DNA of 64,000 nt from Anaeromonas gelatinilytica (GTDB lineage Bacteria; Bacillota; Clostridia; Tissierellales; SIT17), in the NCBI RefSeq assembly GCF_016820635.1, contig NZ_WSFU01000088.1, positions 1 to 64,000 on the forward strand, read 5' to 3'. The translations under genes were made by a program, and so were the position numbers. Under the pieces are notes generated by a model that did not search any database, was not told the DNA's origin, and saw only the letters and a program-made list of their open reading frames with translations. Of the stretch, positions 1-64,000 are shown one piece after another (the stretch's first letter is position 1; each line of letters begins with the position of its first letter).

Positions 1-110
1 ATACCCTACAACCCCTCTTTTTTATTGTCTTCCAATATTTTCTGTAACTATTAACCCTCGTGTCTATCAATAGTCTAAAACTTTTGTTAAATTAACTTTC
101 CTAGACAATA

Positions 111-139
111 AAAAAAGACCAAGATTATTAACCTTGGTC
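111..139 (-). terminator. intrinsic terminator, leftward
   Basis: A 7-bp stem, GACCAAG (117-123) and CTTGGTC (133-139), is preceded on the plus strand by AAAAAA, which is a U-run for minus-strand transcripts. It lies about 70 bases past the last in-frame stop of the broken gene at 212-902 and probably ended that transcript. Confidence 0.6.
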
Positions 140-211
140 AAATAATATAATTCTATCGTTTAATTATACAAACATAAAATTCATCTTTATATTTTATAAC
201 TATTATTTTTT

Positions 212-902
212 TTAATGTTCATTTTTTATTTTGTATATAGAACTTCCTTTTTCAAAAATGTTTGAACTACCATTCTTTTCTAGTTTCTTATTTGATGAAA
301 TAGATTCAGTTATTTCTCCAAATTTTTGTTCAATATCTTTTTCATTTATAGAAATAGCTCAAAAAATCCCTTATGCTTGTCTCGATGGTAGTTCACAAGT
401 ACAACTACCACCAATATAAGTAACCTCACTACTATATTTTGTTCCTGATATATCTATATAATAAGTATACCTAGGATTCATCATAGAATAAAAAATCTGC
501 ATATACATAGAATGATCTTTACCTATATCAGAAGTTATATAATTATATAAAAAAGAGGTTTGTGAAGCTGTAAATCCATAATTACTTGCTACCTCAATTA
601 CTTCACTATTTGTAAGCCCTTTATTAAAAACTAATGTAAAACACATACTATCATATTCTAAGTCATTTTTTTCTTTCTTTATTTTAATAATTTTATTATT
701 TTTTTTAGATTTAAGGTTATAATTATCAATATTAAATCTTTTATTTTTTTGGCCGTCAAAAGGAAATTTTTGTAGAAATAATTTCTTTTGTGTTGCTATA
801 TAATGAGTCAAAATCTTTCTCATCCTTTCCTGCAAATACAGATATACTATTCATACTAATAATCATAGCAAAAACAAGGATAATAGTTAAAACTTTTTTC
901 AT
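212..902 (-). pseudogene. broken secreted-protein gene inside the skin element
   Basis: An ATG at 902 with a good ribosome site (AAGGAAGG) starts a typical signal peptide: MKK, a hydrophobic core, then SISVFAG. The frame is lost near 767-771; removing one base from the five-A run there joins it to an open frame running to a TAA at 371-373. In that same frame, after a second stop (TGA at 359-361), 48 more open codons run to a TAA at 212-214 with no start of their own. I read this as one secreted protein of about 230 residues with one frameshift and two stops. The middle part has a Gly-Gly-Ser-Cys-Thr-Cys motif. I do not recognise the family. A sequencing indel could explain the frameshift but not the two stops, unless 371 is the natural end. 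Confidence 0.55.
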
Positions 903-1149
903 TTACAACACCTTCCTTAATATTTTTTTATTTCAATTATATTCTACCATAAAAAATATGAAATTTTTGTCATTTATTATCATTTGTACTTTTTTATATA
1001 AATTTTTTTAATATTAGTTAAAATCAATTTCAAAAGTGATATTTTTCATGTCATCATGGTATCAAATCTAATCAATTTAAAACCTCATTTTATCGAATTT
1101 TCTCTTTTTTAGAATATGTTAAACTTTCCTATGAAGGGAGGTTTTAACA

Positions 1150-1383
1150 GTGAACAGAAAAGAAATATTATTAGATTTATACAAAACTAAAGATGATCTT
1201 GATCTAAAATATCAAGAACTTTTCTTTGAAGTTTTCAGTAAACATATCAATGAGTTAGATTTATCTCATGATGATTATCAAAATCTACTAAATAACTTTA
1301 AAGAACTTTTATTACTAATCAATCAATATAGTACTGATTTAGTAAATCAATATTTTAATTGTATTACTAAAATAATTGATTAG
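1150..1383 (+). CDS. small acidic helical protein, skin cargo; candidate excision factor
   Basis: This 77-residue protein uses a GTG start preceded by GAAGGGAGG at good spacing and is followed by a very strong terminator, so it looks like a real single-gene transcript. The product is rich in Leu, Asp, Asn and Lys, predicted fully helical, and has no membrane segment, signal peptide or cysteine cluster. I do not recognise the family. In C. difficile the skin element encodes a small recombination directionality factor required with the recombinase for excision. Size and location make this gene one of two candidates here, but that is inference from context only. A GTGATATT sequence near 1037 recalls a sigma-E -35 box, without a convincing -10. 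Confidence 0.6.
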   Translation: MNRKEILLDLYKTKDDLDLKYQELFFEVFSKHINELDLSHDDYQNLLNNFKELLLLINQYSTDLVNQYFNCITKIID

Positions 1384-1390
1384 TAATTTT

Positions 1391-1436
1391 TTATTTTCCC
1401 TTTCTATGGTAAAATTTTCATAGAAAGGGAAAATAA
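1391..1436. terminator. bidirectional terminator between convergent genes
   Basis: A perfect 18-bp stem, positions 1391-1408 paired with 1419-1436, has a 10-base loop and A/T-rich flanks on both sides. It sits between the convergent small genes at 1150-1383 and 1449-1673 and can end both transcripts. Confidence 0.85.
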
Positions 1437-1448
1437 AAAACTACTATC

Positions 1449-1673
1449 TTATTTTTCAGCTTTCTCCTTTATCTCTACTTTTTTATTTTCATATTCTGCA
1501 TTTATCTTTAATTTTTCCTCATAAGACAATTCATTCCATATCTCCCATCCTATTTCTCTCATTTCCCTACGAATCCTCTCTATCTTTTCTTTAGGCATAT
1601 TTGGATCTGGAGCTATTATATGAACAATGCTATTACCTATTTTGTAAGTAGCTGCATATTTTTGTTCTTGCAT
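1449..1673 (-). CDS. small conserved mobile-element protein (YAATYKIG family)
   Basis: This 74-residue protein starts at the second of two nearby ATGs; the run GGGGGA lies seven bases before it and too close to the first. The N-terminal YAATYKIGNSIVHIIAPDP and the later GWEIWNEL and INAEYENK stretches match, as I recall, a family of small unnamed proteins encoded next to large serine recombinases in clostridial prophages and skin elements. It has no membrane segment; the C-terminus is charged (KKVEIKEKAEK). The conserved link to serine recombinases makes it a candidate helper or directionality factor. No function is established that I know of. Confidence 0.65.
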   Translation of the reverse strand: MQEQKYAATYKIGNSIVHIIAPDPNMPKEKIERIRREMREIGWEIWNELSYEEKLKINAEYENKKVEIKEKAEK

Positions 1674-1679
1674 AAACAT

Positions 1680-1995
1680 TCCCCCTTGCTTAATTTTATG
1701 AGGGGTCTAGATTGTACTATTAAACATTTATAGTTTGCCACTCAGGTAATGTCAAGAAAAATTTATAAAACTCAATAATGAAATTAAAGATATGAAAAAT
1801 AATTTAAATGATTTTAGAGAAGAAACTCATTATAACTTTAACAGGTTAAAAAATAAACTTGATAATATAGAGCTCTATTTGATATTTCCTTATATTCTCT
1901 TCATTTAAATATCTCTATATAAAAATTATTTCTTTCCATCCAATCTTATTAATAATTATTCAAAATAAATCATAAAATTAAATTGAGGTGATTTT
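1680..1995. other. intergenic region with a gene remnant (1792-1908, plus strand)
   Basis: The roughly 320 bases before the recombinase hold no intact gene. On the plus strand an open frame from about 1770 to a stop at 1906-1908 encodes a charged, coiled-coil-like stretch (NNEIKDMKNNLNDFREE, then HYNFNRLKNKLDN). The only in-frame ATG is at 1792 and has no ribosome site. It looks like the tail of a decayed small coiled-coil gene. The recombinase ribosome site GAGGTG is at 1984-1989. I found no promoter I trust. Confidence 0.3.
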
Positions 1996-3543
1996 ATGGA
2001 CAGAGTTGCTATATATCTCAGAAAATCTAGGTCTGATGAAGAGGCTGAGGCTCATAGTGATAGTGAAACATTATCCAAACATAGGAAAATACTTCTTAAA
2101 GTAGCTAATAATCAGAATCTAAATATTATAAAAATTCGAGAAGAAATTGTATCAGGTGAAAGCATGGTACATAGACCTGAAATGTTAGAATTACTTAAAG
2201 AAGTTGAAGATAATATGTATGATGCTGTTCTGTGTATGGATGTAGATAGACTTGGTCGTGGAAATATGCAAGAGCAAGGTTTAATTCTCGATACTTTTAA
2301 AAAGTCTAATACTAGAATAATAACTCCTAGAAAAATCTATGACCTTAAAGATGAATGGGATGAAGAATATTCAGAATTTGAAGCTTTTATGGCTAGAAAA
2401 GAGCTAAAACTAATTAATAGACGACTTCAAAGAGGTAGAATAAGATCTCTTGAAGATGGTAACTATATTAGTCCAAACCCTCCCTATGGATATTTAATTG
2501 AAAATGATAATAATTACAGAACTCTTATTCCCCACCCTGAACAATCTGAAGTAGTGAGATTAATATTTGAATTATATACCAAAAAAGGCATTGGTGGAAG
2601 TAAAATAGCTAACAAATTGAACGAGTTGGGCTATAAAACATATAAAAATAAAAAATGGTTCTCTTCTTCTGTATTAAATATAATAAGAAATCCTGTATAC
2701 AGTGGTAAAATTATATGGAAGAAAAAAAGCATCAAAAAATCAACTACTCCTGGAAAAACAAAAGACGTTAAACAAAGACCTAAGAATGAATGGATTATTG
2801 CTGAAGGTAAACATAAAGCTTTAATCTCAGAAGAAGTTTTTGAAACTGCTCAAAGAATACTTAAAAATAAATCTCATGTTCCCTATAGACTAGAAAATAG
2901 TATTATTAATCCTCTTGCTGGATTAATCAAATGTCAAATATGTGGATCATCAATGATACTCAGGCCTTATCCTAATAAAGACGATCAAATAATGTGTTAT
3001 AATAAATGTGGTAATAAATCTTCTAAGTTAAAATATATAGAAAAAAGTATGTTAAATAGCTTGAAAACATGGCTTGTAGAGTACCAGGAACAATGGGAAA
3101 ATGAGAATTTAAATAAAGTAAATAATAATAAAGTAAATGTATATATAAAAGCTCTCTCGAATTTAAAATCAGAACTAAAAGAGACTATTAAGCAAAAAAA
3201 TAATCTACATAATTTATTAGAAAGAGGTATCTATGATATAGATACTTATCTTGAAAGATCTGAAGTGATACAAAATAATATTCAAAAGCTAGAGGATAAT
3301 ATAAAATCTACTCAGAAAGATATTAAGCAGGCTCAAAATCGATTAAAAACTCAAAAAGATATCATTCCTAAGGTAGAGAATGTATTAGCTCTATATAACA
3401 AAACTAAAAGCCCAGAAAAGAAAAATAAACTTGTTAAATCAGTTCTCGAATATGCTATTTATTATAAGAAAAAAAGTCAAAGAAATGATGAATTTACACT
3501 CACTTTAACTCCTAAAATTTCTGATGCCACTAATGGTAGATAA
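1996..3543 (+). CDS. large serine recombinase, skin excision (SpoIVCA/CD1231-like)
   Basis: This 515-residue site-specific recombinase should excise the element from sigK in the mother cell. The resolvase catalytic domain is at about 1-150, with the nucleophile Ser11 in YLRKSR and the DRLGRG motif near residue 84. A recombinase DNA-binding domain follows at about 160-290, then a zinc ribbon with Cys pairs near 313/316 and 332/336, and a coiled coil at about 370-465, the order typical of large serine integrases. ATG with GAGGTGATTTT upstream fixes the start. The stop codon falls in the centre of a palindrome at the sigK junction, and the last codons overlap the antisense sigK tail. The length fits the family, and I see no lesion. 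Related prophage integrases are the alternative, but the sigK junction argues for the skin role. Confidence 0.9.
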   Translation: MDRVAIYLRKSRSDEEAEAHSDSETLSKHRKILLKVANNQNLNIIKIREEIVSGESMVHRPEMLELLKEVEDNMYDAVLCMDVDRLGRGNMQEQGLILDTFKKSNTRIITPRKIYDLKDEWDEEYSEFEAFMARKELKLINRRLQRGRIRSLEDGNYISPNPPYGYLIENDNNYRTLIPHPEQSEVVRLIFELYTKKGIGGSKIANKLNELGYKTYKNKKWFSSSVLNIIRNPVYSGKIIWKKKSIKKSTTPGKTKDVKQRPKNEWIIAEGKHKALISEEVFETAQRILKNKSHVPYRLENSIINPLAGLIKCQICGSSMILRPYPNKDDQIMCYNKCGNKSSKLKYIEKSMLNSLKTWLVEYQEQWENENLNKVNNNKVNVYIKALSNLKSELKETIKQKNNLHNLLERGIYDIDTYLERSEVIQNNIQKLEDNIKSTQKDIKQAQNRLKTQKDIIPKVENVLALYNKTKSPEKKNKLVKSVLEYAIYYKKKSQRNDEFTLTLTPKISDATNGR

Positions 3544-3989
3544 ACTGTTAGTGGCAATTCATTACCTTCTTTATCTACTCCAATTGGTTCTTGAAGATAA
3601 ACTTCTGATTTAATTTTTTTATCTGATCTAATACACATTAAAATTTCATTATCAATACATCTTGCTGCATAGGTGGCTAATCTTGTTCCTTTAGTTCTAT
3701 CAAAAGTTGAAATAGCTTTTATTAGGCCTATAGTACCAATAGATATTAAATCATCCACTTCTCTTCCTGTATTATGATACTTTTTAACGATATGTGCCAC
3801 TAAACGTAAATTACGTTCTATTAATATGTTTTTTGCCTCCTCATCACCCTGTTCATGAAGTATTAAATATCTAGTCTCTTCTTCTTTACTTAATGGTTGA
3901 GGAAAAGAATTATTATTAGAAATATACCCTAAAAAAAATGATACGGGTCTAACTAAATCTAAAATAGTAAATAGAAGTGAAGCCCACAT
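3477..3989 (-). pseudogene. sigK: sigK 5' segment (pro-sigma-K N-terminal half), split by skin
   Basis: This encodes the start of the late mother-cell sigma factor. ATG at 3989 follows GGAGGTG; an upstream TTG in frame overlaps that ribosome site and is rejected. Residues 1-20 are hydrophobic (MWASLLFTILDLVRPVSFFL), the pro-sequence that tethers pro-SigK to membrane until SpoIVFB cleavage, and GYISNN aligns with the B. subtilis cleavage region. Then come FPQPLS, region 1.2/2 ([40 protein letters not shown]) and DKEGNE. SigK similarity ends at about GNELPLT; the remaining residues to the stop at 3477 are junction sequence antisense to the recombinase. Regions 3 and 4 are missing and should lie at the far end of the element. 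Not a dead gene: a rearranging one. Confidence 0.92.
3525..3556. repeat. palindromic junction, probable recombinase attachment site
   Basis: TGCCACTAA (3525-3533) and TTAGTGGCA (3548-3556) form a perfect 9-bp inverted repeat around a 14-base centre. It lies exactly where SigK similarity ends and spans the recombinase stop codon (3541-3543). Large serine recombinases bind imperfectly palindromic sites of about this length. The pentamer AATGA, the crossover repeat reported for B. subtilis skin, is three bases away on the sigK side (3559-3563, minus strand), so the exact crossover could be there or at the palindrome centre. Confidence 0.6.
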
Positions 3990-4024
3990 TAATACGCACA
4001 CCTCCAAAATATTAAGTCATATTA

Positions 4025-4053
4025 TAGAATATGATTGTATTTGAAAAATGTGC
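4025..4053 (-). promoter_or_regulatory. candidate sporulation promoter of sigK
   Basis: On the minus strand GCACA (4053-4049), a 15-base spacer and CATATTCTA (4033-4025) resemble the sigma-K pattern AC / CATANNNTA. The overlapping AAATACAAT is close to a sigma-E -10. The B. subtilis gene is transcribed by sigma-E and then by sigma-K. Given the high A+T content, this is a tentative match. Confidence 0.35.
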
Positions 4054-4061
4054 ACGTCTTA

Positions 4062-5690
4062 TTATTTTAATTTATTTATTTCTTCTAATATTTCATTAAA
4101 AACAACTCCAGCTGTACTTGCTCCAGATTTATCTCCAATATCTTCCACAACTATAGTTATTGCATATTTAGGATTATTTATAGGAAAATATCCAGTAAAC
4201 AATCCATCATTACTACCATTTTCCTTTTCTGCTGTACCAGTTTTCCCAGCAGCTCCTCCATATATATTACCACCAATATATTCACTTCCAGTTCCGTTTT
4301 TTACAACTTCTTCCATATATTTTTTTATGATTTGTGTATATTTGCTATTTATTAACCATTTATCTTCTTTTCTATTAAATTTTTTAGATTCCTTTCCCTT
4401 ATTTGTAGCATATCCTTTTATTATAGATAAATCTTTCCTTATACCATCATTAGCAATTATCATTGTCATATTATTAATTTGAATAGGAGTTAATCGAATA
4501 TGTTCTTGCCCTATAGCTAAATTTCCTATTCCTGCACCTCTTACTTCGTTTAAAGAAGATATTATTCCTGTTACTTCTCCATCTAAACCAATATCAACAA
4601 TATCATCTAAACCAATATTTTTAGCTGTTTCAATTATCTTTTCTCCTCCTAACTTTTCAGCTAATTGAATAAATATTGTATTACATGATTCAGCATAAGC
4701 TTCTTTTAATGTTATCTCTCCATGAACAATATCATCATGACAAGAATACTTTTGATTATTAACTTCAATAGATCCTTCACAAATCATTTTCTCATCTAAA
4801 TCAATATCATTCTCCAATGCACTTAATAAAACAATTGTTTTAAATATAGAGGCAGGATAATAACGAAATTTAATACTTCTATTCATTTGAGCATTATCAT
4901 TAGATCTATTACTACTTGCTATATCATTTAAGTCAAAATCTGGTTGACTTGTCAAGGCTAGTATATCTCCCGACTCTACATCTGTTACTATGGCAGAACC
5001 ATAATATTGTCTAGATTCCATTGCACTTTCTACAATTTTTTGTATTTCATAATCTATAGTTAATTGAATAGAATTTCTTATGTTATCTTTATTTTTATTA
5101 GCCTGTATATAATTTTCTTTATCATATAATATCCTGTTTTTACCATCAAATGTTAATAATAACTTATTATTTTCTCCTTTTGATAAAATTTCATTATATG
5201 CTTTTTTAATTCCAATCCCATCTCCATTTTCATTAATATATCCTATTACATGAGCTAAAATATTTTCATCATTATACTCTTTTAATTCTTCTAATACAAA
5301 AGTATTTTTTATATTAACATCATCAATATTCTCTTTTATTGGAACTTTTATTATTCTATCTTTCTCAATTTCCATATATTTTTTTAATTTTTCTTCAGAA
5401 TAATCTATTTTTTCTAATAATTCATTATAATAATTCTCATCGCTAATTAAATTATACCTTGGTATATATAAGTATTTCTGACTTTCTCTATTAGTTAAAG
5501 GAATCATATTCCTATCATATATAGTCCCATTATAAGAAGTTGATATCTCATAATATCGTTGACTTTCAGCTTTTTCTTTATACTCTGGTCCCTTAACAAG
5601 TTGTATCCAAAATGTTCTTAAAATTATTATTAGAAAAATTATAATAAATATTCTATATAAATTAATTAATCTTTTTTCCAAAGAAAACAT
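4062..5690 (-). CDS. class B penicillin-binding protein (transpeptidase)
   Basis: This 542-residue membrane-anchored transpeptidase cross-links peptidoglycan outside the membrane. One signal anchor lies at about residues 12-30, followed by the PBP dimer-type domain with GTIYDRNMIPLTN. The catalytic motifs are all present: SxxK as SIFK in YYPASIFK (near residue 290), SCN (near 345) and KTGT near 490. There is no C-terminal PASTA domain, unlike the PBP at 61363-63570. ATG at 5690 follows GGAGG; an in-frame ATG 13 codons earlier lies before that ribosome site and is rejected. It lies between udk and sigK, so a role in sporulation peptidoglycan is possible but unproven. No specific family name can be given with confidence. 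Confidence 0.88.
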   Translation of the reverse strand: MFSLEKRLINLYRIFIIIFLIIILRTFWIQLVKGPEYKEKAESQRYYEISTSYNGTIYDRNMIPLTNRESQKYLYIPRYNLISDENYYNELLEKIDYSEEKLKKYMEIEKDRIIKVPIKENIDDVNIKNTFVLEELKEYNDENILAHVIGYINENGDGIGIKKAYNEILSKGENNKLLLTFDGKNRILYDKENYIQANKNKDNIRNSIQLTIDYEIQKIVESAMESRQYYGSAIVTDVESGDILALTSQPDFDLNDIASSNRSNDNAQMNRSIKFRYYPASIFKTIVLLSALENDIDLDEKMICEGSIEVNNQKYSCHDDIVHGEITLKEAYAESCNTIFIQLAEKLGGEKIIETAKNIGLDDIVDIGLDGEVTGIISSLNEVRGAGIGNLAIGQEHIRLTPIQINNMTMIIANDGIRKDLSIIKGYATNKGKESKKFNRKEDKWLINSKYTQIIKKYMEEVVKNGTGSEYIGGNIYGGAAGKTGTAEKENGSNDGLFTGYFPINNPKYAITIVVEDIGDKSGASTAGVVFNEILEEINKLK

Positions 5691-5749
5691 AAAAAAACCT
5701 CCATAATATTTTATTATAAGTATTTCCAAAATATCATGGAGCTATAATT

Positions 5750-6388
5750 TTATTTTAATTGTTTTTCTCTGATTATAGACTTCACTTTAGTAACCATCAA
5801 ACCTATAGCCACTGTATTGAAACCACCTTCTGGTATTATTATGTCTGCATATCTCTTAGTTGGTTCAATAAATTGTAAATGTGCAGGTCTAACTGTGCTA
5901 AGATATTGTTCTATTACAGACTCTAAAGTTCTACCTCTATCTCTAATATCTCTAAGGATCCTTCTAATTATCCTAACATCAGAATCAGTGTCTACAAATA
6001 TTTTTATATCTAATAAATCTCTAATTCTTTTATCTTCTAGAATCATAATCCCTTCAACTATAATTATATCCTTACTCTTAACTTCTATTGTTTTTTCTTT
6101 TCTATTATGTTTTTCAAAATCATATATTGGCTTTTGTACACTCTCTTTATTTGCTAACTTTTTTAAATGATTGATGAATAAATCATTATCAAAAGCTAAA
6201 GGATGATCATAATTTGTTTTTGTTCTCTCTTGAAATTCTAAATGACTTTGATCTTTATAGTATGAATCTTGCTCTATTATTAAAATATTTTCCTGAGGTA
6301 ATGAGTTAAATATAGCTTGAGCTACAGTACTCTTACCAGATCCTGTTCCTCCTGTTATTCCTATTAATACTGATTTGTTCAAAAACAT
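5750..6388 (-). CDS. udk: uridine kinase
   Basis: This 212-residue cytosolic kinase phosphorylates uridine and cytidine to UMP and CMP in pyrimidine salvage. The Walker A loop GGTGSGKST starts near residue 12. The family motifs [19 protein letters not shown] and the lid sequence [15 protein letters not shown] follow in the expected order, and the length is normal. The ATG at 6388 overlaps the stop of the U32 gene (TGATG), with AGAGAGG just upstream, so the two are translationally coupled. The same U32-udk order occurs in B. subtilis. Confidence 0.95.
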
Positions 6389-7617
6389 CAATCCTCTCTT
6401 GCTTTTCTTATCATATCCCATTTCTCTACAGGTTTATCTACTTTAATTTTAAATATTTGTTTAGCATGAGGTACTACATTTATTAAATTATTTTTTTCAT
6501 CCCACATTCTATTAATTTTTTGAACAAAAAACTCTTTATTAGGACCAAATATTTCTACTTCATCATTATCAAATATTCTATTCCTCTGTTCTACCGTTGC
6601 TGTTTGAGTTTTTTCATCATAATCCAAAATTAAACCAAGAAAATCATAATTTCTTATATATGAACTACTTCCATATAATTGATCTTCTTCAGTAGGTTTA
6701 TTGAAATAGAATCCTGTAGTAAAATCTCTATAGCTTGCCTTTTTTATTTCATCTAACCACATATCATTATAATTATATTTATTTGAATTTGCAAGATAAG
6801 AATCAATTGCCATTCTATAAGAGCGAATTATTGTAGCTACATAATAAGAACTCTTCATACGTCCTTCAATTTTTAAACTTTTAACTCCAGCATTAATAAC
6901 TTCAGGTAAATAATTTATCATACATAAATCTTTTGAATTAAAAATATATGTTCCTTTTTCTCCTTCATATACTGGATAATATTCTCCAGGTCTTTTTTCT
7001 TCAACTAAATTATATTTCCATCGACATGCTTGAGCACATTCCCCTCTATTTGCATCTCTACCTGTCATATAATTACTCAATAAGCATCTACCTGAATATG
7101 AAATACACATAGCACCATGTACAAAAGTTTCTATATCTAAATCTTCTGGTGTATTTTCCTTTATATCTTTAATTTCTTCTAATGATAATTCTCTAGCTAA
7201 AACTATTCTTTTAACTCCTTGTTTAAACCAAAAATTAGCAGTACTAAAATTAGTAGTATTTGCCTGAGTGCTTAAATGAATTTCCATATTAGGTACTAAT
7301 TCTTTTACAATTGAAAAAACACCAGGATCTGATATTATAACTGCATCTACTCCTATATCTTGTAATTTAAGAACATAACTATCTAACCCTTTTAAATCTT
7401 CATTATGAGGTATAATATTTAAAGTAACATATATTCTTTTTCCCCTTTTATGTGCAAATTCTACACCTTCTTTTATTTGATCAATATCAAAATTTTTTGC
7501 TTTAGCTCTTAAACCAAATTCTTCTCCTCCTAAATAAACTGCATCAGCACCATATATAATAGCTATTTTGAGTTTTTCTAAATCACCCGCTGGAGCTAAT
7601 AATTCAATATCAGTCAT
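6388..7617 (-). CDS. trhP: peptidase U32 family tRNA hydroxylation protein (TrhP-like)
   Basis: This 409-residue protein has the U32 TIM-barrel N-terminus ([16 protein letters not shown]) and the cysteine cluster of the family (CISYSGRC, then CAQACRWKY) near residues 168-200. Members of this family (TrhP in E. coli, YrrN/YrrO in B. subtilis) act in prephenate-dependent 5-hydroxylation of U34 in tRNA wobble positions. The next gene upstream, trmR, methylates that same hydroxyl group, so the pair makes 5-methoxyuridine. B. subtilis has two U32 genes here and this window has one. The start at 7617 has AAGGAGGATAAGT upstream. The old 'peptidase/collagenase' label is probably misleading. Confidence 0.88.
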
Positions 7618-7619
7618 TT

Positions 7620-8264
7620 TTACTTATCCTCCTTATAAGAAATAGCCATACCATCACCTATTGGTATTATACTTGTAATAAGTTTAGGATGCCTAGATAT
7701 ATATTTAAGATATTCTCTCATTCTTTTTACTATTGTCTTTTTACGTCTTATAACTAAATCATCATTAGCAACCATTCCTCTAAATAACACATTATCAGAA
7801 ATTATAATTCCATTATCTTCTAACATATCAATGCAAAAAGGTAAAAAATCCATATATTTACCTTTAGCCGCATCAATAAATATAATATCAAATTTTTCAT
7901 TTATATTATATAGTACCTCTTGAGCTTCTCCTTGAATTACATCTATTCCACCAATCTGAGATTTATTGATATTCTCCCTTGCTAACTTAACCATATCCTC
8001 TCTTCTTTCTATGGAAATCACTTTTCCCTTATTCATACTAGAAGCCATTATTATAGCTGAATATCCAATAGCTGTTCCAATCTCTAATATTTTTTTTGCA
8101 CCTTTTATTTTTATTATTACTTTTAAAAATTCAGCTACTTCAGAATGAACAATAGGCACACGATTTTCATCAGCATATTTTTCTAAAGTTCTTAAAAATT
8201 CTGTTCTTTCAGGTATAATATCTCTTATATAATCTTCTATATATTCTTTATTTATATTACTCAA
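7620..8264 (-). CDS. trmR: tRNA 5-hydroxyuridine methyltransferase
   Basis: This 214-residue SAM-dependent O-methyltransferase of the YrrM/TrmR type methylates ho5U34 of tRNAs to mo5U. The SAM site is visible as EIGTAIGYSA (near residues 62-71), and the acidic Mg-binding motif as FIDAAKGKY, with DNVLFRG downstream. The start is a TTG at 8264 preceded by GAGGGGAG. The stop nearly abuts the U32 start (7617), consistent with one transcript and one pathway. Family length is about 215. A catechol-type O-methyltransferase is the generic alternative, but gene order supports TrmR. Confidence 0.88.
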   Translation of the reverse strand: MSNINKEYIEDYIRDIIPERTEFLRTLEKYADENRVPIVHSEVAEFLKVIIKIKGAKKILEIGTAIGYSAIIMASSMNKGKVISIERREDMVKLARENINKSQIGGIDVIQGEAQEVLYNINEKFDIIFIDAAKGKYMDFLPFCIDMLEDNGIIISDNVLFRGMVANDDLVIRRKKTIVKRMREYLKYISRHPKLITSIIPIGDGMAISYKEDK

Positions 8265-8334
8265 AAATATCTCCCCTCGACATAAAAATAATAATACGTA
8301 GTTTATTATACCACCTATTATTATTTAAAAAACA

Positions 8335-9360
8335 TTAATTACTATTTTTTACACTTAAAAATTCATCATAATCATCAGTAAAGAAGTGTTTTCCACTTTC
8401 ATCTTTTTTTAAGACAAAATATATATAATCGTGTTCTTCAGGATTAATCGTAGCTTCAATTGAATCTAAACCTGGAGATGCAATAGGTGTAGGAGGCAAT
8501 CCTACGTTCATATACGTATTATAAACAGAATCTATTTGAGTATCAGCAATAGATAAATTAGCCTTTCTTTCCCCTAATATATATTGAACCGTTGCACAAG
8601 ACTGTAATTTCATCTCCATTTCTAATCTATTATAAAAAACCTCTGCAATTTTAGGTCTTTCCTCATCCATTTTACTTTCTCTTTCTACTATCGATGCTAA
8701 AGTAACTAATTCATTAATATTTAAATTTTGTTTAAAACTCTCACCTTTTAACTTTTTTACATATATTTTATTAAATTCATCTAACATTTTTCTGATTATA
8801 TCTTCCTCAGAAGTATCTGGATATACTTCATATGTTTGCGGAAATAAATACCCCTCTAAATTCATATTATCAGGAACATCTTGTAAAAATTCATAATCCT
8901 CTGCAAATTTTTCAACATCATCAGTTAAACTTAAAAATTTATCCTTGTCCACAATCTTTTCATCAGAAAGTCTCTCTGCCATTTCTTCAATTGTGTAACC
9001 TTCTGGTATAGTAAACTTAACTGCACTACTATTTGTTCCACCTTCTACTAATTTATCTAAAATTTCTTCTGGAGTCATAGTGGCTTTAATTTCATACAAA
9101 CCTGCTTTCAATTTACCATCTGTTCCTTTAATTTTAGAAACAATTCTAAATATATTCTTATTCCTTATAAGATTATTTTCTTCTAATATAGAAGCTATTT
9201 TTTCAGTAGAACTACCATTAGGTATCTCTATCTCTATTGATTCTATCTCACCATCAGTCACAACTGGTTTTGTGTTAACTTCATAATAATATTTAGATCC
9301 TAATCCCCCAACTATTATGATAATTAAAAAAACTATAAAAATTTTCCATATCATCTTCAT
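8335..9360 (-). CDS. mltG: endolytic murein transglycosylase (YceG/MltG family)
   Basis: This 341-residue membrane-anchored lytic transglycosylase cleaves nascent glycan strands and so limits their length. A single transmembrane anchor is at about residues 5-24. A LysM-like part (IPNGSSTEKIASILEENNLI) precedes the YceG domain, with the catalytic glutamate in LASIVERES near residue 213 and the family stretch CATVQYILG, then VGLPPTPIASPG. ATG at 9360 is chosen because GAGGTG precedes it at eight bases; an in-frame GTG three codons upstream overlaps that site. Neighbouring trmR matches the B. subtilis yrrL-yrrM order. Confidence 0.92.
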   Translation of the reverse strand: MKMIWKIFIVFLIIIIVGGLGSKYYYEVNTKPVVTDGEIESIEIEIPNGSSTEKIASILEENNLIRNKNIFRIVSKIKGTDGKLKAGLYEIKATMTPEEILDKLVEGGTNSSAVKFTIPEGYTIEEMAERLSDEKIVDKDKFLSLTDDVEKFAEDYEFLQDVPDNMNLEGYLFPQTYEVYPDTSEEDIIRKMLDEFNKIYVKKLKGESFKQNLNINELVTLASIVERESKMDEERPKIAEVFYNRLEMEMKLQSCATVQYILGERKANLSIADTQIDSVYNTYMNVGLPPTPIASPGLDSIEATINPEEHDYIYFVLKKDESGKHFFTDDYDEFLSVKNSN

Positions 9361-9433
9361 TATACTCACACCTCGACAATTTTATATATTTTTCATTATA
9401 TAGTTTTATATTTAAAATTTCAAGTAATTGAAT

Positions 9434-9469
9434 AAAACAGGAATTCGGTTTTAATCGATTTCCTGTTTT
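9434..9469 (-). terminator. terminator after the lysO pair
   Basis: A 10-bp stem, AAAACAGGAA (9434-9443) and TTCCTGTTTT (9460-9469), lies 38 bases past the lysO stop. The minus strand continues with a T-rich run. It separates the exporter genes from mltG. Confidence 0.65.
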
Positions 9470-9507
9470 CACTATACATCTCACATAATATTTATAAATC
9501 ACTAACT

Positions 9508-10101
9508 TTATATACTTATCATTATTGGTACTAAAATAGGCACTGCGGTAGATAAAATCATCCCTGTAATAAAAGATACAATTGCTGTTTTAGAATCAGT
9601 AGATTTAGATATTAATGGTAATGATGTATCCATTGCTGTAGCTCCCGCTGGAGCTATACTCTCCAAGTATCCAATATGTTTTGCCACAAAAGGTATAATC
9701 ATTAATCCTAATATCTCTCTAACCACATTAGTTAAAAAAGCTAATGTGCTAAGTTCAGAAGAATAATTAGTAAGCATCATTGCTGATAATGTATACCATC
9801 CCAATCCAGCTCCTACAGCCCCTGACTCATTTACAGGTAATTTTATTATAAAACCTGCTAATATACTACCAAATATACTACCAAGTATAATCATCAATGG
9901 TACTAATAAAATTTTAAATCCCATTTCCTTGATTCTATGCAACACTTCTTTATTTTTTCCAATATCTATTCCCACAAAAAATAGAAGAAGACATAATCCA
10001 ATATCAATAATTATATCTGAATTTGATAGTATAAATTCAGGAGAAAAAAAATATCCTAATAATATTCCCCCTAATACTGCTAATATTATTCTAAAACTCA
10101 T
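9508..10101 (-). CDS. lysO: LysO family exporter, C-terminal (core) subunit
   Basis: This 197-residue membrane protein has five to six transmembrane segments and matches the C-terminal, conserved half of the lysine exporter LysO (YbjE, DUF340). The motifs are FVGIDIGKN, VGAGLGWYTLSA, FLTNVVREI and PAGATAMDTSLP. E. coli LysO is one chain of about 300 residues that exports L-lysine and thialysine. Here the N-terminal half is the separate gene just upstream, overlapping by 11 bases, so the two products probably assemble. GAGGAGG precedes the chosen ATG; an ATG nine codons earlier lies upstream of this site. Substrate is inferred from the family; no lysine riboswitch was seen. Confidence 0.85.
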   Translation of the reverse strand: MSFRIILAVLGGILLGYFFSPEFILSNSDIIIDIGLCLLLFFVGIDIGKNKEVLHRIKEMGFKILLVPLMIILGSIFGSILAGFIIKLPVNESGAVGAGLGWYTLSAMMLTNYSSELSTLAFLTNVVREILGLMIIPFVAKHIGYLESIAPAGATAMDTSLPLISKSTDSKTAIVSFITGMILSTAVPILVPIMISI

Positions 10102-10402
10102 TTTTTCCCTCCTCTTTTTCTCCATCATTTATCATAAATTTTTTTATAATCATAATAAACAATATACTTAAAGCTATTGAAAATATTGAAATAATAATTG
10201 CTTGAAATCCTAGTCTAAAAAATGAGGACGTTACATCTTCATTCCCACCTATTTTTATACCCATTATAAATAGTAAAAATAATAAACATATAGACTGTAT
10301 TAAATTCATTTTTCCCATTATATTTTTATGTACAAGTCTTTTATATCCTACTATACCACCTAAAAATATAATTACTAAGTACATGATTAGTCGTAAACCC
10401 AT
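10091..10402 (-). CDS. LysO family exporter, N-terminal subunit
   Basis: This 103-residue protein has three to four hydrophobic segments and corresponds to the N-terminal part of LysO (LFIMGIKIGGNEDV echoes FVGIDIGKNKEV in the larger partner, the internal repeat of the family). GGGGGAAATAA precedes the ATG at 10402. The stop lies 11 bases inside the next gene, which suggests coupled translation and equal amounts of the two subunits. It is followed by the core subunit and then a terminator. The charged C-terminus (DGEKEEGKNEF) probably faces the cytoplasm. Confidence 0.78.
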   Translation of the reverse strand: MGLRLIMYLVIIFLGGIVGYKRLVHKNIMGKMNLIQSICLLFLLFIMGIKIGGNEDVTSSFFRLGFQAIIISIFSIALSILFIMIIKKFMINDGEKEEGKNEF

Positions 10403-10428
10403 TTATTTCCCCCATTTAATTATAATTG

Positions 10429-10466
10429 AAAATGATAATCACAGACTTTACTGTGACTATCATTTT
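10429..10466 (-). terminator. terminator after RNase J gene
   Basis: A long stem with one mismatch pairs 10429-10444 with 10451-10466 around a six-base loop and is followed by TTTTC on the minus strand. It begins at the rnj stop codon and separates rnj from the lysO pair. Confidence 0.65.
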
Positions 10467-12130
10467 TAAACTTCCATGATTATTGGTAAAATCATAGGAT
10501 TTCTCTTGATTTTTTGATATAAGAAATTCCTTAAAGCATCTCTAACACTAGATTTAAGAGTTGACCAATCAGTTATTTGATTTTTTTCACACTCTTTTAA
10601 TACATCTCTTACAATATTTCGAGCTTCTCCCATTAGATCTTCTGATTCTCTTACATAAACAAACCCTCTTGAAACAATATCTGGTCCTGATACAACCTTA
10701 CCATTTTCTTTAGTAATAGTTACGACTACAACTATTAATCCATCTTCAGACAAATGTTTTCTATCCCTTAATACTATATTTCCAACATCGCCAATACCTA
10801 GACCATCAACTAAAATATTTCCAGATGGAACACTTCCACTAACCTTAGCTGAATGTCTACTTAATTCTAACACTGTTCCCTTTTCAAGTATGAATATATT
10901 ATCTCTATCCATACCTAAATTATTAGCTAACCGAGCATGCTGTTTTAAATGTCTATATTCTCCATGTACTGGTATAAAATACTTAGGTTTAACTAAAGAA
11001 TGCATTAATTTTAATTCCTCTTGACAAGCATGACCAGACACATGTACATCGGCTAGAGCTTCATATATAACATTAACTCCTTGCTTAAAAAGTTGATTTA
11101 TAACTCTTGATACAGTCTTTTCATTGCCTGGTATCGGTGTTGCAGATATTACTACTAAATCTCCTGGAATCAATTCCATTTTTCTATGGTCAGAAGAAGC
11201 TAATCTAGATAAAGCTGCCATAGGTTCTCCTTGACTACCTGTAGTAATTATAGTAATCTTATTATCCGGATATTTATCCATATCATTAATGTCTATAATA
11301 GTTCCTTCGGGAACATCTAAATATCCTAATTCCGTTGAAACCCTCACAACATTTATCATACTTCTACCTGAAACAACAATTTTTCTGCCAAATATAATCG
11401 CTGAATTTATAATCTGCTGAATTCTATGAACATTTGAAGCAAATGTAGCTACTATTATTCTTCCTTCAGCTGTCATAAATATATCATTAAAAGTATTTCC
11501 TACAGTTTTTTCTGACATTGTCGACCCTGGTCTTTCAACATTAGTACTATCTGCCAATAATGCTAATACTCCTCTATTCCCTAAATCAGCAAATCTATTT
11601 AAATCTATCATTTCACCATTTATTGGAGTATAATCAATTTTAAAATCTCCTGTATGAACTATTGCACCTTCCGGAGTATGGATAGCTAAAGAAACTGAAT
11701 CTGGAATACTGTGATTAGATCTTATATATTCAACAACCATTGATCCTAATTTTGTCTTTTGCCCTGGCTTTACTATATTCAAAGTAGTATTTTTCATTCC
11801 TTTTTCATTAAGTTTATTCTCTACTAAACCTAATGTTAATTTTGTTCCATAAACTGGTACATTCAATTTTCTTAATACATAAGGTAACGCTCCAATATGA
11901 TCTTCATGTCCATGAGTTAATACAATAGCTCTTATTTTTTCTTCATTTTTCTCAAGATATGTTATATCTGGTATTACAACATCAATACCTAACATTTCAT
12001 CCTCTGGAAATATTATTCCACAATCTACAACTATAATATCATTTTTATATTCGATAACTGTAATATTTTTACCTATTTCATCTAATCCTCCTAACGGAAT
12101 TATTTTTACTTTTGGTGTTTGTTTTCCCAC
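10466..12130 (-). CDS. rnj: ribonuclease J
   Basis: This 554-residue metallo-beta-lactamase/beta-CASP ribonuclease acts in mRNA decay and rRNA maturation as a 5'-3' exonuclease and endonuclease. The zinc motif THGHEDHIGALPY is near residue 72, HTGDFKIDYTP follows, the beta-CASP part has VSGRSMINVVR, and HVSGHACQEEL is near residue 365. The short C-terminal RNase J domain ends at MEV. I chose the GTG at 12130 because AAAGGAGA lies nine bases before it and the product starts VGKQTPKVKIIPLGG as in the family; an ATG 15 codons upstream has no ribosome site. Only one RNase J is seen here, and a paralogue may exist elsewhere. Confidence 0.92.
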   Translation of the reverse strand: MGKQTPKVKIIPLGGLDEIGKNITVIEYKNDIIVVDCGIIFPEDEMLGIDVVIPDITYLEKNEEKIRAIVLTHGHEDHIGALPYVLRKLNVPVYGTKLTLGLVENKLNEKGMKNTTLNIVKPGQKTKLGSMVVEYIRSNHSIPDSVSLAIHTPEGAIVHTGDFKIDYTPINGEMIDLNRFADLGNRGVLALLADSTNVERPGSTMSEKTVGNTFNDIFMTAEGRIIVATFASNVHRIQQIINSAIIFGRKIVVSGRSMINVVRVSTELGYLDVPEGTIIDINDMDKYPDNKITIITTGSQGEPMAALSRLASSDHRKMELIPGDLVVISATPIPGNEKTVSRVINQLFKQGVNVIYEALADVHVSGHACQEELKLMHSLVKPKYFIPVHGEYRHLKQHARLANNLGMDRDNIFILEKGTVLELSRHSAKVSGSVPSGNILVDGLGIGDVGNIVLRDRKHLSEDGLIVVVVTITKENGKVVSGPDIVSRGFVYVRESEDLMGEARNIVRDVLKECEKNQITDWSTLKSSVRDALRNFLYQKIKRNPMILPIIMEV

Positions 12131-12265
12131 CTTATCACTCTCCTTTAATAAATCCACTATTGCATAACCTTTCATATTTCATTACTATTTTTATTATATC
12201 CATCAATGTATCCTAAATTATATTGACTTAATAAAGCTTTTCAATTATATTTCCAGCCATAATTT

Positions 12266-12703
12266 TTACTTTTGACAATCCTCACAATATCCAAAAAATT
12301 TAACATTATGATCTACTATTTTAAATTTACTCTCTTTCTCAACCTTCTCTTCTAATTTATCTAACAAATCAATTTCAACTTCTGATACTTTACCACATTC
12401 CATGCATATTAAATGATGATGCTGATGATGATTTGTATTAGTATTTAACTCATATCTATTACAGCCATCATCAAAATTTAATTTATAAATAACATCTAAT
12501 TCTTCAAATAATTGTAACGTCCTATATACTGTAGCTAACCCTATCTCTGGATATTTATCTTTAACCATATCATAAACTTCTTCTGGACTAAGATGACTTT
12601 CTTGATTATCTATAAATACATCATAAATAACTCTTCTTTGAGTTGTTAATTTATATCCTTTTTCTTTAAGTTTATCTCTTAACATATCAAATAATGATTC
12701 CAT
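12266..12703 (-). CDS. fur: Fur family transcriptional regulator
   Basis: This 145-residue repressor has an N-terminal winged helix (TTQRRVIYDVF, SPEEVYDMVK, GLATVYRTLQLFEEL) and a C-terminal metal-binding half with a histidine-rich loop (HHQHHHLIC) and two CxxC pairs (CMEC, CEDC) for structural zinc. The YRTLQLFEELDVI helix and the length favour Fur over Zur, but PerR cannot be fully excluded. It would control iron uptake as an Fe2+-dependent dimer. A GATAAT-containing element about 80 bases upstream (12779-12798) could be an autoregulatory box, but the match is partial. AGGTG precedes the ATG. It stands alone between rnj and sfsA. Confidence 0.85.
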   Translation of the reverse strand: MESLFDMLRDKLKEKGYKLTTQRRVIYDVFIDNQESHLSPEEVYDMVKDKYPEIGLATVYRTLQLFEELDVIYKLNFDDGCNRYELNTNTNHHQHHHLICMECGKVSEVEIDLLDKLEEKVEKESKFKIVDHNVKFFGYCEDCQK

Positions 12704-12792
12704 TAAATCACCTGCTTTTATTATTATATTTATAGAATATATCTATATTATGGAAATGTCAATGTTAAATGCAAATAAATATCATTTGATAA

Positions 12793-13500
12793 TCATAATT
12801 TCACTTTAACTTCTTTCCATAGTTTTATATTTTTATTATTTACATGACATTTAATTGCCTTTATTTTTACATTATATTGATCCGCCAATTTTAAAGCTTC
12901 ACTAAATTTAGGATCCATTTGATGATTGGGAGAAAAAATTTCTGCATCATTCCTTTGAATAATAAAAATAATCGCAGCATTAAAATTTTCTTTTGTAGCT
13001 TCTATAAGCTCTAATACATGTTTTGTCCCTCTTGTAGTCGGTGCATCAGGAAACTTAGCTGTTCCATTATCTACAAAAGTCACACATTTAGCCTCAATTA
13101 AAGTATTTGTTTTACCTTTTAAACTTAAATCAAATCTACTATTTTTATATTTTACTTCCTTATTAACTTCCATATAATCTCTAAAAAAAGATATCTCCTT
13201 ATTTATTAGAGCATCATATAATATTTTATTTGGCATACTAGAATCTATCGAAACTAGAATATTATTATGATATACCATTAATAAATCAAACTCAGTTTTT
13301 CTGTTTAAATTATTGACCTTTCTAACAATTATTCTCGCTCCAGGAATTAACAACTCTTTCATCCTTCCAGTATTAGGAACATGAGAAAAATAAATATTTC
13401 CATCAATGGATATTTCAGCTACAAACCTATTTAATCTACTAATAAATTTTCCCTCTACTAAATTACCTTTAATATTAACCAATTTCTTATTATTCCTCAT
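12793..13500 (-). CDS. sfsA: SfsA family protein
   Basis: This 235-residue protein has the SfsA features: an OB-like N-terminus with SHVPNTGRMKELLIPGA and a nuclease-like core with SRFDL, IEAKCVTF, FPDAPTTRGTKHVLEL and the C-terminal FSPNHQMDPKFSEAL. The family was linked to sugar fermentation in E. coli, and its restriction-enzyme-like fold suggests nucleic acid binding or cleavage; the real function is unclear. The ATG at 13500 overlaps the end of the DUF1292 gene by 11 bases. There is no clear ribosome site, so the start may be coupled or lie slightly downstream. Confidence 0.88.
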   Translation of the reverse strand: MRNNKKLVNIKGNLVEGKFISRLNRFVAEISIDGNIYFSHVPNTGRMKELLIPGARIIVRKVNNLNRKTEFDLLMVYHNNILVSIDSSMPNKILYDALINKEISFFRDYMEVNKEVKYKNSRFDLSLKGKTNTLIEAKCVTFVDNGTAKFPDAPTTRGTKHVLELIEATKENFNAAIIFIIQRNDAEIFSPNHQMDPKFSEALKLADQYNVKIKAIKCHVNNKNIKLWKEVKVKL

Positions 13501-13729
13501 CAATAATTTGCATATATATTTCACTTACCTCATTAAATTCATTTTCATCTTCAATTTCAATTAAAAAACCTTCTCCATTTTTATCATATTCTAATCTTAA
13601 TAACAATCCTTCTTCAATATCCTCTGGCCTTACAACTGCATATTCATTATCTTTAGCTTCAAACAGATGAATAATTTCAAAATTATGCTCCTTTCCATTT
13701 TCATCAATAAATGCATATTTTTCTTCCAT
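13490..13729 (-). CDS. DUF1292 protein (YrzB-like)
   Basis: This 79-residue acidic protein has the DUF1292 pattern: an N-terminal FIDENGKEHNFEIIHLFE, YAVVRP, and then LLLRLEYDKNG followed by an acidic tail. The family is widespread in Firmicutes beside ruvX and ireB, as here and in B. subtilis (yrzB-yrrK-yrzL). The function is unknown. GGAGGAGTTAATT precedes the ATG. It overlaps sfsA by 11 bases and lies 12 bases after ruvX, so all three are probably one transcript. Confidence 0.85.
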   Translation of the reverse strand: MEEKYAFIDENGKEHNFEIIHLFEAKDNEYAVVRPEDIEEGLLLRLEYDKNGEGFLIEIEDENEFNEVSEIYMQIIDEE

Positions 13730-13741
13730 AATTAACTCCTC

Positions 13742-14155
13742 CTATTTATTCATATCTAAATAAGTCTGTAATATATAAACTGCTGCTAATTTATCTACAA
13801 CTTTTTTTCTTTTACTCCTACTCATGTCTGCTTCTATTAATGTTTTCTGAGCAGATACCGTTGTTAATCTCTCATCTTGATATATTATTTCAATCTGCTT
13901 TTTTTCTTTTAATCTTTCTACAAATTTAAATACTTTTTCCCCTTGAGGCCCTAGAGTATTATTCATGTTTTTAGGCAATCCCACTATTAATTTCACTATA
14001 TTATATTCTTCTATGATTTCTATAATTTCTTTAATATCTTTTTTAATACTAGTTCTTCTAATAGTCTTAATTCCTTGAGCAGTTAATCCTAATGGATCAC
14101 TTACTGCTATACCAATAGTTTTATCTCCCACATCTAGCCCTAATAACCTTTGCAT
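13742..14155 (-). CDS. ruvX: Holliday junction resolvase-like protein RuvX (YqgF)
   Basis: This 137-residue RNase H-fold protein of the RuvX/YqgF family is linked to pre-16S rRNA processing in E. coli and to Holliday junction resolution in some bacteria. Visible motifs are [16 protein letters not shown] (first catalytic Asp), [15 protein letters not shown] and YQDERLTT with the later acidic residues, ending [16 protein letters not shown]. The second ATG, at 14155, is used because GGAGG lies five bases before it; four codons upstream another ATG would overlap the reductase stop. The length is typical for the family. Confidence 0.92.
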
Positions 14156-14166
14156 ATCATCCTCCA

Positions 14167-15117
14167 TTAAATTATTTTAATACAAAACTCATTACAATAC
14201 CTTCCACAATAACCGCATAAAACGCATTTATTCTTATCTACTTGAGCTTTTCCATTAACTATTTTTATCGCATTATGTCTACAAATTTCTTGACATCTTC
14301 CACATCCAACACACCAATCTGCAATATGAAGTTTTCTATTAGATTTACGAAGTTTTTTCTCAATATCTTTATTAATAGTTCTTTTTTCTATTAAATTAAC
14401 ATTTGCATCTACTTCTAAATGTGATTGCATACCTATTGCAATAGAATGTATTTCTTTTATATCCTGAACATAATTAAATGCTTCTTCAACATTTTTTAAA
14501 AGATGTCCTCCCCCTAAAGGTTTCATTCCATAAATTCCTTTTCCTAATGCATGACATTTTTTTATAGCATTTATCATGTCGTTGCTATCTCCATCTTGAA
14601 TTCCTATACCTATTTTATTTATTATGGGATGAACTACCTCTATCTCATTATATTTAGCTGCTGCCAATACCCCTTCAACTCTATGAGTCGATATTCCTAT
14701 ACTTCTTATAATACCCTTTTCTTTAGCTTTTATAAAATATTCTATAGCTTCATAATGTCCTTTAATCGTATGCTCACTTTCTTGTTCATGTAATAAAAAT
14801 AAATCTATATAATCAGTGCCTAATTCATTTAAGGCTTTCATTAAACTATTTTCTGCTGTTTCTTTAGAATAGGAATATGATTTTGTAGCAATCACAAAAT
14901 CTTTTCTATCAATATCTTTTAAAAATAAATTTATATGACCATAATTATCATATAATTCAGCAGTATCTAAAAAATTTATCCCTCTATCAAAAGCATATCT
15001 AATTAACTTTGCCCCCTCTTTATAAGAAAAATTTCTTTGTAAAGGACTTATCGTAAGAGAGCCAAAACATAATCTAGATACATCTATATTAGTATTCCCT
15101 AATTTTACATTTTTCAT
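14167..15117 (-). CDS. aldo/keto reductase with C-terminal 4Fe-4S domain
   Basis: This 316-residue protein joins an aldo/keto reductase barrel (FGSLTI near residue 20, [15 protein letters not shown] with Asp-Ala-Tyr region, LLHEQ, then [14 protein letters not shown]) to a ferredoxin-like tail with two 4Fe-4S motifs ([11 protein letters not shown] and [11 protein letters not shown]) after about residue 270. Such Fe-S reductases are common in strict anaerobes, and their substrates are mostly unknown. The ATG at 15117 overlaps the previous stop (TAGATG), so it is coupled to the membrane protein upstream. It lies inside the conserved alaS-ireB-ruvX block, where B. subtilis has no such gene. Confidence 0.88.
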
Positions 15118-17172
15118 CTATTCACTTCCCTTATTAATACCCTCAACAATTGTAACATATATTATGTAATTACAAATATAAAGATTAATTAGTGCAGACA
15201 ACAAAAGTCCAGAATCATTTGCTAAAAAGCCTACAATACTCCCTATTATAAGACTATTAAACAATGTTAAATCTATTTTATTTAAACTTTTATATTTTAT
15301 AAATTTATTTATTAAATAAAACATTATAGGAATAGTTATTAAAAACATCTTACTCCATAAACTATTACCTATAAGTCTTATATTTACTAAAACCTTTCTT
15401 TTAAATATACTTAAACTTCCTTTTAACCCATTAGAAAAAATAATAGACAAAAAATTGGTTATATGACTTTCTCCAGTAGATAAAAATAATATATAAATAA
15501 CTACTAAGAATATTATAATTAGACTTATTAATAAAATTTTAATTATAACTTTATCATATTCTTTTTCTTTAAAATCTCTATATACTAAATATAAAAACAT
15601 AATAAATATTGCTATCCCCGACCCCAAATTAGAACCCCATTGAGGAAATATTACTATTAAAAAAGTAAAAAAATAAATTCCCATTATCAATGATTTATTA
15701 TTTTTTTCAGTTATCATGTCACTAAACATAACCATGGAAAAAATTAAGATACCAGCCATCTCATTTCCTAATCCATAATATCGTGCACCTATTATAGGAT
15801 CATATCCCAAAACAGAAAATAATATTAGCTTGTTTTTATTCAATATATCTATGATAAGTATAATAAATATTAATGAAAATATATATTGGATTTTTACATT
15901 TAAAAACTTAAACAATATTAATAAACTAAATAATAAAATTAATATAAAATATATATTATTATTAAAAATAGGACCTATAATTAAAACCAAAGGTAATAAA
16001 CATAATATATAAACTATATAACTAAGTAAAGAAATTATATACTTATTTTCTATAACTAATAAGCTGAAAATTAAATATAAAATAAGCAATAAAAAACCTA
16101 TTATAATGACTATTTTTAATATAGGAATTCTTAAATTTGATGTTTTATTGATTTTATTATTTAGTTCGTTAATATAATTTAAATTCGACTTATAATCGAT
16201 ATTCTCAATACCATTATTCTTAAAATCATCTTCATATATATTAAAATTTTTTACTATTTCAGCAGCAATATCTAAATTACTAATAATACCTTCTCTTTTA
16301 GTAGAATCACTATATAATAATCCTTTATTAATATCTTTACCCCATATAATTGCTGGAGTTAAACCTTTATCAAATCCTTCTTTAACATTGGGACTAATGA
16401 TTATAACTCTATCTCTAGATCTATCAACTCTTTTTATTATAGAATTTAAAAAATCATCAATTCTATTTAAAATTGCTAGTCTTGTATGAATAGGATTATT
16501 TAAATTCTCAGTATCAATTATAACAAAATCTGATGTGTTTTCGATACTATCAATTTTATTTATTATTAATTCATAATATTTTTCAATATTTTCACTATAA
16601 TCTCCATCATTATATGGATTATAAAAATTTAATATATTATTTATTTTACCATCTTTATTCATAGCTATTAAACCAGTCATTCCTATAAAAGTATCAGCAG
16701 TATCTGAATAATCAAATACTGCTGATTCTATATTATTTGAATTAAGCAAGTCTCCTATAACCCCTATATTAGGATTATATAGATTATTTTCATTATTATA
16801 AATTATATTATCTATTGTAAAATTGCTGGAATAATTATTAATATCTTGTCCTATTACATTTCCCTTCTTTAATATATCCAGTGGATAATGTACTATTTTT
16901 CCACCGAAAACTTTATCTGTAGAATTTATAGTAACAAACCCTTCATAATTTGTATAACTTGATACACCTTTAGGATTCATCAATCCTATACTACCATCAG
17001 AAATCATCTTCTTTAAAAAATCCATTTCATTAATATCTTCCAAAGACAAATTATTTATGACTATCATATAAAGTTTAGATTGACTATCATTAGTATTCCC
17101 AAAAGTAATTGAAGATTTTAAAAATAATATACTTATTAATATAACAGTCAAGATATATTTATGTTTATTCAA
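15118..17172 (-). CDS. membrane protein with phosphatase-like extracellular domain, unknown function
   Basis: This 684-residue protein has an N-terminal signal segment (residues 8-25), an extracytoplasmic domain at about 30-345, and some nine or ten transmembrane helices from about 350 to the end. The soluble domain resembles the alkaline phosphatase superfamily in layout: LYMIVINNLSL near the start, FVIIDTENL, then VIIISPNVKEG and STKREGIISNLDIAAEI, the last being like the tail of phosphodiesterase/sulfatase domains. I do not see the usual metal-binding Asp set, so it may be inactive. A loop in the membrane part holds YDPIIGARYYGLGNEMAG. It starts with TTG at 17172 after AAGAAGGG. It is translationally coupled to the reductase and lies after ireB; a cell-envelope role is only a guess. 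Confidence 0.6.
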   Translation of the reverse strand: MNKHKYILTVILISILFLKSSITFGNTNDSQSKLYMIVINNLSLEDINEMDFLKKMISDGSIGLMNPKGVSSYTNYEGFVTINSTDKVFGGKIVHYPLDILKKGNVIGQDINNYSSNFTIDNIIYNNENNLYNPNIGVIGDLLNSNNIESAVFDYSDTADTFIGMTGLIAMNKDGKINNILNFYNPYNDGDYSENIEKYYELIINKIDSIENTSDFVIIDTENLNNPIHTRLAILNRIDDFLNSIIKRVDRSRDRVIIISPNVKEGFDKGLTPAIIWGKDINKGLLYSDSTKREGIISNLDIAAEIVKNFNIYEDDFKNNGIENIDYKSNLNYINELNNKINKTSNLRIPILKIVIIIGFLLLILYLIFSLLVIENKYIISLLSYIVYILCLLPLVLIIGPIFNNNIYFILILLFSLLILFKFLNVKIQYIFSLIFIILIIDILNKNKLILFSVLGYDPIIGARYYGLGNEMAGILIFSMVMFSDMITEKNNKSLIMGIYFFTFLIVIFPQWGSNLGSGIAIFIMFLYLVYRDFKEKEYDKVIIKILLISLIIIFLVVIYILFLSTGESHITNFLSIIFSNGLKGSLSIFKRKVLVNIRLIGNSLWSKMFLITIPIMFYLINKFIKYKSLNKIDLTLFNSLIIGSIVGFLANDSGLLLSALINLYICNYIIYVTIVEGINKGSE

Positions 17173-17189
17173 TAATTACCCTTCTTTTA

Positions 17190-17447
17190 TCATTCATTTA
17201 TTTTTAAATAATTTTTTAACAGCTCTTCTAATAAATCATCTCTTTCCACTTTTCTTATCATACTTCTAGCGTTATTATAGCTCGTAATATAAGTAGGGTC
17301 ACCTGATAAGATATAACCCACCATTTGATTAATAGGATTATAACCCTTTTCTTCTAAAGCATGATAGACAGATACAAGAATATCCCCAGCTTTATTTTTT
17401 TTATCATTAAATACATCAAACATCATAGTTTTATTTGTATCATTCAT
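17190..17447 (-). CDS. ireB: IreB family regulatory phosphoprotein (UPF0297)
   Basis: This 85-residue protein matches the IreB/YrzL family along its whole length ([34 protein letters not shown], then [14 protein letters not shown]). In Enterococcus IreB is a small dimer phosphorylated by the Ser/Thr kinase IreK and affects cephalosporin resistance. An N-terminal Thr, the kind of site used there, is present (NDTNKTMM). The ATG at 17447 has AAGGGGTG upstream. It sits directly after alaS, the normal Firmicutes position. Confidence 0.93.
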
Positions 17448-17535
17448 AATAACACCCCTTTTTAATAACATATCTTACTAAAATAATCTTATATACATTA
17501 TATATTATAATAAAGATCTCTTCAATGAACTTTAA

Positions 17536-20175
17536 CTATTTATTTATCTGTTCTTTCACTAAATCTTCTACAATACTTAAAGCCTCTTCAATTTTAGATG
17601 AATCTTTACCGCCAGCTTGAGCCATATTAGGTCTTCCTCCTCCTCCTCCTCCAGTAACTTTTGCAACTTCTCTTATAATATTCCCACAATGTATTCCTAA
17701 TTTCACCGAATCTTTTGTAGCCATTGCAATTAAATTCACTTTATCATCTTTTTTTGTAGCTAATACTATAATTACATTATCTAATCTTTCTTTTAATTTA
17801 TCTCCTAACTGTCTTAAACCATTAATATCTAATCCATCTATTCTCTTAGTTATTATATTTATTCCATCTAAATTATATACTTCATCCAATAAATCTTCTA
17901 TCTTTGAATCAGCTATTTTTGATTTAAGAGTTTCAATCTCTTTTTCTAAAGACTTAATTTCTTCTATTGTAGCTTTAGTTTTTTCAACAATACCATTTTT
18001 ATTTGTTTTAAGAATAAAAGTAACATCATTAATTTGTTTTTCCATTTTAACAAACATATCATATACTCTTCTACCTGTAATAGCTTCGATCCTTCTTACT
18101 CCCGAAGCAACACCTGACTCTGATATTATTTTAAACATTCCAATTTGGCTAATATTATCTACATGAGTACCACCACAAAGCTCCATACTATAGTCACCCA
18201 TTTTCACAACTCTAACTTTGTTATCATATTTTTCATCAAATAATGCAATAGCTCCCATATCCTTAGCTTCTTCCATACTTTTTTCCATAACTTTTACTTT
18301 TAATGAGTCAAATATTTGCTTATTTACTAATTGCTCTATTTCTGTCAATTGTTCTTCAGTTAATGATTCATAATGAGTAAAATCAAACCTAAGTCTTTCA
18401 TCAGTAACTAATGATCCAGCTTGATTAACATGCTCTCCTAATATAATTTTTAATGATTTATGAAGAATATGTGTAGCAGAATGATTCCTTGCTATATCAT
18501 TCCTTCTTAATTTATCTACAGAAGCTTTTATTTCATCCTCTAACTTTATACTTCCTGACTTAACTGTAACCAAATGTATAAAATTACCATTCTTGCGTTT
18601 AGTATCATATACTAATCCTTTAAAATATTCATTTTCTAAAATACCTGTATCACCAATTTGTCCTCCACTTTCTCCATAAAAAGGAGTGTTATTTAATATT
18701 AAATACCCTTCTTCATTCTCATTTAATTTTTCTATTAATTTATTATCTTTTATTATAGCTAAAACTTTTGATTGATACGATAAATTATTATATCCTTGAA
18801 ATTCCGTCTTAAAATTATATTCTAAATCTAAGTTATCCTTTGAATCCCAAGCCTCTATATCATCAGAATTTCTAGCATTCCTAGCTCGATTTCTTTGAAA
18901 CTCCATTTCCGTATTAAACCCTTTTTCATCAACATAAAAACCTTCATCTTCTAATATTTCTTTTGTTAAATCTAGAGGGAAACCATAGGTATCATATAAT
19001 TTAAAAGCTCTTTTACCTTTTAACGTATTTTCATCATTACTTTTCATTTCATCAATGTATGAATTTAATATCTCTATACCTTGATCAATTGTTTCTTCAA
19101 ATTTTTCTTCCTCAGTTTTAATGATTTTTTTAATTTGAATTTTTTTATCTTGCAATTCATTATAAAATTCTTTCCAATTATCTATAACAATATCAGCTAA
19201 TTCATATAAAAATTTATTTTTTAATCCTAATAATTTTCCATGTCTAGAAGCTCTTCTAATTAATCTTCTTAATACATATCCTCTTCCTTCATTACCTGGT
19301 AATACTCCATCAGATATCAAGAAAGTCATAGCGCGTATATGATCAGTTATAACCCTTATAGACACATCTGTTTCTTTATTATCACCATATTTTATATTAG
19401 CTATTTTCTCAATTTCATTTATAATTAAACTTATAGGTTCTATCTCAAATATATTATTCGCATTATTAAGAACTGCTGTTATTCTTTCTAAGCCCATGCC
19501 TGTATCAATATTAGGATTAGGTAATGGATTATAATTTCCATTAATATCTTTATCATATTGAGAAAATACTAAATTCCATACTTCTACATACCTATCACAT
19601 TCACAACCAGGTTTACATTTTTCATCACCACAACTATACTCTTCCCCTCTATCAATATATATTTCTGAAGAAGGTCCACAAGGCCCTACCTCTAGTTCCC
19701 AAAAATTGTCTTCTTTTCCCAGCTTCACTATCCTATCCTTAGATACACCTATTTTTCTATTCCATATTTCATAAGCTTCTTCATCTTCTACATATACAGA
19801 AACCCAAAGTTTATCTTTTGAAATGTTCAACCTTTGTACCATAAATTCCCAAGACCATTCTATTGCTTCTTCTTTAAAGTAATCACCAAAAGAAAAATTT
19901 CCTAGCATTTCAAAAAAAGTACCGTGCCTATCAGTTTTTCCTACATTTTCAATATCATCAGTTCTAACACACTTTTGACAAGTACTCATTCTATCTCTAG
20001 GAGGTTTTACTTTTCCCAAGAAATAAGGTTTTAATGGAGCCATACCAGCAATTATAAGTAATAAACTCTTATCACTCTTTGGCACTAAAGAAAAACTTTC
20101 TTTTATCATATGATCCTTTTCCTCAAAAAAATCTAAAAATTCTTTTCTAATTCTATGTAAAGTATAATTATTCAT
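17536..20175 (-). CDS. alaS: alanyl-tRNA synthetase
   Basis: This 879-residue enzyme charges tRNA-Ala. The class II catalytic core with TCQKCVRTDDIENVG and FFEMLGNFSFGDYFK is at about 55-120. The editing domain has the zinc ligands HSATH (near residue 570) and CGGTH (near 670), and the C-Ala domain with the glycine run GGGGGGRPNMAQAGG is at the end. Length and order are standard. An in-frame GTG three codons upstream overlaps the ribosome site GGAG, so ATG at 20175 is preferred. The gene is preceded by a T-box leader and followed by ireB. Confidence 0.97.
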   Translation of the reverse strand: MNNYTLHRIRKEFLDFFEEKDHMIKESFSLVPKSDKSLLLIIAGMAPLKPYFLGKVKPPRDRMSTCQKCVRTDDIENVGKTDRHGTFFEMLGNFSFGDYFKEEAIEWSWEFMVQRLNISKDKLWVSVYVEDEEAYEIWNRKIGVSKDRIVKLGKEDNFWELEVGPCGPSSEIYIDRGEEYSCGDEKCKPGCECDRYVEVWNLVFSQYDKDINGNYNPLPNPNIDTGMGLERITAVLNNANNIFEIEPISLIINEIEKIANIKYGDNKETDVSIRVITDHIRAMTFLISDGVLPGNEGRGYVLRRLIRRASRHGKLLGLKNKFLYELADIVIDNWKEFYNELQDKKIQIKKIIKTEEEKFEETIDQGIEILNSYIDEMKSNDENTLKGKRAFKLYDTYGFPLDLTKEILEDEGFYVDEKGFNTEMEFQRNRARNARNSDDIEAWDSKDNLDLEYNFKTEFQGYNNLSYQSKVLAIIKDNKLIEKLNENEEGYLILNNTPFYGESGGQIGDTGILENEYFKGLVYDTKRKNGNFIHLVTVKSGSIKLEDEIKASVDKLRRNDIARNHSATHILHKSLKIILGEHVNQAGSLVTDERLRFDFTHYESLTEEQLTEIEQLVNKQIFDSLKVKVMEKSMEEAKDMGAIALFDEKYDNKVRVVKMGDYSMELCGGTHVDNISQIGMFKIISESGVASGVRRIEAITGRRVYDMFVKMEKQINDVTFILKTNKNGIVEKTKATIEEIKSLEKEIETLKSKIADSKIEDLLDEVYNLDGINIITKRIDGLDINGLRQLGDKLKERLDNVIIVLATKKDDKVNLIAMATKDSVKLGIHCGNIIREVAKVTGGGGGGRPNMAQAGGKDSSKIEEALSIVEDLVKEQINK

Positions 20176-20214
20176 TTTATACACTCCTTTTATTAAAACA
20201 AAATTTATTCTTTA

Positions 20215-20460
20215 TAAAAAAATAAAGCTTCATCCCGGTTAGGGACGAGCTTTGCCCGCGGTACCACCCTATTTACATAAGTGTCACTTCATAATATAAC
20301 GGTTTAACCGGAAATCCTCTACTTAATTCAAGAATTCAGCTTAAGGGCTGCTTCTATATATTATATTAGGTATTTTCCAGCCTTGAATACCCTCTCTATA
20401 AATCATCATATATATACTATTCCCTATCCTAGCCTTTAATTATTTAATTATTTAATTCTT
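20215..20460 (-). promoter_or_regulatory. T-box leader of alaS
   Basis: The minus strand holds the hallmark T-box sequence AGGGTGGTACCGCGG (20270-20256), which pairs with the free CCA end of uncharged tRNA. The terminator follows at 20253-20224 (AAAGCTCGTCCC, loop TAACC, GGGATGAAGCTTT) with a U-run after it. Upstream, from about 20450, lies the stem I region with purine-rich AGAGAGGG and GGCTGGAAA elements. A GCT triplet at 20340-20338 is a candidate alanine specifier codon. Uncharged tRNA-Ala would stabilise the antiterminator and allow alaS transcription. Confidence 0.92.
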
Positions 20461-20497
20461 ATAAAAATTATAATTATTTATATTATATTTGTCAATA

Positions 20498-21670
20498 CTA
20501 CATTTCACTTATCTTTTCTACTATAAATGATAATATTATCTTTAAAGTAGTAGTAATTGGTATTGCTAATAACATCCCTAATATCCCCATTAAATTACCA
20601 CCTACTAATAATGCAATAATGACAAGTAATGGATGTAATCCTACTTTATCTCCCATAATCTTAGGTTGTAATATATTACCTTCTATCTGTTGAATAACAA
20701 CAAATAGAATTAATGCCCAAACTGCCTTCATAGGAGATTCTAAAAGTGCAAATAAAACCGCCAAAGAACCACCTATTATTGGTCCAAAATAAGGAATTAT
20801 CTCGGTAATTCCTGAAATGAATCCAATAATTAAAGCATAATTCACATTTAATATTAATAAACTGATAGCAGTAAATATACCAACAAATACTGCTATAATA
20901 AATTGTCCTCTTATAAAATTCCCTAATGAATAATCTATTTTTTTTGCTAAACTTATAATATCTGCTCTATATTTTTTAGGAATTGTCATTTCTATATTTT
21001 TTTTAAAAAACTCTTTATCTTTTACTAAATAAAATACAATAATTGGAATTAAAAATATGTTTAATGCTTTTGAAAAAAAAGACATTAAAAAATCCATAGA
21101 TCCCTTAATACCATCAATCAAAATATTTTGTATTTCAGTTATATTATTTTCAATACTATTACTAATTTCATTCAATCCAAAAGGAAGATTTTCAATATTC
21201 CTATAATAATTATCATAAAAATTATCTATAAATTTACTTATATTATTCGCATACTCAGGTAACAATTCTATTAAATTCTTAACTTCTTTAAATATTGCAG
21301 GAAATATTAATACAGCTATTAAATAGATAATACCTATAATTGATAAATATACCAACAAAGTTCCATAAATTCTTTTTATCCTTTTAGATTCTAAAAAATT
21401 AACAACTGGATTTATAATATATGCAATAATAATAGATATAAATATAGTAAATACAATTCCTCTTAAACTATTATCATTATAAATATAATAAATTATTATT
21501 AAAAAAATAAAAATTAATATTGAAATTATTCTTTGTTTTCTACTAATATATAGTCGTTTTTCTTTATCTAAATATTTATTCCCATATTTAATAATAAAAT
21601 ATGAAAATAAAATTATTAATATTATAATAGATATTTCTTTTATGTAAATTAAAGTTTCTAATAAATTCAT
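20498..21670 (-). CDS. AI-2E family transporter (PerM/YdiK-like)
   Basis: This 390-residue integral membrane protein has about eight transmembrane helices and a soluble loop at about 130-185. The family motifs are visible near the C-terminus: SGITEIIPYFGPIIGG (near residue 290), QQIEGNILQPKIMG and GVGLHP-like VGLHPLLVIIALLVGG. Members are called AI-2 exporters but also serve in Na+/H+ antiport; the substrate cannot be read from sequence. GGGGGAATAAT precedes the ATG. The T-box of alaS begins about 40 bases past its stop. Confidence 0.9.
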   Translation of the reverse strand: MNLLETLIYIKEISIIILIILFSYFIIKYGNKYLDKEKRLYISRKQRIISILIFIFLIIIYYIYNDNSLRGIVFTIFISIIIAYIINPVVNFLESKRIKRIYGTLLVYLSIIGIIYLIAVLIFPAIFKEVKNLIELLPEYANNISKFIDNFYDNYYRNIENLPFGLNEISNSIENNITEIQNILIDGIKGSMDFLMSFFSKALNIFLIPIIVFYLVKDKEFFKKNIEMTIPKKYRADIISLAKKIDYSLGNFIRGQFIIAVFVGIFTAISLLILNVNYALIIGFISGITEIIPYFGPIIGGSLAVLFALLESPMKAVWALILFVVIQQIEGNILQPKIMGDKVGLHPLLVIIALLVGGNLMGILGMLLAIPITTTLKIILSFIVEKISEM

Positions 21671-21690
21671 ATATTATTCCCCCAACATTT

Positions 21691-21715
21691 ATTAAGGCAG
21701 CATAGCTGCCTTAAT
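21691..21715 (-). terminator. hairpin after the 52-residue gene
   Basis: A perfect 11-bp stem, ATTAAGGCAGC (21691-21701) and GCTGCCTTAAT (21705-21715), begins one base after the small gene's stop. The following U-run on the minus strand is weak (TAATAAAT). It probably terminates or stabilises the upstream transcript. Confidence 0.5.
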
Positions 21716-21874
21716 TTAAAACATGTTCATATCATCAATTGCATTCATAACTTTTTTCTTACTTCTTCTCATAATTCTTTTTTTTTGTCTGGGACTCAAT
21801 CTACTGGATGCATACACACCTATAGAACTTATTATTGTTCCTGCAATAACACCATTTAAAAATTTATTATTCAT
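21716..21874 (-). CDS. 52-residue basic protein, YtxH-like N-terminus
   Basis: This short gene has an ATG at 21874 preceded by AAGGAG at eight bases. The product begins MNNKFLNGVIAGTIISSIGVYASS, written here in two parts: MNNKFLNGVIAGTIISS then IGVYASS, which is a short hydrophobic segment with glycines like YtxH-type small membrane proteins. A very basic region follows (RQKKRIMRRSKKK), then a short acidic tail. It lies 36 bases downstream of the PRC-barrel gene and is followed by a hairpin and the AI-2E gene. The function is unknown; membrane association through the first 23 residues is inferred. Confidence 0.65.
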   Translation of the reverse strand: MNNKFLNGVIAGTIISSIGVYASSRLSPRQKKRIMRRSKKKVMNAIDDMNMF

Positions 21875-21910
21875 ATCATCAACTCCTTAAAATTAGTTTA
21901 CTCAATTATA

Positions 21911-22447
21911 TCAATCTAACTCAAGAAGTTTTTTGAATTTATCCTTATTTTTTTCATAATTATCCTTAAATTGTTTATCAAGTATTAATGCATTATTACA
22001 AATATTCATACCTTTTATACATGGTAAAACATTACGTCCATCTAAAATATCTTGTATAACTCCATCTGTCAATACAAATCCCTTGATTTTTCCATTTTTT
22101 TCTTCAAACAATATATCATTAATATAACCTAAAGTTTCTCCATTTTTTATTAATACTGGTAAACCTATCATATCATTATAATCATGCATCTGTTTATCTA
22201 TTTCTGGAAAATCTTTTAAATTTTCTATAGAATTCTTCTTTTCAATCATAATAAAATCTTTACCAATACTAAAAATATTTTTATACCTTATTATTTTATT
22301 TCCTCTAAACAGTCCATTTTTACATATAAGTATTGCAGATATTCTAAAGTTTTTTTTTGAGAATATAATTCTTTTTACTGTTCCTATATTATCTCCTAAA
22401 TAGTCAGCAAAAATATTAAATGTCATTATTTCTTTGGTGCTTTTCAA
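21911..22447 (-). CDS. PRC-barrel domain protein
   Basis: This 178-residue protein appears to hold two PRC-barrel-like repeats, the clearest at about 90-150 (MIGLPVLIKNGETLGYINDI, then KIKGFVLTDG). PRC barrels occur in photosynthetic reaction centre H subunits, RimM and clostridial spore-associated proteins such as YlmC. There is no signal peptide or membrane segment. The start is a TTG at 22447 after GAGGTG; a later in-frame ATG at residue 8 is the alternative. The function is unknown. Confidence 0.75.
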   Translation of the reverse strand: MKSTKEIMTFNIFADYLGDNIGTVKRIIFSKKNFRISAILICKNGLFRGNKIIRYKNIFSIGKDFIMIEKKNSIENLKDFPEIDKQMHDYNDMIGLPVLIKNGETLGYINDILFEEKNGKIKGFVLTDGVIQDILDGRNVLPCIKGMNICNNALILDKQFKDNYEKNKDKFKKLLELD

Positions 22448-22536
22448 TCTAACACCTCTTTCTATTTCTTTAATAAATACATATATAATTATTATTTCAA
22501 AAAAAAATTTTTTTATTAATTTAAATTTAATCTATA

Positions 22537-22568
22537 AAAGCTACTAATTTAATTAAATCAGTAGCTTT
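22537..22568 (-). terminator. terminator of the isc operon
   Basis: Nine-bp stem AAAGCTACT (22537-22545) and AGTAGCTTT (22560-22568) with T-rich flanks, five bases past the iscU stop. On the minus strand the stem is followed by TTTTATAG. Confidence 0.75.
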
Positions 22569-22572
22569 TTCT

Positions 22573-22989
22573 TTAATGATGATCTTCTTTAGGTTCAAAA
22601 TCTTTCAATTCTTCAATTATTACACCACTTTTTTCTGAATAATCCTTAAGTGCTGATTTTATTGCCTCTTCGGCTAATACAGAACAATGCATCTTAACTG
22701 GAGGAAGTCCATCTAAAGCTTCAGCAACAGCTTTATTAGTTAATTTTAACGCTTCATTAATAGTTTTACCTTTTATTAATTCTGTAGCCATACTTGATGA
22801 AGCTATAGCTGACCCACATCCAAAAGTTTTAAATTTTATATCAACTATAATATCATTTTCAATTTTAAGATATATTTTCATTATATCTCCACATTTAGCA
22901 TTTCCAACTTGTCCTATTCCATCTGCATCTTCAATTTCTCCTACATTTCTTGGATTAGTAAAATGATCCATTACTTTCTCAGAATACAT
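22573..22989 (-). CDS. iscU: Fe-S cluster scaffold protein IscU/NifU
   Basis: This 138-residue scaffold receives sulfur from IscS and builds Fe-S clusters. The three conserved cysteines are seen in GNAKCGD, FGCGSAIASSS and MHCSVLAEEAI, and MDHFTNPRNVGEI is the typical N-terminus. It belongs to the NifU-like short form without a C-terminal domain. The ATG overlaps the iscS stop (TAATG), so translation is coupled. The tail (EPKEDHH) is short and charged. Confidence 0.95.
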   Translation of the reverse strand: MYSEKVMDHFTNPRNVGEIEDADGIGQVGNAKCGDIMKIYLKIENDIIVDIKFKTFGCGSAIASSSMATELIKGKTINEALKLTNKAVAEALDGLPPVKMHCSVLAEEAIKSALKDYSEKSGVIIEELKDFEPKEDHH

Positions 22990-24164
22990 TAATTATCCCC
23001 CTTTACATTTTCATACAATGGTGACATATCCCTTAATCTTTGTACAATTTTAGTTAAATTTTCTATTACATAATCTACTTCTTCCTCTGAATTAAAATCA
23101 CCTAAAGATAATCTTAAAGAACCATGTGCTATTTCATGAGGTAAACCCATTGCTAACAATACATGAGAAGGATCCAAAGAACCAGAAGTACATGCAGATC
23201 CACTAGATGCTGCTATACCAGCCATATCTAGGCTCAATAATAAAGCTTCACCCTCAATAAACTCAATTGATATATTTACATTGCCAGGCAGTCTCTTCTC
23301 AATATGTCCATTTAATTTTACATTACTAATTCTATCCATTATACCATTTATTAATCTATCTCTTAATCTTATTAAATATTTATTATGAGATTCTAAATCT
23401 TCGTATGCTAATTCCAAAGCTTTAGCTAAGCCCACTATTAGTGCAACATTTTCAGTTCCAGCTCTTCTATTTCTTTCTTGAGCACCACCATGAATATATG
23501 GATGAAGTTTTACACCTTTTCTAATATATAATGCCCCTATTCCTTTAGGTCCATAAAACTTATGAGCAGACAAGGATAGTAAATCCACTCCTAATTCGTC
23601 TACATCAATTTCTATATTTCCTATTACTTGAACAGCATCTGTATGAAAATAAATATTATTTTCTTTTGCTATTTTACCAATTTCTTTAATAGGTTGAATA
23701 GTTCCAACTTCATTATTAGCATACATTATAGTAATTAATATAGTATTATCATTTATTGCATTTTTTAAATCATCTAAATTAATCATTCCATATTTGTCTA
23801 CATCTAAATAAGTAACATTAAATCCATTTCTCTCTAAATACTCACAAGTATGAAGTACAGCATGATGTTCTATTTTAGTAGTTATTATATGATTGCCCTT
23901 ATCTTTATTTCCAAAAGCAACTCCTTTAATTGCCCAATTATCAGATTCAGATCCTCCACTCGTAAAATATATTTCTCTTGAAGTAGCTCCCAATGTTCTA
24001 GCAACTAAATCTCTTGATTCATCTAAAGCCTTTTTTGAATTTCTTCCCTTTTTATATATACTTGAAGGATTTCCATAATTCTCAGTAAAATATGGAATCA
24101 TACTTTCAACAACTTCTTTCTTTACTTGTGTTGTAGCAGCATTATCCATGTATACATCTTTCAT
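22989..24164 (-). CDS. iscS: cysteine desulfurase IscS/NifS
   Basis: This 391-residue PLP enzyme converts cysteine to alanine and passes sulfur to IscU. The N-terminus VYMDNAATTQ, the PLP lysine in SLSAHKFYGPKG (near residue 205) and the catalytic cysteine in GSACTSGSLDPSHVL (near 325) are all present. GGGAGG precedes the ATG at 24164; an in-frame ATG eight codons upstream precedes that site and is rejected. It is the middle gene of iscR-iscS-iscU. Confidence 0.95.
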   Translation of the reverse strand: MKDVYMDNAATTQVKKEVVESMIPYFTENYGNPSSIYKKGRNSKKALDESRDLVARTLGATSREIYFTSGGSESDNWAIKGVAFGNKDKGNHIITTKIEHHAVLHTCEYLERNGFNVTYLDVDKYGMINLDDLKNAINDNTILITIMYANNEVGTIQPIKEIGKIAKENNIYFHTDAVQVIGNIEIDVDELGVDLLSLSAHKFYGPKGIGALYIRKGVKLHPYIHGGAQERNRRAGTENVALIVGLAKALELAYEDLESHNKYLIRLRDRLINGIMDRISNVKLNGHIEKRLPGNVNISIEFIEGEALLLSLDMAGIAASSGSACTSGSLDPSHVLLAMGLPHEIAHGSLRLSLGDFNSEEEVDYVIENLTKIVQRLRDMSPLYENVKGDN

Positions 24165-24230
24165 AAAATGTACCTCCCTATTTATCATATTTTCTATTCA
24201 TACCTATAGAAAAATTAAGTTTAACATTTA

Positions 24231-24680
24231 TTATATATAAAACATATAAGATTTATTTTTATCAATTTCTTCTTGCTCATCTACCATATCTTGTAATGTA
24301 ACTGTATCTATAACTTGATTAACACTATCTCTAATTTTTTTCCATACTCCTCTAGTTACACAAAATTCTCCTTTATCACAATCTATTGCTTCTCCTTCTA
24401 TCACACAATCCGCAGGAGCAATATTTCCTTCTAAAGATCTAATAACATCACCTACAGTAATATCTTTTGGTTCACTGGATAAAAGATATCCTCCTTGGGC
24501 ACCTCTTACGCTATTTACTAATCCATCTTTTCTTAACGTTGCAATCAACTGTTCTAAATAATGTTCTGATATATTTTGTTTCTCAGCAATATCTTTAAGT
24601 GGTAATGGCCCTTTGCCAAAATGTAATGATAATTCAAACATAGCTTTAAGACCATATCTACCTTTTGTAGATAATTTCAT
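24231..24680 (-). CDS. iscR: Rrf2 family regulator IscR
   Basis: This 149-residue regulator has an Rrf2 winged helix (MKLSTKGRYGLKAMFEL, ISEHYLEQLIATLRKDGLV, GAQGGYLLS) and three cysteines (CVIEG, DCDKG, EFCVTRGVW) at the expected Fe-S positions near residues 90-105. It heads the isc operon and should repress it when cluster supply is adequate. CymR, a close relative without the cysteines, is the alternative; the cysteines favour IscR. A sigma-A promoter with a possible operator lies just upstream. Confidence 0.92.
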   Translation of the reverse strand: MKLSTKGRYGLKAMFELSLHFGKGPLPLKDIAEKQNISEHYLEQLIATLRKDGLVNSVRGAQGGYLLSSEPKDITVGDVIRSLEGNIAPADCVIEGEAIDCDKGEFCVTRGVWKKIRDSVNQVIDTVTLQDMVDEQEEIDKNKSYMFYI

Positions 24681-24728
24681 TTTATCACCCTTTCGAATCC
24701 CTACTATACCACTTGGATTTATGTGTTC

Positions 24729-24757
24729 AGTATATTATATCCGACTATCCTTGTCAA
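24729..24757 (-). promoter_or_regulatory. isc operon promoter with possible IscR operator
   Basis: On the minus strand TTGACA (24757-24752), a 17-base spacer and TATACT (24734-24729) form an almost perfect sigma-A promoter about 50 bases before iscR. The spacer holds GTCGGATA, and CTTGAC...GTCGGATA recalls operators of clostridial Rrf2/IscR regulators, which would place IscR over its own promoter. Confidence 0.75.
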
Positions 24758-24833
24758 GATTCAATCAATATTAATATCTATAAAATTATTTTATAAATAT
24801 CAATAAATAAAAATGATAATCATTACTTTCTAT

Positions 24834-26498
24834 TTAATTTTTGGGAAATCTTACAATAAAGTAGTTTCCATCATCTATAATCAAATCTAAACTTCCATTA
24901 TTTTTTTCTACTAAACTTTTAACAATATACAAACCTAATCCCCTATTTTTATCACCATTAGTTGAAAAATCTTTTTCAAATATATTATCTCTAATCTCTT
25001 CCTTAATTATAGGTTTATTATTATATACACTAAATACGTAGTCTCCCACACTTTCATATATTTCTATCTTCAATACTTTATTATCAAATCCTGAAACTTC
25101 TAAGGCTTGTACAGCATTTTTCAATAAATTTGTTAATATTTTTGATAAATCATATAAATTAATATTAATATTCTTTGGTAATTCAATAAAATCTATTTCT
25201 ACATTAATTCCAACCTTTTTGGCTTTATTTATAGCGGAATATATCGTCGCCTCAATTTCTGGAATACCTATTTTATATCTTGACGTTAATAATCTACCTT
25301 CCTTAACTACATCCTGTAAATAGTTCAAAGCTTTATCACTTTGTTTCATTTCTAATAATCCTTGAATTATTTGTAAGTGATTAAAAAAATCATGTTTATA
25401 TATCCTTAGTTTACTGTTCATATCTTCAGTTACTTCTAATCTATAATTAGAAACTTCTTTTTCCGTCATTAACTTTGAAAAAACTAATAGCTCTAATATA
25501 ATCCATAAAGATATTATTAAACCTACAAACCCTAACATTAAGAAACTTTCTCGCAAAGACTCTTTTGTTTCCCCAATAATAGAATCCATAGATTGGATTG
25601 TAGATAAATACCAACCATCTATGCTTTCTATTTTTGAAATACTAAGTAATACCTTCTTATTATTATAATCTATCTCTTTAGTCTCAATATTTATACCTTT
25701 ATCTATCGAATCTTTTACTTCAGAAGATAAGTTTAAATCTTCTTTATTATTGAATAAAACTTCTCCTTTATCATTAAAAATAGATATGTCATATATATCA
25801 TTTACTAGTATATCTTTATATAAAGAATTTAATGCATCAATATTTACAATGGTTACTAGTATACCAGCATGAAAATTCCTATCTTTCTCTTGAACATTAT
25901 GTTTTTCAGCCATAGCTTTCGGTATCATATAATTTAATTTCTGAAATACTATAAGACTTTCTTCATAATCATCTTTTAAATAACTCGTTTCATCATCATT
26001 ATAAATCCATATTTGATCTCTTTCATCCTTCAAAAATTCTCTATAAACTTTTGATTTTAAAAATTCATCTTCAATAATTTTATGTTCTTCTTCGTTTGAA
26101 AAAAATTTATCATTATAAGTTACATATATTAAGTGATCAATAAAATAATTTTCATTCTTAACTTCATTTAATTTTTCCTGTAAATAACTATCTACCCTCT
26201 TTTGATACTTTTCTTCTACTTTATCATACTGATATAAAGATGCATTATATCCATTATCATTAGCTATTTCATTAATATCCTTTTTCAAATTATCTATATT
26301 ATAATCAATTGATTGAGTAGTCTTATATAAAACTTGATTAGAAGATTCAATTCTTTCCTTTGTAATTATAGACATTGTACTTTTATAATTAATAAAAATA
26401 TTTAAAATCATAGGTATATAGATCAATAATATTATCAATATTAAAAACCTTATTCTTATTTTTTTATCTTTCATTATACTTAGCAAAAAAATTTTCAT
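24834..26498 (-). CDS. orphan sensor histidine kinase with Spo0B-like helical domain
   Basis: This 554-residue membrane kinase has transmembrane segments at about 15-38 and 318-340 enclosing a large Cache-like sensor domain. The dimerisation helix is of the Spo0B/CitA type (YKHDFFNHLQIIQGLLEM near residue 372, with the probable phospho-His in KHDFF), followed by the ATPase motifs NLLKNAVQAL (N box) and RGLGLYIVKSL (G box). No response regulator is adjacent. Sporulating clostridia use orphan kinases of this kind to phosphorylate Spo0A directly; that role is inference. ATG at 26498 follows GAGGTG at six bases. Confidence 0.85.
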   Translation of the reverse strand: MKIFLLSIMKDKKIRIRFLILIILLIYIPMILNIFINYKSTMSIITKERIESSNQVLYKTTQSIDYNIDNLKKDINEIANDNGYNASLYQYDKVEEKYQKRVDSYLQEKLNEVKNENYFIDHLIYVTYNDKFFSNEEEHKIIEDEFLKSKVYREFLKDERDQIWIYNDDETSYLKDDYEESLIVFQKLNYMIPKAMAEKHNVQEKDRNFHAGILVTIVNIDALNSLYKDILVNDIYDISIFNDKGEVLFNNKEDLNLSSEVKDSIDKGINIETKEIDYNNKKVLLSISKIESIDGWYLSTIQSMDSIIGETKESLRESFLMLGFVGLIISLWIILELLVFSKLMTEKEVSNYRLEVTEDMNSKLRIYKHDFFNHLQIIQGLLEMKQSDKALNYLQDVVKEGRLLTSRYKIGIPEIEATIYSAINKAKKVGINVEIDFIELPKNININLYDLSKILTNLLKNAVQALEVSGFDNKVLKIEIYESVGDYVFSVYNNKPIIKEEIRDNIFEKDFSTNGDKNRGLGLYIVKSLVEKNNGSLDLIIDDGNYFIVRFPKN

Positions 26499-26507
26499 AG
26501 TTTTCAC

Positions 26508-28071
<1,564 letters not shown>

Positions 28072-28073
<2 letters not shown>

Positions 28074-28099
28074 AAAGCTCCCCACTTGGGGAGCTTTTT
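28072..28099. terminator. bidirectional terminator between gdhA and psuG
   Basis: A perfect 12-bp stem, AAAAAGCTCCCC and GGGGAGCTTTTT with loop ACTT, overlaps the gdhA stop and lies four bases from the psuG stop on the other strand. It has A- and T-runs for both directions. Confidence 0.95.
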
Positions 28100-28103
28100 A
28101 TAC

Positions 28104-29012
28104 TTATATCAACTCTTTTGCCAATCTAGATGCTACTTTAGCATTATTATAAACTAATTGTATATTTGATTTTAAACTTTCACCTTTTGTGACTTCTTTT
28201 ATTTTAGATAATAAGAATGGTGTTGTTTCTTTTCCTTTAATATTATTATCATCAGCTTCCTCTAAAGCATTATTAATTGCCTTATCTATCTCATTATAAT
28301 CCATTTCATATTCTTTTGGTATAGGATTTCCAATTACTAATCCACCTTTTAAATTTAAATCCCATTTCGTTTTAATAGCTTTTGCTAATTCTTTTTCTGA
28401 TTTCACTGAATAATCTACCTTAAATCCACTTTTTCTTGTATAAAATGCTGGAAATTCTTCTGTACCAAACCCAATTACAGGAACACCTTGAGTCTCTAAA
28501 TATTCCAAAGTTAAACCTATATCTAAAATAGATTTAGCTCCTGAACAAACAACTGCTACATCCGTGTTTGCTAATTCCATAAGATCTGCAGATATATCAA
28601 ATGTATCTTGGGCATTTCTATGAACACCGCCTATTCCTCCAGTAGCAAATACTCTTATATTTGCTAAATCTGCAATTATCATTGTAGTAGCCACGGTTGT
28701 TGCTCCATCTAACTCTTTCGATATAATAAATGGTAAATCTCTCCTGCTAGTTTTTACAACAGATTCTGATCTTCCCAAATATTCTAATTCCTCATCAGTT
28801 AGTCCAACTTTTATTTTACCCCCTAATATAGCAACAGTAGCAGGAATACTACCATTTTCTCTTACTATTCTTTCTACTTCTCTTGCTGTTTCTACATTTT
28901 GAGGATATGGCATTCCATGAGATATTATTGTTGATTCTAATGCTACCACTGGCTTTTTATTCTCTAATGCATCCTTTACCTCTTCATTAATCTCTATATA
29001 TTTTTCTAACAT
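28104..29012 (-). CDS. psuG: pseudouridine-5'-phosphate glycosidase
   Basis: This 302-residue enzyme splits pseudouridine 5'-phosphate into uracil and ribose 5-phosphate. Family signatures are VALESTIISHGMPYPQNVETA shortened here to STIISHGMPYPQN, the glycine-rich ATGGIGGVHR, VVCSGAKSILDIGLTLEYLET and GLVIGNPIPKEY. GAGGAGATGAGAAT precedes the ATG, which overlaps the end of psuK by seven bases. Together with the kinase upstream it forms a complete catabolic pair. Confidence 0.95.
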   Translation of the reverse strand: MLEKYIEINEEVKDALENKKPVVALESTIISHGMPYPQNVETAREVERIVRENGSIPATVAILGGKIKVGLTDEELEYLGRSESVVKTSRRDLPFIISKELDGATTVATTMIIADLANIRVFATGGIGGVHRNAQDTFDISADLMELANTDVAVVCSGAKSILDIGLTLEYLETQGVPVIGFGTEEFPAFYTRKSGFKVDYSVKSEKELAKAIKTKWDLNLKGGLVIGNPIPKEYEMDYNEIDKAINNALEEADDNNIKGKETTPFLLSKIKEVTKGESLKSNIQLVYNNAKVASRLAKELI

Positions 29013-30097
29013 ATTCTCATCTCCTCTATTAATTTATTTATATTATTTATTGACATATTCCTATTAACTGTATTTTCATCCATCATTGTAATTAATGATG
29101 ATGCTATTGAAAATATTACTATATCTTTTAAAGAAAATCCCTTGTGTTTCCCATAAATTAAAGCTGCCATAAATGCATCTCCAGCACCAGTAGCATTTAT
29201 TACATTAATTTGTGGACTTTTTATATGTCCAGATGTATCCATATTTTTATAATATACTCCATCCTTTCCCAATGTAATGATTATATTTTTAACTCCTTTA
29301 TTTAAAAAGAAATCTGCAACTCTATCTAAATCTTTATTAGATTTAATTTTAATTCCACTCAAAATCTCAGCCTCGTATTTATTAGGTTTAATAGTATGAA
29401 ATTTACCTATTATATCCTTTATTTTTAATGCTTTAGTTGTTGAAACTGTATCAATAAATATATCTTTCGTTTTATAATAATTAACTATATAATCTATTGA
29501 TTCCTTAGGTAAATTCGTATCCAAAACTATACACTTAGAAATTCCTATTAATCCTGTTTTCTTTCTTAGAAAATCTATTGTTATTTCATTAAATATATCC
29601 ATTGATGAAATTGCTACATTCATATCTCCATCATTATTTAATATTGATAAATAAGTAGATGTAGAATATTTATCAGTTACCAGTATATTCTCTGTAGATA
29701 GATTTGAAATCTGTAATTCTTTCAAAATTTTTCTTCCATATATATCATCGCCTACTGCAGAAATTAAATTTACTTTTACTCCTAATAATGAAAGGTTTTC
29801 TGCAATATTCCTACCAACACCTCCTACAGAAAGTTTTATCTCTCCAGGATTTGAATCTCTTTGAATTAAATTCTCTTTACTAAATCCTTGAATATCTATA
29901 TTACTACCTCCAATAACTACAATATCTTCATTATTAAGAATATAACCCTTTCCTTTAATAATACCTTTTTTCATTAAATTAGCTATGTGTACTGCTACTG
30001 AAGACCTTTTAATATTTAAGATGTTAGCTAATTCTTGTTGACTTATTAGAGGGTTTTCACTTATTATTTTTAATATTTCTTTTTCTCTATCAGTCAT
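29006..30097 (-). CDS. psuK: pseudouridine kinase with N-terminal HTH domain
   Basis: This 363-residue fusion has a winged helix-turn-helix at residues 1-55 (REKEILKIISENPLISQQELA, shortened: ISQQELANILNIKRSSV) and a PfkB-type sugar kinase from about 58. The kinase motifs are VVIGGSNIDIQG, LSVGGVGRNIAENL and the C-terminal NATGAGDAFMAALIYG with the catalytic Asp. The coupled psuG downstream gives the substrate as pseudouridine. The fused DNA-binding domain suggests that the enzyme may also control transcription. Other PfkB nucleoside kinases remain possible but less likely next to psuG. Confidence 0.9.
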   Translation of the reverse strand: MTDREKEILKIISENPLISQQELANILNIKRSSVAVHIANLMKKGIIKGKGYILNNEDIVVIGGSNIDIQGFSKENLIQRDSNPGEIKLSVGGVGRNIAENLSLLGVKVNLISAVGDDIYGRKILKELQISNLSTENILVTDKYSTSTYLSILNNDGDMNVAISSMDIFNEITIDFLRKKTGLIGISKCIVLDTNLPKESIDYIVNYYKTKDIFIDTVSTTKALKIKDIIGKFHTIKPNKYEAEILSGIKIKSNKDLDRVADFFLNKGVKNIIITLGKDGVYYKNMDTSGHIKSPQINVINATGAGDAFMAALIYGKHKGFSLKDIVIFSIASSLITMMDENTVNRNMSINNINKLIEEMRIC

Positions 30098-30281
30098 TAT
30101 AACACCAACTTTTGTTTATTTAATAAACTTATGTCTATATATTATGATTATAATTTCATTTTGTCAAGTATTTTTTATTCTTATAAAAATTCCTCTAATA
30201 CATCAAAGATTTCCATACGCTACCATATTTAAATTAAATATCTATAGACAGACTTTAATTTAAAAAACTTTGACGTCAAAA

Positions 30282-30303
30282 AAGGAGACATTTCCGCCTC
30301 CTT
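30282..30303 (-). terminator. terminator after rarA
   Basis: Stem AAGGAG (30282-30287) and CTCCTT (30298-30303) with a ten-base loop; the minus strand continues TTTTTTG. It lies 14 bases past the rarA stop. Confidence 0.7.
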
Positions 30304-30316
30304 AGTATAATTTGAA

Positions 30317-31588
30317 TTAAGTACTTTTATTCTTTTTAATCTTTTTCTGAAACTCTTGAAATTTTAACTCCATTTTATTATTAGCTGGTTCATAATATTT
30401 TCTATCTTTAATATTATCTGGTAAATATTGTTGTTCCACATAATGATTTGGATAAGAGTGAGGATATTTATATTCTACTCCTCTACCTAATTTAGCAGAA
30501 TTTTTATAATGACTATCTTTTATATGAATTGGTATATCTCCAATATTACCTGTATCAATATCTTTTAAAGCTTTATCTATTGCATTTATAGCTGAATTTG
30601 ATTTTGGCGAATTAGCTAACAAAATGACTCCTTGAGCTAATGGAATTCTAGCTTCTGGAAATCCTAATTTCAAAGCTGATTCTACACAATTATTAACTAT
30701 TGTTATTGCATTAGGATAAGCTAAACCAATGTCTTCCGAAGCAATTACTAATAAACGTCTACAAATAGATGTTAAATCTCCAGCCTTTATTAATCTTGCA
30801 AGATAATGAATTGCAGCATCAACATCACTTCCCCTAATTGACTTTTGAAATGCGCTAAGAGTATCATAATGATTATCCCCAAATTTATCATAATTAAACC
30901 CAGAAGTTTGAGTACATTCCTTAGCTATTTCTAAATCTATTAATATATTATCTTTATTTAAACTGTAATATATTGCTGATTCTAAATTATTTAATCCCGT
31001 TCTCAAATCACCATTAGCCATATTAGCTATATATTCTAAAGCTTCATCCTTATAATCAATATTTTTATTTACTACTTCTTTTTCTGCAAAAATAATTCCT
31101 CTTTTTAATCCCTGAATAATATCTTCAACTTGAAGTTTTTTAAATTCAAAAATAGTAGATCTACTTATAATAGCATTAAAAATTGTAAAATAAGGATTTT
31201 CTGTAGTACTAGATATCAGCGTAATCTGTCCATTCTCAATAAATTTTAATAATGATTGTTGTTGCTTTTTATTAAAATTTTGAATCTCATCTAAATAGAG
31301 TAATATACCATCTTTAGCTAAAAAAGTATCTAAATCATTTATTATATTTTTTATATCTTTAACTGAAGCATTTGTAGCATTAAGTTTATATAATCTTTTA
31401 CTCGTAGAATCAGCAATTATGTTAGCTACTGTAGTCTTTCCAGTTCCTGGTGGTCCATAAAAAATCATATTTGGTATATGTTTAGACTCAATAATATTTT
31501 TAAGTAATTTTTCTTTTCCTAATATATGTTTTTGACCTACAACTTCTTCTAAAGTTTTAGGTCTTACTAAATCTGCTAAGGGTTTCAT
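30317..31588 (-). CDS. rarA: replication-associated recombination protein A (RarA/MgsA)
   Basis: This 423-residue AAA+ ATPase acts at stalled replication forks. The N-terminus PLADLVRPKTLEEVVGQKHIL, shortened LADLVRPKTLEEVVGQ, is diagnostic. The Walker A motif is GPPGTGKTTVANII (near residue 45), Walker B is LYLDEIQNF, and SSTTENPYF is sensor 1. The C-terminal clamp-loader-like part has SEDIGLAYP, LPEARIPLAQG-like FPEARIPLAQGVI and YPHSYPNHYVEQQYLPD. The length is normal. It stands alone with its own terminator. Confidence 0.95.
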   Translation of the reverse strand: MKPLADLVRPKTLEEVVGQKHILGKEKLLKNIIESKHIPNMIFYGPPGTGKTTVANIIADSTSKRLYKLNATNASVKDIKNIINDLDTFLAKDGILLYLDEIQNFNKKQQQSLLKFIENGQITLISSTTENPYFTIFNAIISRSTIFEFKKLQVEDIIQGLKRGIIFAEKEVVNKNIDYKDEALEYIANMANGDLRTGLNNLESAIYYSLNKDNILIDLEIAKECTQTSGFNYDKFGDNHYDTLSAFQKSIRGSDVDAAIHYLARLIKAGDLTSICRRLLVIASEDIGLAYPNAITIVNNCVESALKLGFPEARIPLAQGVILLANSPKSNSAINAIDKALKDIDTGNIGDIPIHIKDSHYKNSAKLGRGVEYKYPHSYPNHYVEQQYLPDNIKDRKYYEPANNKMELKFQEFQKKIKKNKST

Positions 31589-31845
31589 AATATCACCTTT
31601 CAGTTATTCAATAATATAATATCCTATATTATTATACTTAAATTATTTTATTAATATCATTTATTATATAGAAATAAACTACAAAATGTATTATATCATC
31701 AGTAACATTAGTTGTAAAAAAATTCTTCTTGTCATCTTATATATTAATTCTATTTAAAATATTTACTATAATATTAACTTTATACAATTAATAACTCTCT
31801 ATTTTTTCATATAATATATTTTTCTTGTTTTAATATTATTTATAT
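31589..31845. other. AT-rich intergenic region, rarA / epimerase
   Basis: This 257-base gap between two minus-strand genes is almost entirely A and T. I see no reading frame with a ribosome site, no strong hairpin with a U-run and no repeat longer than expected in such sequence. It must contain the rarA promoter. Confidence 0.4.
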
Positions 31846-32793
31846 CTATATATTATATAATTGTTTTATATATTTAATTTCTTCATTTATTCCTTTGTCT
31901 ATATCAGTATTTTTTTCTCTATATATTATTTTTTCATAAATATTTGTACAAGCCTTAGTATTCATTTGTTCCTCTATTATTGGTTCTGTATATATAATTT
32001 TTCCTTTTTTATTTAATATATCTTCTATTATAGTTATAGAATCATTCACACTTAATGAATAACCTTCACCAATGTTTATAACTGTATCTAGAACTTCTCT
32101 ATTAAGTAATTGAATAATAGAATCTACCACATCATCCACATAAATAAAATCTCTCTTTTGATTTCCATCTCCATAAACAATTATATCTTCATCTAATAAA
32201 ATATTTTTTATAAATTTATGAAATGCCATATCTGGTCTTTGATGTGGTCCATATGTTGTAAAAAATCTTAAATTAATTATATCAATATTATAAGTATGAC
32301 CATAATAAGTAGATAAACTTTCCCCCGCTAGTTTGCTAACACCATATAAAGATATTGGTTTCGGATTACTGATTTCTGACATAGGTAATATTCCATTCTC
32401 TCCATACACAGTAGAGGAAGATGCATATATAAATTTTTCAACACCTTTATTTTTTATAGATTCTAATATTCTTTGAGTAGCAATGATATTATATCTAATA
32501 TATTCATCAAAATTAATTTCATTACAATTATTAACTCCAGGTATATCTGCTAAATGTACTACACTATCAATATTCAATCCTTTTATCAGACGTTTCATAT
32601 TAGGGTCTAATATATTATTTTCTAAAAAAATAAAATTTGGATCACCTAATAAATTCTTTAAATTAAACTCTTTTATAAACTTATCATAATTATGATAAAA
32701 ATTATCTACTCCTAATACTTTATAACCCTTACGAAGTAACTCTTCGCATAATTTACTCCCAACAAATCCAGCTGCTCCTGTAATTAAAATCAT
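31846..32793 (-). CDS. NAD-dependent sugar-nucleotide epimerase/dehydratase
   Basis: This 315-residue extended short-chain dehydrogenase has the nucleotide-binding GAAGFVGSKL at residue 6 and the catalytic YGVSKLAGE (Tyr/Lys near residue 150) preceded by YASSSTVYGENG. RFFTTYGPHQRPDMAFHKF, shortened FFTTYGPHQRPDMA, is typical of UDP-glucuronate 4-epimerases and related GalE-like enzymes. It should modify a sugar nucleotide for cell-surface polysaccharide. No polysaccharide genes are adjacent, so the substrate is uncertain. AAGGAGG precedes the ATG. Confidence 0.85.
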   Translation of the reverse strand: MILITGAAGFVGSKLCEELLRKGYKVLGVDNFYHNYDKFIKEFNLKNLLGDPNFIFLENNILDPNMKRLIKGLNIDSVVHLADIPGVNNCNEINFDEYIRYNIIATQRILESIKNKGVEKFIYASSSTVYGENGILPMSEISNPKPISLYGVSKLAGESLSTYYGHTYNIDIINLRFFTTYGPHQRPDMAFHKFIKNILLDEDIIVYGDGNQKRDFIYVDDVVDSIIQLLNREVLDTVINIGEGYSLSVNDSITIIEDILNKKGKIIYTEPIIEEQMNTKACTNIYEKIIYREKNTDIDKGINEEIKYIKQLYNI

Positions 32794-32853
32794 AAAAAAC
32801 CTCCTTAATCATATTATTTATTATTAATATATGATATAAGGAAGCTTTTTGTT

Positions 32854-33183
32854 TTATATGCTTTTACGAATATATCTACCAGATATAGGATATGAGTAAT
32901 CATTATTATTTGCTATATTTATAGTTGCAATAATAGGAAAAATAAATGTTACTATTGCTATTAATATTAAAAGTGGTATTCCTATTAAAATTAAAACTAA
33001 TATTCCAGCAATTGCTCCCAAAACTAATATCATAATATGAAAACCTAAGGCTTCCATCGCTTGAGTTTTTATGAACCCATCTTTGGCAAATAATAGAATA
33101 ATTAAAGGAATAATTATAGGCATACCAATAAATATTCCTAAATGACATATAATTGATAATATTTTTTGTTCATTTGTTAACAC
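32854..33183 (-). CDS. DUF4870 membrane protein
   Basis: This 109-residue protein has three hydrophobic segments (about 8-28, 45-68 and 70-90) and the DUF4870 pattern: an N-terminal LSIICHLGIFIGMP, the KDGFIKTQAMEALGFHI loop and the C-terminal INIANNNDYSYPISGRYI. The GTG at 33183 has AAGGGAG upstream. The function is unknown; relatives are small membrane proteins of wide distribution. A different overlapping frame in the same region has no coding features. Confidence 0.82.
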   Translation of the reverse strand: MLTNEQKILSIICHLGIFIGMPIIIPLIILLFAKDGFIKTQAMEALGFHIMILVLGAIAGILVLILIGIPLLILIAIVTFIFPIIATINIANNNDYSYPISGRYIRKSI

Positions 33184-33237
33184 TTTTTCACTCCCTTCCT
33201 TATATACTATTATATTATATTGGAAGTTAATAAATCT

Positions 33238-34302
33238 TTAAATAATTTTTTTCGAAACATATTGTGAAGTCATTAATTTTAATATACTACCATAATTTAG
33301 TTTAAATAATACTTCATCTCCAATTTTATATTCTTTATCACTATCAGTAACATCTATTATTAAATGATCACTACTTTCTCCTATTAATAAAATATTACCA
33401 TCCATTGGAATTAAATCATCTATTTCAACATCCTGTTTTCCAATGGCACATATAGCTCTTTTTCTATTTCCTTTGTCTGTAAATTTAGGTTTTCTTCCAA
33501 AAGCATCCATTCCAATTTCACCAATAGGTACTGAAGGTTTTTCCTTCAATTCTATTATCTGAGCTGCTAATTTAAAGCAGTCATTATAAGTATTCTTGAT
33601 TTGATTTCCGAAGGCTGTTTCTCTGCCTAATATTAAAGCTTCTCCTAGTCTTAATTGATTAATCTTATCTGGCATTTCTCCAGATTCTATTAAATGTAAA
33701 GAAGATGAATTACCACCAGATAACACCTCTAATTTTATATTGAATTTTTTTTCTATATTTTCTCCTATTTCAACTAATCTATTTAAATTGTCCCTACTAG
33801 GTATAACTCCTCCATAACAAGTAAGATTAGTTCCTAATCCCAATAATTTAATCCCTTTAAAGTTTAATATCTTTTCAACTGAATCATAAATCTTGCTTTC
33901 ATCAAATATTCCTTCTCTTAAATCACCTAAATCTATCATTAAAATAATACTATGGATCTTATTTTGCTTAATTGCAGAATTTGATAATAACTGTATTGTT
34001 TCAACTTCTGAGTTAAGAGATATATCTGAATACTTCACTATTTCATCTATTTCAGATAACATAGGCAATCTCAACATTAATTTTGGAACATTAATATCTT
34101 TAATCTTTTTTATATTCTCTATTCTTGAATCAGCTAAAAATTGGACTCCCCCTTCAACATATATTTTAGCTAAATCTCTATTAGCACAAAAGGCTTTAGT
34201 TACACCTCCAACATTAATACCATTACTTCTACATATATTTACTAGATTCTCTACATTCTTTTTTAATTTATCTCTATAAATTAAAATTTTTGGATACGAC
34301 AT
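33238..34302 (-). CDS. orr: ornithine racemase
   Basis: This 354-residue PLP enzyme of the alanine racemase/YggS-like fold III should convert L-ornithine to D-ornithine, the substrate of OraSE. The N-terminal PLP lysine is in GGVTKAFCANRDLAKIY (near residue 32), and AICAIGKQDVE and MDAFGRKP lie in the C-terminal half. Its position at the end of the ora cluster supports the specificity, as in C. sticklandii orr. ATG at 34302 follows GGAGG; the longer in-frame start precedes that site. A strong hairpin separates it from the reactivase gene, so its transcription may be reduced or separate. Confidence 0.88.
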   Translation of the reverse strand: MSYPKILIYRDKLKKNVENLVNICRSNGINVGGVTKAFCANRDLAKIYVEGGVQFLADSRIENIKKIKDINVPKLMLRLPMLSEIDEIVKYSDISLNSEVETIQLLSNSAIKQNKIHSIILMIDLGDLREGIFDESKIYDSVEKILNFKGIKLLGLGTNLTCYGGVIPSRDNLNRLVEIGENIEKKFNIKLEVLSGGNSSSLHLIESGEMPDKINQLRLGEALILGRETAFGNQIKNTYNDCFKLAAQIIELKEKPSVPIGEIGMDAFGRKPKFTDKGNRKRAICAIGKQDVEIDDLIPMDGNILLIGESSDHLIIDVTDSDKEYKIGDEVLFKLNYGSILKLMTSQYVSKKII

Positions 34303-34323
34303 TTTTACAAAACCTCCTTTTTT

Positions 34324-34354
34324 AAATAAGTCCAACCAATGGTTGGACTTATTT
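34324..34354 (-). terminator. strong hairpin between the reactivase gene and orr
   Basis: A perfect 14-bp stem, AAATAAGTCCAACC (34324-34337) and its complement (34341-34354), with a three-base loop. The minus strand then reads AAAAAAGGAGG, the orr ribosome site, so there is no U-run beyond ATTT. It may be a terminator, a processing site or an RNA stability element rather than a full stop. Confidence 0.6.
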
Positions 34355-34363
34355 AATAAGTTA

Positions 34364-35728
34364 TTATATTTTTAAACTTTTCTTTAATAAAGATAATGCT
34401 GCCTCTGGATATTCTTTAGATAAAACTCCTAATGAAGCCATTATATAGTCATTGTCTACCAATATTTTAGCTTCTTTATTTGGAAATAAATCATTTCCTT
34501 TATTACTTCGTGCAATTTCTTTCATTATTTCTACTCTATTTGGCAACCTTGTTAATGCTCCTCCAGTTCCTACAATATATTTTACATTTGTTAAATCTTT
34601 TCCTTCTGCAACAGTTTTCTTTCCTGAAGGACCATAAAGATTCCTAAATTTACCTGCATGTCTTTGTACAGAAGTCATAGTTGCTTCTTTAGTAAGTTCT
34701 TCAACAAATTTCTTCTCCATATCAGTATGTGGAATTGGTTTATGATTTTTTATTAATTCTTCAAGTTTTTCTAAAGAAATATTTAACCTAGATGCCAATT
34801 CCTCTACCCCTATTCTATTTACGATATTCTTCATATTTACATATACCCCTAAATCACCTTCTACAGTTCTCTTTGCTACAGGTTCTGGATTGATTAATAT
34901 TCTATTTACTTCTTCACTACCTTCTGTAACCGAATGTAAATCAGTAGTAGCACCTCCAACATCTAAAGTGATCAAATCTCCAATTTCTTCTTTTAATAAT
35001 TTTGACGCTAACATCACAGCTCCTGGAGTTGGTATTATAGGTCCATTAACAATATCTCTTACTTTTGTCATTCCAGGTGCATGAATTATATGTTCCTCAA
35101 AAACATCTTGAATTACTCTTCTTGTAGGTTCAATATTTAATTGATCAATTTTAGGATATACATTTTCTACTAAATATAATTTTGATGGGGTATCTTCAAA
35201 TATTAATCTGATTTCTTCTTGATTTTCAATGTTACCTGCATATATTATAGGTACATTTAAATTCAATTCTGCAATTTTTTCGGCATTATGGATAGCGGTA
35301 TCTCTTTCTCCATAATCTACTCCTCCAGCTATTAATATTATATTAGGATTTATCTCTTTTATCTTTTTTATATCCGTTCTTCTCAGTTTACCTGATGTTA
35401 TTTGATGAATATTGGCACCTGCACCTAAAGCAGCTTCTTTTGCAGCTTTCACAGTCATATCATATACTAATCCATGAACCGTCATTCGAAGTCCACCTGC
35501 TGCTGAACTGGTTGCAATCAATTTATCATATCCAATCTTATCTACTCCTAAATTTTCCTTTAAATCATCAATTGCAGCATTCAATCCAATATTGACATCT
35601 CCCTCATCAACACTAGTAGGAGCTTGCCCTTGCCCTATAAATTTAGGATAAGAAGTAAAAATTTCATTAAATGCATTTATTACTGTAGTAGTGCTCCCAA
35701 TTTCAGCAACTAAAATATTAATTTTCAT
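34364..35728 (-). CDS. aminomutase-reactivating ATPase (GlmL/MutL family)
   Basis: This 454-residue ASKHA-fold ATPase belongs to the GlmL/MutL family found beside B12-dependent mutases. It should release damaged cobalamin from OraSE. Visible motifs are the phosphate-1 loop VAEIGSTTTVINAF at residue 7, LITLDVGGATTDLHSV near 245 (phosphate-2 region) and YIVGTGGALTRLP near 390. The ATG overlaps the oraE stop (ATGAAAATTAA), showing tight coupling. The length agrees with the family. It sits between oraE and orr, the same context as in amino-acid-fermenting clostridia. Confidence 0.9.
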   Translation of the reverse strand: MKINILVAEIGSTTTVINAFNEIFTSYPKFIGQGQAPTSVDEGDVNIGLNAAIDDLKENLGVDKIGYDKLIATSSAAGGLRMTVHGLVYDMTVKAAKEAALGAGANIHQITSGKLRRTDIKKIKEINPNIILIAGGVDYGERDTAIHNAEKIAELNLNVPIIYAGNIENQEEIRLIFEDTPSKLYLVENVYPKIDQLNIEPTRRVIQDVFEEHIIHAPGMTKVRDIVNGPIIPTPGAVMLASKLLKEEIGDLITLDVGGATTDLHSVTEGSEEVNRILINPEPVAKRTVEGDLGVYVNMKNIVNRIGVEELASRLNISLEKLEELIKNHKPIPHTDMEKKFVEELTKEATMTSVQRHAGKFRNLYGPSGKKTVAEGKDLTNVKYIVGTGGALTRLPNRVEIMKEIARSNKGNDLFPNKEAKILVDNDYIMASLGVLSKEYPEAALSLLKKSLKI

Positions 35729-37931
35729 TTCTTTTTCTTCTCATTTCAACTAATTTTGTAGCAACATGGATACCTTTACTTCCTCTACCAAAACCAGCAT
35801 CCATTCCATTGCTTACAGCTATCTCTGGTGTAACTTGTGTACCACCAGCTAGAATTGTAATTTTATCTCTTATACCTTTCTCTATAGCTAATTCATGGAT
35901 TTTTGACATGTTCTTATAATGAATATCATCATGACTTATTATAGTTGATGCTAGAATTGCATCAGCTTTAGTCTCAATTGCTGCATCCACTAATTTTTCT
36001 ACAGGCACTGAAGTTCCTAAATAATGACACTCAATACCATATTTCTCAATTCCTCCGTGCTTAATATCTATTATCTCTCTAAGGCCTACAGAATGCTCAT
36101 CTTCTCCAACTGTTCCTGCTACAATTGTCATTGAATTATTTTCTATGTCTTCCCTAATTTCATCCTCGCTCATCATCTTGGGTTTTGGTGGTATAACTAA
36201 ATCATCTGTATCAATTGTAAATGGTACTCTACCTTTTATTTCTATTTTAGTACCCTCAGCATATTGCATAATTTCTTTGTGAATAACCTCAACATCTTCT
36301 AAGCCCATCTTTTTACCAATTTCTATAGCTGCAAATTCTGCAACTCTCTCATTAGTCGGTAAGAATAAAGTGGTTTGAACAATCCCATCTCCTTGCCATT
36401 CCATTTCTGGCTTAAGTTTTGTTGATTCTCTTAATTCCTTAGTTTCTTCTAACCTAACATTTACATTGTCATTTTCATCTAACTCATCAATATAAACAAT
36501 TTTATCTGAATTTTTTAGCGTATCTCCATTTATGAGGCTTGATGGATTATCTTCAGCTGATTCATCATATTGAGATACATTGTTATATCCAAAAAACGCT
36601 GTAACCGGCGCCATATAATCTTCATCTCTTTCGTATACGGTACCTTCACCGATTCCACCATCTATTTTTCTTGCTATACCATCACCATTTCTTTCAGGAT
36701 ATTGACCAGAATCTACAAAAAATCCTTCCTCTACTGCCTTAAAATATCCTCCTGTTTCAATTATTTCTTCCATAAATAGTACAGCTCTTTCTTTTAATTC
36801 TCTTACTTTATCAGCAAGTTCTCCTTTATCTCTCTTAATTTGTACCATTTCAGTTAATCCATCCATACCTGCTAAAGCTTGTTTAGCTGTATCAGTACCT
36901 TCTATATTATATATATGCCATGGTACATTTCTTCCTTCATCAGGAGTAATTGTAGATTGAATCTCTGCCCTAGTTAATTTAGATATTAATAAGTTTAATG
37001 TATGAGTTACAGTTGCTTCTCTAGTAGACGATCCCATATATTTAGTATTTTGTTGTGCTCTCATTTTATATTCTCTAAATAACTCTCTTAACGCAACTGC
37101 ATAAGGTAAATCTAATCTCATAGATGGTGCTGGCGGAGCAGTAGGGGGAACTGTTGATAACGCAATATTCTCTTTATCCATACCTACTTTTACAGAAAAT
37201 ATTGAATTTAATGCATGTTGTACCATTAATTCAGGCATAACTTTCCATGCTTCTCTAGCTGTTGCATTAGCATTATGAGCTCCATCTATCTGGGCCATTC
37301 CAGCCCACGACATGACCTTCTTAGCATTAGCTGCATCAACAAACGATCTTATCATATTTATATTTCTATAAAGCACATTATATTGAGGATCCTGATGAGC
37401 TCCATTTACCCCTTCTTCTGCAAACATTACTGCTATTTCAGGTCCTGCAACACCACTAACATAGGAATGATAATTAATTGGTCTGCCTACTTCATCTTCA
37501 ATAATATCCAAAGCTTTTCTTTGAGCTCTAACTTGTTTTCTAGTAATTGGTATACCACCAACTCCTTGAGGTGTACCTTCAATAAGTCCATCAAAATGAC
37601 TTTGTCCAGCGGTTCTTATAACCATAAGATGATCAGCTCCATGCCAAGCTGCCATTCTCATTCTTCTAATATCATCCTCAAATCTTCCTGAAGCTATTTC
37701 AGTAGTTATCACACTAGTTGGTTGTGGATCTATATCATTAAAATAATGAGCTGAAGGCAACGGCTGACTTTGCTTTAAATTTTCAGCAGTATCATAATAT
37801 TCAAATTGTCCTATCTTTCTTTTTTCTCCAGTACCTTTTCTCCATGTCCAACCTGTTCTTCTAGGTCTATACTTGTCTAGATCTTTTAAGATTTCCTTTA
37901 TATCTAACTTTTCATTTGGTTTAAGCTCCAC
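35718..37931 (-). CDS. oraE: D-ornithine 4,5-aminomutase large subunit
   Basis: This 737-residue PLP- and adenosylcobalamin-dependent subunit moves the terminal amino group of D-ornithine to give 2,4-diaminopentanoate. It follows C. sticklandii OraE closely along its length: ITTEIASGRFEDDIRRMRMA, AGQSHFDGLIEGTPQG, GVNGAHQDPQYNVLYRNINM and SRPE-type C-terminal Rossmann domain with GEDEHSVGLREIIDIKHGG. That last stretch holds the cobalamin-ligand His (DEHSVG, equivalent to His618) and, eleven residues on, the PLP lysine (equivalent to Lys629). GTG at 37931 follows GGAGGTG; the GTG three codons earlier is the ribosome site itself. It overlaps oraS by 11 bases. Confidence 0.96.
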   Translation of the reverse strand: MELKPNEKLDIKEILKDLDKYRPRRTGWTWRKGTGEKRKIGQFEYYDTAENLKQSQPLPSAHYFNDIDPQPTSVITTEIASGRFEDDIRRMRMAAWHGADHLMVIRTAGQSHFDGLIEGTPQGVGGIPITRKQVRAQRKALDIIEDEVGRPINYHSYVSGVAGPEIAVMFAEEGVNGAHQDPQYNVLYRNINMIRSFVDAANAKKVMSWAGMAQIDGAHNANATAREAWKVMPELMVQHALNSIFSVKVGMDKENIALSTVPPTAPPAPSMRLDLPYAVALRELFREYKMRAQQNTKYMGSSTREATVTHTLNLLISKLTRAEIQSTITPDEGRNVPWHIYNIEGTDTAKQALAGMDGLTEMVQIKRDKGELADKVRELKERAVLFMEEIIETGGYFKAVEEGFFVDSGQYPERNGDGIARKIDGGIGEGTVYERDEDYMAPVTAFFGYNNVSQYDESAEDNPSSLINGDTLKNSDKIVYIDELDENDNVNVRLEETKELRESTKLKPEMEWQGDGIVQTTLFLPTNERVAEFAAIEIGKKMGLEDVEVIHKEIMQYAEGTKIEIKGRVPFTIDTDDLVIPPKPKMMSEDEIREDIENNSMTIVAGTVGEDEHSVGLREIIDIKHGGIEKYGIECHYLGTSVPVEKLVDAAIETKADAILASTIISHDDIHYKNMSKIHELAIEKGIRDKITILAGGTQVTPEIAVSNGMDAGFGRGSKGIHVATKLVEMRRKRNEN

Positions 37932-38292
37932 GATTTTCACCTCCGAATATATCTATAGCTTCATCCCATAATTCACCATCTAATAATTTTAATCCTGTTT
38001 CTCTAATACCTGAATTATTCTCTTTGGCAAGTCTATATATTATATGTCCAACACCTTTTCCTACTAACCCTCTATCTAATGCGCCTTCAACTATACCTTT
38101 TGCTTCTATACTGGAAAAACCCATTCTCATAACTACAGATCTCTCTATAGAAGGAGTAGTATTTTTTGATGCTAAGTCTACCATTGGCTCTACTATTTTT
38201 TCTGCTAATTCCCAAAATCTTGCTTCTAACTGTTCTTCTGTCAAATCAGCTAAATGTTCTCTTCTCTTTAAAAAATCATCTTCTCTCTTCAT
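37921..38292 (-). CDS. oraS: D-ornithine 4,5-aminomutase small subunit
   Basis: This 123-residue alpha subunit partners OraE. Family features are FLKRREHLADLTEEQLEARFWEL, shortened KRREHLADLTEEQLEARFW, SIERSVVMRMGFSSIEAK and GVGHIIYRLAKE. GGAGGTG precedes the ATG at 38292. The end overlaps oraE, as expected for subunits made in equal amounts. The length matches the C. sticklandii protein (about 120). Confidence 0.95.
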   Translation of the reverse strand: MKREDDFLKRREHLADLTEEQLEARFWELAEKIVEPMVDLASKNTTPSIERSVVMRMGFSSIEAKGIVEGALDRGLVGKGVGHIIYRLAKENNSGIRETGLKLLDGELWDEAIDIFGGENRGA

Positions 38293-38310
38293 TTACCACA
38301 CCTCCATCAA

Positions 38311-39726
38311 TTATTCATTATTTAATTCCAATAATATCTCTCTAACAAATTCAACATTAGTTTTTGTATCTTTAGCTAAAAATTCCAAATCCTCATCACT
38401 AATTTTTACATCCTGATTATTTTTGATGCAATTTTTAATATAAGACTTCCTAATCTTGTTTAGATCTAAATCTTTAACTTTTATATAACTAGGATCTTTA
38501 GGTAAAATAATATTTTCACCAGGAACTTCATCAGATGGATCACCTATTTCAATTTTAACTCCATTTTCTTTTGCAAAAGATAATTGAGGTTGAATATGTT
38601 TTCCAGCTCCAGTATACTCTGTTTCCTGTACTACAATAATTTTGTCTTCATCTAATTCTTGTGCAAGTGAAAAAGCTGCTGCTAATGATGTATTTCCTGC
38701 AGGACCTCTTTCAATTCCTTCTAACTGAGCTAAAGCTTCAGTCATATAAAATACTTCTCCTTGATTTACAGTAACATATCTATCCATATACCTTAAAGGT
38801 CTAGCTGCAGATCTAGGTACATCTGATCTATCCGGCCATGTAGCAAATGGAATTCCAAAGCCAGTATGTCCTGTAGTAAAAGACTTTTTGTTAAACTGTG
38901 TATCACTGGCCATATGAAGACCTTTTAAATTAACACTAGCTCCTACTACTTTAGCATCCTCAGCACCAGCTTTTATTAACCCCCTTGCAGTACCAGTTAA
39001 ATTTCCACCACCTGCATTAGTAGCAACTACAACATCAGGATCCCTACCCTCTAATTCTCTAAACTGCATTGCTATTTCATAACCTAAAGTTTCAATTCCA
39101 GCTATGCCAAAAGGAGTATATAATGATGCATTAAAATATCCTGTTTCTTCTAATAATTTCAAAAATGTATAAAATAACTCGGGTCCAACAGTCAATTGTA
39201 AAACCTCTGCACCATAAGCTTCACATTTTCTAGCCTTTTCTACAATTTCGGGTTGTCCCACTCCCCTTGAATCATAACATTCTTGAACTATAATGCATTT
39301 AAGACCTAACATAGCCGCTTGACTAGCTACTGCAGCACCATAATTTCCACTTGTAGCAGCTATAACACCTTTATATCCATTTTTCTTTGCATGATACACA
39401 CTGGTTGCAGCTCTTCTAGCTTTATAACTTCCAGAAGGATTAGAAGCCTCATCTTTAACAAATATTCTAGCTCCTTTTCCTTTTGGTGCAAATTTTCTTG
39501 CTAATTTAGTGATATTTTTTAATTCAAGAATTGGAGTATCTCCAATACTTGTTTCTTTTTGAGATTCTATTATTTCTTGAAGATTATATCCAGTTCTATG
39601 CATCATCTCATCATAATCAAAAGATATTCCTTTTTCCTCGAATTTATCATAATCAATCCCTACGGCTTTTTTCATTATCTCATTTTTACGACTCATCACG
39701 CCACTATAACTCATATCTTTACTCAT
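38311..39726 (-). CDS. ortB: 2-amino-4-ketopentanoate thiolase, PLP subunit
   Basis: This 471-residue fold II PLP protein is the beta subunit of the thiolase that splits 2-amino-4-oxopentanoate with CoA into acetyl-CoA and D-alanine. It looks like a threonine synthase: the PLP lysine in NPSGSYKARRAATSVYHA (near residue 110), ATSGNYGAAVASQAAM, NAGGGNLTGTARGL and EGIERGPAGNTS. The start is one of two close ATGs overlapping the ortA end; I chose the one giving MSKDMSYSGVMSRKNEIM, as in C. sticklandii. Adjacent ortA supplies the alpha subunit. Confidence 0.93.
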   Translation of the reverse strand: MSKDMSYSGVMSRKNEIMKKAVGIDYDKFEEKGISFDYDEMMHRTGYNLQEIIESQKETSIGDTPILELKNITKLARKFAPKGKGARIFVKDEASNPSGSYKARRAATSVYHAKKNGYKGVIAATSGNYGAAVASQAAMLGLKCIIVQECYDSRGVGQPEIVEKARKCEAYGAEVLQLTVGPELFYTFLKLLEETGYFNASLYTPFGIAGIETLGYEIAMQFRELEGRDPDVVVATNAGGGNLTGTARGLIKAGAEDAKVVGASVNLKGLHMASDTQFNKKSFTTGHTGFGIPFATWPDRSDVPRSAARPLRYMDRYVTVNQGEVFYMTEALAQLEGIERGPAGNTSLAAAFSLAQELDEDKIIVVQETEYTGAGKHIQPQLSFAKENGVKIEIGDPSDEVPGENIILPKDPSYIKVKDLDLNKIRKSYIKNCIKNNQDVKISDEDLEFLAKDTKTNVEFVREILLELNNE

Positions 39727-40036
39727 TTTCATCACCAACTTCTAAAAGAGTTCTTAGCTGTCTGCCTATATATAATAATTCTGGAACACATTTTCCATAG
39801 CTATGATCATAATAAGGATTTACTTCTAATAACTTACCTTTAATCCTTCTACCAATATAAGTTTCAACTTCCACTATATCTCCCATTGTAGCTTCATCAT
39901 TAATCAAATAGCCTTTATCCCACATTTCTAATGGCACTTTTTTAGTATCTTCAGGCACTTGAGGAGCCCTTTCAGAAGCTTTAAGAACTACATTATAAAT
40001 TCTTACCCAATCTCCTTTTTTTGCATCACTCATCAT
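39719..40036 (-). CDS. ortA: 2-amino-4-ketopentanoate thiolase, small subunit
   Basis: This 105-residue alpha subunit shows the OrtA pattern: KGDWVRIYNVVLKASERAPQVPEDTKKVPLEMW, shortened WVRIYNVVLKASERAPQVP, then VEVETYIGRRIKGKLLEVNPYY and HSYGKCVPELLYIG. Two adjacent ATGs are possible starts; GGGATA precedes them. It overlaps ortB by eight bases and follows ord by five, a compact operon in the order ord-ortA-ortB-oraS-oraE. Confidence 0.93.
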   Translation of the reverse strand: MMSDAKKGDWVRIYNVVLKASERAPQVPEDTKKVPLEMWDKGYLINDEATMGDIVEVETYIGRRIKGKLLEVNPYYDHSYGKCVPELLYIGRQLRTLLEVGDENE

Positions 40037-40041
40037 TATCC

Positions 40042-41085
40042 CTACTTTCTAATTAATTTTCTCATATCTCCCATGATTGCTCTTGGTACTGGTAAATCTA
40101 TCATAGTTTTAAGTCCAGCAGGCGCATTTATAACATGAGGAATCATATTTACACACATAGCAATAGTTCCCAATCCACCTTCTACTTCAGGTTTAATAGC
40201 CATATTTACTTCTGGTGTTCCTTTAATTCTGATATAATCTCCTGTATGAGTTCCTTCCATTTCAGGTTCTATTTGTTGTGGATGCTTCATATCAATCTTA
40301 ACTTCTCCATCAACATATCCTTGTCCAGTCATATTCACTCCAGCTACATTTCCTGCTTTAGCAAATCCATATGGAGCTTTTCTATCTACATTAGTCACTA
40401 TTGGTTTCATTTGTTGTTCAAATTTCTCAACTTTCCATCCAATCGCATCTCCTATCATTTTAATAGACTCATCAAAACCAACATGACCAGCTAGTGTACC
40501 ATCTTTAACACCTTTTTCAAATTCTTCCACTGTAACACCTACACCCTGTTCCTCCATAACTGCAGAACCAAATGGTGAAAGACTATTTACTCTTTCTGCT
40601 TCAATATGCTCTACATCAGTCATACATCCCGTCAAACATACCACTAATAAATCCATAATTAATCCTGGATTAATTCCAGTTCCTAATACAGATACACCAT
40701 TTTCTTTTGCTATCTCATCAAGTTCTTTTGTTAATTTTGGATTTTTAGCTTGTGGATATGCCATTTCTTCTGCTGTAGAAATAATATTTATTTTATTTTC
40801 TAATAATAACTTCAACTTAGGAAAAGCTTTTTCTGTAAATGAATCTGTAGCAACTAATGCTAAATCTGGTCTTTCATTAATAATATTATCTATATCAGGA
40901 GTAATAATAACTTCTGGCTTATCTCCTTTCTCAACATCTAAAACTTCAAACATACTCTTATTTACTCTAGCTTTATTTCTATCACAAACTCCTACTATTT
41001 CGACACCTTTCTTCTTTAATAACATTCTAGCCATTCCACTTCCCATGGCTCCAAAACCCCATATAGCTACTTTAATATTTTCCAT
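40042..41085 (-). CDS. ord: 2,4-diaminopentanoate dehydrogenase
   Basis: This 347-residue NAD(P)-dependent enzyme oxidatively deaminates 2,4-diaminopentanoate to 2-amino-4-oxopentanoate, releasing ammonia. The dinucleotide fold is VAIWGFGAMGSGMARMLL at residue 5, with CDRNKARV after the second strand; FGSAVMEEQGVGVTVEEF and GTHTGDYIRIKGTPEVN are conserved in Ord. GGAGGTGCATGTTAA precedes the ATG. It is the first gene after the sigma-54 promoter. Confidence 0.94.
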   Translation of the reverse strand: MENIKVAIWGFGAMGSGMARMLLKKKGVEIVGVCDRNKARVNKSMFEVLDVEKGDKPEVIITPDIDNIINERPDLALVATDSFTEKAFPKLKLLLENKINIISTAEEMAYPQAKNPKLTKELDEIAKENGVSVLGTGINPGLIMDLLVVCLTGCMTDVEHIEAERVNSLSPFGSAVMEEQGVGVTVEEFEKGVKDGTLAGHVGFDESIKMIGDAIGWKVEKFEQQMKPIVTNVDRKAPYGFAKAGNVAGVNMTGQGYVDGEVKIDMKHPQQIEPEMEGTHTGDYIRIKGTPEVNMAIKPEVEGGLGTIAMCVNMIPHVINAPAGLKTMIDLPVPRAIMGDMRKLIRK

Positions 41086-41129
41086 TTAACATGCACCTCC
41101 AAAAAATTTTGTTCACTTAATATAATAAA

Positions 41130-41146
41130 TGCAAATATCTTGCCAA
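41130..41146 (-). promoter_or_regulatory. sigma-54 (-24/-12) promoter of the ornithine operon
   Basis: On the minus strand TTGGCAAGATATTTGCA has GG and GC separated by exactly ten bases, matching TGGCAC-N5-TTGC at nearly all positions. It lies 45 bases upstream of ord and directly downstream of a sigma-54 activator gene. Transcription should begin near 41118. Confidence 0.88.
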
Positions 41147-41203
41147 CTTTAAAGTTTATTCTGAATTTTCTAGCGAATCTCTTAATTTCAACTTTTATAA
41201 TAA

Positions 41204-41239
41204 ATATGACATATTCAAATTAATTTGAATATGTCATAT
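41204..41239. repeat. perfect 36-bp palindrome upstream of the sigma-54 promoter
   Basis: The sequence from 41204 (ATATGACATATTC) to 41239 (GAATATGTCATAT) is a perfect inverted repeat with no unpaired centre, about 60 bases upstream of the -24 element. The placement fits an upstream activator binding site. It could also form a hairpin in the activator mRNA, but there is no U-run for a typical terminator. Confidence 0.75.
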
Positions 41240-41260
41240 AAATTTGTAAAACGCAAGAAT

Positions 41261-41282
41261 ATTGGCACGTTCACGTGCCAAT
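41261..41282. repeat. second palindrome, after the activator stop codon
   Basis: ATTGGCACGT (41261-41270) and ACGTGCCAAT (41273-41282) are a perfect 10-bp inverted repeat with a two-base centre, one base beyond the activator stop codon. Its higher G+C stands out from the surroundings. It may be the activator terminator stem or a second activator site; on the minus strand ATATTCTTG follows, so the terminator case is weak. Confidence 0.6.
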
Positions 41283-41283
41283 T

Positions 41284-42696
41284 TTATTGCACCTGCAATA
41301 ATTCATATTTTTTCAATTTATGCTGAAGGGTTTGTCTCTTGACGCCGAGATTTCTTGCCGCAGCAGAAATGTTATTATTACATTCTATTAATTTACTTTT
41401 TATTATTTCTTTCTCAATATTATTTAATGTATCTTTTAATGACTCCTTTTGATTTATCTTTAATATATTATTTTGAGTTTTTTTCTTTTTTTCAAAATCT
41501 TTTATACTATCTGGAAAATACTCGATTTGTAAAACATGTTCATCTTTTGCAATAAAATTCATGGCTCCTTCAATCATGTTCTCAAGCTCTCTTACATTTC
41601 CTGGCCAATTGTACACTTTAAACAAACTCATCACTTCTCTAGAAAGCATCCATACATTTTTTTGTAATTTTTTATTATATTTCCTTATAAAAGCTTCTGC
41701 TAATAAATTTAAGTCTTCTTTTCTTTCTCTTAATGGAGGTATATTTATATTTATAACATTCAATCTATAATATAAATCCCTTCTTAATCGTCTATCATCA
41801 ATAGCCTCGTTAGGTAATTCATTCGTAGTTGCAATTATTCTCACATCTACTGGTATCTCCTTAGTTCCACCTACTCTTCTTATATATCCTTCTTGAAGAA
41901 CTCTTAATAATTTTGATTGTAAAAGCATACCCATTGAATTAATTTCATCTAATAAAAGGGTTCCTCCATTTGCTTGTTCAAATAATCCTGGTCTATCAAC
42001 AGCCCCAGTAAATCCTCCTTTAACAGTTCCGAATAATATACCTTCCAATAATTGTTCAGGTAAAGCAGCACAATTTTGAGCTACAAAAGGAGATTTTTTT
42101 CTAATACCGGAATAATGTATACTTTGAGCGAATAGTTCTTTTCCTGTTCCAGTTTCTCCATAAATTAGAACTGATGAAGAAGATTTTGAAGCTTTTTTTG
42201 CTATATCAATAGATTTTTTTAAATTATCTGTTTTCCCAATAATATTATCAAAAATATATTTTTTGCTTTTAATCTTAATTTTTTTGTTATTATTACTATT
42301 TAATTCACTTCTTAATGCTAATAATTCTTCAGATAATTCCTTTATCTTTGTAATATCCTTTCCAATTTCTAATGCACCTATTAAATCTCCTTTATCAAAG
42401 ATTGGAATAGTAGTATTCACAGATGAAATTTTCTTTCCCTTATAGTTTAAATACGTTTGTCCTCTATTCATAATAGCTCTACCAGTTTTCATTACTGTAA
42501 ATAACGTACTAGACTCTTCATCCAATGATGGGAAAATATCTAATAAATGATTATTTATAATATTTTCTCTTTTAATTCCTTCTAACTCCTCCATAGATCT
42601 ATTATATATTATTGTTTTTCCTTCTTTATCTATTACGTGAATGCCTTCATCTAAATACTGCAAAATATTTTGCAGTATTAAATCTTCTCTTTCCAT
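41284..42696 (-). CDS. RocR-like sigma-54 activator of the ornithine operon
   Basis: This 470-residue enhancer-binding protein has an N-terminal PAS domain (about 8-120, GIHVIDKEGKTIIYNRSMEEL shortened VIDKEGKTIIYNRSMEE), an AAA+ domain (GETGTGKELFAQSIH near residue 185; LLLDEINSM Walker B) and a C-terminal Fis-type helix-turn-helix (NISAAARNLGVKRQTLQHKL). The sigma-54 contact loop reads GGFTGA rather than GAFTGA, followed by VDRPGLFEQANGGT, a signature shared with RocR, the arginine/ornithine regulator of B. subtilis. It lies directly before a sigma-54 promoter and ornithine genes, so it probably senses ornithine or a related amino acid. TGAGGTG precedes the ATG. Confidence 0.9.
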   Translation of the reverse strand: MEREDLILQNILQYLDEGIHVIDKEGKTIIYNRSMEELEGIKRENIINNHLLDIFPSLDEESSTLFTVMKTGRAIMNRGQTYLNYKGKKISSVNTTIPIFDKGDLIGALEIGKDITKIKELSEELLALRSELNSNNNKKIKIKSKKYIFDNIIGKTDNLKKSIDIAKKASKSSSSVLIYGETGTGKELFAQSIHYSGIRKKSPFVAQNCAALPEQLLEGILFGTVKGGFTGAVDRPGLFEQANGGTLLLDEINSMGMLLQSKLLRVLQEGYIRRVGGTKEIPVDVRIIATTNELPNEAIDDRRLRRDLYYRLNVININIPPLRERKEDLNLLAEAFIRKYNKKLQKNVWMLSREVMSLFKVYNWPGNVRELENMIEGAMNFIAKDEHVLQIEYFPDSIKDFEKKKKTQNNILKINQKESLKDTLNNIEKEIIKSKLIECNNNISAAARNLGVKRQTLQHKLKKYELLQVQ

Positions 42697-42733
42697 TACT
42701 ATTCACCTCAAAATTTATAATACATTTTAGTAT

Positions 42734-44497
42734 TTAATCAGTATTTTCAATAGGAATTTTAATTTCAAATTCTGTTCCTTCATTTATTTTACTTCTAACT
42801 TTAATATCACCATCAAATGTAATAACTATATGTTTAACTATGGCTAATCCTAATCCTGTTCCTTCTACAGCTTTTGATCTTGCCTTATCAACTCTATAAA
42901 ATCTTTCAAATAATCTATCAATATGTTCATCATCTATTCCAATTCCAGTATCTTTAATCTTCATTATTAAATCATTATTTACTGTATATACTTTTATATT
43001 TACTCTTCCACCATTTGGAGTATATTTTATAGCATTATCTATTAAATTTATTATCATTTGTTTAAACCAACCTCTATTTCCATATACACATGGCAATTTC
43101 TCTTTTGTTTCATTTATTATTTTTATATTTTTCTTTTTAGCTAATTCTGAAAGAAATTCTATTACTTCGTCAATTGTATAATTAACATTTATACTTTCAT
43201 GTTTTATTGTTTTACTATTGTTTTCTATGTCAGATAAAATCAGTAAATCTTCTATCAAAGAGTTTAATCTAGATGATTCAATATCAATTATATTTAAAAA
43301 TTTATCTCGTAATTCTTTTTGATCAGCAGCCCCTGATTTTAAAGTTTCAATAAAACCTTTAATAGATGTTAAAGGTGTCTTTAACTCATGACTTACATTA
43401 GCAACAAAATCTTTTCTCATTCTTTCTAATTTTCTCATTTCCGTTATATCCTGTATAATTATAAGTATACCAATTTTTCTATTTGGATTATCCGCTAATC
43501 TTATTGAATTTGTATAAATTCTCATATACTTTGTTTCAGGATAATTTATTTCTATTTCTGTACTTCCCTCTATATGATTAATTAATAGATTCTCAATATC
43601 TTGATCCAATTTATTATTTCTAATAACTTCTAATATATATTTACCTTTCACTTTTTCTTCTTTAATTTTAAACATCTTTTCTGCTGTCGGATTAATAAAC
43701 ATTATTTTTTTATTGTTATCTAATGCTATAACTCCATTTATCATACTTTTTAGTATTGCCTTAAAATTAGTATTACTATTATTTAATTCACTAATATTCT
43801 CTCTAAGTTTAACACTCATAACATTAAAATTCTCTGCCAATAAACCTAATTCATCATCACTTTTAAAATATACTTTCTCACCATAATTACCATGAGTAAT
43901 ACTATTAGTAGCCCTGGTAAGTTCTTCTATTGGATAAGTTACCCTATTTATATATCTTATAGCTAATATCATAGCAATAAAAAGTCCCGCCAATGCAGAA
44001 ATTAATACATTTACTAAAAGATTCTTAGTATATCCAAAAATATCTTTTAATGGAACTGATAACCTTATAACAGAAAGAGAAGAATCTATATCATCTATTG
44101 GAATAGCTACATAATACATATTCGTATCTAAAGATTTACTATATCTTTGACTTACTCCTACCCTATTATCTAAAGCTTCAGATATTTCTGGTCTATCTTT
44201 ATGATTTTCTAATAAGTCAATATCTATATCAGAATCTCCTACTACTTCTCCATTATCATCTATAAAACTTATTCTAGCTCCTATTTCTTTAGCATAAATA
44301 CGAGTAAATTCATTTAAGTCCTCATCCTGAATTTTTTGTGATTTAAGAACTTGACTTATTAATCTAGAATTTGATTTTAATTGCTCTTCCACACTATTGA
44401 TATAATTAATCCTAACCAGACTAAGAGATAATGCTCCTGTAGTAATCACTCCTATCAATATTAATATAGAAAATATTATGAATATCTGTTTTTTCAT
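42734..44497 (-). CDS. phoR: PhoR/PnpS-like sensor histidine kinase
   Basis: This 587-residue membrane kinase has two transmembrane segments (about 7-28 and 160-180) flanking an extracytoplasmic sensor, then HAMP (ITYPIEELTRATNSI near 190), a PAS domain (about 245-345), the HisKA helix FVANVSHELKTPLTSIKGF (His near 366) and HATPase motifs NLIDNAIKYTPNGG and GTGLGLAIVKHI. This is the architecture of PhoR/PnpS phosphate sensors. It lies 12 bases after the cognate regulator. The true stimulus is not shown by sequence; other envelope-sensing kinases (WalK) share the layout. Confidence 0.85.
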   Translation of the reverse strand: MKKQIFIIFSILILIGVITTGALSLSLVRINYINSVEEQLKSNSRLISQVLKSQKIQDEDLNEFTRIYAKEIGARISFIDDNGEVVGDSDIDIDLLENHKDRPEISEALDNRVGVSQRYSKSLDTNMYYVAIPIDDIDSSLSVIRLSVPLKDIFGYTKNLLVNVLISALAGLFIAMILAIRYINRVTYPIEELTRATNSITHGNYGEKVYFKSDDELGLLAENFNVMSVKLRENISELNNSNTNFKAILKSMINGVIALDNNKKIMFINPTAEKMFKIKEEKVKGKYILEVIRNNKLDQDIENLLINHIEGSTEIEINYPETKYMRIYTNSIRLADNPNRKIGILIIIQDITEMRKLERMRKDFVANVSHELKTPLTSIKGFIETLKSGAADQKELRDKFLNIIDIESSRLNSLIEDLLILSDIENNSKTIKHESINVNYTIDEVIEFLSELAKKKNIKIINETKEKLPCVYGNRGWFKQMIINLIDNAIKYTPNGGRVNIKVYTVNNDLIMKIKDTGIGIDDEHIDRLFERFYRVDKARSKAVEGTGLGLAIVKHIVITFDGDIKVRSKINEGTEFEIKIPIENTD

Positions 44498-44509
44498 TAA
44501 TATTACTCC

Positions 44510-45205
44510 TTATTTAATCTTATATCCTACTCCCCTAATAGTCTCTATTAAATTATTATTAATGTTAAGTTTTTTCCTTAAATGTCTAATATGTACATCT
44601 ACAGTTCTAGTTTCTCCATAAAATTCATATCCCCATATTTTATCTAATAAATAATTTCTAGACAATACTTTGCCCCTATTATTTGCCAGAATTGCTAGTA
44701 ATTCAAATTCTTTCAATGTAAGTTCCTTAATTTCGTTATTTACAGTAACTTCATGTTTTTCTATGTCAATAATTATATTATCAATTTTTATTTTTTTATT
44801 ATCTAAATTTTTATCTTGATATTTAATATTTTTGCTTCTTCTTAATACGGCTTTAATTCTAGCAATCAATTCTCTAACACCAAAAGGCTTTGTTATATAA
44901 TCATCTGCACCTATTTCTAAACCTATTACTTTATCCATTTCTTCTCCTTTTGCAGTCAACATTATAATTGGAATATCTTCTGTTTTCTCATCTTTCTTTA
45001 TCTTTTTACACACTTCTATTCCATCTAAAATAGGTAACATTATATCAAGTAATATTAAATCAGGCATTTCCTTTATAGCTTTTTCATAAGCTTCTTTTCC
45101 ATCATAAGCTGTAATCACCTTATACTCATTTTTTTCTAAATTATATTTTATAAGTTCTATTATATGTTCCTCATCATCCACTATAAGAATTTTCTCAAAA
45201 CTCAT
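44510..45205 (-). CDS. phoP: OmpR/PhoB-family response regulator
   Basis: This 231-residue regulator has a receiver domain with the acidic pair in IVDDEEH (residue 8), the phosphorylated Asp in LILLDIMLPILDG (near residue 53) and Lys in ADDYITKPFGVREL, then a winged helix (ELTLKEFELLAILANNRGKV, shortened LTLKEFELLAILANNRG, and RTVDVHIRHLRKKL). AGGAGGAATAG precedes the ATG. It pairs with the kinase downstream. The assignment to phosphate control is by similarity only. Confidence 0.87.
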   Translation of the reverse strand: MSFEKILIVDDEEHIIELIKYNLEKNEYKVITAYDGKEAYEKAIKEMPDLILLDIMLPILDGIEVCKKIKKDEKTEDIPIIMLTAKGEEMDKVIGLEIGADDYITKPFGVRELIARIKAVLRRSKNIKYQDKNLDNKKIKIDNIIIDIEKHEVTVNNEIKELTLKEFELLAILANNRGKVLSRNYLLDKIWGYEFYGETRTVDVHIRHLRKKLNINNNLIETIRGVGYKIK

Positions 45206-45219
45206 ATCTATTCCTCCTA

Positions 45220-46035
45220 TTATTTAATTTTAATTATAGCAGCCATCCTTCCAGTCTTACTTTCTTTTTTTCTATATGAATAAAAAATATCATTATTACA
45301 ACTAGTACAAATTTTACTTACTATAATGTTCTCTTCTTTAACTCCTTTTTCTCTTAAAATTTCTTTATTAGCTTCCCACAAATCTAAATCATATTGATTA
45401 TGTGCAAGTAATTTAACGAATTTTTCAGTACTTATAAATTCCATATTAAACTTATCAATCACATCTTTGTTTACTCTATAACAGCAAGGACCTATTGAAG
45501 GCCCAATTCCTACTATAATATTTTTTATGTCACATTTAAATTCATTTACAAATTTATCTATCATTCTACCTCCAATTCTACCTACTGTTCCTTTCCAACC
45601 AGCATGGGCTAACCCTACTACTTTTTTATTTGGATCTAAGAAAAACAATGGTACACAATCAGCATAAAAAGTAACTAATGAAATTCCTTTTATATTTGTA
45701 ATTAAACCATCTACAGAGTCATAATCTCTTTCTTTTATTAATCCTTTACCCATATCCTCTTCTTTTACTATTCTAATATTTGTTTCATGTACTTGATTAG
45801 ATACAACCATTTTATCAATAGTTGTACTTAAAATATAAGACACTCTATTAAAATTTTCAATTATATTTTTAGCCAAATCTTCTGTATTTAATCCAAGATT
45901 TAAACTAAAAAAATCTTCTGTACTAACTCCTCCAATTTTTGTTGTAAATAAATGATCTACTATTCCTGTTTTTTCAAATTTATCAATAACAAAAAATTTA
46001 ATACCATTAATTTTTTTTAATCTAAATCCAGACAT
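45220..46035 (-). CDS. pgeF: peptidoglycan editing factor / purine nucleoside phosphorylase-like (LACC1, YlmD)
   Basis: This 271-residue protein has the multicopper polyphenol oxidase-like (LACC1) fold. Family motifs are LFTTKIGGVSTEDF, VVSNQVHETNI (metal His), FYADCVPLFFLDP (Cys), GLAHAGWKGTVGRIG (His) and GIGPSIGPCCYRV. E. coli PgeF (YfiH) removes wrongly incorporated L-Ser from UDP-MurNAc precursors; animal and some bacterial relatives act on purine nucleosides. Its position near sigE-sigG and ylmC matches ylmD of Firmicutes. Confidence 0.88.
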   Translation of the reverse strand: MSGFRLKKINGIKFFVIDKFEKTGIVDHLFTTKIGGVSTEDFFSLNLGLNTEDLAKNIIENFNRVSYILSTTIDKMVVSNQVHETNIRIVKEEDMGKGLIKERDYDSVDGLITNIKGISLVTFYADCVPLFFLDPNKKVVGLAHAGWKGTVGRIGGRMIDKFVNEFKCDIKNIIVGIGPSIGPCCYRVNKDVIDKFNMEFISTEKFVKLLAHNQYDLDLWEANKEILREKGVKEENIIVSKICTSCNNDIFYSYRKKESKTGRMAAIIKIK

Positions 46036-46057
46036 ATTTAGCCTCCAACATTAAAAT

Positions 46058-46079
46058 AATAGGCTCTCATGAGCCTATT
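46058..46079 (-). terminator. hairpin at the nrdR stop
   Basis: Stem AATAGGCTC (46058-46066) and GAGCCTATT (46071-46079), loop TCAT. The stem contains the nrdR stop codon and is followed on the minus strand by ATTTTAATG. A probable terminator with a weak U-run. Confidence 0.55.
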
Positions 46080-46530
46080 TTTCATCTAATAATTTTTTCA
46101 ATTCATCCATAAATGTATTAATATCTTTAAACTGTCTATATACAGATGCAAACCTAACATAAGCTACTTCATCTATATTTTTTAAACTTTCCATAACCAT
46201 TTGACCTATTAATTCAGTAGATATTTCTTTCTCCAGTGAATTATTTATATTTTTCTCTATATCATCTGCAATCTTTTCCATAGAATTCATAGAAACTGGT
46301 CTTTTTTCACAGGCCCTTATAATACCATTCAATAACTTATTTCTATTATATGGTTGTCTAGTTCCATCTTTCTTCACTACAACTATAGGAATTTCTTCTA
46401 CTTTTTCATAAGTAGTAAACCTTCTATTGCACTTTATACATTCTCTTCTTCTCCTAATTGATTGACCTTCATCAGTAGGTCTAGAATCTACAACCTTTGT
46501 TTCATAATAATTGCAATAGGGACATCTCAT
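46075..46530 (-). CDS. nrdR: transcriptional repressor NrdR
   Basis: This 151-residue repressor of ribonucleotide reductase genes has the N-terminal zinc ribbon (MRCPYC and [13 protein letters not shown], four cysteines at residues 3, 6, 31 and 34) and an ATP-cone ([20 protein letters not shown], shortened [16 protein letters not shown]) that senses dATP/ATP. AGAGGATTAC precedes the ATG. It targets NrdR boxes elsewhere in the genome; none were noticed here. The location near ylmC and sigG is common in clostridia. Confidence 0.95.
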
Positions 46531-46599
46531 GTAATCCTCTCCAAACTATTTATTCTTACATATACATTATAATTTATATAATTAAGTTTGTCTAATAAT

Positions 46600-46640
46600 A
46601 TTATAAATTCTCAATATATTATATATCGAGAATTTATAAT
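46600..46640. repeat. inverted repeat between ylmC and nrdR
   Basis: ATTATAAATTCTC (46600-46612) and GAGAATTTATAAT (46628-46640) are a perfect 13-bp inverted repeat with a 15-base, largely self-complementary AT loop, in the 181-base gap. There is no clean U-run on the minus strand. It could be a weak terminator for ylmC or an RNA stability element. Confidence 0.45.
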
Positions 46641-46711
46641 CATCTAATCTAATTGAATATAAAATTATTTACAACCAAAAACTCTTTTAACAATAAATTA
46701 TAAAAATATCT

Positions 46712-46978
46712 TTATTTATATTGATTAACTTCTCCATAATTATCTGTTTTAATATTAACTAATATAACTTCTTTGCCTATCCTAACTATATCCCTCCATT
46801 CAATAATTATATCATTAGATTTAGTAAAAAGACTCATGATTCCACCAGATTTCGGCATCATAATAGCTTTTAATTTTGCTTCTTCTAAATCAATTTCTAT
46901 ATCACTAATCAAACCTAATCTAGATCCATCCGCCTGATTTATAATTTCTTTTTCTCTTAATTCAGATGCTCTAATCAT
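46712..46978 (-). CDS. ylmC: YlmC/YmxH family PRC-barrel sporulation protein
   Basis: This 88-residue single PRC-barrel protein starts MIRASELREKEIINQADGSRLG and continues ISDIEIDLEEAKLKAIM, the YlmC/YmxH pattern. Members are expressed during sporulation in Firmicutes and lie next to sigE-sigG; the molecular function is unknown. AAGGTGAGTAT precedes the ATG. It is separated from sigG by that gene's terminator, so it is probably transcribed from its own promoter. Confidence 0.88.
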   Translation of the reverse strand: MIRASELREKEIINQADGSRLGLISDIEIDLEEAKLKAIMMPKSGGIMSLFTKSNDIIIEWRDIVRIGKEVILVNIKTDNYGEVNQYK

Positions 46979-47073
46979 ATACTCACCTTCTTAATCTTTT
47001 TATATATATTTATATTAACTTGTCTCAAAATATTCCTTAAAATAAGTATATTAATATACAATTAACAAAAAAA

Positions 47074-47094
47074 TGTAGAGTATAATCCTCTACA
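47074..47094 (-). terminator. terminator of sigG
   Basis: Stem TGTAGAG (47074-47080) and CTCTACA (47088-47094), which includes the sigG stop codon; the minus strand continues with seven T residues. A clean intrinsic terminator. Confidence 0.85.
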
Positions 47095-47863
47095 CCAATT
47101 TTTTCATATGTCTTAAAGCAGTTTTTTCTAATCTAGATACCTGAGCTTGTGAAATACCTATTTCCTCTGCTACTTCCATTTGAGTTTTACCTTCATAAAA
47201 TCTTAAATTTAATATAAGTTTTTCTCTATCATTTAATCTTCTTAAACCTTCTCTTAAGGCTATTCCTTCTAGCCATGATTCATCTTCGCTTTTCTCATCA
47301 CTCACCTGATCCATTACATAGATTGCATCTCCACTATCATGATATATTGGTTCAAATAAAGATATAGGATCTTGTATAGCATCTAGTGCAAATACTACAT
47401 CTTCTTTGGGCAGATCTAATTCCTTTGCAATTTCAGATATTTTAGGTTCTTTTGAATTTTTACAAATTAATTGATCTCTAACTTGTAATGCTTTATATGC
47501 AATATCCCTTAACGATCTACTAACTCTAATTGAATTATTATCTCTTAAATATCTTCTAATCTCTCCAATAATCATTGGTACTGCATAAGTGGAAAATTTT
47601 ACATTATGACTCAAATCAAAATTATCTATTGCTTTAATCAATCCTATACATCCAACTTGAAATAAATCATCAACATGTTCTCCTCTTTTATTAAAACGTT
47701 GTATAACACTTAATACTAATCTTAAATTCCCTTGAATAAACTCATCCCTAGCTGCCATATCTCCTTTATGAATTCTATCAAATAATTTTCTCATTTCTTT
47801 ATTTGTTAGTACTGGTAATTCTGCTGTATTCACTCCACAAATCTCTACTTTATTAATATACAT
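47090..47863 (-). CDS. sigG: sporulation sigma factor SigG
   Basis: This 257-residue late forespore sigma factor has the SigG N-terminus (MYINKVEICGVNTAELPVLT, shortened NKVEICGVNTAELPVL), region 2 (FIQGNLRLVLSVIQRF, DDLFQVGCIGLIKAIDNFDL, FSTYAVPMIIGEIRRYLRD), region 3 and the region 4 helix-turn-helix (TQMEVAEEIGISQAQVSRLEK). SigF is the nearest relative, but the N-terminal CGVNTAELP motif and the position after sigE identify SigG. A sigma-F-like promoter lies 40-70 bases upstream, besides possible read-through from spoIIGA-sigE. Confidence 0.95.
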   Translation of the reverse strand: MYINKVEICGVNTAELPVLTNKEMRKLFDRIHKGDMAARDEFIQGNLRLVLSVIQRFNKRGEHVDDLFQVGCIGLIKAIDNFDLSHNVKFSTYAVPMIIGEIRRYLRDNNSIRVSRSLRDIAYKALQVRDQLICKNSKEPKISEIAKELDLPKEDVVFALDAIQDPISLFEPIYHDSGDAIYVMDQVSDEKSEDESWLEGIALREGLRRLNDREKLILNLRFYEGKTQMEVAEEIGISQAQVSRLEKTALRHMKKLV

Positions 47864-47905
47864 TTATGTTCATTCCCTTCTTGATGTTCTCCCCCTTCCA
47901 TTATC

Positions 47906-47935
47906 AATTATTACCTTAATAAATGTATTTTATAC
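47906..47935 (-). promoter_or_regulatory. candidate sigma-F/sigma-G promoter of sigG
   Basis: On the minus strand GTATA (47935-47931), a 15-base spacer and GGTAATAATT (47915-47906) fit the forespore pattern G(T/C)ATA / GGNNANAHT with its usual spacing. The expected start near 47898 lies about 35 bases from the sigG start codon. Confidence 0.6.
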
Positions 47936-48012
47936 TTAAGTTAATGTAACTACATGAACTTTTATTTTATTCAATTCTAAATTAGAAAATAGCATATAAA
48001 TATATCTATATG

Positions 48013-48747
48013 CTAGACCATTTTACTGATTTCTTTTTTTAATCTTCTAACTATTCTTTTTTCAAGTCTAGAAATATATGATTGAGATATTCCCAAAATA
48101 TCAGCTACCTCCTTTTGGGTTTTTTCTTGCCCAACTTTTTTAAGACCAAATCTAAGTTCCATAATCTTTTGCTCTCTTTTTGTTAATTTACCCATAGCCT
48201 CAAATAATAATTCTCTATCAATTTCTTCTTCCAATAATTTGAATATTATATCACTATCTGTACCTAAAATATCTGATAATAATAATTCATTTCCATCCCA
48301 ATCAATATTTAAAGGCTCATCAAAAGAAATCTCAGATTTTGTCTTATTATTTCTTCTTAGGTACATTAAAATTTCATTTTCTATACATTTAGATGCATAT
48401 GTAGCTAATTTTATTTTTTTTTCTGGTTTAAAAGTATTAACTGCCTTTATTAATCCGATAGTTCCTATAGAAATAAGGTCTTCTATACCTATTTTTGTGT
48501 TTTCAAATTTTCTTGCTATATATACGACTAACCGTAAATTTCTTTCAATTAATATTGTTTTAACAGATTCATCTTCATTTAATTTAGATAATAAATATTT
48601 TTCTTCTTCTGGTTCTAAAGGTGCAGGTAATACTTCACTTCCACCAATATAAAAGATTTCTTTAGAATCATATATTTTTAATTTTTTTAAAATATTTATA
48701 TAAATTATTTGAATTTTGATTTTTAAAATCTTCCAAATTTTTTTCAT
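48013..48747 (-). CDS. sigE: sporulation sigma factor SigE (pro-form)
   Basis: This 244-residue early mother-cell sigma factor carries a basic/hydrophobic pro-sequence of about 30 residues ([20 protein letters not shown]...), with the cleavage region [13 protein letters not shown]. Region 2 ([51 protein letters not shown]), [16 protein letters not shown] and region 4 ([22 protein letters not shown]) are intact. The protease SpoIIGA, encoded 12 bases upstream, should cleave the pro-sequence. GGGGGAG precedes the ATG. Confidence 0.96.
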
Positions 48748-48759
48748 TCTAAACTCCCC

Positions 48760-49659
48760 CTAGTTTATTATTTCTGGATGCAATAAAGCTACATAATCAT
48801 TATCATTAGTAAGACTATTATTGTAAATTCCTATAACAATATCTGAAATTTTTTTGTCTTCATTAGTATCTAATATAACTTCATCAGGTTTAAAGCCTAA
48901 TAACATACCATTGTCTTTCCCTATTGATTTAAATGGAATCAATCTAAATTTAATCATTTCATTCTCTTTATACATTATTTCTGAAATTATATTTAAATCA
49001 TCTTCATTATATTTCGAAAAAATTTCCTGTATTGTATTAGGTAAAATTTTTTTAATGGCTGAAAATTCTACAATAATAACCGGAATATTAGTTATTGGAT
49101 CCATCAAAGAATTTCCAGTATCCACAATCCCTTTCAATTCTGCTTTCTTATTTTGCAACCTTATAGTTAAATTTATATACATATCTTGTTTCTTAAATTT
49201 TGCATATATATATTGAAATGCTATCTTAAAAAATAATAACGAAATAACTATACCAGCTATTAAAAATATGGGATTAAATCCATTGATATCTTTTATATAA
49301 AAAATCCCTTTTCCAAAATATATCTTTGAATTAGTCAAATAAAAAAGAGCAAAAGACCCTCCTGCAAAAACAAACGATACCGTATAAAAAGTTGTAAATA
49401 GTTTCACAAAACTTTTAAACTTTATGGGATTATATGCAATCACAACTATTAATACAGAAATAGATATTTTTGCAATAACATTAGACATAAAATATAATCC
49501 TGGAACAAATACTAATAATGTATATATAGCACCTAAGAATGCAGATATAAATAATCGTATATTTGAAGTATCTGGTCTCGTAAACCTTTTTGTTACATAC
49601 AATATTATATAATTAATAATAAAATTCTCTATTAACAAATATTCAGCATAGACATACAA
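48760..49659 (-). CDS. spoIIGA: pro-sigma-E processing protease SpoIIGA
   Basis: This 299-residue septal membrane protease has five transmembrane helices in the first 150 residues (YAEYLLIENFIINYIILY starts the first) and a C-terminal aspartic protease domain with the catalytic LKGIVDTGNSLMDPITN (Asp-Thr-Gly near residue 187). It is activated by the forespore signal SpoIIR and cleaves pro-SigE. The start is TTG at 49659 after AAAGGGGGG. It forms a two-gene operon with sigE. Confidence 0.95.
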   Translation of the reverse strand: MYVYAEYLLIENFIINYIILYVTKRFTRPDTSNIRLFISAFLGAIYTLLVFVPGLYFMSNVIAKISISVLIVVIAYNPIKFKSFVKLFTTFYTVSFVFAGGSFALFYLTNSKIYFGKGIFYIKDINGFNPIFLIAGIVISLLFFKIAFQYIYAKFKKQDMYINLTIRLQNKKAELKGIVDTGNSLMDPITNIPVIIVEFSAIKKILPNTIQEIFSKYNEDDLNIISEIMYKENEMIKFRLIPFKSIGKDNGMLLGFKPDEVILDTNEDKKISDIVIGIYNNSLTNDNDYVALLHPEIIN

Positions 49660-49801
49660 CTTTAACCCCCCTTTAAAATATATTCAAATATAATAAATAT
49701 ACTCCTTTTTAAAACTATTCTAATAATAAGCCTTAATTTATATCTTTATAAATAAAGATATCTTTATTAACATCTATTCATTAAACATTATTCTTATGCT
49801 T

Positions 49802-49848
49802 ATTATATTAAATTTTTCTTCAGAAATATGTCAAAAGCTGTAGTCGAA
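49802..49848 (-). promoter_or_regulatory. candidate Spo0A-dependent spoIIGA-sigE promoter with long spacer
   Basis: On the minus strand TTGACA (49834-49829) and TATAAT (49807-49802) are separated by 21 bases. The B. subtilis spoIIG promoter is known for good sigma-A boxes at an abnormal 22-base spacing, rescued by Spo0A. Here TTTGACA overlaps the -35, and TTCGACT lies 13 bases upstream (49848-49842); each differs by one base from the 0A box TTCGACA. Confidence 0.6.
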
Positions 49849-49885
49849 AAAAGATCCATTTCAAAAAATGAAATGGATCTTTTTT
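49847..49885 (-). terminator. terminator of ftsZ
   Basis: A perfect 17-bp stem pairs 49847-49863 with 49869-49885 (AAAAAAGATCCATTTCA and its complement), loop AAAAA, six bases past the ftsZ stop. The stem's end touches the upstream 0A-like box of the spoIIGA promoter. Confidence 0.92.
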
Positions 49886-49890
49886 AAAAA

Positions 49891-51006
49891 CTATTTATTT
49901 GTTCTTCTTCTCAAAAATGTTGGTATATCTAACTCATCAGAGGATTCTTTCTCTTTATTATTTTCTTTATTATTTTCTTTCATATTATCATTAAATTCAC
50001 CTTGCTGCTGACTTGATTTATTCAATGGACTTGCAGAACTATTTTCCTTAGGTTCATCACTAAAACCAGTTGCAATAACAGTAATTTGTATATCATCTTT
50101 TAAACTTTCATCTAAAACTGCACCAAAAATTATATTTGCGTCTGGATCTACTGATTGTTTAATAAGATCAGCTGCTTCATTAACTTCAAACAATCCAAGA
50201 TTTGATCCTCCTGTAATATTTAATAATACACCCTTAGCACCTTCAATTGACGTTTCTAATAATGGACTATGTATTGCTTGTTTAGCAGCTTCAGTAGCCC
50301 TATTATCTCCATCAGCTTTACCAATCCCCATATGGGCCAAACCTTGATCCAACATTATAGTTGTAACATCTGCAAAATCAAGATTTACTAGCCCAGGTAC
50401 TGCAATCAAATCAGATATACCCTGTATACCTTGTCTTAAAACATCATCTGCTATCTTAAATGCAGCCACTATTGATGTTTTCTTTTCAACTATTTGTAAT
50501 AATCTGTCATTGGGAATAGTAACTAATGTATCTACTCTAGTCTTTAAATCCTCAATTCCTTTATTGGCATGAATTGTCCTTTTCCCACCTTCAAACATAA
50601 AAGGCTTAGTAACTACCCCTACTGTTAAAATTTCTAATTCTTTTGCAACTTCAGCTACAACTGGAGCAGCACCTGTTCCTGTTCCACCACCCATGCCAGC
50701 AGTAATAAATACCATATCAGCTCCTTCTAAAGCCTCTTGTATTTCATTTCTATTTTCTTCAGCTGCTTTTTTTCCTATGTCAGGATTAGCTCCAGCACCT
50801 AATCCCCTAGTCAGCTTTTCACCAATTTGAATCTTAGTATCAGCTTTTGATGAATGGAGGGCTTGTCTATCAGTATTAATAGCAATAAAATTTACTCCTT
50901 TAACTCCTTCTTCAATCATTCGGTTAACTGCATTATTACCTCCACCACCTACTCCTACTACTTTTATTTGCGCAAACTGTTCCATATCTACATCAAATTC
51001 AAACAC
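49891..51006 (-). CDS. ftsZ: cell division protein FtsZ
   Basis: This 371-residue tubulin-like GTPase forms the division ring. [17 protein letters not shown] is at residue 13, the GTP signature [10 protein letters not shown] near 105 and the synergy loop [11 protein letters not shown] near 208. A linker rich in Glu, Asn and Lys precedes the conserved C-terminal peptide [10 protein letters not shown] that binds FtsA, SepF or ZapA-type partners. The start is GTG at 51006 after AAGGGGG. There is no ftsA next to it. Confidence 0.97.
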
Positions 51007-51205
51007 GATTTAACCCCCTTATTCTGATTACTCATGACTTTTATTGTACTTTAGAATTATTTCATCATTAAAAAACCTGTTTAACATAATAACATTCTAC
51101 ATTGATTTTCATTTTCCTGCTAATTATAAAAAATACTCTTACTCTATTAATTTTATCATAATATTTTATAAAAATCTTTATTTCAAAAACAATAACCAAT
51201 ATTTA

Positions 51206-51550
51206 CTAATCATTCATATGTTCTTTATTGAAAAAATATCTTCTTATTATTGCAAAATTATTAAATAATCTAATACCAAAAGCAAAAATTGCAGCATAAT
51301 ATAAAGGTACTCCTAATTCATCTCCAATATATGCCAATAAGGCTGCAAGAATAGCATTTCCAATAAAACCAGAAATGAAAATTCCAGAATTAAATTTATT
51401 CTCTAAAGATGCTCTAACTCCACCAAATACTGAATCCATACAAGCTAATATAGCTACTGACATATATGTGGAATAACTTAATGAAAATGTAACTGGAACA
51501 TATAATCCAATAATAACACCAACAATAATACCAATTAAGGCAATTATCAT
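51206..51550 (-). CDS. sbp: small basic family protein (Sbp, DUF1290)
   Basis: This 114-residue membrane protein has three or four transmembrane segments and the conserved stretch SVAILACMDSVFGGVRASLE plus FGIRLFNNFAIIRR. It belongs to the Sbp family found beside DUF881 genes and ftsZ in Firmicutes; function unknown. ATG at 51550 is preferred because AAGGTG precedes it; a GTG three codons upstream overlaps the ribosome site. The 198-base gap after it before ftsZ presumably holds an ftsZ promoter. Confidence 0.9.
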   Translation of the reverse strand: MIIALIGIIVGVIIGLYVPVTFSLSYSTYMSVAILACMDSVFGGVRASLENKFNSGIFISGFIGNAILAALLAYIGDELGVPLYYAAIFAFGIRLFNNFAIIRRYFFNKEHMND

Positions 51551-51551
51551 A

Positions 51552-52274
51552 TTATTCACCTTCTTCTACAAGTTTCATATAATTTATTTCTAATGTATTA
51601 CTATAGCGTGGAACTACAATACGACTTTTTTCTTTAATTTCTAATTTCAAATCTCTAGAATCATTTAAATATCTTCCATAAGCCCCTGGAGCATCAATTG
51701 CTGCATATAATTTTTTAGAATCTCCAATTGCTCTTATAACAAATGGAGCAATTAAATTTTTATTATTAACTCTTATCACAGGACCACCACATTTAACTGG
51801 AGAATTGAGAATTACTCTCTGTCCACTAATACTAATAGCCTCTGCCCCTGCCACTTTTAAATCATTTAATATATTTTGTATATCTGCATCATGCACTATT
51901 CCGCTACTATCACTCTCTCCATAAATATATTCTTTATCACTATCTTGTACTGTAAGTACAATACCTGGACCTTCTAAATCATTAAATCCTGATAAAGTTT
52001 TATATTTTTCAATATCTTTTTCTAGTACTTCAATCATTTCTCTAGTATCATTAACATCCTCTAACTTTTGAAATTTCTTCTCTTGCTCTTTAGTTAATTT
52101 TTTTATATCTATTATCTCTTTTTTTATTTTATCAACATCATTTTGTTTTTCTTTTATAGTACTTAATGATACAAATGAATTATCTTCAACATTATTCCTT
52201 ATTTGATAAGGTATCAATATACCTAAAAAAATACACATAATAAGAATAATTCCTTTAATAATATATTTATTCAT
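51552..52274 (-). CDS. DUF881 family protein, first of two
   Basis: This 240-residue protein has one N-terminal transmembrane segment, a coiled coil at about 40-90 and the DUF881 domain (GPGIVLTVQDSD near 105, LKVAGAEAISISGQRVI near 142, IRAIGDSKKLYAAI near 180). The family occurs with sbp near divIB/ftsZ in Firmicutes; its role is unknown, presumably in the divisome. It is paralogous to the next gene upstream (52295-53023), probably by tandem duplication. Confidence 0.88.
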   Translation of the reverse strand: MNKYIIKGIILIMCIFLGILIPYQIRNNVEDNSFVSLSTIKEKQNDVDKIKKEIIDIKKLTKEQEKKFQKLEDVNDTREMIEVLEKDIEKYKTLSGFNDLEGPGIVLTVQDSDKEYIYGESDSSGIVHDADIQNILNDLKVAGAEAISISGQRVILNSPVKCGGPVIRVNNKNLIAPFVIRAIGDSKKLYAAIDAPGAYGRYLNDSRDLKLEIKEKSRIVVPRYSNTLEINYMKLVEEGE

Positions 52275-52294
52275 ACTAAAGACCTCCCTAAGGT

Positions 52295-53023
52295 CTATTC
52301 TTCATCATCAGATATAGGTTTTGCATATTTAAGTTCTTTAATTTCGGTATACCTTGGAATCGTAAGTTTATCATGTTTTTTTATTTCTATTTGAAATCCA
52401 TAACTTTCCATTAAATTTATTATTCCTCCAGAAATTCTTAATGCAGATTCTATATCATCCGATGGACCAATTGCCTTTATTTTAATTGGTGCACCTATAG
52501 GTTTATTATTAAAATTAATATGCTCCCCTGCAATTAACATTTCAGAATAAGATGTATATCTCAAATCATTAATAGAAATTGCCTCTGATCCTGTAACATT
52601 TAAATAACTAATTATATCTAAAAGATAATCATAATTTTCTACTATTGAACTAGAATGAGCATATTCATCATTAATCTCTGGCTCATTTATAACTATTTCT
52701 ACTCCAGGACCTTCAACTTCTTCATATCCCGAAAACATTCTATATTTCTCCAATTCCTCAGATAATTCCTTTATATAATCACTTTCTTTAGATGCTTCAC
52801 TCTCATATTTTTTAATTTTATTCTCCAAATTGGTTAATTCATTCATCAATCCTTCTTTTTCTTCTTCAAGTCTCGCTAATTCATTAACTAATTCTTTATT
52901 CTTTTGACTGGGAATAGAATCAGGACCTACAACATCATTAACTGTTTTATATTGAATCGAAATTATTATCCCTAATAATACACATACTGCTACTATTAGA
53001 GTTTTAGATGCTATATTTTTCAT
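52295..53023 (-). CDS. DUF881 family protein, second of two
   Basis: This 242-residue paralogue of the adjacent gene has the same order: transmembrane segment at about 8-26, coiled coil at about 40-85, and the DUF881 domain (GPGVEIVINEPE, NVTGSEAISINDLRYT, IKAIGPSDDIESALR). The two differ widely in sequence, so the duplication is old and is seen in many Firmicutes. It lies 15 bases downstream of ftsQ. Confidence 0.88.
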   Translation of the reverse strand: MKNIASKTLIVAVCVLLGIIISIQYKTVNDVVGPDSIPSQKNKELVNELARLEEEKEGLMNELTNLENKIKKYESEASKESDYIKELSEELEKYRMFSGYEEVEGPGVEIVINEPEINDEYAHSSSIVENYDYLLDIISYLNVTGSEAISINDLRYTSYSEMLIAGEHINFNNKPIGAPIKIKAIGPSDDIESALRISGGIINLMESYGFQIEIKKHDKLTIPRYTEIKELKYAKPISDDEE

Positions 53024-53038
53024 TGAATACCTCCTATC

Positions 53039-53791
53039 CTATTTCACAATAATAGGATTTTTACCTTTATTTAAATATATTTTTTCAGGGAAAATCTCCT
53101 TATCCTGTAAATCTTTTATAATTTCATTCATCAACCTTAATTTATATTCTACATCATCTAACCTTCCAAATGCAATATATGTTCCCAAATTTAACTCTAA
53201 AATAATACCTTCTTTTTCCTGTAAAATATTGTGTATATTAAAAGAAAAATCATTTTGATTACAAATACTTAACATATATAATATATCCTCTAAAAATGAG
53301 TAATCTTCAAAATCAATTTTTTCTGAAACTTTGGCATTTATTTCTTTATCACCCTTAATTAAAGGAATATTTTTATTTTTAAATTCTGATAAAATATTGA
53401 CAACATATCCTTCACTATCCATGATTATATATGTATCATTTATCTCATACGCTAATGTATCTTTTCTTTCTACTAAATCTATTATAATTTTATTAGGAAA
53501 TCTTCTATTTATTTTTACTTCTTTTATATAAGGATGTTTTAATAAACTACTTTCTGTCTTTTTTATAGATATTCTGAAAATATTCTCTCCTTCATTTATA
53601 CCTGATGCCATCAGAATTTCATCCTTTTTAACGATTGAATTACCCTTTATTTCTATATTCTCAACATTAAAAAAAGTAGTCTGAGTTAGCAATAATATAG
53701 ATAAAATAGATATTAAGAAAATTAATATAATTATTATTATCAATCTTTTTTTTCTTTTAAGTTTATTATCTACTTTGACTTTTTCCGTCAT
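53039..53791 (-). CDS. ftsQ: cell division protein FtsQ/DivIB
   Basis: This 250-residue divisome protein has a short basic cytoplasmic tail, one transmembrane helix (about 14-36), a POTRA domain (FFNVENIEIKGNSIVKKDEI, then HPYIKEVKINRRFPNKIIID) and a beta domain. It recruits and regulates FtsL, FtsB and the division PBP. The C-terminus is shorter than in B. subtilis DivIB. It follows murA after a small hairpin. Confidence 0.88.
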   Translation of the reverse strand: MTEKVKVDNKLKRKKRLIIIIILIFLISILSILLLTQTTFFNVENIEIKGNSIVKKDEILMASGINEGENIFRISIKKTESSLLKHPYIKEVKINRRFPNKIIIDLVERKDTLAYEINDTYIIMDSEGYVVNILSEFKNKNIPLIKGDKEINAKVSEKIDFEDYSFLEDILYMLSICNQNDFSFNIHNILQEKEGIILELNLGTYIAFGRLDDVEYKLRLMNEIIKDLQDKEIFPEKIYLNKGKNPIIVK

Positions 53792-53824
53792 ATAAATCCC
53801 CCTATAGCTTGTACACTATCTTAA

Positions 53825-53843
53825 AAGCAGCTTTTAGCTGCTT
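53825..53843 (-). terminator. small hairpin between murA and ftsQ
   Basis: Stem AAGCAGCT (53825-53832) and AGCTGCTT (53836-53843) with a three-base loop, overlapping the murA stop; TTTTAAG follows on the minus strand. A weak terminator or attenuator. Confidence 0.5.
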
Positions 53844-55095
53844 AATCAAATCTATCAATTTTAGCTCCTATAAGAGTAAAATTTTCTTCTAACTTTTCAT
53901 ATCCTCTATCCATATGATATATATTTTCTATAATAGTAGTTCCTTTAGCAGCTAACCCTGATAGTAATAAGCTTGCTCCTCCTCGTAAATCCTTAGCAGT
54001 TACTTTTGCACCTGTTAATTCTTTAACTCCTTTTACAATTGCAACATTCCCAACTGTTTTAATATTCGCCCCCATTCTAACTAATTCTGGTACATGTTTG
54101 AATCTATTTTCAAATATTGTCTCTGTAATGATACTAGTACCATTAGCTATTGTCAACAGAGACATAATTTGAGCTTGCATATCTGTAGGAAATCCCGGAT
54201 AAGGTATAGTTTGTAAAGACTCTATAGGTGTAACTCTTTTAGGACCTATAATTTTTAAATTTGTACAATTATTATAAATAAGACAACCAGCTTCCCTTAA
54301 CTTTGCTATAATAGATTGTATATGATCTACCTCAATATTTTTTAGTACAATTTCTCCACCTGTTATTCCTGAGGCAATCATATATGTACCAGCAACTATT
54401 CTATCTGGAATAATTGTATGTTCCACACTATTTAAGTGGTTTACACCGTCTATTCTTATTATACTTGTTCCTGCACCATATATTTTGCATCCCATAGCGT
54501 TTAAATAATTTTGCAAATCAATTATCTCTGGCTCCTTAGCAGCATTTCTTATTATTGTAGTCCCTTTAGCCTTTATTGATGCTAACATTATATTTTCTGT
54601 AGCTCCTACACTAGGATAATCAAGTTGTATATCTGCTCCTTTTAAATTTTTTCCTTTACAATAAATAAATCCATGAGATTCTTCTATTTCTGCACCCAGT
54701 TCTTTTAAAGCTTTAAGATGGAAATCAATAGGCCTAGGTCCAATCTCACATCCACCAGGATAGCTAACTTCCACTTCTTGACATCTTGACAGCATCGCTC
54801 CCATAAGAATAATGGAAGATCTCATTTCTCTAACTAATTCTTCAGGAATTCTTACAGTATCTAAAGTACGAGAATCCACTGTTACAATATCATCTAATTT
54901 ATTTACTTTACATCCTACTGCACTTAATATCTTTATCATTACTTTTAAATCTATAATCTCTGGTACATTAAAAATTGTATTTATATTATTATTTAATACC
55001 GTAGCAGCTAAAATAGGCAACACAGAATTTTTTGCACCACTTATTGATACTTCTCCTACTAATCTTTTTCCACCTTCTATTATATATTTAGACAT
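53842..55095 (-). CDS. murA: UDP-N-acetylglucosamine 1-carboxyvinyltransferase
   Basis: This 417-residue enzyme adds enolpyruvate to UDP-GlcNAc, the first committed step of peptidoglycan synthesis. KNSVLPILAATVL (substrate Lys/Asn near 22) and YPGGCEIGPRPIDFH, with the cysteine at the loop position that binds fosfomycin (near residue 115), are present. The start at 55095 follows GGAGGTG; a longer in-frame start lies upstream of that site and is rejected. Firmicutes often have a second copy (murAB), not seen here. Confidence 0.95.
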   Translation of the reverse strand: MSKYIIEGGKRLVGEVSISGAKNSVLPILAATVLNNNINTIFNVPEIIDLKVMIKILSAVGCKVNKLDDIVTVDSRTLDTVRIPEELVREMRSSIILMGAMLSRCQEVEVSYPGGCEIGPRPIDFHLKALKELGAEIEESHGFIYCKGKNLKGADIQLDYPSVGATENIMLASIKAKGTTIIRNAAKEPEIIDLQNYLNAMGCKIYGAGTSIIRIDGVNHLNSVEHTIIPDRIVAGTYMIASGITGGEIVLKNIEVDHIQSIIAKLREAGCLIYNNCTNLKIIGPKRVTPIESLQTIPYPGFPTDMQAQIMSLLTIANGTSIITETIFENRFKHVPELVRMGANIKTVGNVAIVKGVKELTGAKVTAKDLRGGASLLLSGLAAKGTTIIENIYHMDRGYEKLEENFTLIGAKIDRFD

Positions 55096-55176
55096 CGTTA
55101 CACCTCCACAATATGCAATAGTTCTATGTAAACTATATAAATATTTTATGCATATATTAGAAAGGTGTGACATCCG

Positions 55177-56280
55177 CTATAAAAGTTTCAATATCATCTT
55201 ATATATTCTATCAGCAGAATCTCTATTTCCTAATTCTTTGCTATTTATAGACATTTTCTTTAATCTTTCTTTATCATTCAGTAGATCTAACACTTCATCA
55301 TTTAACTTCTCTTCAGTAACTTCTTTATCCAAAATCATTATTCCAGCTCCATATTTTTCAATAGCCTTAGCATTAAATTCTTGATGATTTCCTGCAGTAT
55401 ATCCTTTAGGTATTATTATACTAGGTATGCCAACTGCAGTAACTTCAGCTAACGTAATAGCTCCAGCACTAGTTATTATTAAGTCTGCTATACTTAAACC
55501 TTTAGGCATATCATAAAAATATGGAAGAACCCTAATATTATCTGGCAATTTATCAATACCTCTATCTTTCAATTGCTTTATAAATGTATCAAAATGTCTT
55601 TTCCCAGTAATATGTAATAATTGCAAATTAGTATTTGTAATATTTTTTTCTATAACTCCTACAAGTGAATCATTTAAACTTTTCTGACCTCCACTACCTC
55701 CTAATGAAATAACAAAATCTTTATTCTTATCAACTTTTAATTCTTTATATGCTTTATCTTTATCTACATAAAAAAAATCTGTTTTAACTGGATTTCCTGT
55801 TATTTCTACTTTATTTGTATCTTTAAAATATTTATTACTCTCTTCAAAACTTGCAGCAATTCTATCTACAAATTTAGAAAGTATCCTATTCGTTACCCCA
55901 GGAAGAGCATTTTGCTCATGTATTATAGTAGGAATTTTCTTTAAAGATGCAATAAATACTACTGGGCCACATACATATCCACCAGTACCTATAACTATAT
56001 CTGGAGAAAAATTTTTTATTATTTTTCTAGCATCATTTAATCCTAAGAAAAGCTCTTTTACCGATTTAGCCGTATCTAATGATAGCTTCCTTTCAAATCC
56101 TTTTACTCTTATGCTTTTAAATTTAAATCCTTCTCTAGGAACTAATTCTGATTCCATACTATCAGGAGTCCCAATATATAATATTTCAGATTTAGGCTGT
56201 TCATATTTAATTTTTTTTGCTATAGCCAGAGCTGGAGAAATATGACCTCCAGTTCCCCCTCCTGTAATTAAAAATTTCAT
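55177..56280 (-). CDS. murG: lipid II synthase MurG
   Basis: This 367-residue glycosyltransferase adds GlcNAc to lipid I at the inner membrane face. The glycine loops GGGTGGHISPALAIA (residue 7) and GTGGYVCGPVV (near 95), HEQNALPGVTNR, and the donor site ITSAGAITLAEVTAVGIPSIIIP with NHQEFNAK (near 265-300) are intact. Only six bases separate it from ftsW. Confidence 0.96.
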   Translation of the reverse strand: MKFLITGGGTGGHISPALAIAKKIKYEQPKSEILYIGTPDSMESELVPREGFKFKSIRVKGFERKLSLDTAKSVKELFLGLNDARKIIKNFSPDIVIGTGGYVCGPVVFIASLKKIPTIIHEQNALPGVTNRILSKFVDRIAASFEESNKYFKDTNKVEITGNPVKTDFFYVDKDKAYKELKVDKNKDFVISLGGSGGQKSLNDSLVGVIEKNITNTNLQLLHITGKRHFDTFIKQLKDRGIDKLPDNIRVLPYFYDMPKGLSIADLIITSAGAITLAEVTAVGIPSIIIPKGYTAGNHQEFNAKAIEKYGAGIMILDKEVTEEKLNDEVLDLLNDKERLKKMSINSKELGNRDSADRIYKMILKLL

Positions 56281-56286
56281 CTATTT

Positions 56287-57387
56287 TCAACTCCTATCTA
56301 ATTTCGCATGTCTAGAAATATTTAATAAGATACCTATACCTGCCATAAATACCATTAATGAAGTTCCTCCTGCACTAACAAAAGGTAAAGGAATACCTGT
56401 AGGTGGCAATGAACTAGTTACAACTCCAATATGTATTAATGTTTGAATTGCTATTAATGCAGTAATACCTGATGCTAAATAACAACTAAATAAATCTTTT
56501 GCTGATAATGCTATCTTTATACCTCTCCATATAATTATTAAAAAAAGTATGATAACTATTACTCCTCCTATAAACCCTAATTCTTCTCCAATTATAGAAA
56601 AAATAAAATCACTATAAGGCTCAGGAATATAAAAAAACTTTTGCTTACTTTGACCTAAACCTGCTCCAAATAGTCCTCCTGATCCTAAAGCATATAATGA
56701 TTGAACAACTTGCCAACCATCCCCTGTTGGGTTTGCAAAAGGATCCATAAAAATTAGCATTCTTTTTAATCTATATTCTTTACCAATTATTGCTAATACC
56801 ACACTAGCTGCCCCAATAGCTCCTAATCCAATTAGATGTCTCATTTTAACTCCAGCAATAAATAACATAATTACTAACGTAACCCCTAAAGTAGCACTAG
56901 TACTTAAATCTGGTTGAATAATTATTAGTCCACAAGATAAAGCAATCAAAAATAACGCAGGTAATAACCCTTTCCCTAACTTCTGAACATCATCTTTCTT
57001 TTTAGCTAAAAACGTAGCCATTAAAATTATTGAAGCTAGTTTTATTACCTCTGAAGGCATTATAGTAACTCCTGCAATATTGATCCATCTCGTTGCTCCA
57101 CCAGCATCAAAGCCTAAAGGAGTAAATAATAATCCATCTAAAATAATAGCACCTAAAAAAATCAATTTAGAAAGCCTTCTTAAAACCCAATATTTAAAAT
57201 TCATAAAGAATATCATAATAAATAGACCTAATCCACTAAAAATTAGTTGTTTTATAAAATAATAATAGGGATTTCCTAATTTATAATAAGCCTCAGGATA
57301 GCTAGAACTAAATACCATTACAATCCCTATAAAAACTAAAATGATTGTAGCAATCATTAATGTAAAATCACTAGCCTTTTTTGGCAT
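56287..57387 (-). CDS. ftsW: peptidoglycan glycosyltransferase FtsW/SpoVE
   Basis: This 366-residue SEDS protein has about ten transmembrane helices. Conserved parts are MVFSSSYPEAY, INIAGVTIMPSEVIKLA, IQPDLSTSATL, and GDGWQVVQSLYALGSGGLFGAGLG, shortened QVVQSLYALGSGG; it ends FVSAGGTSLMVFMAGIGIL. SEDS proteins polymerise glycan with a partner class B PBP, here probably the product of 61363-63570. In this chromosomal position B. subtilis has spoVE. It overlaps murD by 17 bases. Confidence 0.94.
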   Translation of the reverse strand: MPKKASDFTLMIATIILVFIGIVMVFSSSYPEAYYKLGNPYYYFIKQLIFSGLGLFIMIFFMNFKYWVLRRLSKLIFLGAIILDGLLFTPLGFDAGGATRWINIAGVTIMPSEVIKLASIILMATFLAKKKDDVQKLGKGLLPALFLIALSCGLIIIQPDLSTSATLGVTLVIMLFIAGVKMRHLIGLGAIGAASVVLAIIGKEYRLKRMLIFMDPFANPTGDGWQVVQSLYALGSGGLFGAGLGQSKQKFFYIPEPYSDFIFSIIGEELGFIGGVIVIILFLIIIWRGIKIALSAKDLFSCYLASGITALIAIQTLIHIGVVTSSLPPTGIPLPFVSAGGTSLMVFMAGIGILLNISRHAKLDRS

Positions 57388-58747
57388 TGTGAATCCTCCT
57401 TATATGCTTTACAAGATTTTTAAAATCATTTCCCCTTATTTCATAATTATCATACATATCCCAACTAGCAGACGCCGGAGATAATAATACATTACCTCCA
57501 AAGGTAGCTATAGTATAAGCCTTATTTACAGCCTCTTCCATATCGTTAACCATATAGATATTTTCAAACCCTTGTTCTTTTGCTAGCTGTGCTATCTTAT
57601 ATTTTGTTTCTCCTAACAAAATTAGTGAAGAAACTTTACCATTAAAAGAATTAACAAATTCCTGATAATCTGAATTTTTATCATATCCTCCAGCAATGAG
57701 TACTATAGGTGCTTCGAGAGCTTTTATAGCTTGAATAGATGCAGCTGGATTACTGCCTTTAGAATCATTATAATATCTAACAAATCCAATTTCCTCAACA
57801 AATTCCAATCTATGTTCTACCCCATAAAAAGAAGTAATTGATTTCCTTAAATTATTAATATCTAGATTCATAACTAATGATATACCTATTGTTGCCATTA
57901 TATTTTCAATATTATGTTTTCCTGGAATCTTTATATCCTTAAGACCTATTATATTAATACTCTTGACACCATCACTATATACAATATGATTACAATCTAT
58001 AAAAATACCCTTTTCTAATTTATTGTTTTGACTGAACCAAATTATATTGGCTTTAATTTTATTCTCTAATTTTCTAACATCTGCATCATCGTAATTTAAT
58101 ACAATATAATCTCTTTCATCTTGATTTTTAAATATTTTTGCCTTTGCATTTATATAATTTTCATAGTTCCCATGCCAATCAATATGATCTGGTTTAATAT
58201 TTATTATTACACTTACATCCGGTTTAAATTCTACCGTATTTTCCAATTGAAAACTACTAGTTTCTATTATGAAATAATCTTCTTCATTTGAATTAACCAA
58301 CTCCCATAAAATACCGACTCCAATATTTCCACTTACATGGGTAACTTTTCCATCTTCTTTAAATACCTTTCCAACTAAAGTGGTTGTTGTAGTCTTTCCA
58401 TTAGTACCTGTTATGGCAACAAATTTATTACTAAACAATCTATACCCTAATTCAATATCTGTTATTACTTCTATATCGTTTTTAATAGCTTTCTTTATAA
58501 TCGGTACTGAATTCTTTATTCCAGGACTTTTAATGATTAAATCTATATTATTTAAATTAATATCATTAGTTCCTAATAAATATTGAATATTAATATTCTT
58601 TAATTCATCTATATATCTTCTCAATTCTTTCTCATCTTTTGAATCATTTATTATTATATTTGCTCCTAATTTATTTAATGCTTTAGCTGTAGATACTCCG
58701 CTTATACCTAAACCAAGAACTAAAATATTTTTATCTTTTATATTCAT
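57371..58747 (-). CDS. murD: UDP-N-acetylmuramoylalanine-D-glutamate ligase
   Basis: This 458-residue ATP-dependent ligase adds D-Glu to UDP-MurNAc-L-Ala. The N-terminal Rossmann part is VLGLGISGVSTAKAL, the ATP loop ITGTNGKTTTTTLVG near residue 113, then NIKPDHIDWHGNYENY and the C-terminal YNDSKGSNPAASIQAI and LLSPASASWDMYDNYEIRG. GTAGGTGAGTAC precedes the ATG. Confidence 0.96.
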   Translation of the reverse strand: MNIKDKNILVLGLGISGVSTAKALNKLGANIIINDSKDEKELRRYIDELKNINIQYLLGTNDINLNNIDLIIKSPGIKNSVPIIKKAIKNDIEVITDIELGYRLFSNKFVAITGTNGKTTTTTLVGKVFKEDGKVTHVSGNIGVGILWELVNSNEEDYFIIETSSFQLENTVEFKPDVSVIINIKPDHIDWHGNYENYINAKAKIFKNQDERDYIVLNYDDADVRKLENKIKANIIWFSQNNKLEKGIFIDCNHIVYSDGVKSINIIGLKDIKIPGKHNIENIMATIGISLVMNLDINNLRKSITSFYGVEHRLEFVEEIGFVRYYNDSKGSNPAASIQAIKALEAPIVLIAGGYDKNSDYQEFVNSFNGKVSSLILLGETKYKIAQLAKEQGFENIYMVNDMEEAVNKAYTIATFGGNVLLSPASASWDMYDNYEIRGNDFKNLVKHIRRIHNAKKG

Positions 58748-58760
58748 GTACTCACCTACT

Positions 58761-59732
58761 TTATATAAAATACCTTAATGCAAATAACCCTATTAAACAT
58801 AAGATTACAGTTATTAGCCAAAATACAGTAACCACTTTAGTCTCTTTCCATCCAGATAATTCATAATGATGATGTAATGGACTCATCTTAAATATTCTTT
58901 TACCTGTCAACTTAAAGCTCACAACCTGTATAATAACTGATAAAGTTTCAGCAAAATATATTCCTCCTACTATTGGAAGTATTAATGGTATCTTCATAAT
59001 AATAGCTATTGCTGATATTGCTCCTCCTAAAGCTAAAGAACCTGTATCTCCCATAAAAACACGAGCTGGATGTGAGTTATACTTTAAAAATCCAAGACAT
59101 CCTCCAGCTAATGCAGCACTAAACACTGTTACTGAATTATAACCCATTTTTAAAGCTATCAAACTAAAAAACGCTAATATAATTAAAGTTACTCCAGTTG
59201 CTAATCCATCTAATCCATCTGTTAAATTTACACTATTAACAGTTCCTACAACTACAAATACAACAAAAGGAAGATAAATAATTCCTAAATCTAAATAAAA
59301 ATTATTTAAAAATGGTACTATAATTTCAGTTCCATGAGATGCTGTTTTTGTCTGATATACAACTAAAATCATAGCTATTAAAATTTGACCTAATAATTTT
59401 TGATATGCCCTTAAGCCAAGATTTCTTTTAAGTACAACTTTAATAAAATCATCTATAAAACCGATCATTCCAAATCCTAAAGTAGCAAAAATTAAAATAA
59501 ATAAATCTTGATTAATTATGCCTGATGTTAATGACGTTATTAATGCTGCTATTAAAAAAATCAAACCTCCCATTGTAGGTGTTCCGCTTTTTTTTATATG
59601 ACTTTTAGGCCCCTCTTCTCTAATGCTTTGTCCTACCTTTAACCTTTTTAACATTGGTATACTAATAGGTCCCAATATTAAAGCTATTAAAAATGAAATC
59701 ACTATTATTCTAATTATATCAATATAATTCAT
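58761..59732 (-). CDS. mraY: phospho-N-acetylmuramoyl-pentapeptide transferase
   Basis: This 323-residue membrane enzyme with about ten transmembrane helices makes lipid I. Motifs: KKSGTPTMGGLIFL, FIDDFIKVVLKRNLGL with the Asp pair, NLTDGLDGLATG (near 170), FMGDTGSLALGG and SPLHHHYELSG (near 290). GAGAGGAG precedes the ATG. Confidence 0.96.
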   Translation of the reverse strand: MNYIDIIRIIVISFLIALILGPISIPMLKRLKVGQSIREEGPKSHIKKSGTPTMGGLIFLIAALITSLTSGIINQDLFILIFATLGFGMIGFIDDFIKVVLKRNLGLRAYQKLLGQILIAMILVVYQTKTASHGTEIIVPFLNNFYLDLGIIYLPFVVFVVVGTVNSVNLTDGLDGLATGVTLIILAFFSLIALKMGYNSVTVFSAALAGGCLGFLKYNSHPARVFMGDTGSLALGGAISAIAIIMKIPLILPIVGGIYFAETLSVIIQVVSFKLTGKRIFKMSPLHHHYELSGWKETKVVTVFWLITVILCLIGLFALRYFI

Positions 59733-59765
59733 ACTAATTTTCTCCTCTCAAGTTTATCTGAATCT

Positions 59766-61232
59766 TCATCTATTATTATCAAGCTCATTTAGCAACTCTT
59801 GAACTATTTTAAACTCATTAAATTCATAAGTCTTTCCATTAATTATTTGATAAGTTTCGTGTCCTTTACCTAAAAGTAATACAATATCTTTAGATCTAGC
59901 AGTTTTGATTGCATATTTAATTGCTTCTCTTCTATCAGTTATTTTCTTATATTCACAAGAAGTATTATCAAACCCAATAAGTATTTCCTCTATTATATCA
60001 TCTGTATTCTCTGTTCTAGAATTATCACTAGTTAATACACATATATCTGAATACTTCGATGCAATTCTTCCCATTTTAGGTCTTTTGCTTCTATCTCTGT
60101 CCCCACCACAACCAAAAAGAGTAATAATTCTTCCCTCCGCAAATTCCTTTACTGTATGTAATACATTAGAAAAACCATCAGGTGAATGAGCAAAATCAAT
60201 TACAATATCAAATTCTTTATTTATAGGTAAAACTTCAAATCTACCTTTTACTCCCTTTATGTTTTCTAGTCCCTTTTTTATTAATTCTAAATTAACTCCC
60301 ATAACTACAGCTAAACTAGCCGCTGCTAATGCATTATAAACATTAAAAACTCCTGGAGTTTTCATATTTATATCAATTTTCCCTAAAGGAGTAATAAGAT
60401 TAAAACTAATTCCTTTTACTGATAATTCTATATTCTGAGCTTTAATATCTCCATACTTAATACCATAAGTTATTAATGTAGTATCTATTTTTTTTAATTC
60501 CCTAATTATTCTTTGACCATATAAATCATCTGCATTAACAATATTATAATCTCTAGTCATATAAAACAATTTAAGTTTTGCTCCCATGTAATTTTCCATC
60601 GTTCCATGAAAATCAAGATGTTCTTCTGATAAATTGGTAAATATCCCTATATTAAAATCAATACAATTTACCCTATCTAATACAAGAGAATGAGAAGACA
60701 CTTCCATAATACAAGTGTTAATACCTTTTTTATTCATTTCGTAAAACATTTTTTGATTATACAAAGATTCAGGAGTAGTATTATTAGTTTTAGTTAATTC
60801 ACTTCCAACTATACTACCTAATGTGCCTATTATACCAACTTCATCTTCTTTCTCTTGTAATATTGATTTAATAAAATACGTACAAGAAGTTTTACCATTT
60901 GTACCTGTTATACCAATTATATTTAATTTTGCTGACGGATTATTGTAAAAATTCCTAGATATTATAGATAAGGCTTCTCTAGAATTCATAACTTTTATAA
61001 TAGTTATATCTTTATTTATCTCAATAGTTTCTTCAATTATTAATGCTTTAACACCTTTATTTATTACCTCCTGAATAAACTTATGTCCATTTACTTTAAA
61101 TCCTGTAATAGCCACAAATAAACTATTATCTTTAACTTCATTGGAATCAAAAACTATATTTTCTATTTCTATATCTAAATTTCCTGATATACTTAGATAA
61201 TTTAAACCTTTTAATATTGCATCTAATTTCAT
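59766..61232 (-). CDS. murE: UDP-MurNAc-tripeptide synthetase MurE
   Basis: This 488-residue ligase adds the third residue to the peptidoglycan stem peptide. ATP loop GITGTNGKTSCTYF near 110, TNNTTPESL, and the C-terminal FGCGGDRDRSKRPKMG. The amino-acid specificity motif reads DNSR where meso-diaminopimelate enzymes have DNPR; the Arg that contacts diaminopimelate is kept, so that substrate is likely. GAGGTG precedes the ATG at 61232. A terminator-like hairpin separates it from the PBP gene, so a promoter in the 130-base gap is expected. Confidence 0.94.
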   Translation of the reverse strand: MKLDAILKGLNYLSISGNLDIEIENIVFDSNEVKDNSLFVAITGFKVNGHKFIQEVINKGVKALIIEETIEINKDITIIKVMNSREALSIISRNFYNNPSAKLNIIGITGTNGKTSCTYFIKSILQEKEDEVGIIGTLGSIVGSELTKTNNTTPESLYNQKMFYEMNKKGINTCIMEVSSHSLVLDRVNCIDFNIGIFTNLSEEHLDFHGTMENYMGAKLKLFYMTRDYNIVNADDLYGQRIIRELKKIDTTLITYGIKYGDIKAQNIELSVKGISFNLITPLGKIDINMKTPGVFNVYNALAAASLAVVMGVNLELIKKGLENIKGVKGRFEVLPINKEFDIVIDFAHSPDGFSNVLHTVKEFAEGRIITLFGCGGDRDRSKRPKMGRIASKYSDICVLTSDNSRTENTDDIIEEILIGFDNTSCEYKKITDRREAIKYAIKTARSKDIVLLLGKGHETYQIINGKTYEFNEFKIVQELLNELDNNR

Positions 61233-61322
61233 AATCAACACCTCTATAATAATATCATAAATTTATATACTAATCTATTATATTGATAATAATACTTATA
61301 AGTTGCTTAGTGTATTTAGAAA

Positions 61323-61355
61323 AGGCAACTTTCAAACCTTCGTCTGAAGTTGCCT
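61323..61355 (-). terminator. terminator after the division PBP gene
   Basis: Stem AGGCAACTTTCA (61323-61334) and TGAAGTTGCCT (61345-61355) with one bulge; TTTTC follows on the minus strand. Eight bases past the PBP stop. Confidence 0.75.
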
Positions 61356-61362
61356 GAGCTTT

Positions 61363-63570
61363 TTACTCTAAATTAGTATCTTCTAAGTTTACTCTGATTT
61401 CTGTATTATAATTTACTATCGTTCCTGCTTTCGGTGATTGTGAAATAACTTTCCCTTCACCATCAACCGTAAATTTAACATCAATACTATTAAGAATTTC
61501 TACTACTTCATCATAATCTTTTCCCATAAGATTTGGAACAATAGTACTACTTTTTTCTATTGGTGTTGATTTTATATATAACTCAATGATTTCACCTTGT
61601 TTAACCTTTGTACCTGCTTTAGGCAATTGATCTTTTACCACATCTTCCGCCTTAGGAGCTACAACATCTGTAACATGACCTAATTCTAATTCATCTAGCT
61701 TCTTAGCTGCTTCTTTTACATTCATTCCTTTAATATTAGGTACTTCAATTAGATCAAGATTAAATTCCTCCTTTTCCTCAGATGTCAATTGAGGTTCATA
61801 ATCTAAATAATCTAATGTCTCCTTAAGAACTTGACCTATAACAGGTGCAGCAATTTGACCTCCATAATATATTCCGGCACTAGGTTCATCTATAACAACT
61901 AACCCCACAACCTTTGGATCATCAGTTGGTGCAATACCTGCAAAGGATGCAATATAAGTACCAGGTGCATATTTCCCATCTACAACTTTTTGAGCTGTAC
62001 CTGTTTTACCTCCTATCTTATATCCTGGTTGATATGCTTTACTTCCAGTACCTTCAGAAACTACTGATTCTAAAATTTCTAAAAGGTTTTTAGATGTTTT
62101 TTCTGAAATTACTCTTCTAACTACTTTTCTCTCAAAATCATGTATAATATTACCTTTATCATCAGTTATGTTTTTAACAACTTTAGGTTCCATTAAATTT
62201 CCACCATTTGCCACTGCAGATATAGCTGTTACCATTTGTATTGGAGTAACTGATATACCTTGACCAAAAGATATAGTTGCTAAATTTACTTCTTTCATAT
62301 CCTCAAGATTTCTAACGATACCTGATGTCTCTCCTGTTAAGGAAATTCCTGTATTTTCTCCAAAGCCAAATTTTTTCACATTTTCATGCATCTTCTCCTT
62401 GCCTAATTTCAACCCTAAATTTACAAAAACCTCATTACAAGAATTTTGTACTCCTTCAACAAAAGTTTGACTTCCATGAGGATTATAATATCTCCAACAT
62501 TTAATATTTGCGCCCTTTATCTGTCTTACATATCCATCACAATGAAATTTCGTATCATTTGATACTACATTTTCTTCTAATGCAGCAGCAGCTGTTATTA
62601 TTTTAAATGTCGATCCCGGCTCATAATTATCATTAATAGAAAAATTTCTCCAACTTTCATAGAGTATTTTAGACTTATCATCCCAAGGCAATTCAGAATA
62701 TTTTTCTATCTCATCATCTTCTAATGGTACCCACGGTTTTTCAGGATCAAAAATTAATGAATTATTATCATTAGGATCATAATCTGGTTTTGTTGCCATA
62801 GCTAATAATTCTCCACTATTAGGATCCATCAAAATAATTGATACATTTTTAGCCTTATTCTTTACTAATGCTTCAAGAGCTGCTTTTTCGGCTATATGTT
62901 GTATTGTTTCATCAATTGTAAGTGTAAGATTCATTCCTTTTTGTGGTTCAAAAAAACCTTCATTATCATAGGGAAGTTCCCTTTGTTTACCATCAACAGC
63001 TTTAATCCATCTTCCATTTATTCCTGTAAGATATTTATCATAAACTTTTTCTACACCATATAATCCATAATTATCAATATCAGTAAATCCTAAAATATGA
63101 GAAGCAAAATTTCCTAGTGGATAATATCTCTGATTATCATCAACTATTTCTATACCACGTATCTTTTCATTTCTTAATTTATCTGCTTCTTCTTTATCTA
63201 TCCATTTTTTTATAATCACCAAACTTTGAGTTTTAGTCATGGATTCATATACATCTTTCTTTTCCATATCTAATATGTTTGCTATAGTAATAGCATCCTT
63301 ATCTAAACTAACAACATCAGCCGGCCTACACCATACTGTATAACTACTTATATTAGTTGCAATAACATTATTATTCCTATCATATATAATTCCACGTTTA
63401 GCAGGCACTGGTATATCTCTTGTCCATTGCTCTAAAGCACCTTCTCTAAGCTTTTCACCATTAATTATCTGTATGTAAAACAATCTTACACTTAATACAA
63501 ATAATGATATTATACAAAATAGCAAAGCAAATACCAATCTTTTTTTTGTAATTACAGCAGGTGAAGACAC
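61363..63570 (-). CDS. spoVD: class B PBP with two PASTA domains (SpoVD/FtsI type)
   Basis: This 735-residue transpeptidase has one transmembrane anchor (about 12-32), the dimerisation domain (GIIYDRNNNVIATN), the transpeptidase domain with SxxK as STFK in YEPGSTFK (near 320), SCN (near 375) and KTGTAQ (near 545), and two C-terminal PASTA repeats (about 605-665 and 668-735). The start is GTG at 63570 after AAGGAGG. Its place between ftsL and murE is that of B. subtilis pbpB and spoVD. As the only PBP in this cluster it may serve vegetative division, sporulation or both. Confidence 0.93.
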   Translation of the reverse strand: MSSPAVITKKRLVFALLFCIISLFVLSVRLFYIQIINGEKLREGALEQWTRDIPVPAKRGIIYDRNNNVIATNISSYTVWCRPADVVSLDKDAITIANILDMEKKDVYESMTKTQSLVIIKKWIDKEEADKLRNEKIRGIEIVDDNQRYYPLGNFASHILGFTDIDNYGLYGVEKVYDKYLTGINGRWIKAVDGKQRELPYDNEGFFEPQKGMNLTLTIDETIQHIAEKAALEALVKNKAKNVSIILMDPNSGELLAMATKPDYDPNDNNSLIFDPEKPWVPLEDDEIEKYSELPWDDKSKILYESWRNFSINDNYEPGSTFKIITAAAALEENVVSNDTKFHCDGYVRQIKGANIKCWRYYNPHGSQTFVEGVQNSCNEVFVNLGLKLGKEKMHENVKKFGFGENTGISLTGETSGIVRNLEDMKEVNLATISFGQGISVTPIQMVTAISAVANGGNLMEPKVVKNITDDKGNIIHDFERKVVRRVISEKTSKNLLEILESVVSEGTGSKAYQPGYKIGGKTGTAQKVVDGKYAPGTYIASFAGIAPTDDPKVVGLVVIDEPSAGIYYGGQIAAPVIGQVLKETLDYLDYEPQLTSEEKEEFNLDLIEVPNIKGMNVKEAAKKLDELELGHVTDVVAPKAEDVVKDQLPKAGTKVKQGEIIELYIKSTPIEKSSTIVPNLMGKDYDEVVEILNSIDVKFTVDGEGKVISQSPKAGTIVNYNTEIRVNLEDTNLE

Positions 63571-63588
63571 TTAAGAAGCCCTCCTTGA

Positions 63589-64000
63589 TTAATTAACTAT
63601 ATTATCAATAATCTTTCCTATCAAATTATTATTTTCTGCTGTATTTTGGAGATTTTCTTCTTTCTTGTCTGATAACTCTAAAGAATTATCTGTATCAACA
63701 TCTATATATACTTTTTGATTTTCATCAGGATAACTCATATCTAAACTATTTATCGCAACTTCTTCAATCCATCTAGAGTCCTTAATTTTTTCTAGTCTTA
63801 TTGAAAGGTTTTGTTTTTCTTTTTCTAAACTAGACACTTCAGTCTCTAAACTCGAAAGATCATACTGTAGTCTAGATATATGTGCAAATCTTAATAAGAT
63901 TATTATAGATATGGTTAATACTCCAGTAGCATATAAAAATAATTTTAATTTTATTAATGTATTATTTTTTTTAGGTTTTTTATTTTTTCTCGGTTTTCTA
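63589..64000 (-). CDS. ftsL: cell division protein FtsL (5' end outside window)
   Basis: The frame stays open to the window edge. The visible part has a very basic cytoplasmic tail (RKPRKNKKPKKNN), one transmembrane helix (LKLFLYATGVLTISIIILL, near 63930-63875), then a coiled coil (LSSLETEVSSLEKEKQNLSI) and a periplasmic tail ending in DNIVN. This is the FtsL/SepF-independent bitopic layout, and the position just upstream of the PBP gene supports FtsL. An internal GTG near 63837 is not the start. The C-terminal tail after the coiled coil is longer than in most FtsL. Confidence 0.82.
   Translation of the reverse strand, partial: RKPRKNKKPKKNNTLIKLKLFLYATGVLTISIIILLRFAHISRLQYDLSSLETEVSSLEKEKQNLSIRLEKIKDSRWIEEVAINSLDMSYPDENQKVYIDVDTDNSLELSDKKEENLQNTAENNNLIGKIIDNIVN

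Follow-up and report, generated by a model that had tools for sequence, protein, structure and literature searches.

We propose that a 74-residue protein encoded within the skin element that splits sigK in Anaeromonas gelatinilytica is, with high probability, the recombination directionality factor (RDF) that acts on this element in the mother cell, which we infer from homology, linkage, and promoter. The analysis covered a stretch of 64,000 nucleotides, hereafter the window, together with related loci and genomes. The RDFs of large serine recombinases (LSRs) have little sequence in common and have usually been found singly. In the skin element of C. difficile, the experimentally proven directionality factor is CD1234, a protein of 72 residues under the control of sigma-E and SpoIIID; excision depends on it genetically, it interacts with the LSR of its element, and no significant similarity to database proteins was reported for it (PMC5025042). 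Our profile comparisons place the 74-residue protein in a previously unrecognised and unannotated family that includes the C. difficile protein we assigned to CD1234, and our literature search found no paper naming a CD1234 family.

Because the window starts at the beginning of contig C98, most of the element and the C-terminal half of sigK are missing from the assembly, in which a search for that half was negative. In the part that is present (Table 1), sigK is split, an LSR lies beside one of its halves, and a short core is found that is common to both element/sigK junctions, the second junction being known only from same-genus relatives. Complete elements of about 18 and 21 kb lie between two sigK halves in the same-genus genomes G001 and G003, with the identical nine bases of the att core GGTAATGAA at both junctions in G001; in genome G002, sigK is uninterrupted and reads GGTAACGAA at this site. 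Comparison of these sequences places the crossover in the common GGTAATGAA. The window LSR is 69-70% identical to the LSRs of the G001 and G003 skins, and SprA (YokA) of phage SPbeta is only a distant relative of it (phmmer 1.2e-43). Elsewhere in the window part of the element, a gene at 371-902 has a signal-peptide-like start and is apparently broken into two frames, the larger of which had no Pfam match. The same-genus skins also contain small Spo0E-like genes (PF09388) related to sporulation phosphatases (L032 5941-6111, G001:C1:1820941-1821111; L033 8508-8675, G003:C7:95508-95675), which lie within an element that interrupts sigK.

Table 1 Features of the skin element and the adjoining sigK fragment in the window, in order of position
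Feature	Positions	Strand	Details
77-residue acidic helical protein, genus-restricted skin gene	1150..1383	+	GTG start; Shine-Dalgarno GGGAGG
Inverted repeat with a 23-bp stem and A and T runs, putative bidirectional terminator between the convergent genes	1387..1440	.	Arms 1387-1409 and 1418-1440
74-residue CD1234-family protein, proposed RDF	1449..1673	-	ATG at 1673, stop at 1449; Shine-Dalgarno GGGGG
Promoter-like block of sigma-E type of the 74-residue gene	1693..1722	-	TAATAGTACAATCTAGACCCCTCATAAAAT (ATA-N17-CATAAAAT)
LSR of the skin element, 515 residues	1996..3543	+	Catalytic motif YLRKSRSDEE intact
N-terminal part of sigK, interrupted by the element	3546..4007	-	TIGR02846 positions 2-145
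att core at the element/sigK junction	3558..3566	-	GGTAATGAA on the sigK sense strand

The 74- and 77-residue open reading frames are real genes. Both have orthologues in the two same-genus genomes, with identities of 52-60% for the 74-residue protein and 68-70% for the 77-residue protein, and dN was lower than dS for each gene in comparisons with these orthologues. An alternative start at 1679 is possible for the former, which would then have 76 residues. The inverted repeat between the two genes folds at -33.6 kcal/mol (z -10.4, with none of 200 shuffles as good), and a consensus terminator scanner called no terminator at 1387-1440. The sequence-only reading of this DNA had described two intact convergent genes with good ribosome sites, a shared strong terminator, and a recombinase nearby; the two genes, a hairpin between them, and an LSR are present in the window. 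It had also taken the nearness of the recombinase as an argument for a role of these genes. In the G001 and G003 skins, a distance of 12-14 kb separates the LSR from the two genes, which are divergent there. The convergent layout next to the recombinase is therefore peculiar to the window strain, and we dropped the argument from nearness because both genes lie far from the LSR in these relatives.

To identify CD1234 in sequence data, we located the split sigK in genomes of the C. difficile group and assigned CD1234 to a 72-residue, GTG-started gene there on the basis of its length, skin location, order from the 3' half of sigK, and promoter position, and not by locus tag. The assigned protein has a computed pI of 4.95, whereas 5.5 was published for CD1234, and an exact match to the published SpoIIID site, TGTAACAAT, was absent from the C. 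difficile skin copies examined. Three C. difficile LSR loci considered as skins (L066, L071, and L124) were rejected as such, as they are not in sigK.

An iterative profile started from the 74-residue protein and run over 7829 open reading frames grew from 21 to 74 members and then stopped, recruiting the assigned CD1234 at E 3.3e-4. When all C. difficile skin copies were held out, the assigned protein scored E 3.3e-5 among the 7829 frames, with the best reversed decoy at 0.22; the window protein, when itself held out of the profile, scored E 6.8e-15. The noise level of the family profile was set by best E values of 4.3 for host open reading frames of the window and 0.34 for reversed decoys. 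A profile made from CD1234 only placed family entries in all of the first 16 ranks, ahead of any unrelated frame, and hhalign matched the family profile to CD1234 at 92% (E 6e-7). Intermediates (such as L049, L051, L070, and L076) are needed to establish the homology, because hhalign gave a weak match (10%) when the sigK-skin subfamily was compared directly with CD1234 on its own.

Besides falling into one profile family, the two proteins are alike in being small, acidic, and encoded by a skin element in the same sigK region, in having LSR partners that are 51% identical (the window LSR against that of the C. difficile skin), and in lying behind a sigma-E-type promoter at an equal distance from the start. 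The degree of acidity varies, with a pI of 6.6 for the window protein and 4.9-5.4 for its orthologues in G001 and G003. They differ in that no pairwise similarity between them is detectable without the intermediates, and also in shape, the C. difficile protein having a longer N-terminal extension and the window protein a longer C-terminal helix. A scan of viral contigs with the C. difficile protein returned one phage-like IMG/VR contig, L130, in which an 88% relative of CD1234 (5336-5551) lies beside replication genes and has the same promoter block and an ATG at the same start position.

The family is closely tied to one group of recombinases. A single-sequence search with the 74-residue protein gave more than 12 clear matches among 80 related LSR loci, and with the profile a family member was present in 64 of the 80. 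Family genes are opposite in strand to the LSR in 66 of 66 cases and upstream of it in 64 of 65, the closest being 61 bp and the farthest over 9 kb away; the p-value for the linkage and strand bias is about 1e-20 or less. No member was detected in the other 16 LSR loci, about five of which are cut off close to the LSR. A search with the family profile that was independent of LSRs, conducted over 391 genomes of the class, yielded 18 matches in 17 genomes besides the window; an LSR was found in the same fetched stretch (within about 10 kb) for 14 of the 18, on the opposite strand in 13 of those 14. Among the matches without an LSR, two come from short contigs or lie close to the edge of a contig, and a further one, L148, appears to be false. 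It had been claimed that this family is associated with serine recombinases in clostridial elements, and that finding it commonly away from them would speak against a role in excision; both surveys bear out the association, and the genome search did not find the 74-residue family to be common away from LSRs. Distances among family proteins also correlated with distances among their LSRs (Mantel r 0.58 overall and 0.84 among sigK elements, p 0.0005), which we treat as supporting evidence only because co-inheritance alone could produce the correlation.

The region upstream of the 74-residue gene contains a promoter-like block of the form ATA-N17-CATAAA(A/T)T that ends about 20 bp before the start and has the same layout as at CD1234; 2 of 200 shuffles were as good. 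The elements TAATAGTACAATCTAG and TCATAAA are identical in the window, G001, and G003, despite differing flanks and the changed position of the gene. One mapped sigma-E promoter of C. difficile reads ATA-N16-CATATATA (PMC3789822), and the CD1234 transcript starts 14 bp before the start codon (PMC5025042). Across the family, a composite motif, ATA(A/G)(G/T)AC followed by (A/C)ATA, was present upstream of 26 of 69 family genes vs 6 of 939 control frames, which were other open reading frames with ribosome sites in the same loci (Fisher p 2e-27); this p-value is optimistic because the patterns were chosen after the upstream regions had been viewed, but the contrast is still large. The sequence ATAGGACAA occurs 41 times in 1.48 Mb, with 21 of these occurrences just upstream of family genes, and GGACAA may resemble a SpoIIID site. 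In L102, an LSR locus in which no family member was detected, a ATAGGACAA block precedes a 59-residue open reading frame directly upstream of the LSR (about 9880 to 9659, minus strand) that is possibly a diverged family member. In elements of the Sporomusa/Pelosinus type (L047, L053-L055, and L059-L063), a conserved block of about ATAGGGYNGTCC replaces ATAGGACAA in the upstream region.

An AlphaFold model of the 74-residue protein (pLDDT 88) consists of a beta hairpin at residues 8-19 and helices at 28-48 and 51-73; the model of the 77-residue protein had a pLDDT of 66. Fold searches with the former against solved structures (Foldseek and VIA-align) gave nothing significant, and a profile search of solved structures gave no credible match. 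Third in the fold search, at E 4.8, came the RDF from 9dxd, the SPbeta integrase complex, with another 9dxd match at E 8.4; these non-significant matches are the only form in which SprB, the SPbeta factor, appeared, and they were not counted as evidence. A few family members matched the PHROGs phrog_9018 and phrog_15837, neither of which is annotated as a directionality factor, and the 74-residue window protein itself matched no PHROG at E 0.01. Searches of phage records with both small proteins (tblastn) and of viral contigs with the 74-residue query returned no match. Matches of the two proteins in Pfam, NCBIfam, and PHROGs were discarded as below curated cut-offs or at chance level.

In the mechanism that we consider most consistent with these data, sigma-E would act in the mother cell at ATA-N17-CATAAAAT to transcribe the 74-residue gene, and the protein would bind the LSR of the element, probably near its coiled-coil region, and switch it so that attL x attR excision replaces attP x attB integration. 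Joining of the sigK halves at GGTAATGAA would then allow sigma-K to be made. As a small excision factor for an LSR at a sporulation gene, the 74-residue protein would have a role like that of Skr of the B. subtilis skin and SprB of phage SPbeta, small factors that direct an LSR, in the mother cell, to excise the element lying in a sporulation gene (PMC6957869).

Linkage, co-inheritance, and strand bias would fit equally well if the family proteins were some other LSR-linked accessory, such as one that represses the recombinase gene, helps integration, or stabilizes the LSR. In many elements the family gene lies divergently next to the LSR, which is typical of regulators too. The predicted fold of a hairpin and two helices, with no significant match among solved structures, leaves room for such roles. 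We nonetheless regard them as unlikely, given that excision genetically requires the relative assigned to CD1234, which also interacts with its LSR (PMC5025042), and that a family gene as far as 9 kb from the LSR would be odd for a local regulator. Still less probable is that the element of the window strain is no longer excisable and that both of its small genes are relics: the contig simply begins within the element, which retains an intact LSR, 74-residue gene, promoter block, and att core, and two relatives have both junctions undamaged, even though the C-terminal half of sigK is absent from the assembly and the element gene at 371-902 looks broken.

The sequence-only reading had held that either small protein could control excision and had proposed that both be compared by profile with CD1234. 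This is well supported for the 74-residue protein, which has the linkage to LSRs, the promoter, and, by way of the intermediates, the held-out and hhalign matches to CD1234 given above. It is not supported for the 77-residue protein, which shows no similarity to CD1234 (hhalign, 0.2% probability) and has relatives only in the G001 and G003 skins, with none in the 391 genomes of the class, the 80 LSR loci, phage records, or viral contigs; nor was a sigma-E-like site conserved in all three strains found upstream of its gene. Were it the directionality factor of the skins of this genus, and the 74-residue protein a leftover, its acidity (pI 4.7), intactness, and conservation in both same-genus skins would be accounted for, but the 74-residue gene is likewise conserved and under selection, and we give this possibility hardly any credence. 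We rejected the 77-residue protein as the excision factor on its distribution, its lack of similarity to CD1234, and its lack of a conserved promoter; its gene would be a passenger or have another function in the skin.

The preferred reading of the 74-residue protein as an RDF has a wider setting in the insertion sites of the LSR clade. Judged by the similarity of flanking fragments, sigK is the site of 16 of the 80 LSR loci, and cotJC or its operon that of 38, while five adjoin an unnamed gene, three adjoin an asparagine-synthase-like gene, and 18 are without assignment. The elements at the cotJC site fall within L074-L126, mostly beside a CotJC fragment, and their flanking fragments were confirmed as Mn-catalase/CotJC and CotJB. 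In genome G002, where sigK is intact, a different element of the same LSR clade (L038, G002:C53, 12266-14219) lies beside a cotJC fragment. Our literature search found no paper joining cotJC with an intervening element. That cotJC is a coat gene of the mother cell would account for a common mother-cell promoter, and the insertion pattern suggests that this gene may be a second widespread site of elements removed during sporulation.

Considering these observations together, we think it fairly likely that CD1234 is a member of a Firmicutes-wide family of RDFs that serves one clade of LSRs. On this reading, most elements of the clade interrupt sporulation genes of the mother cell (sigK and, newly, cotJC), and a sigma-E-type promoter of the form ATAGGACAA-N12..15-(A/C)ATA is often shared by their factor genes, so that developmentally timed excision would be a property of the clade as a whole. 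Matched pairs of LSR and RDF would be useful as reversible tools for genome engineering. The family profile and the promoter signature would make it possible to predict the RDFs of dozens of elements directly from sequence, and the timing of skin-element excision becomes testable across many spore-formers.
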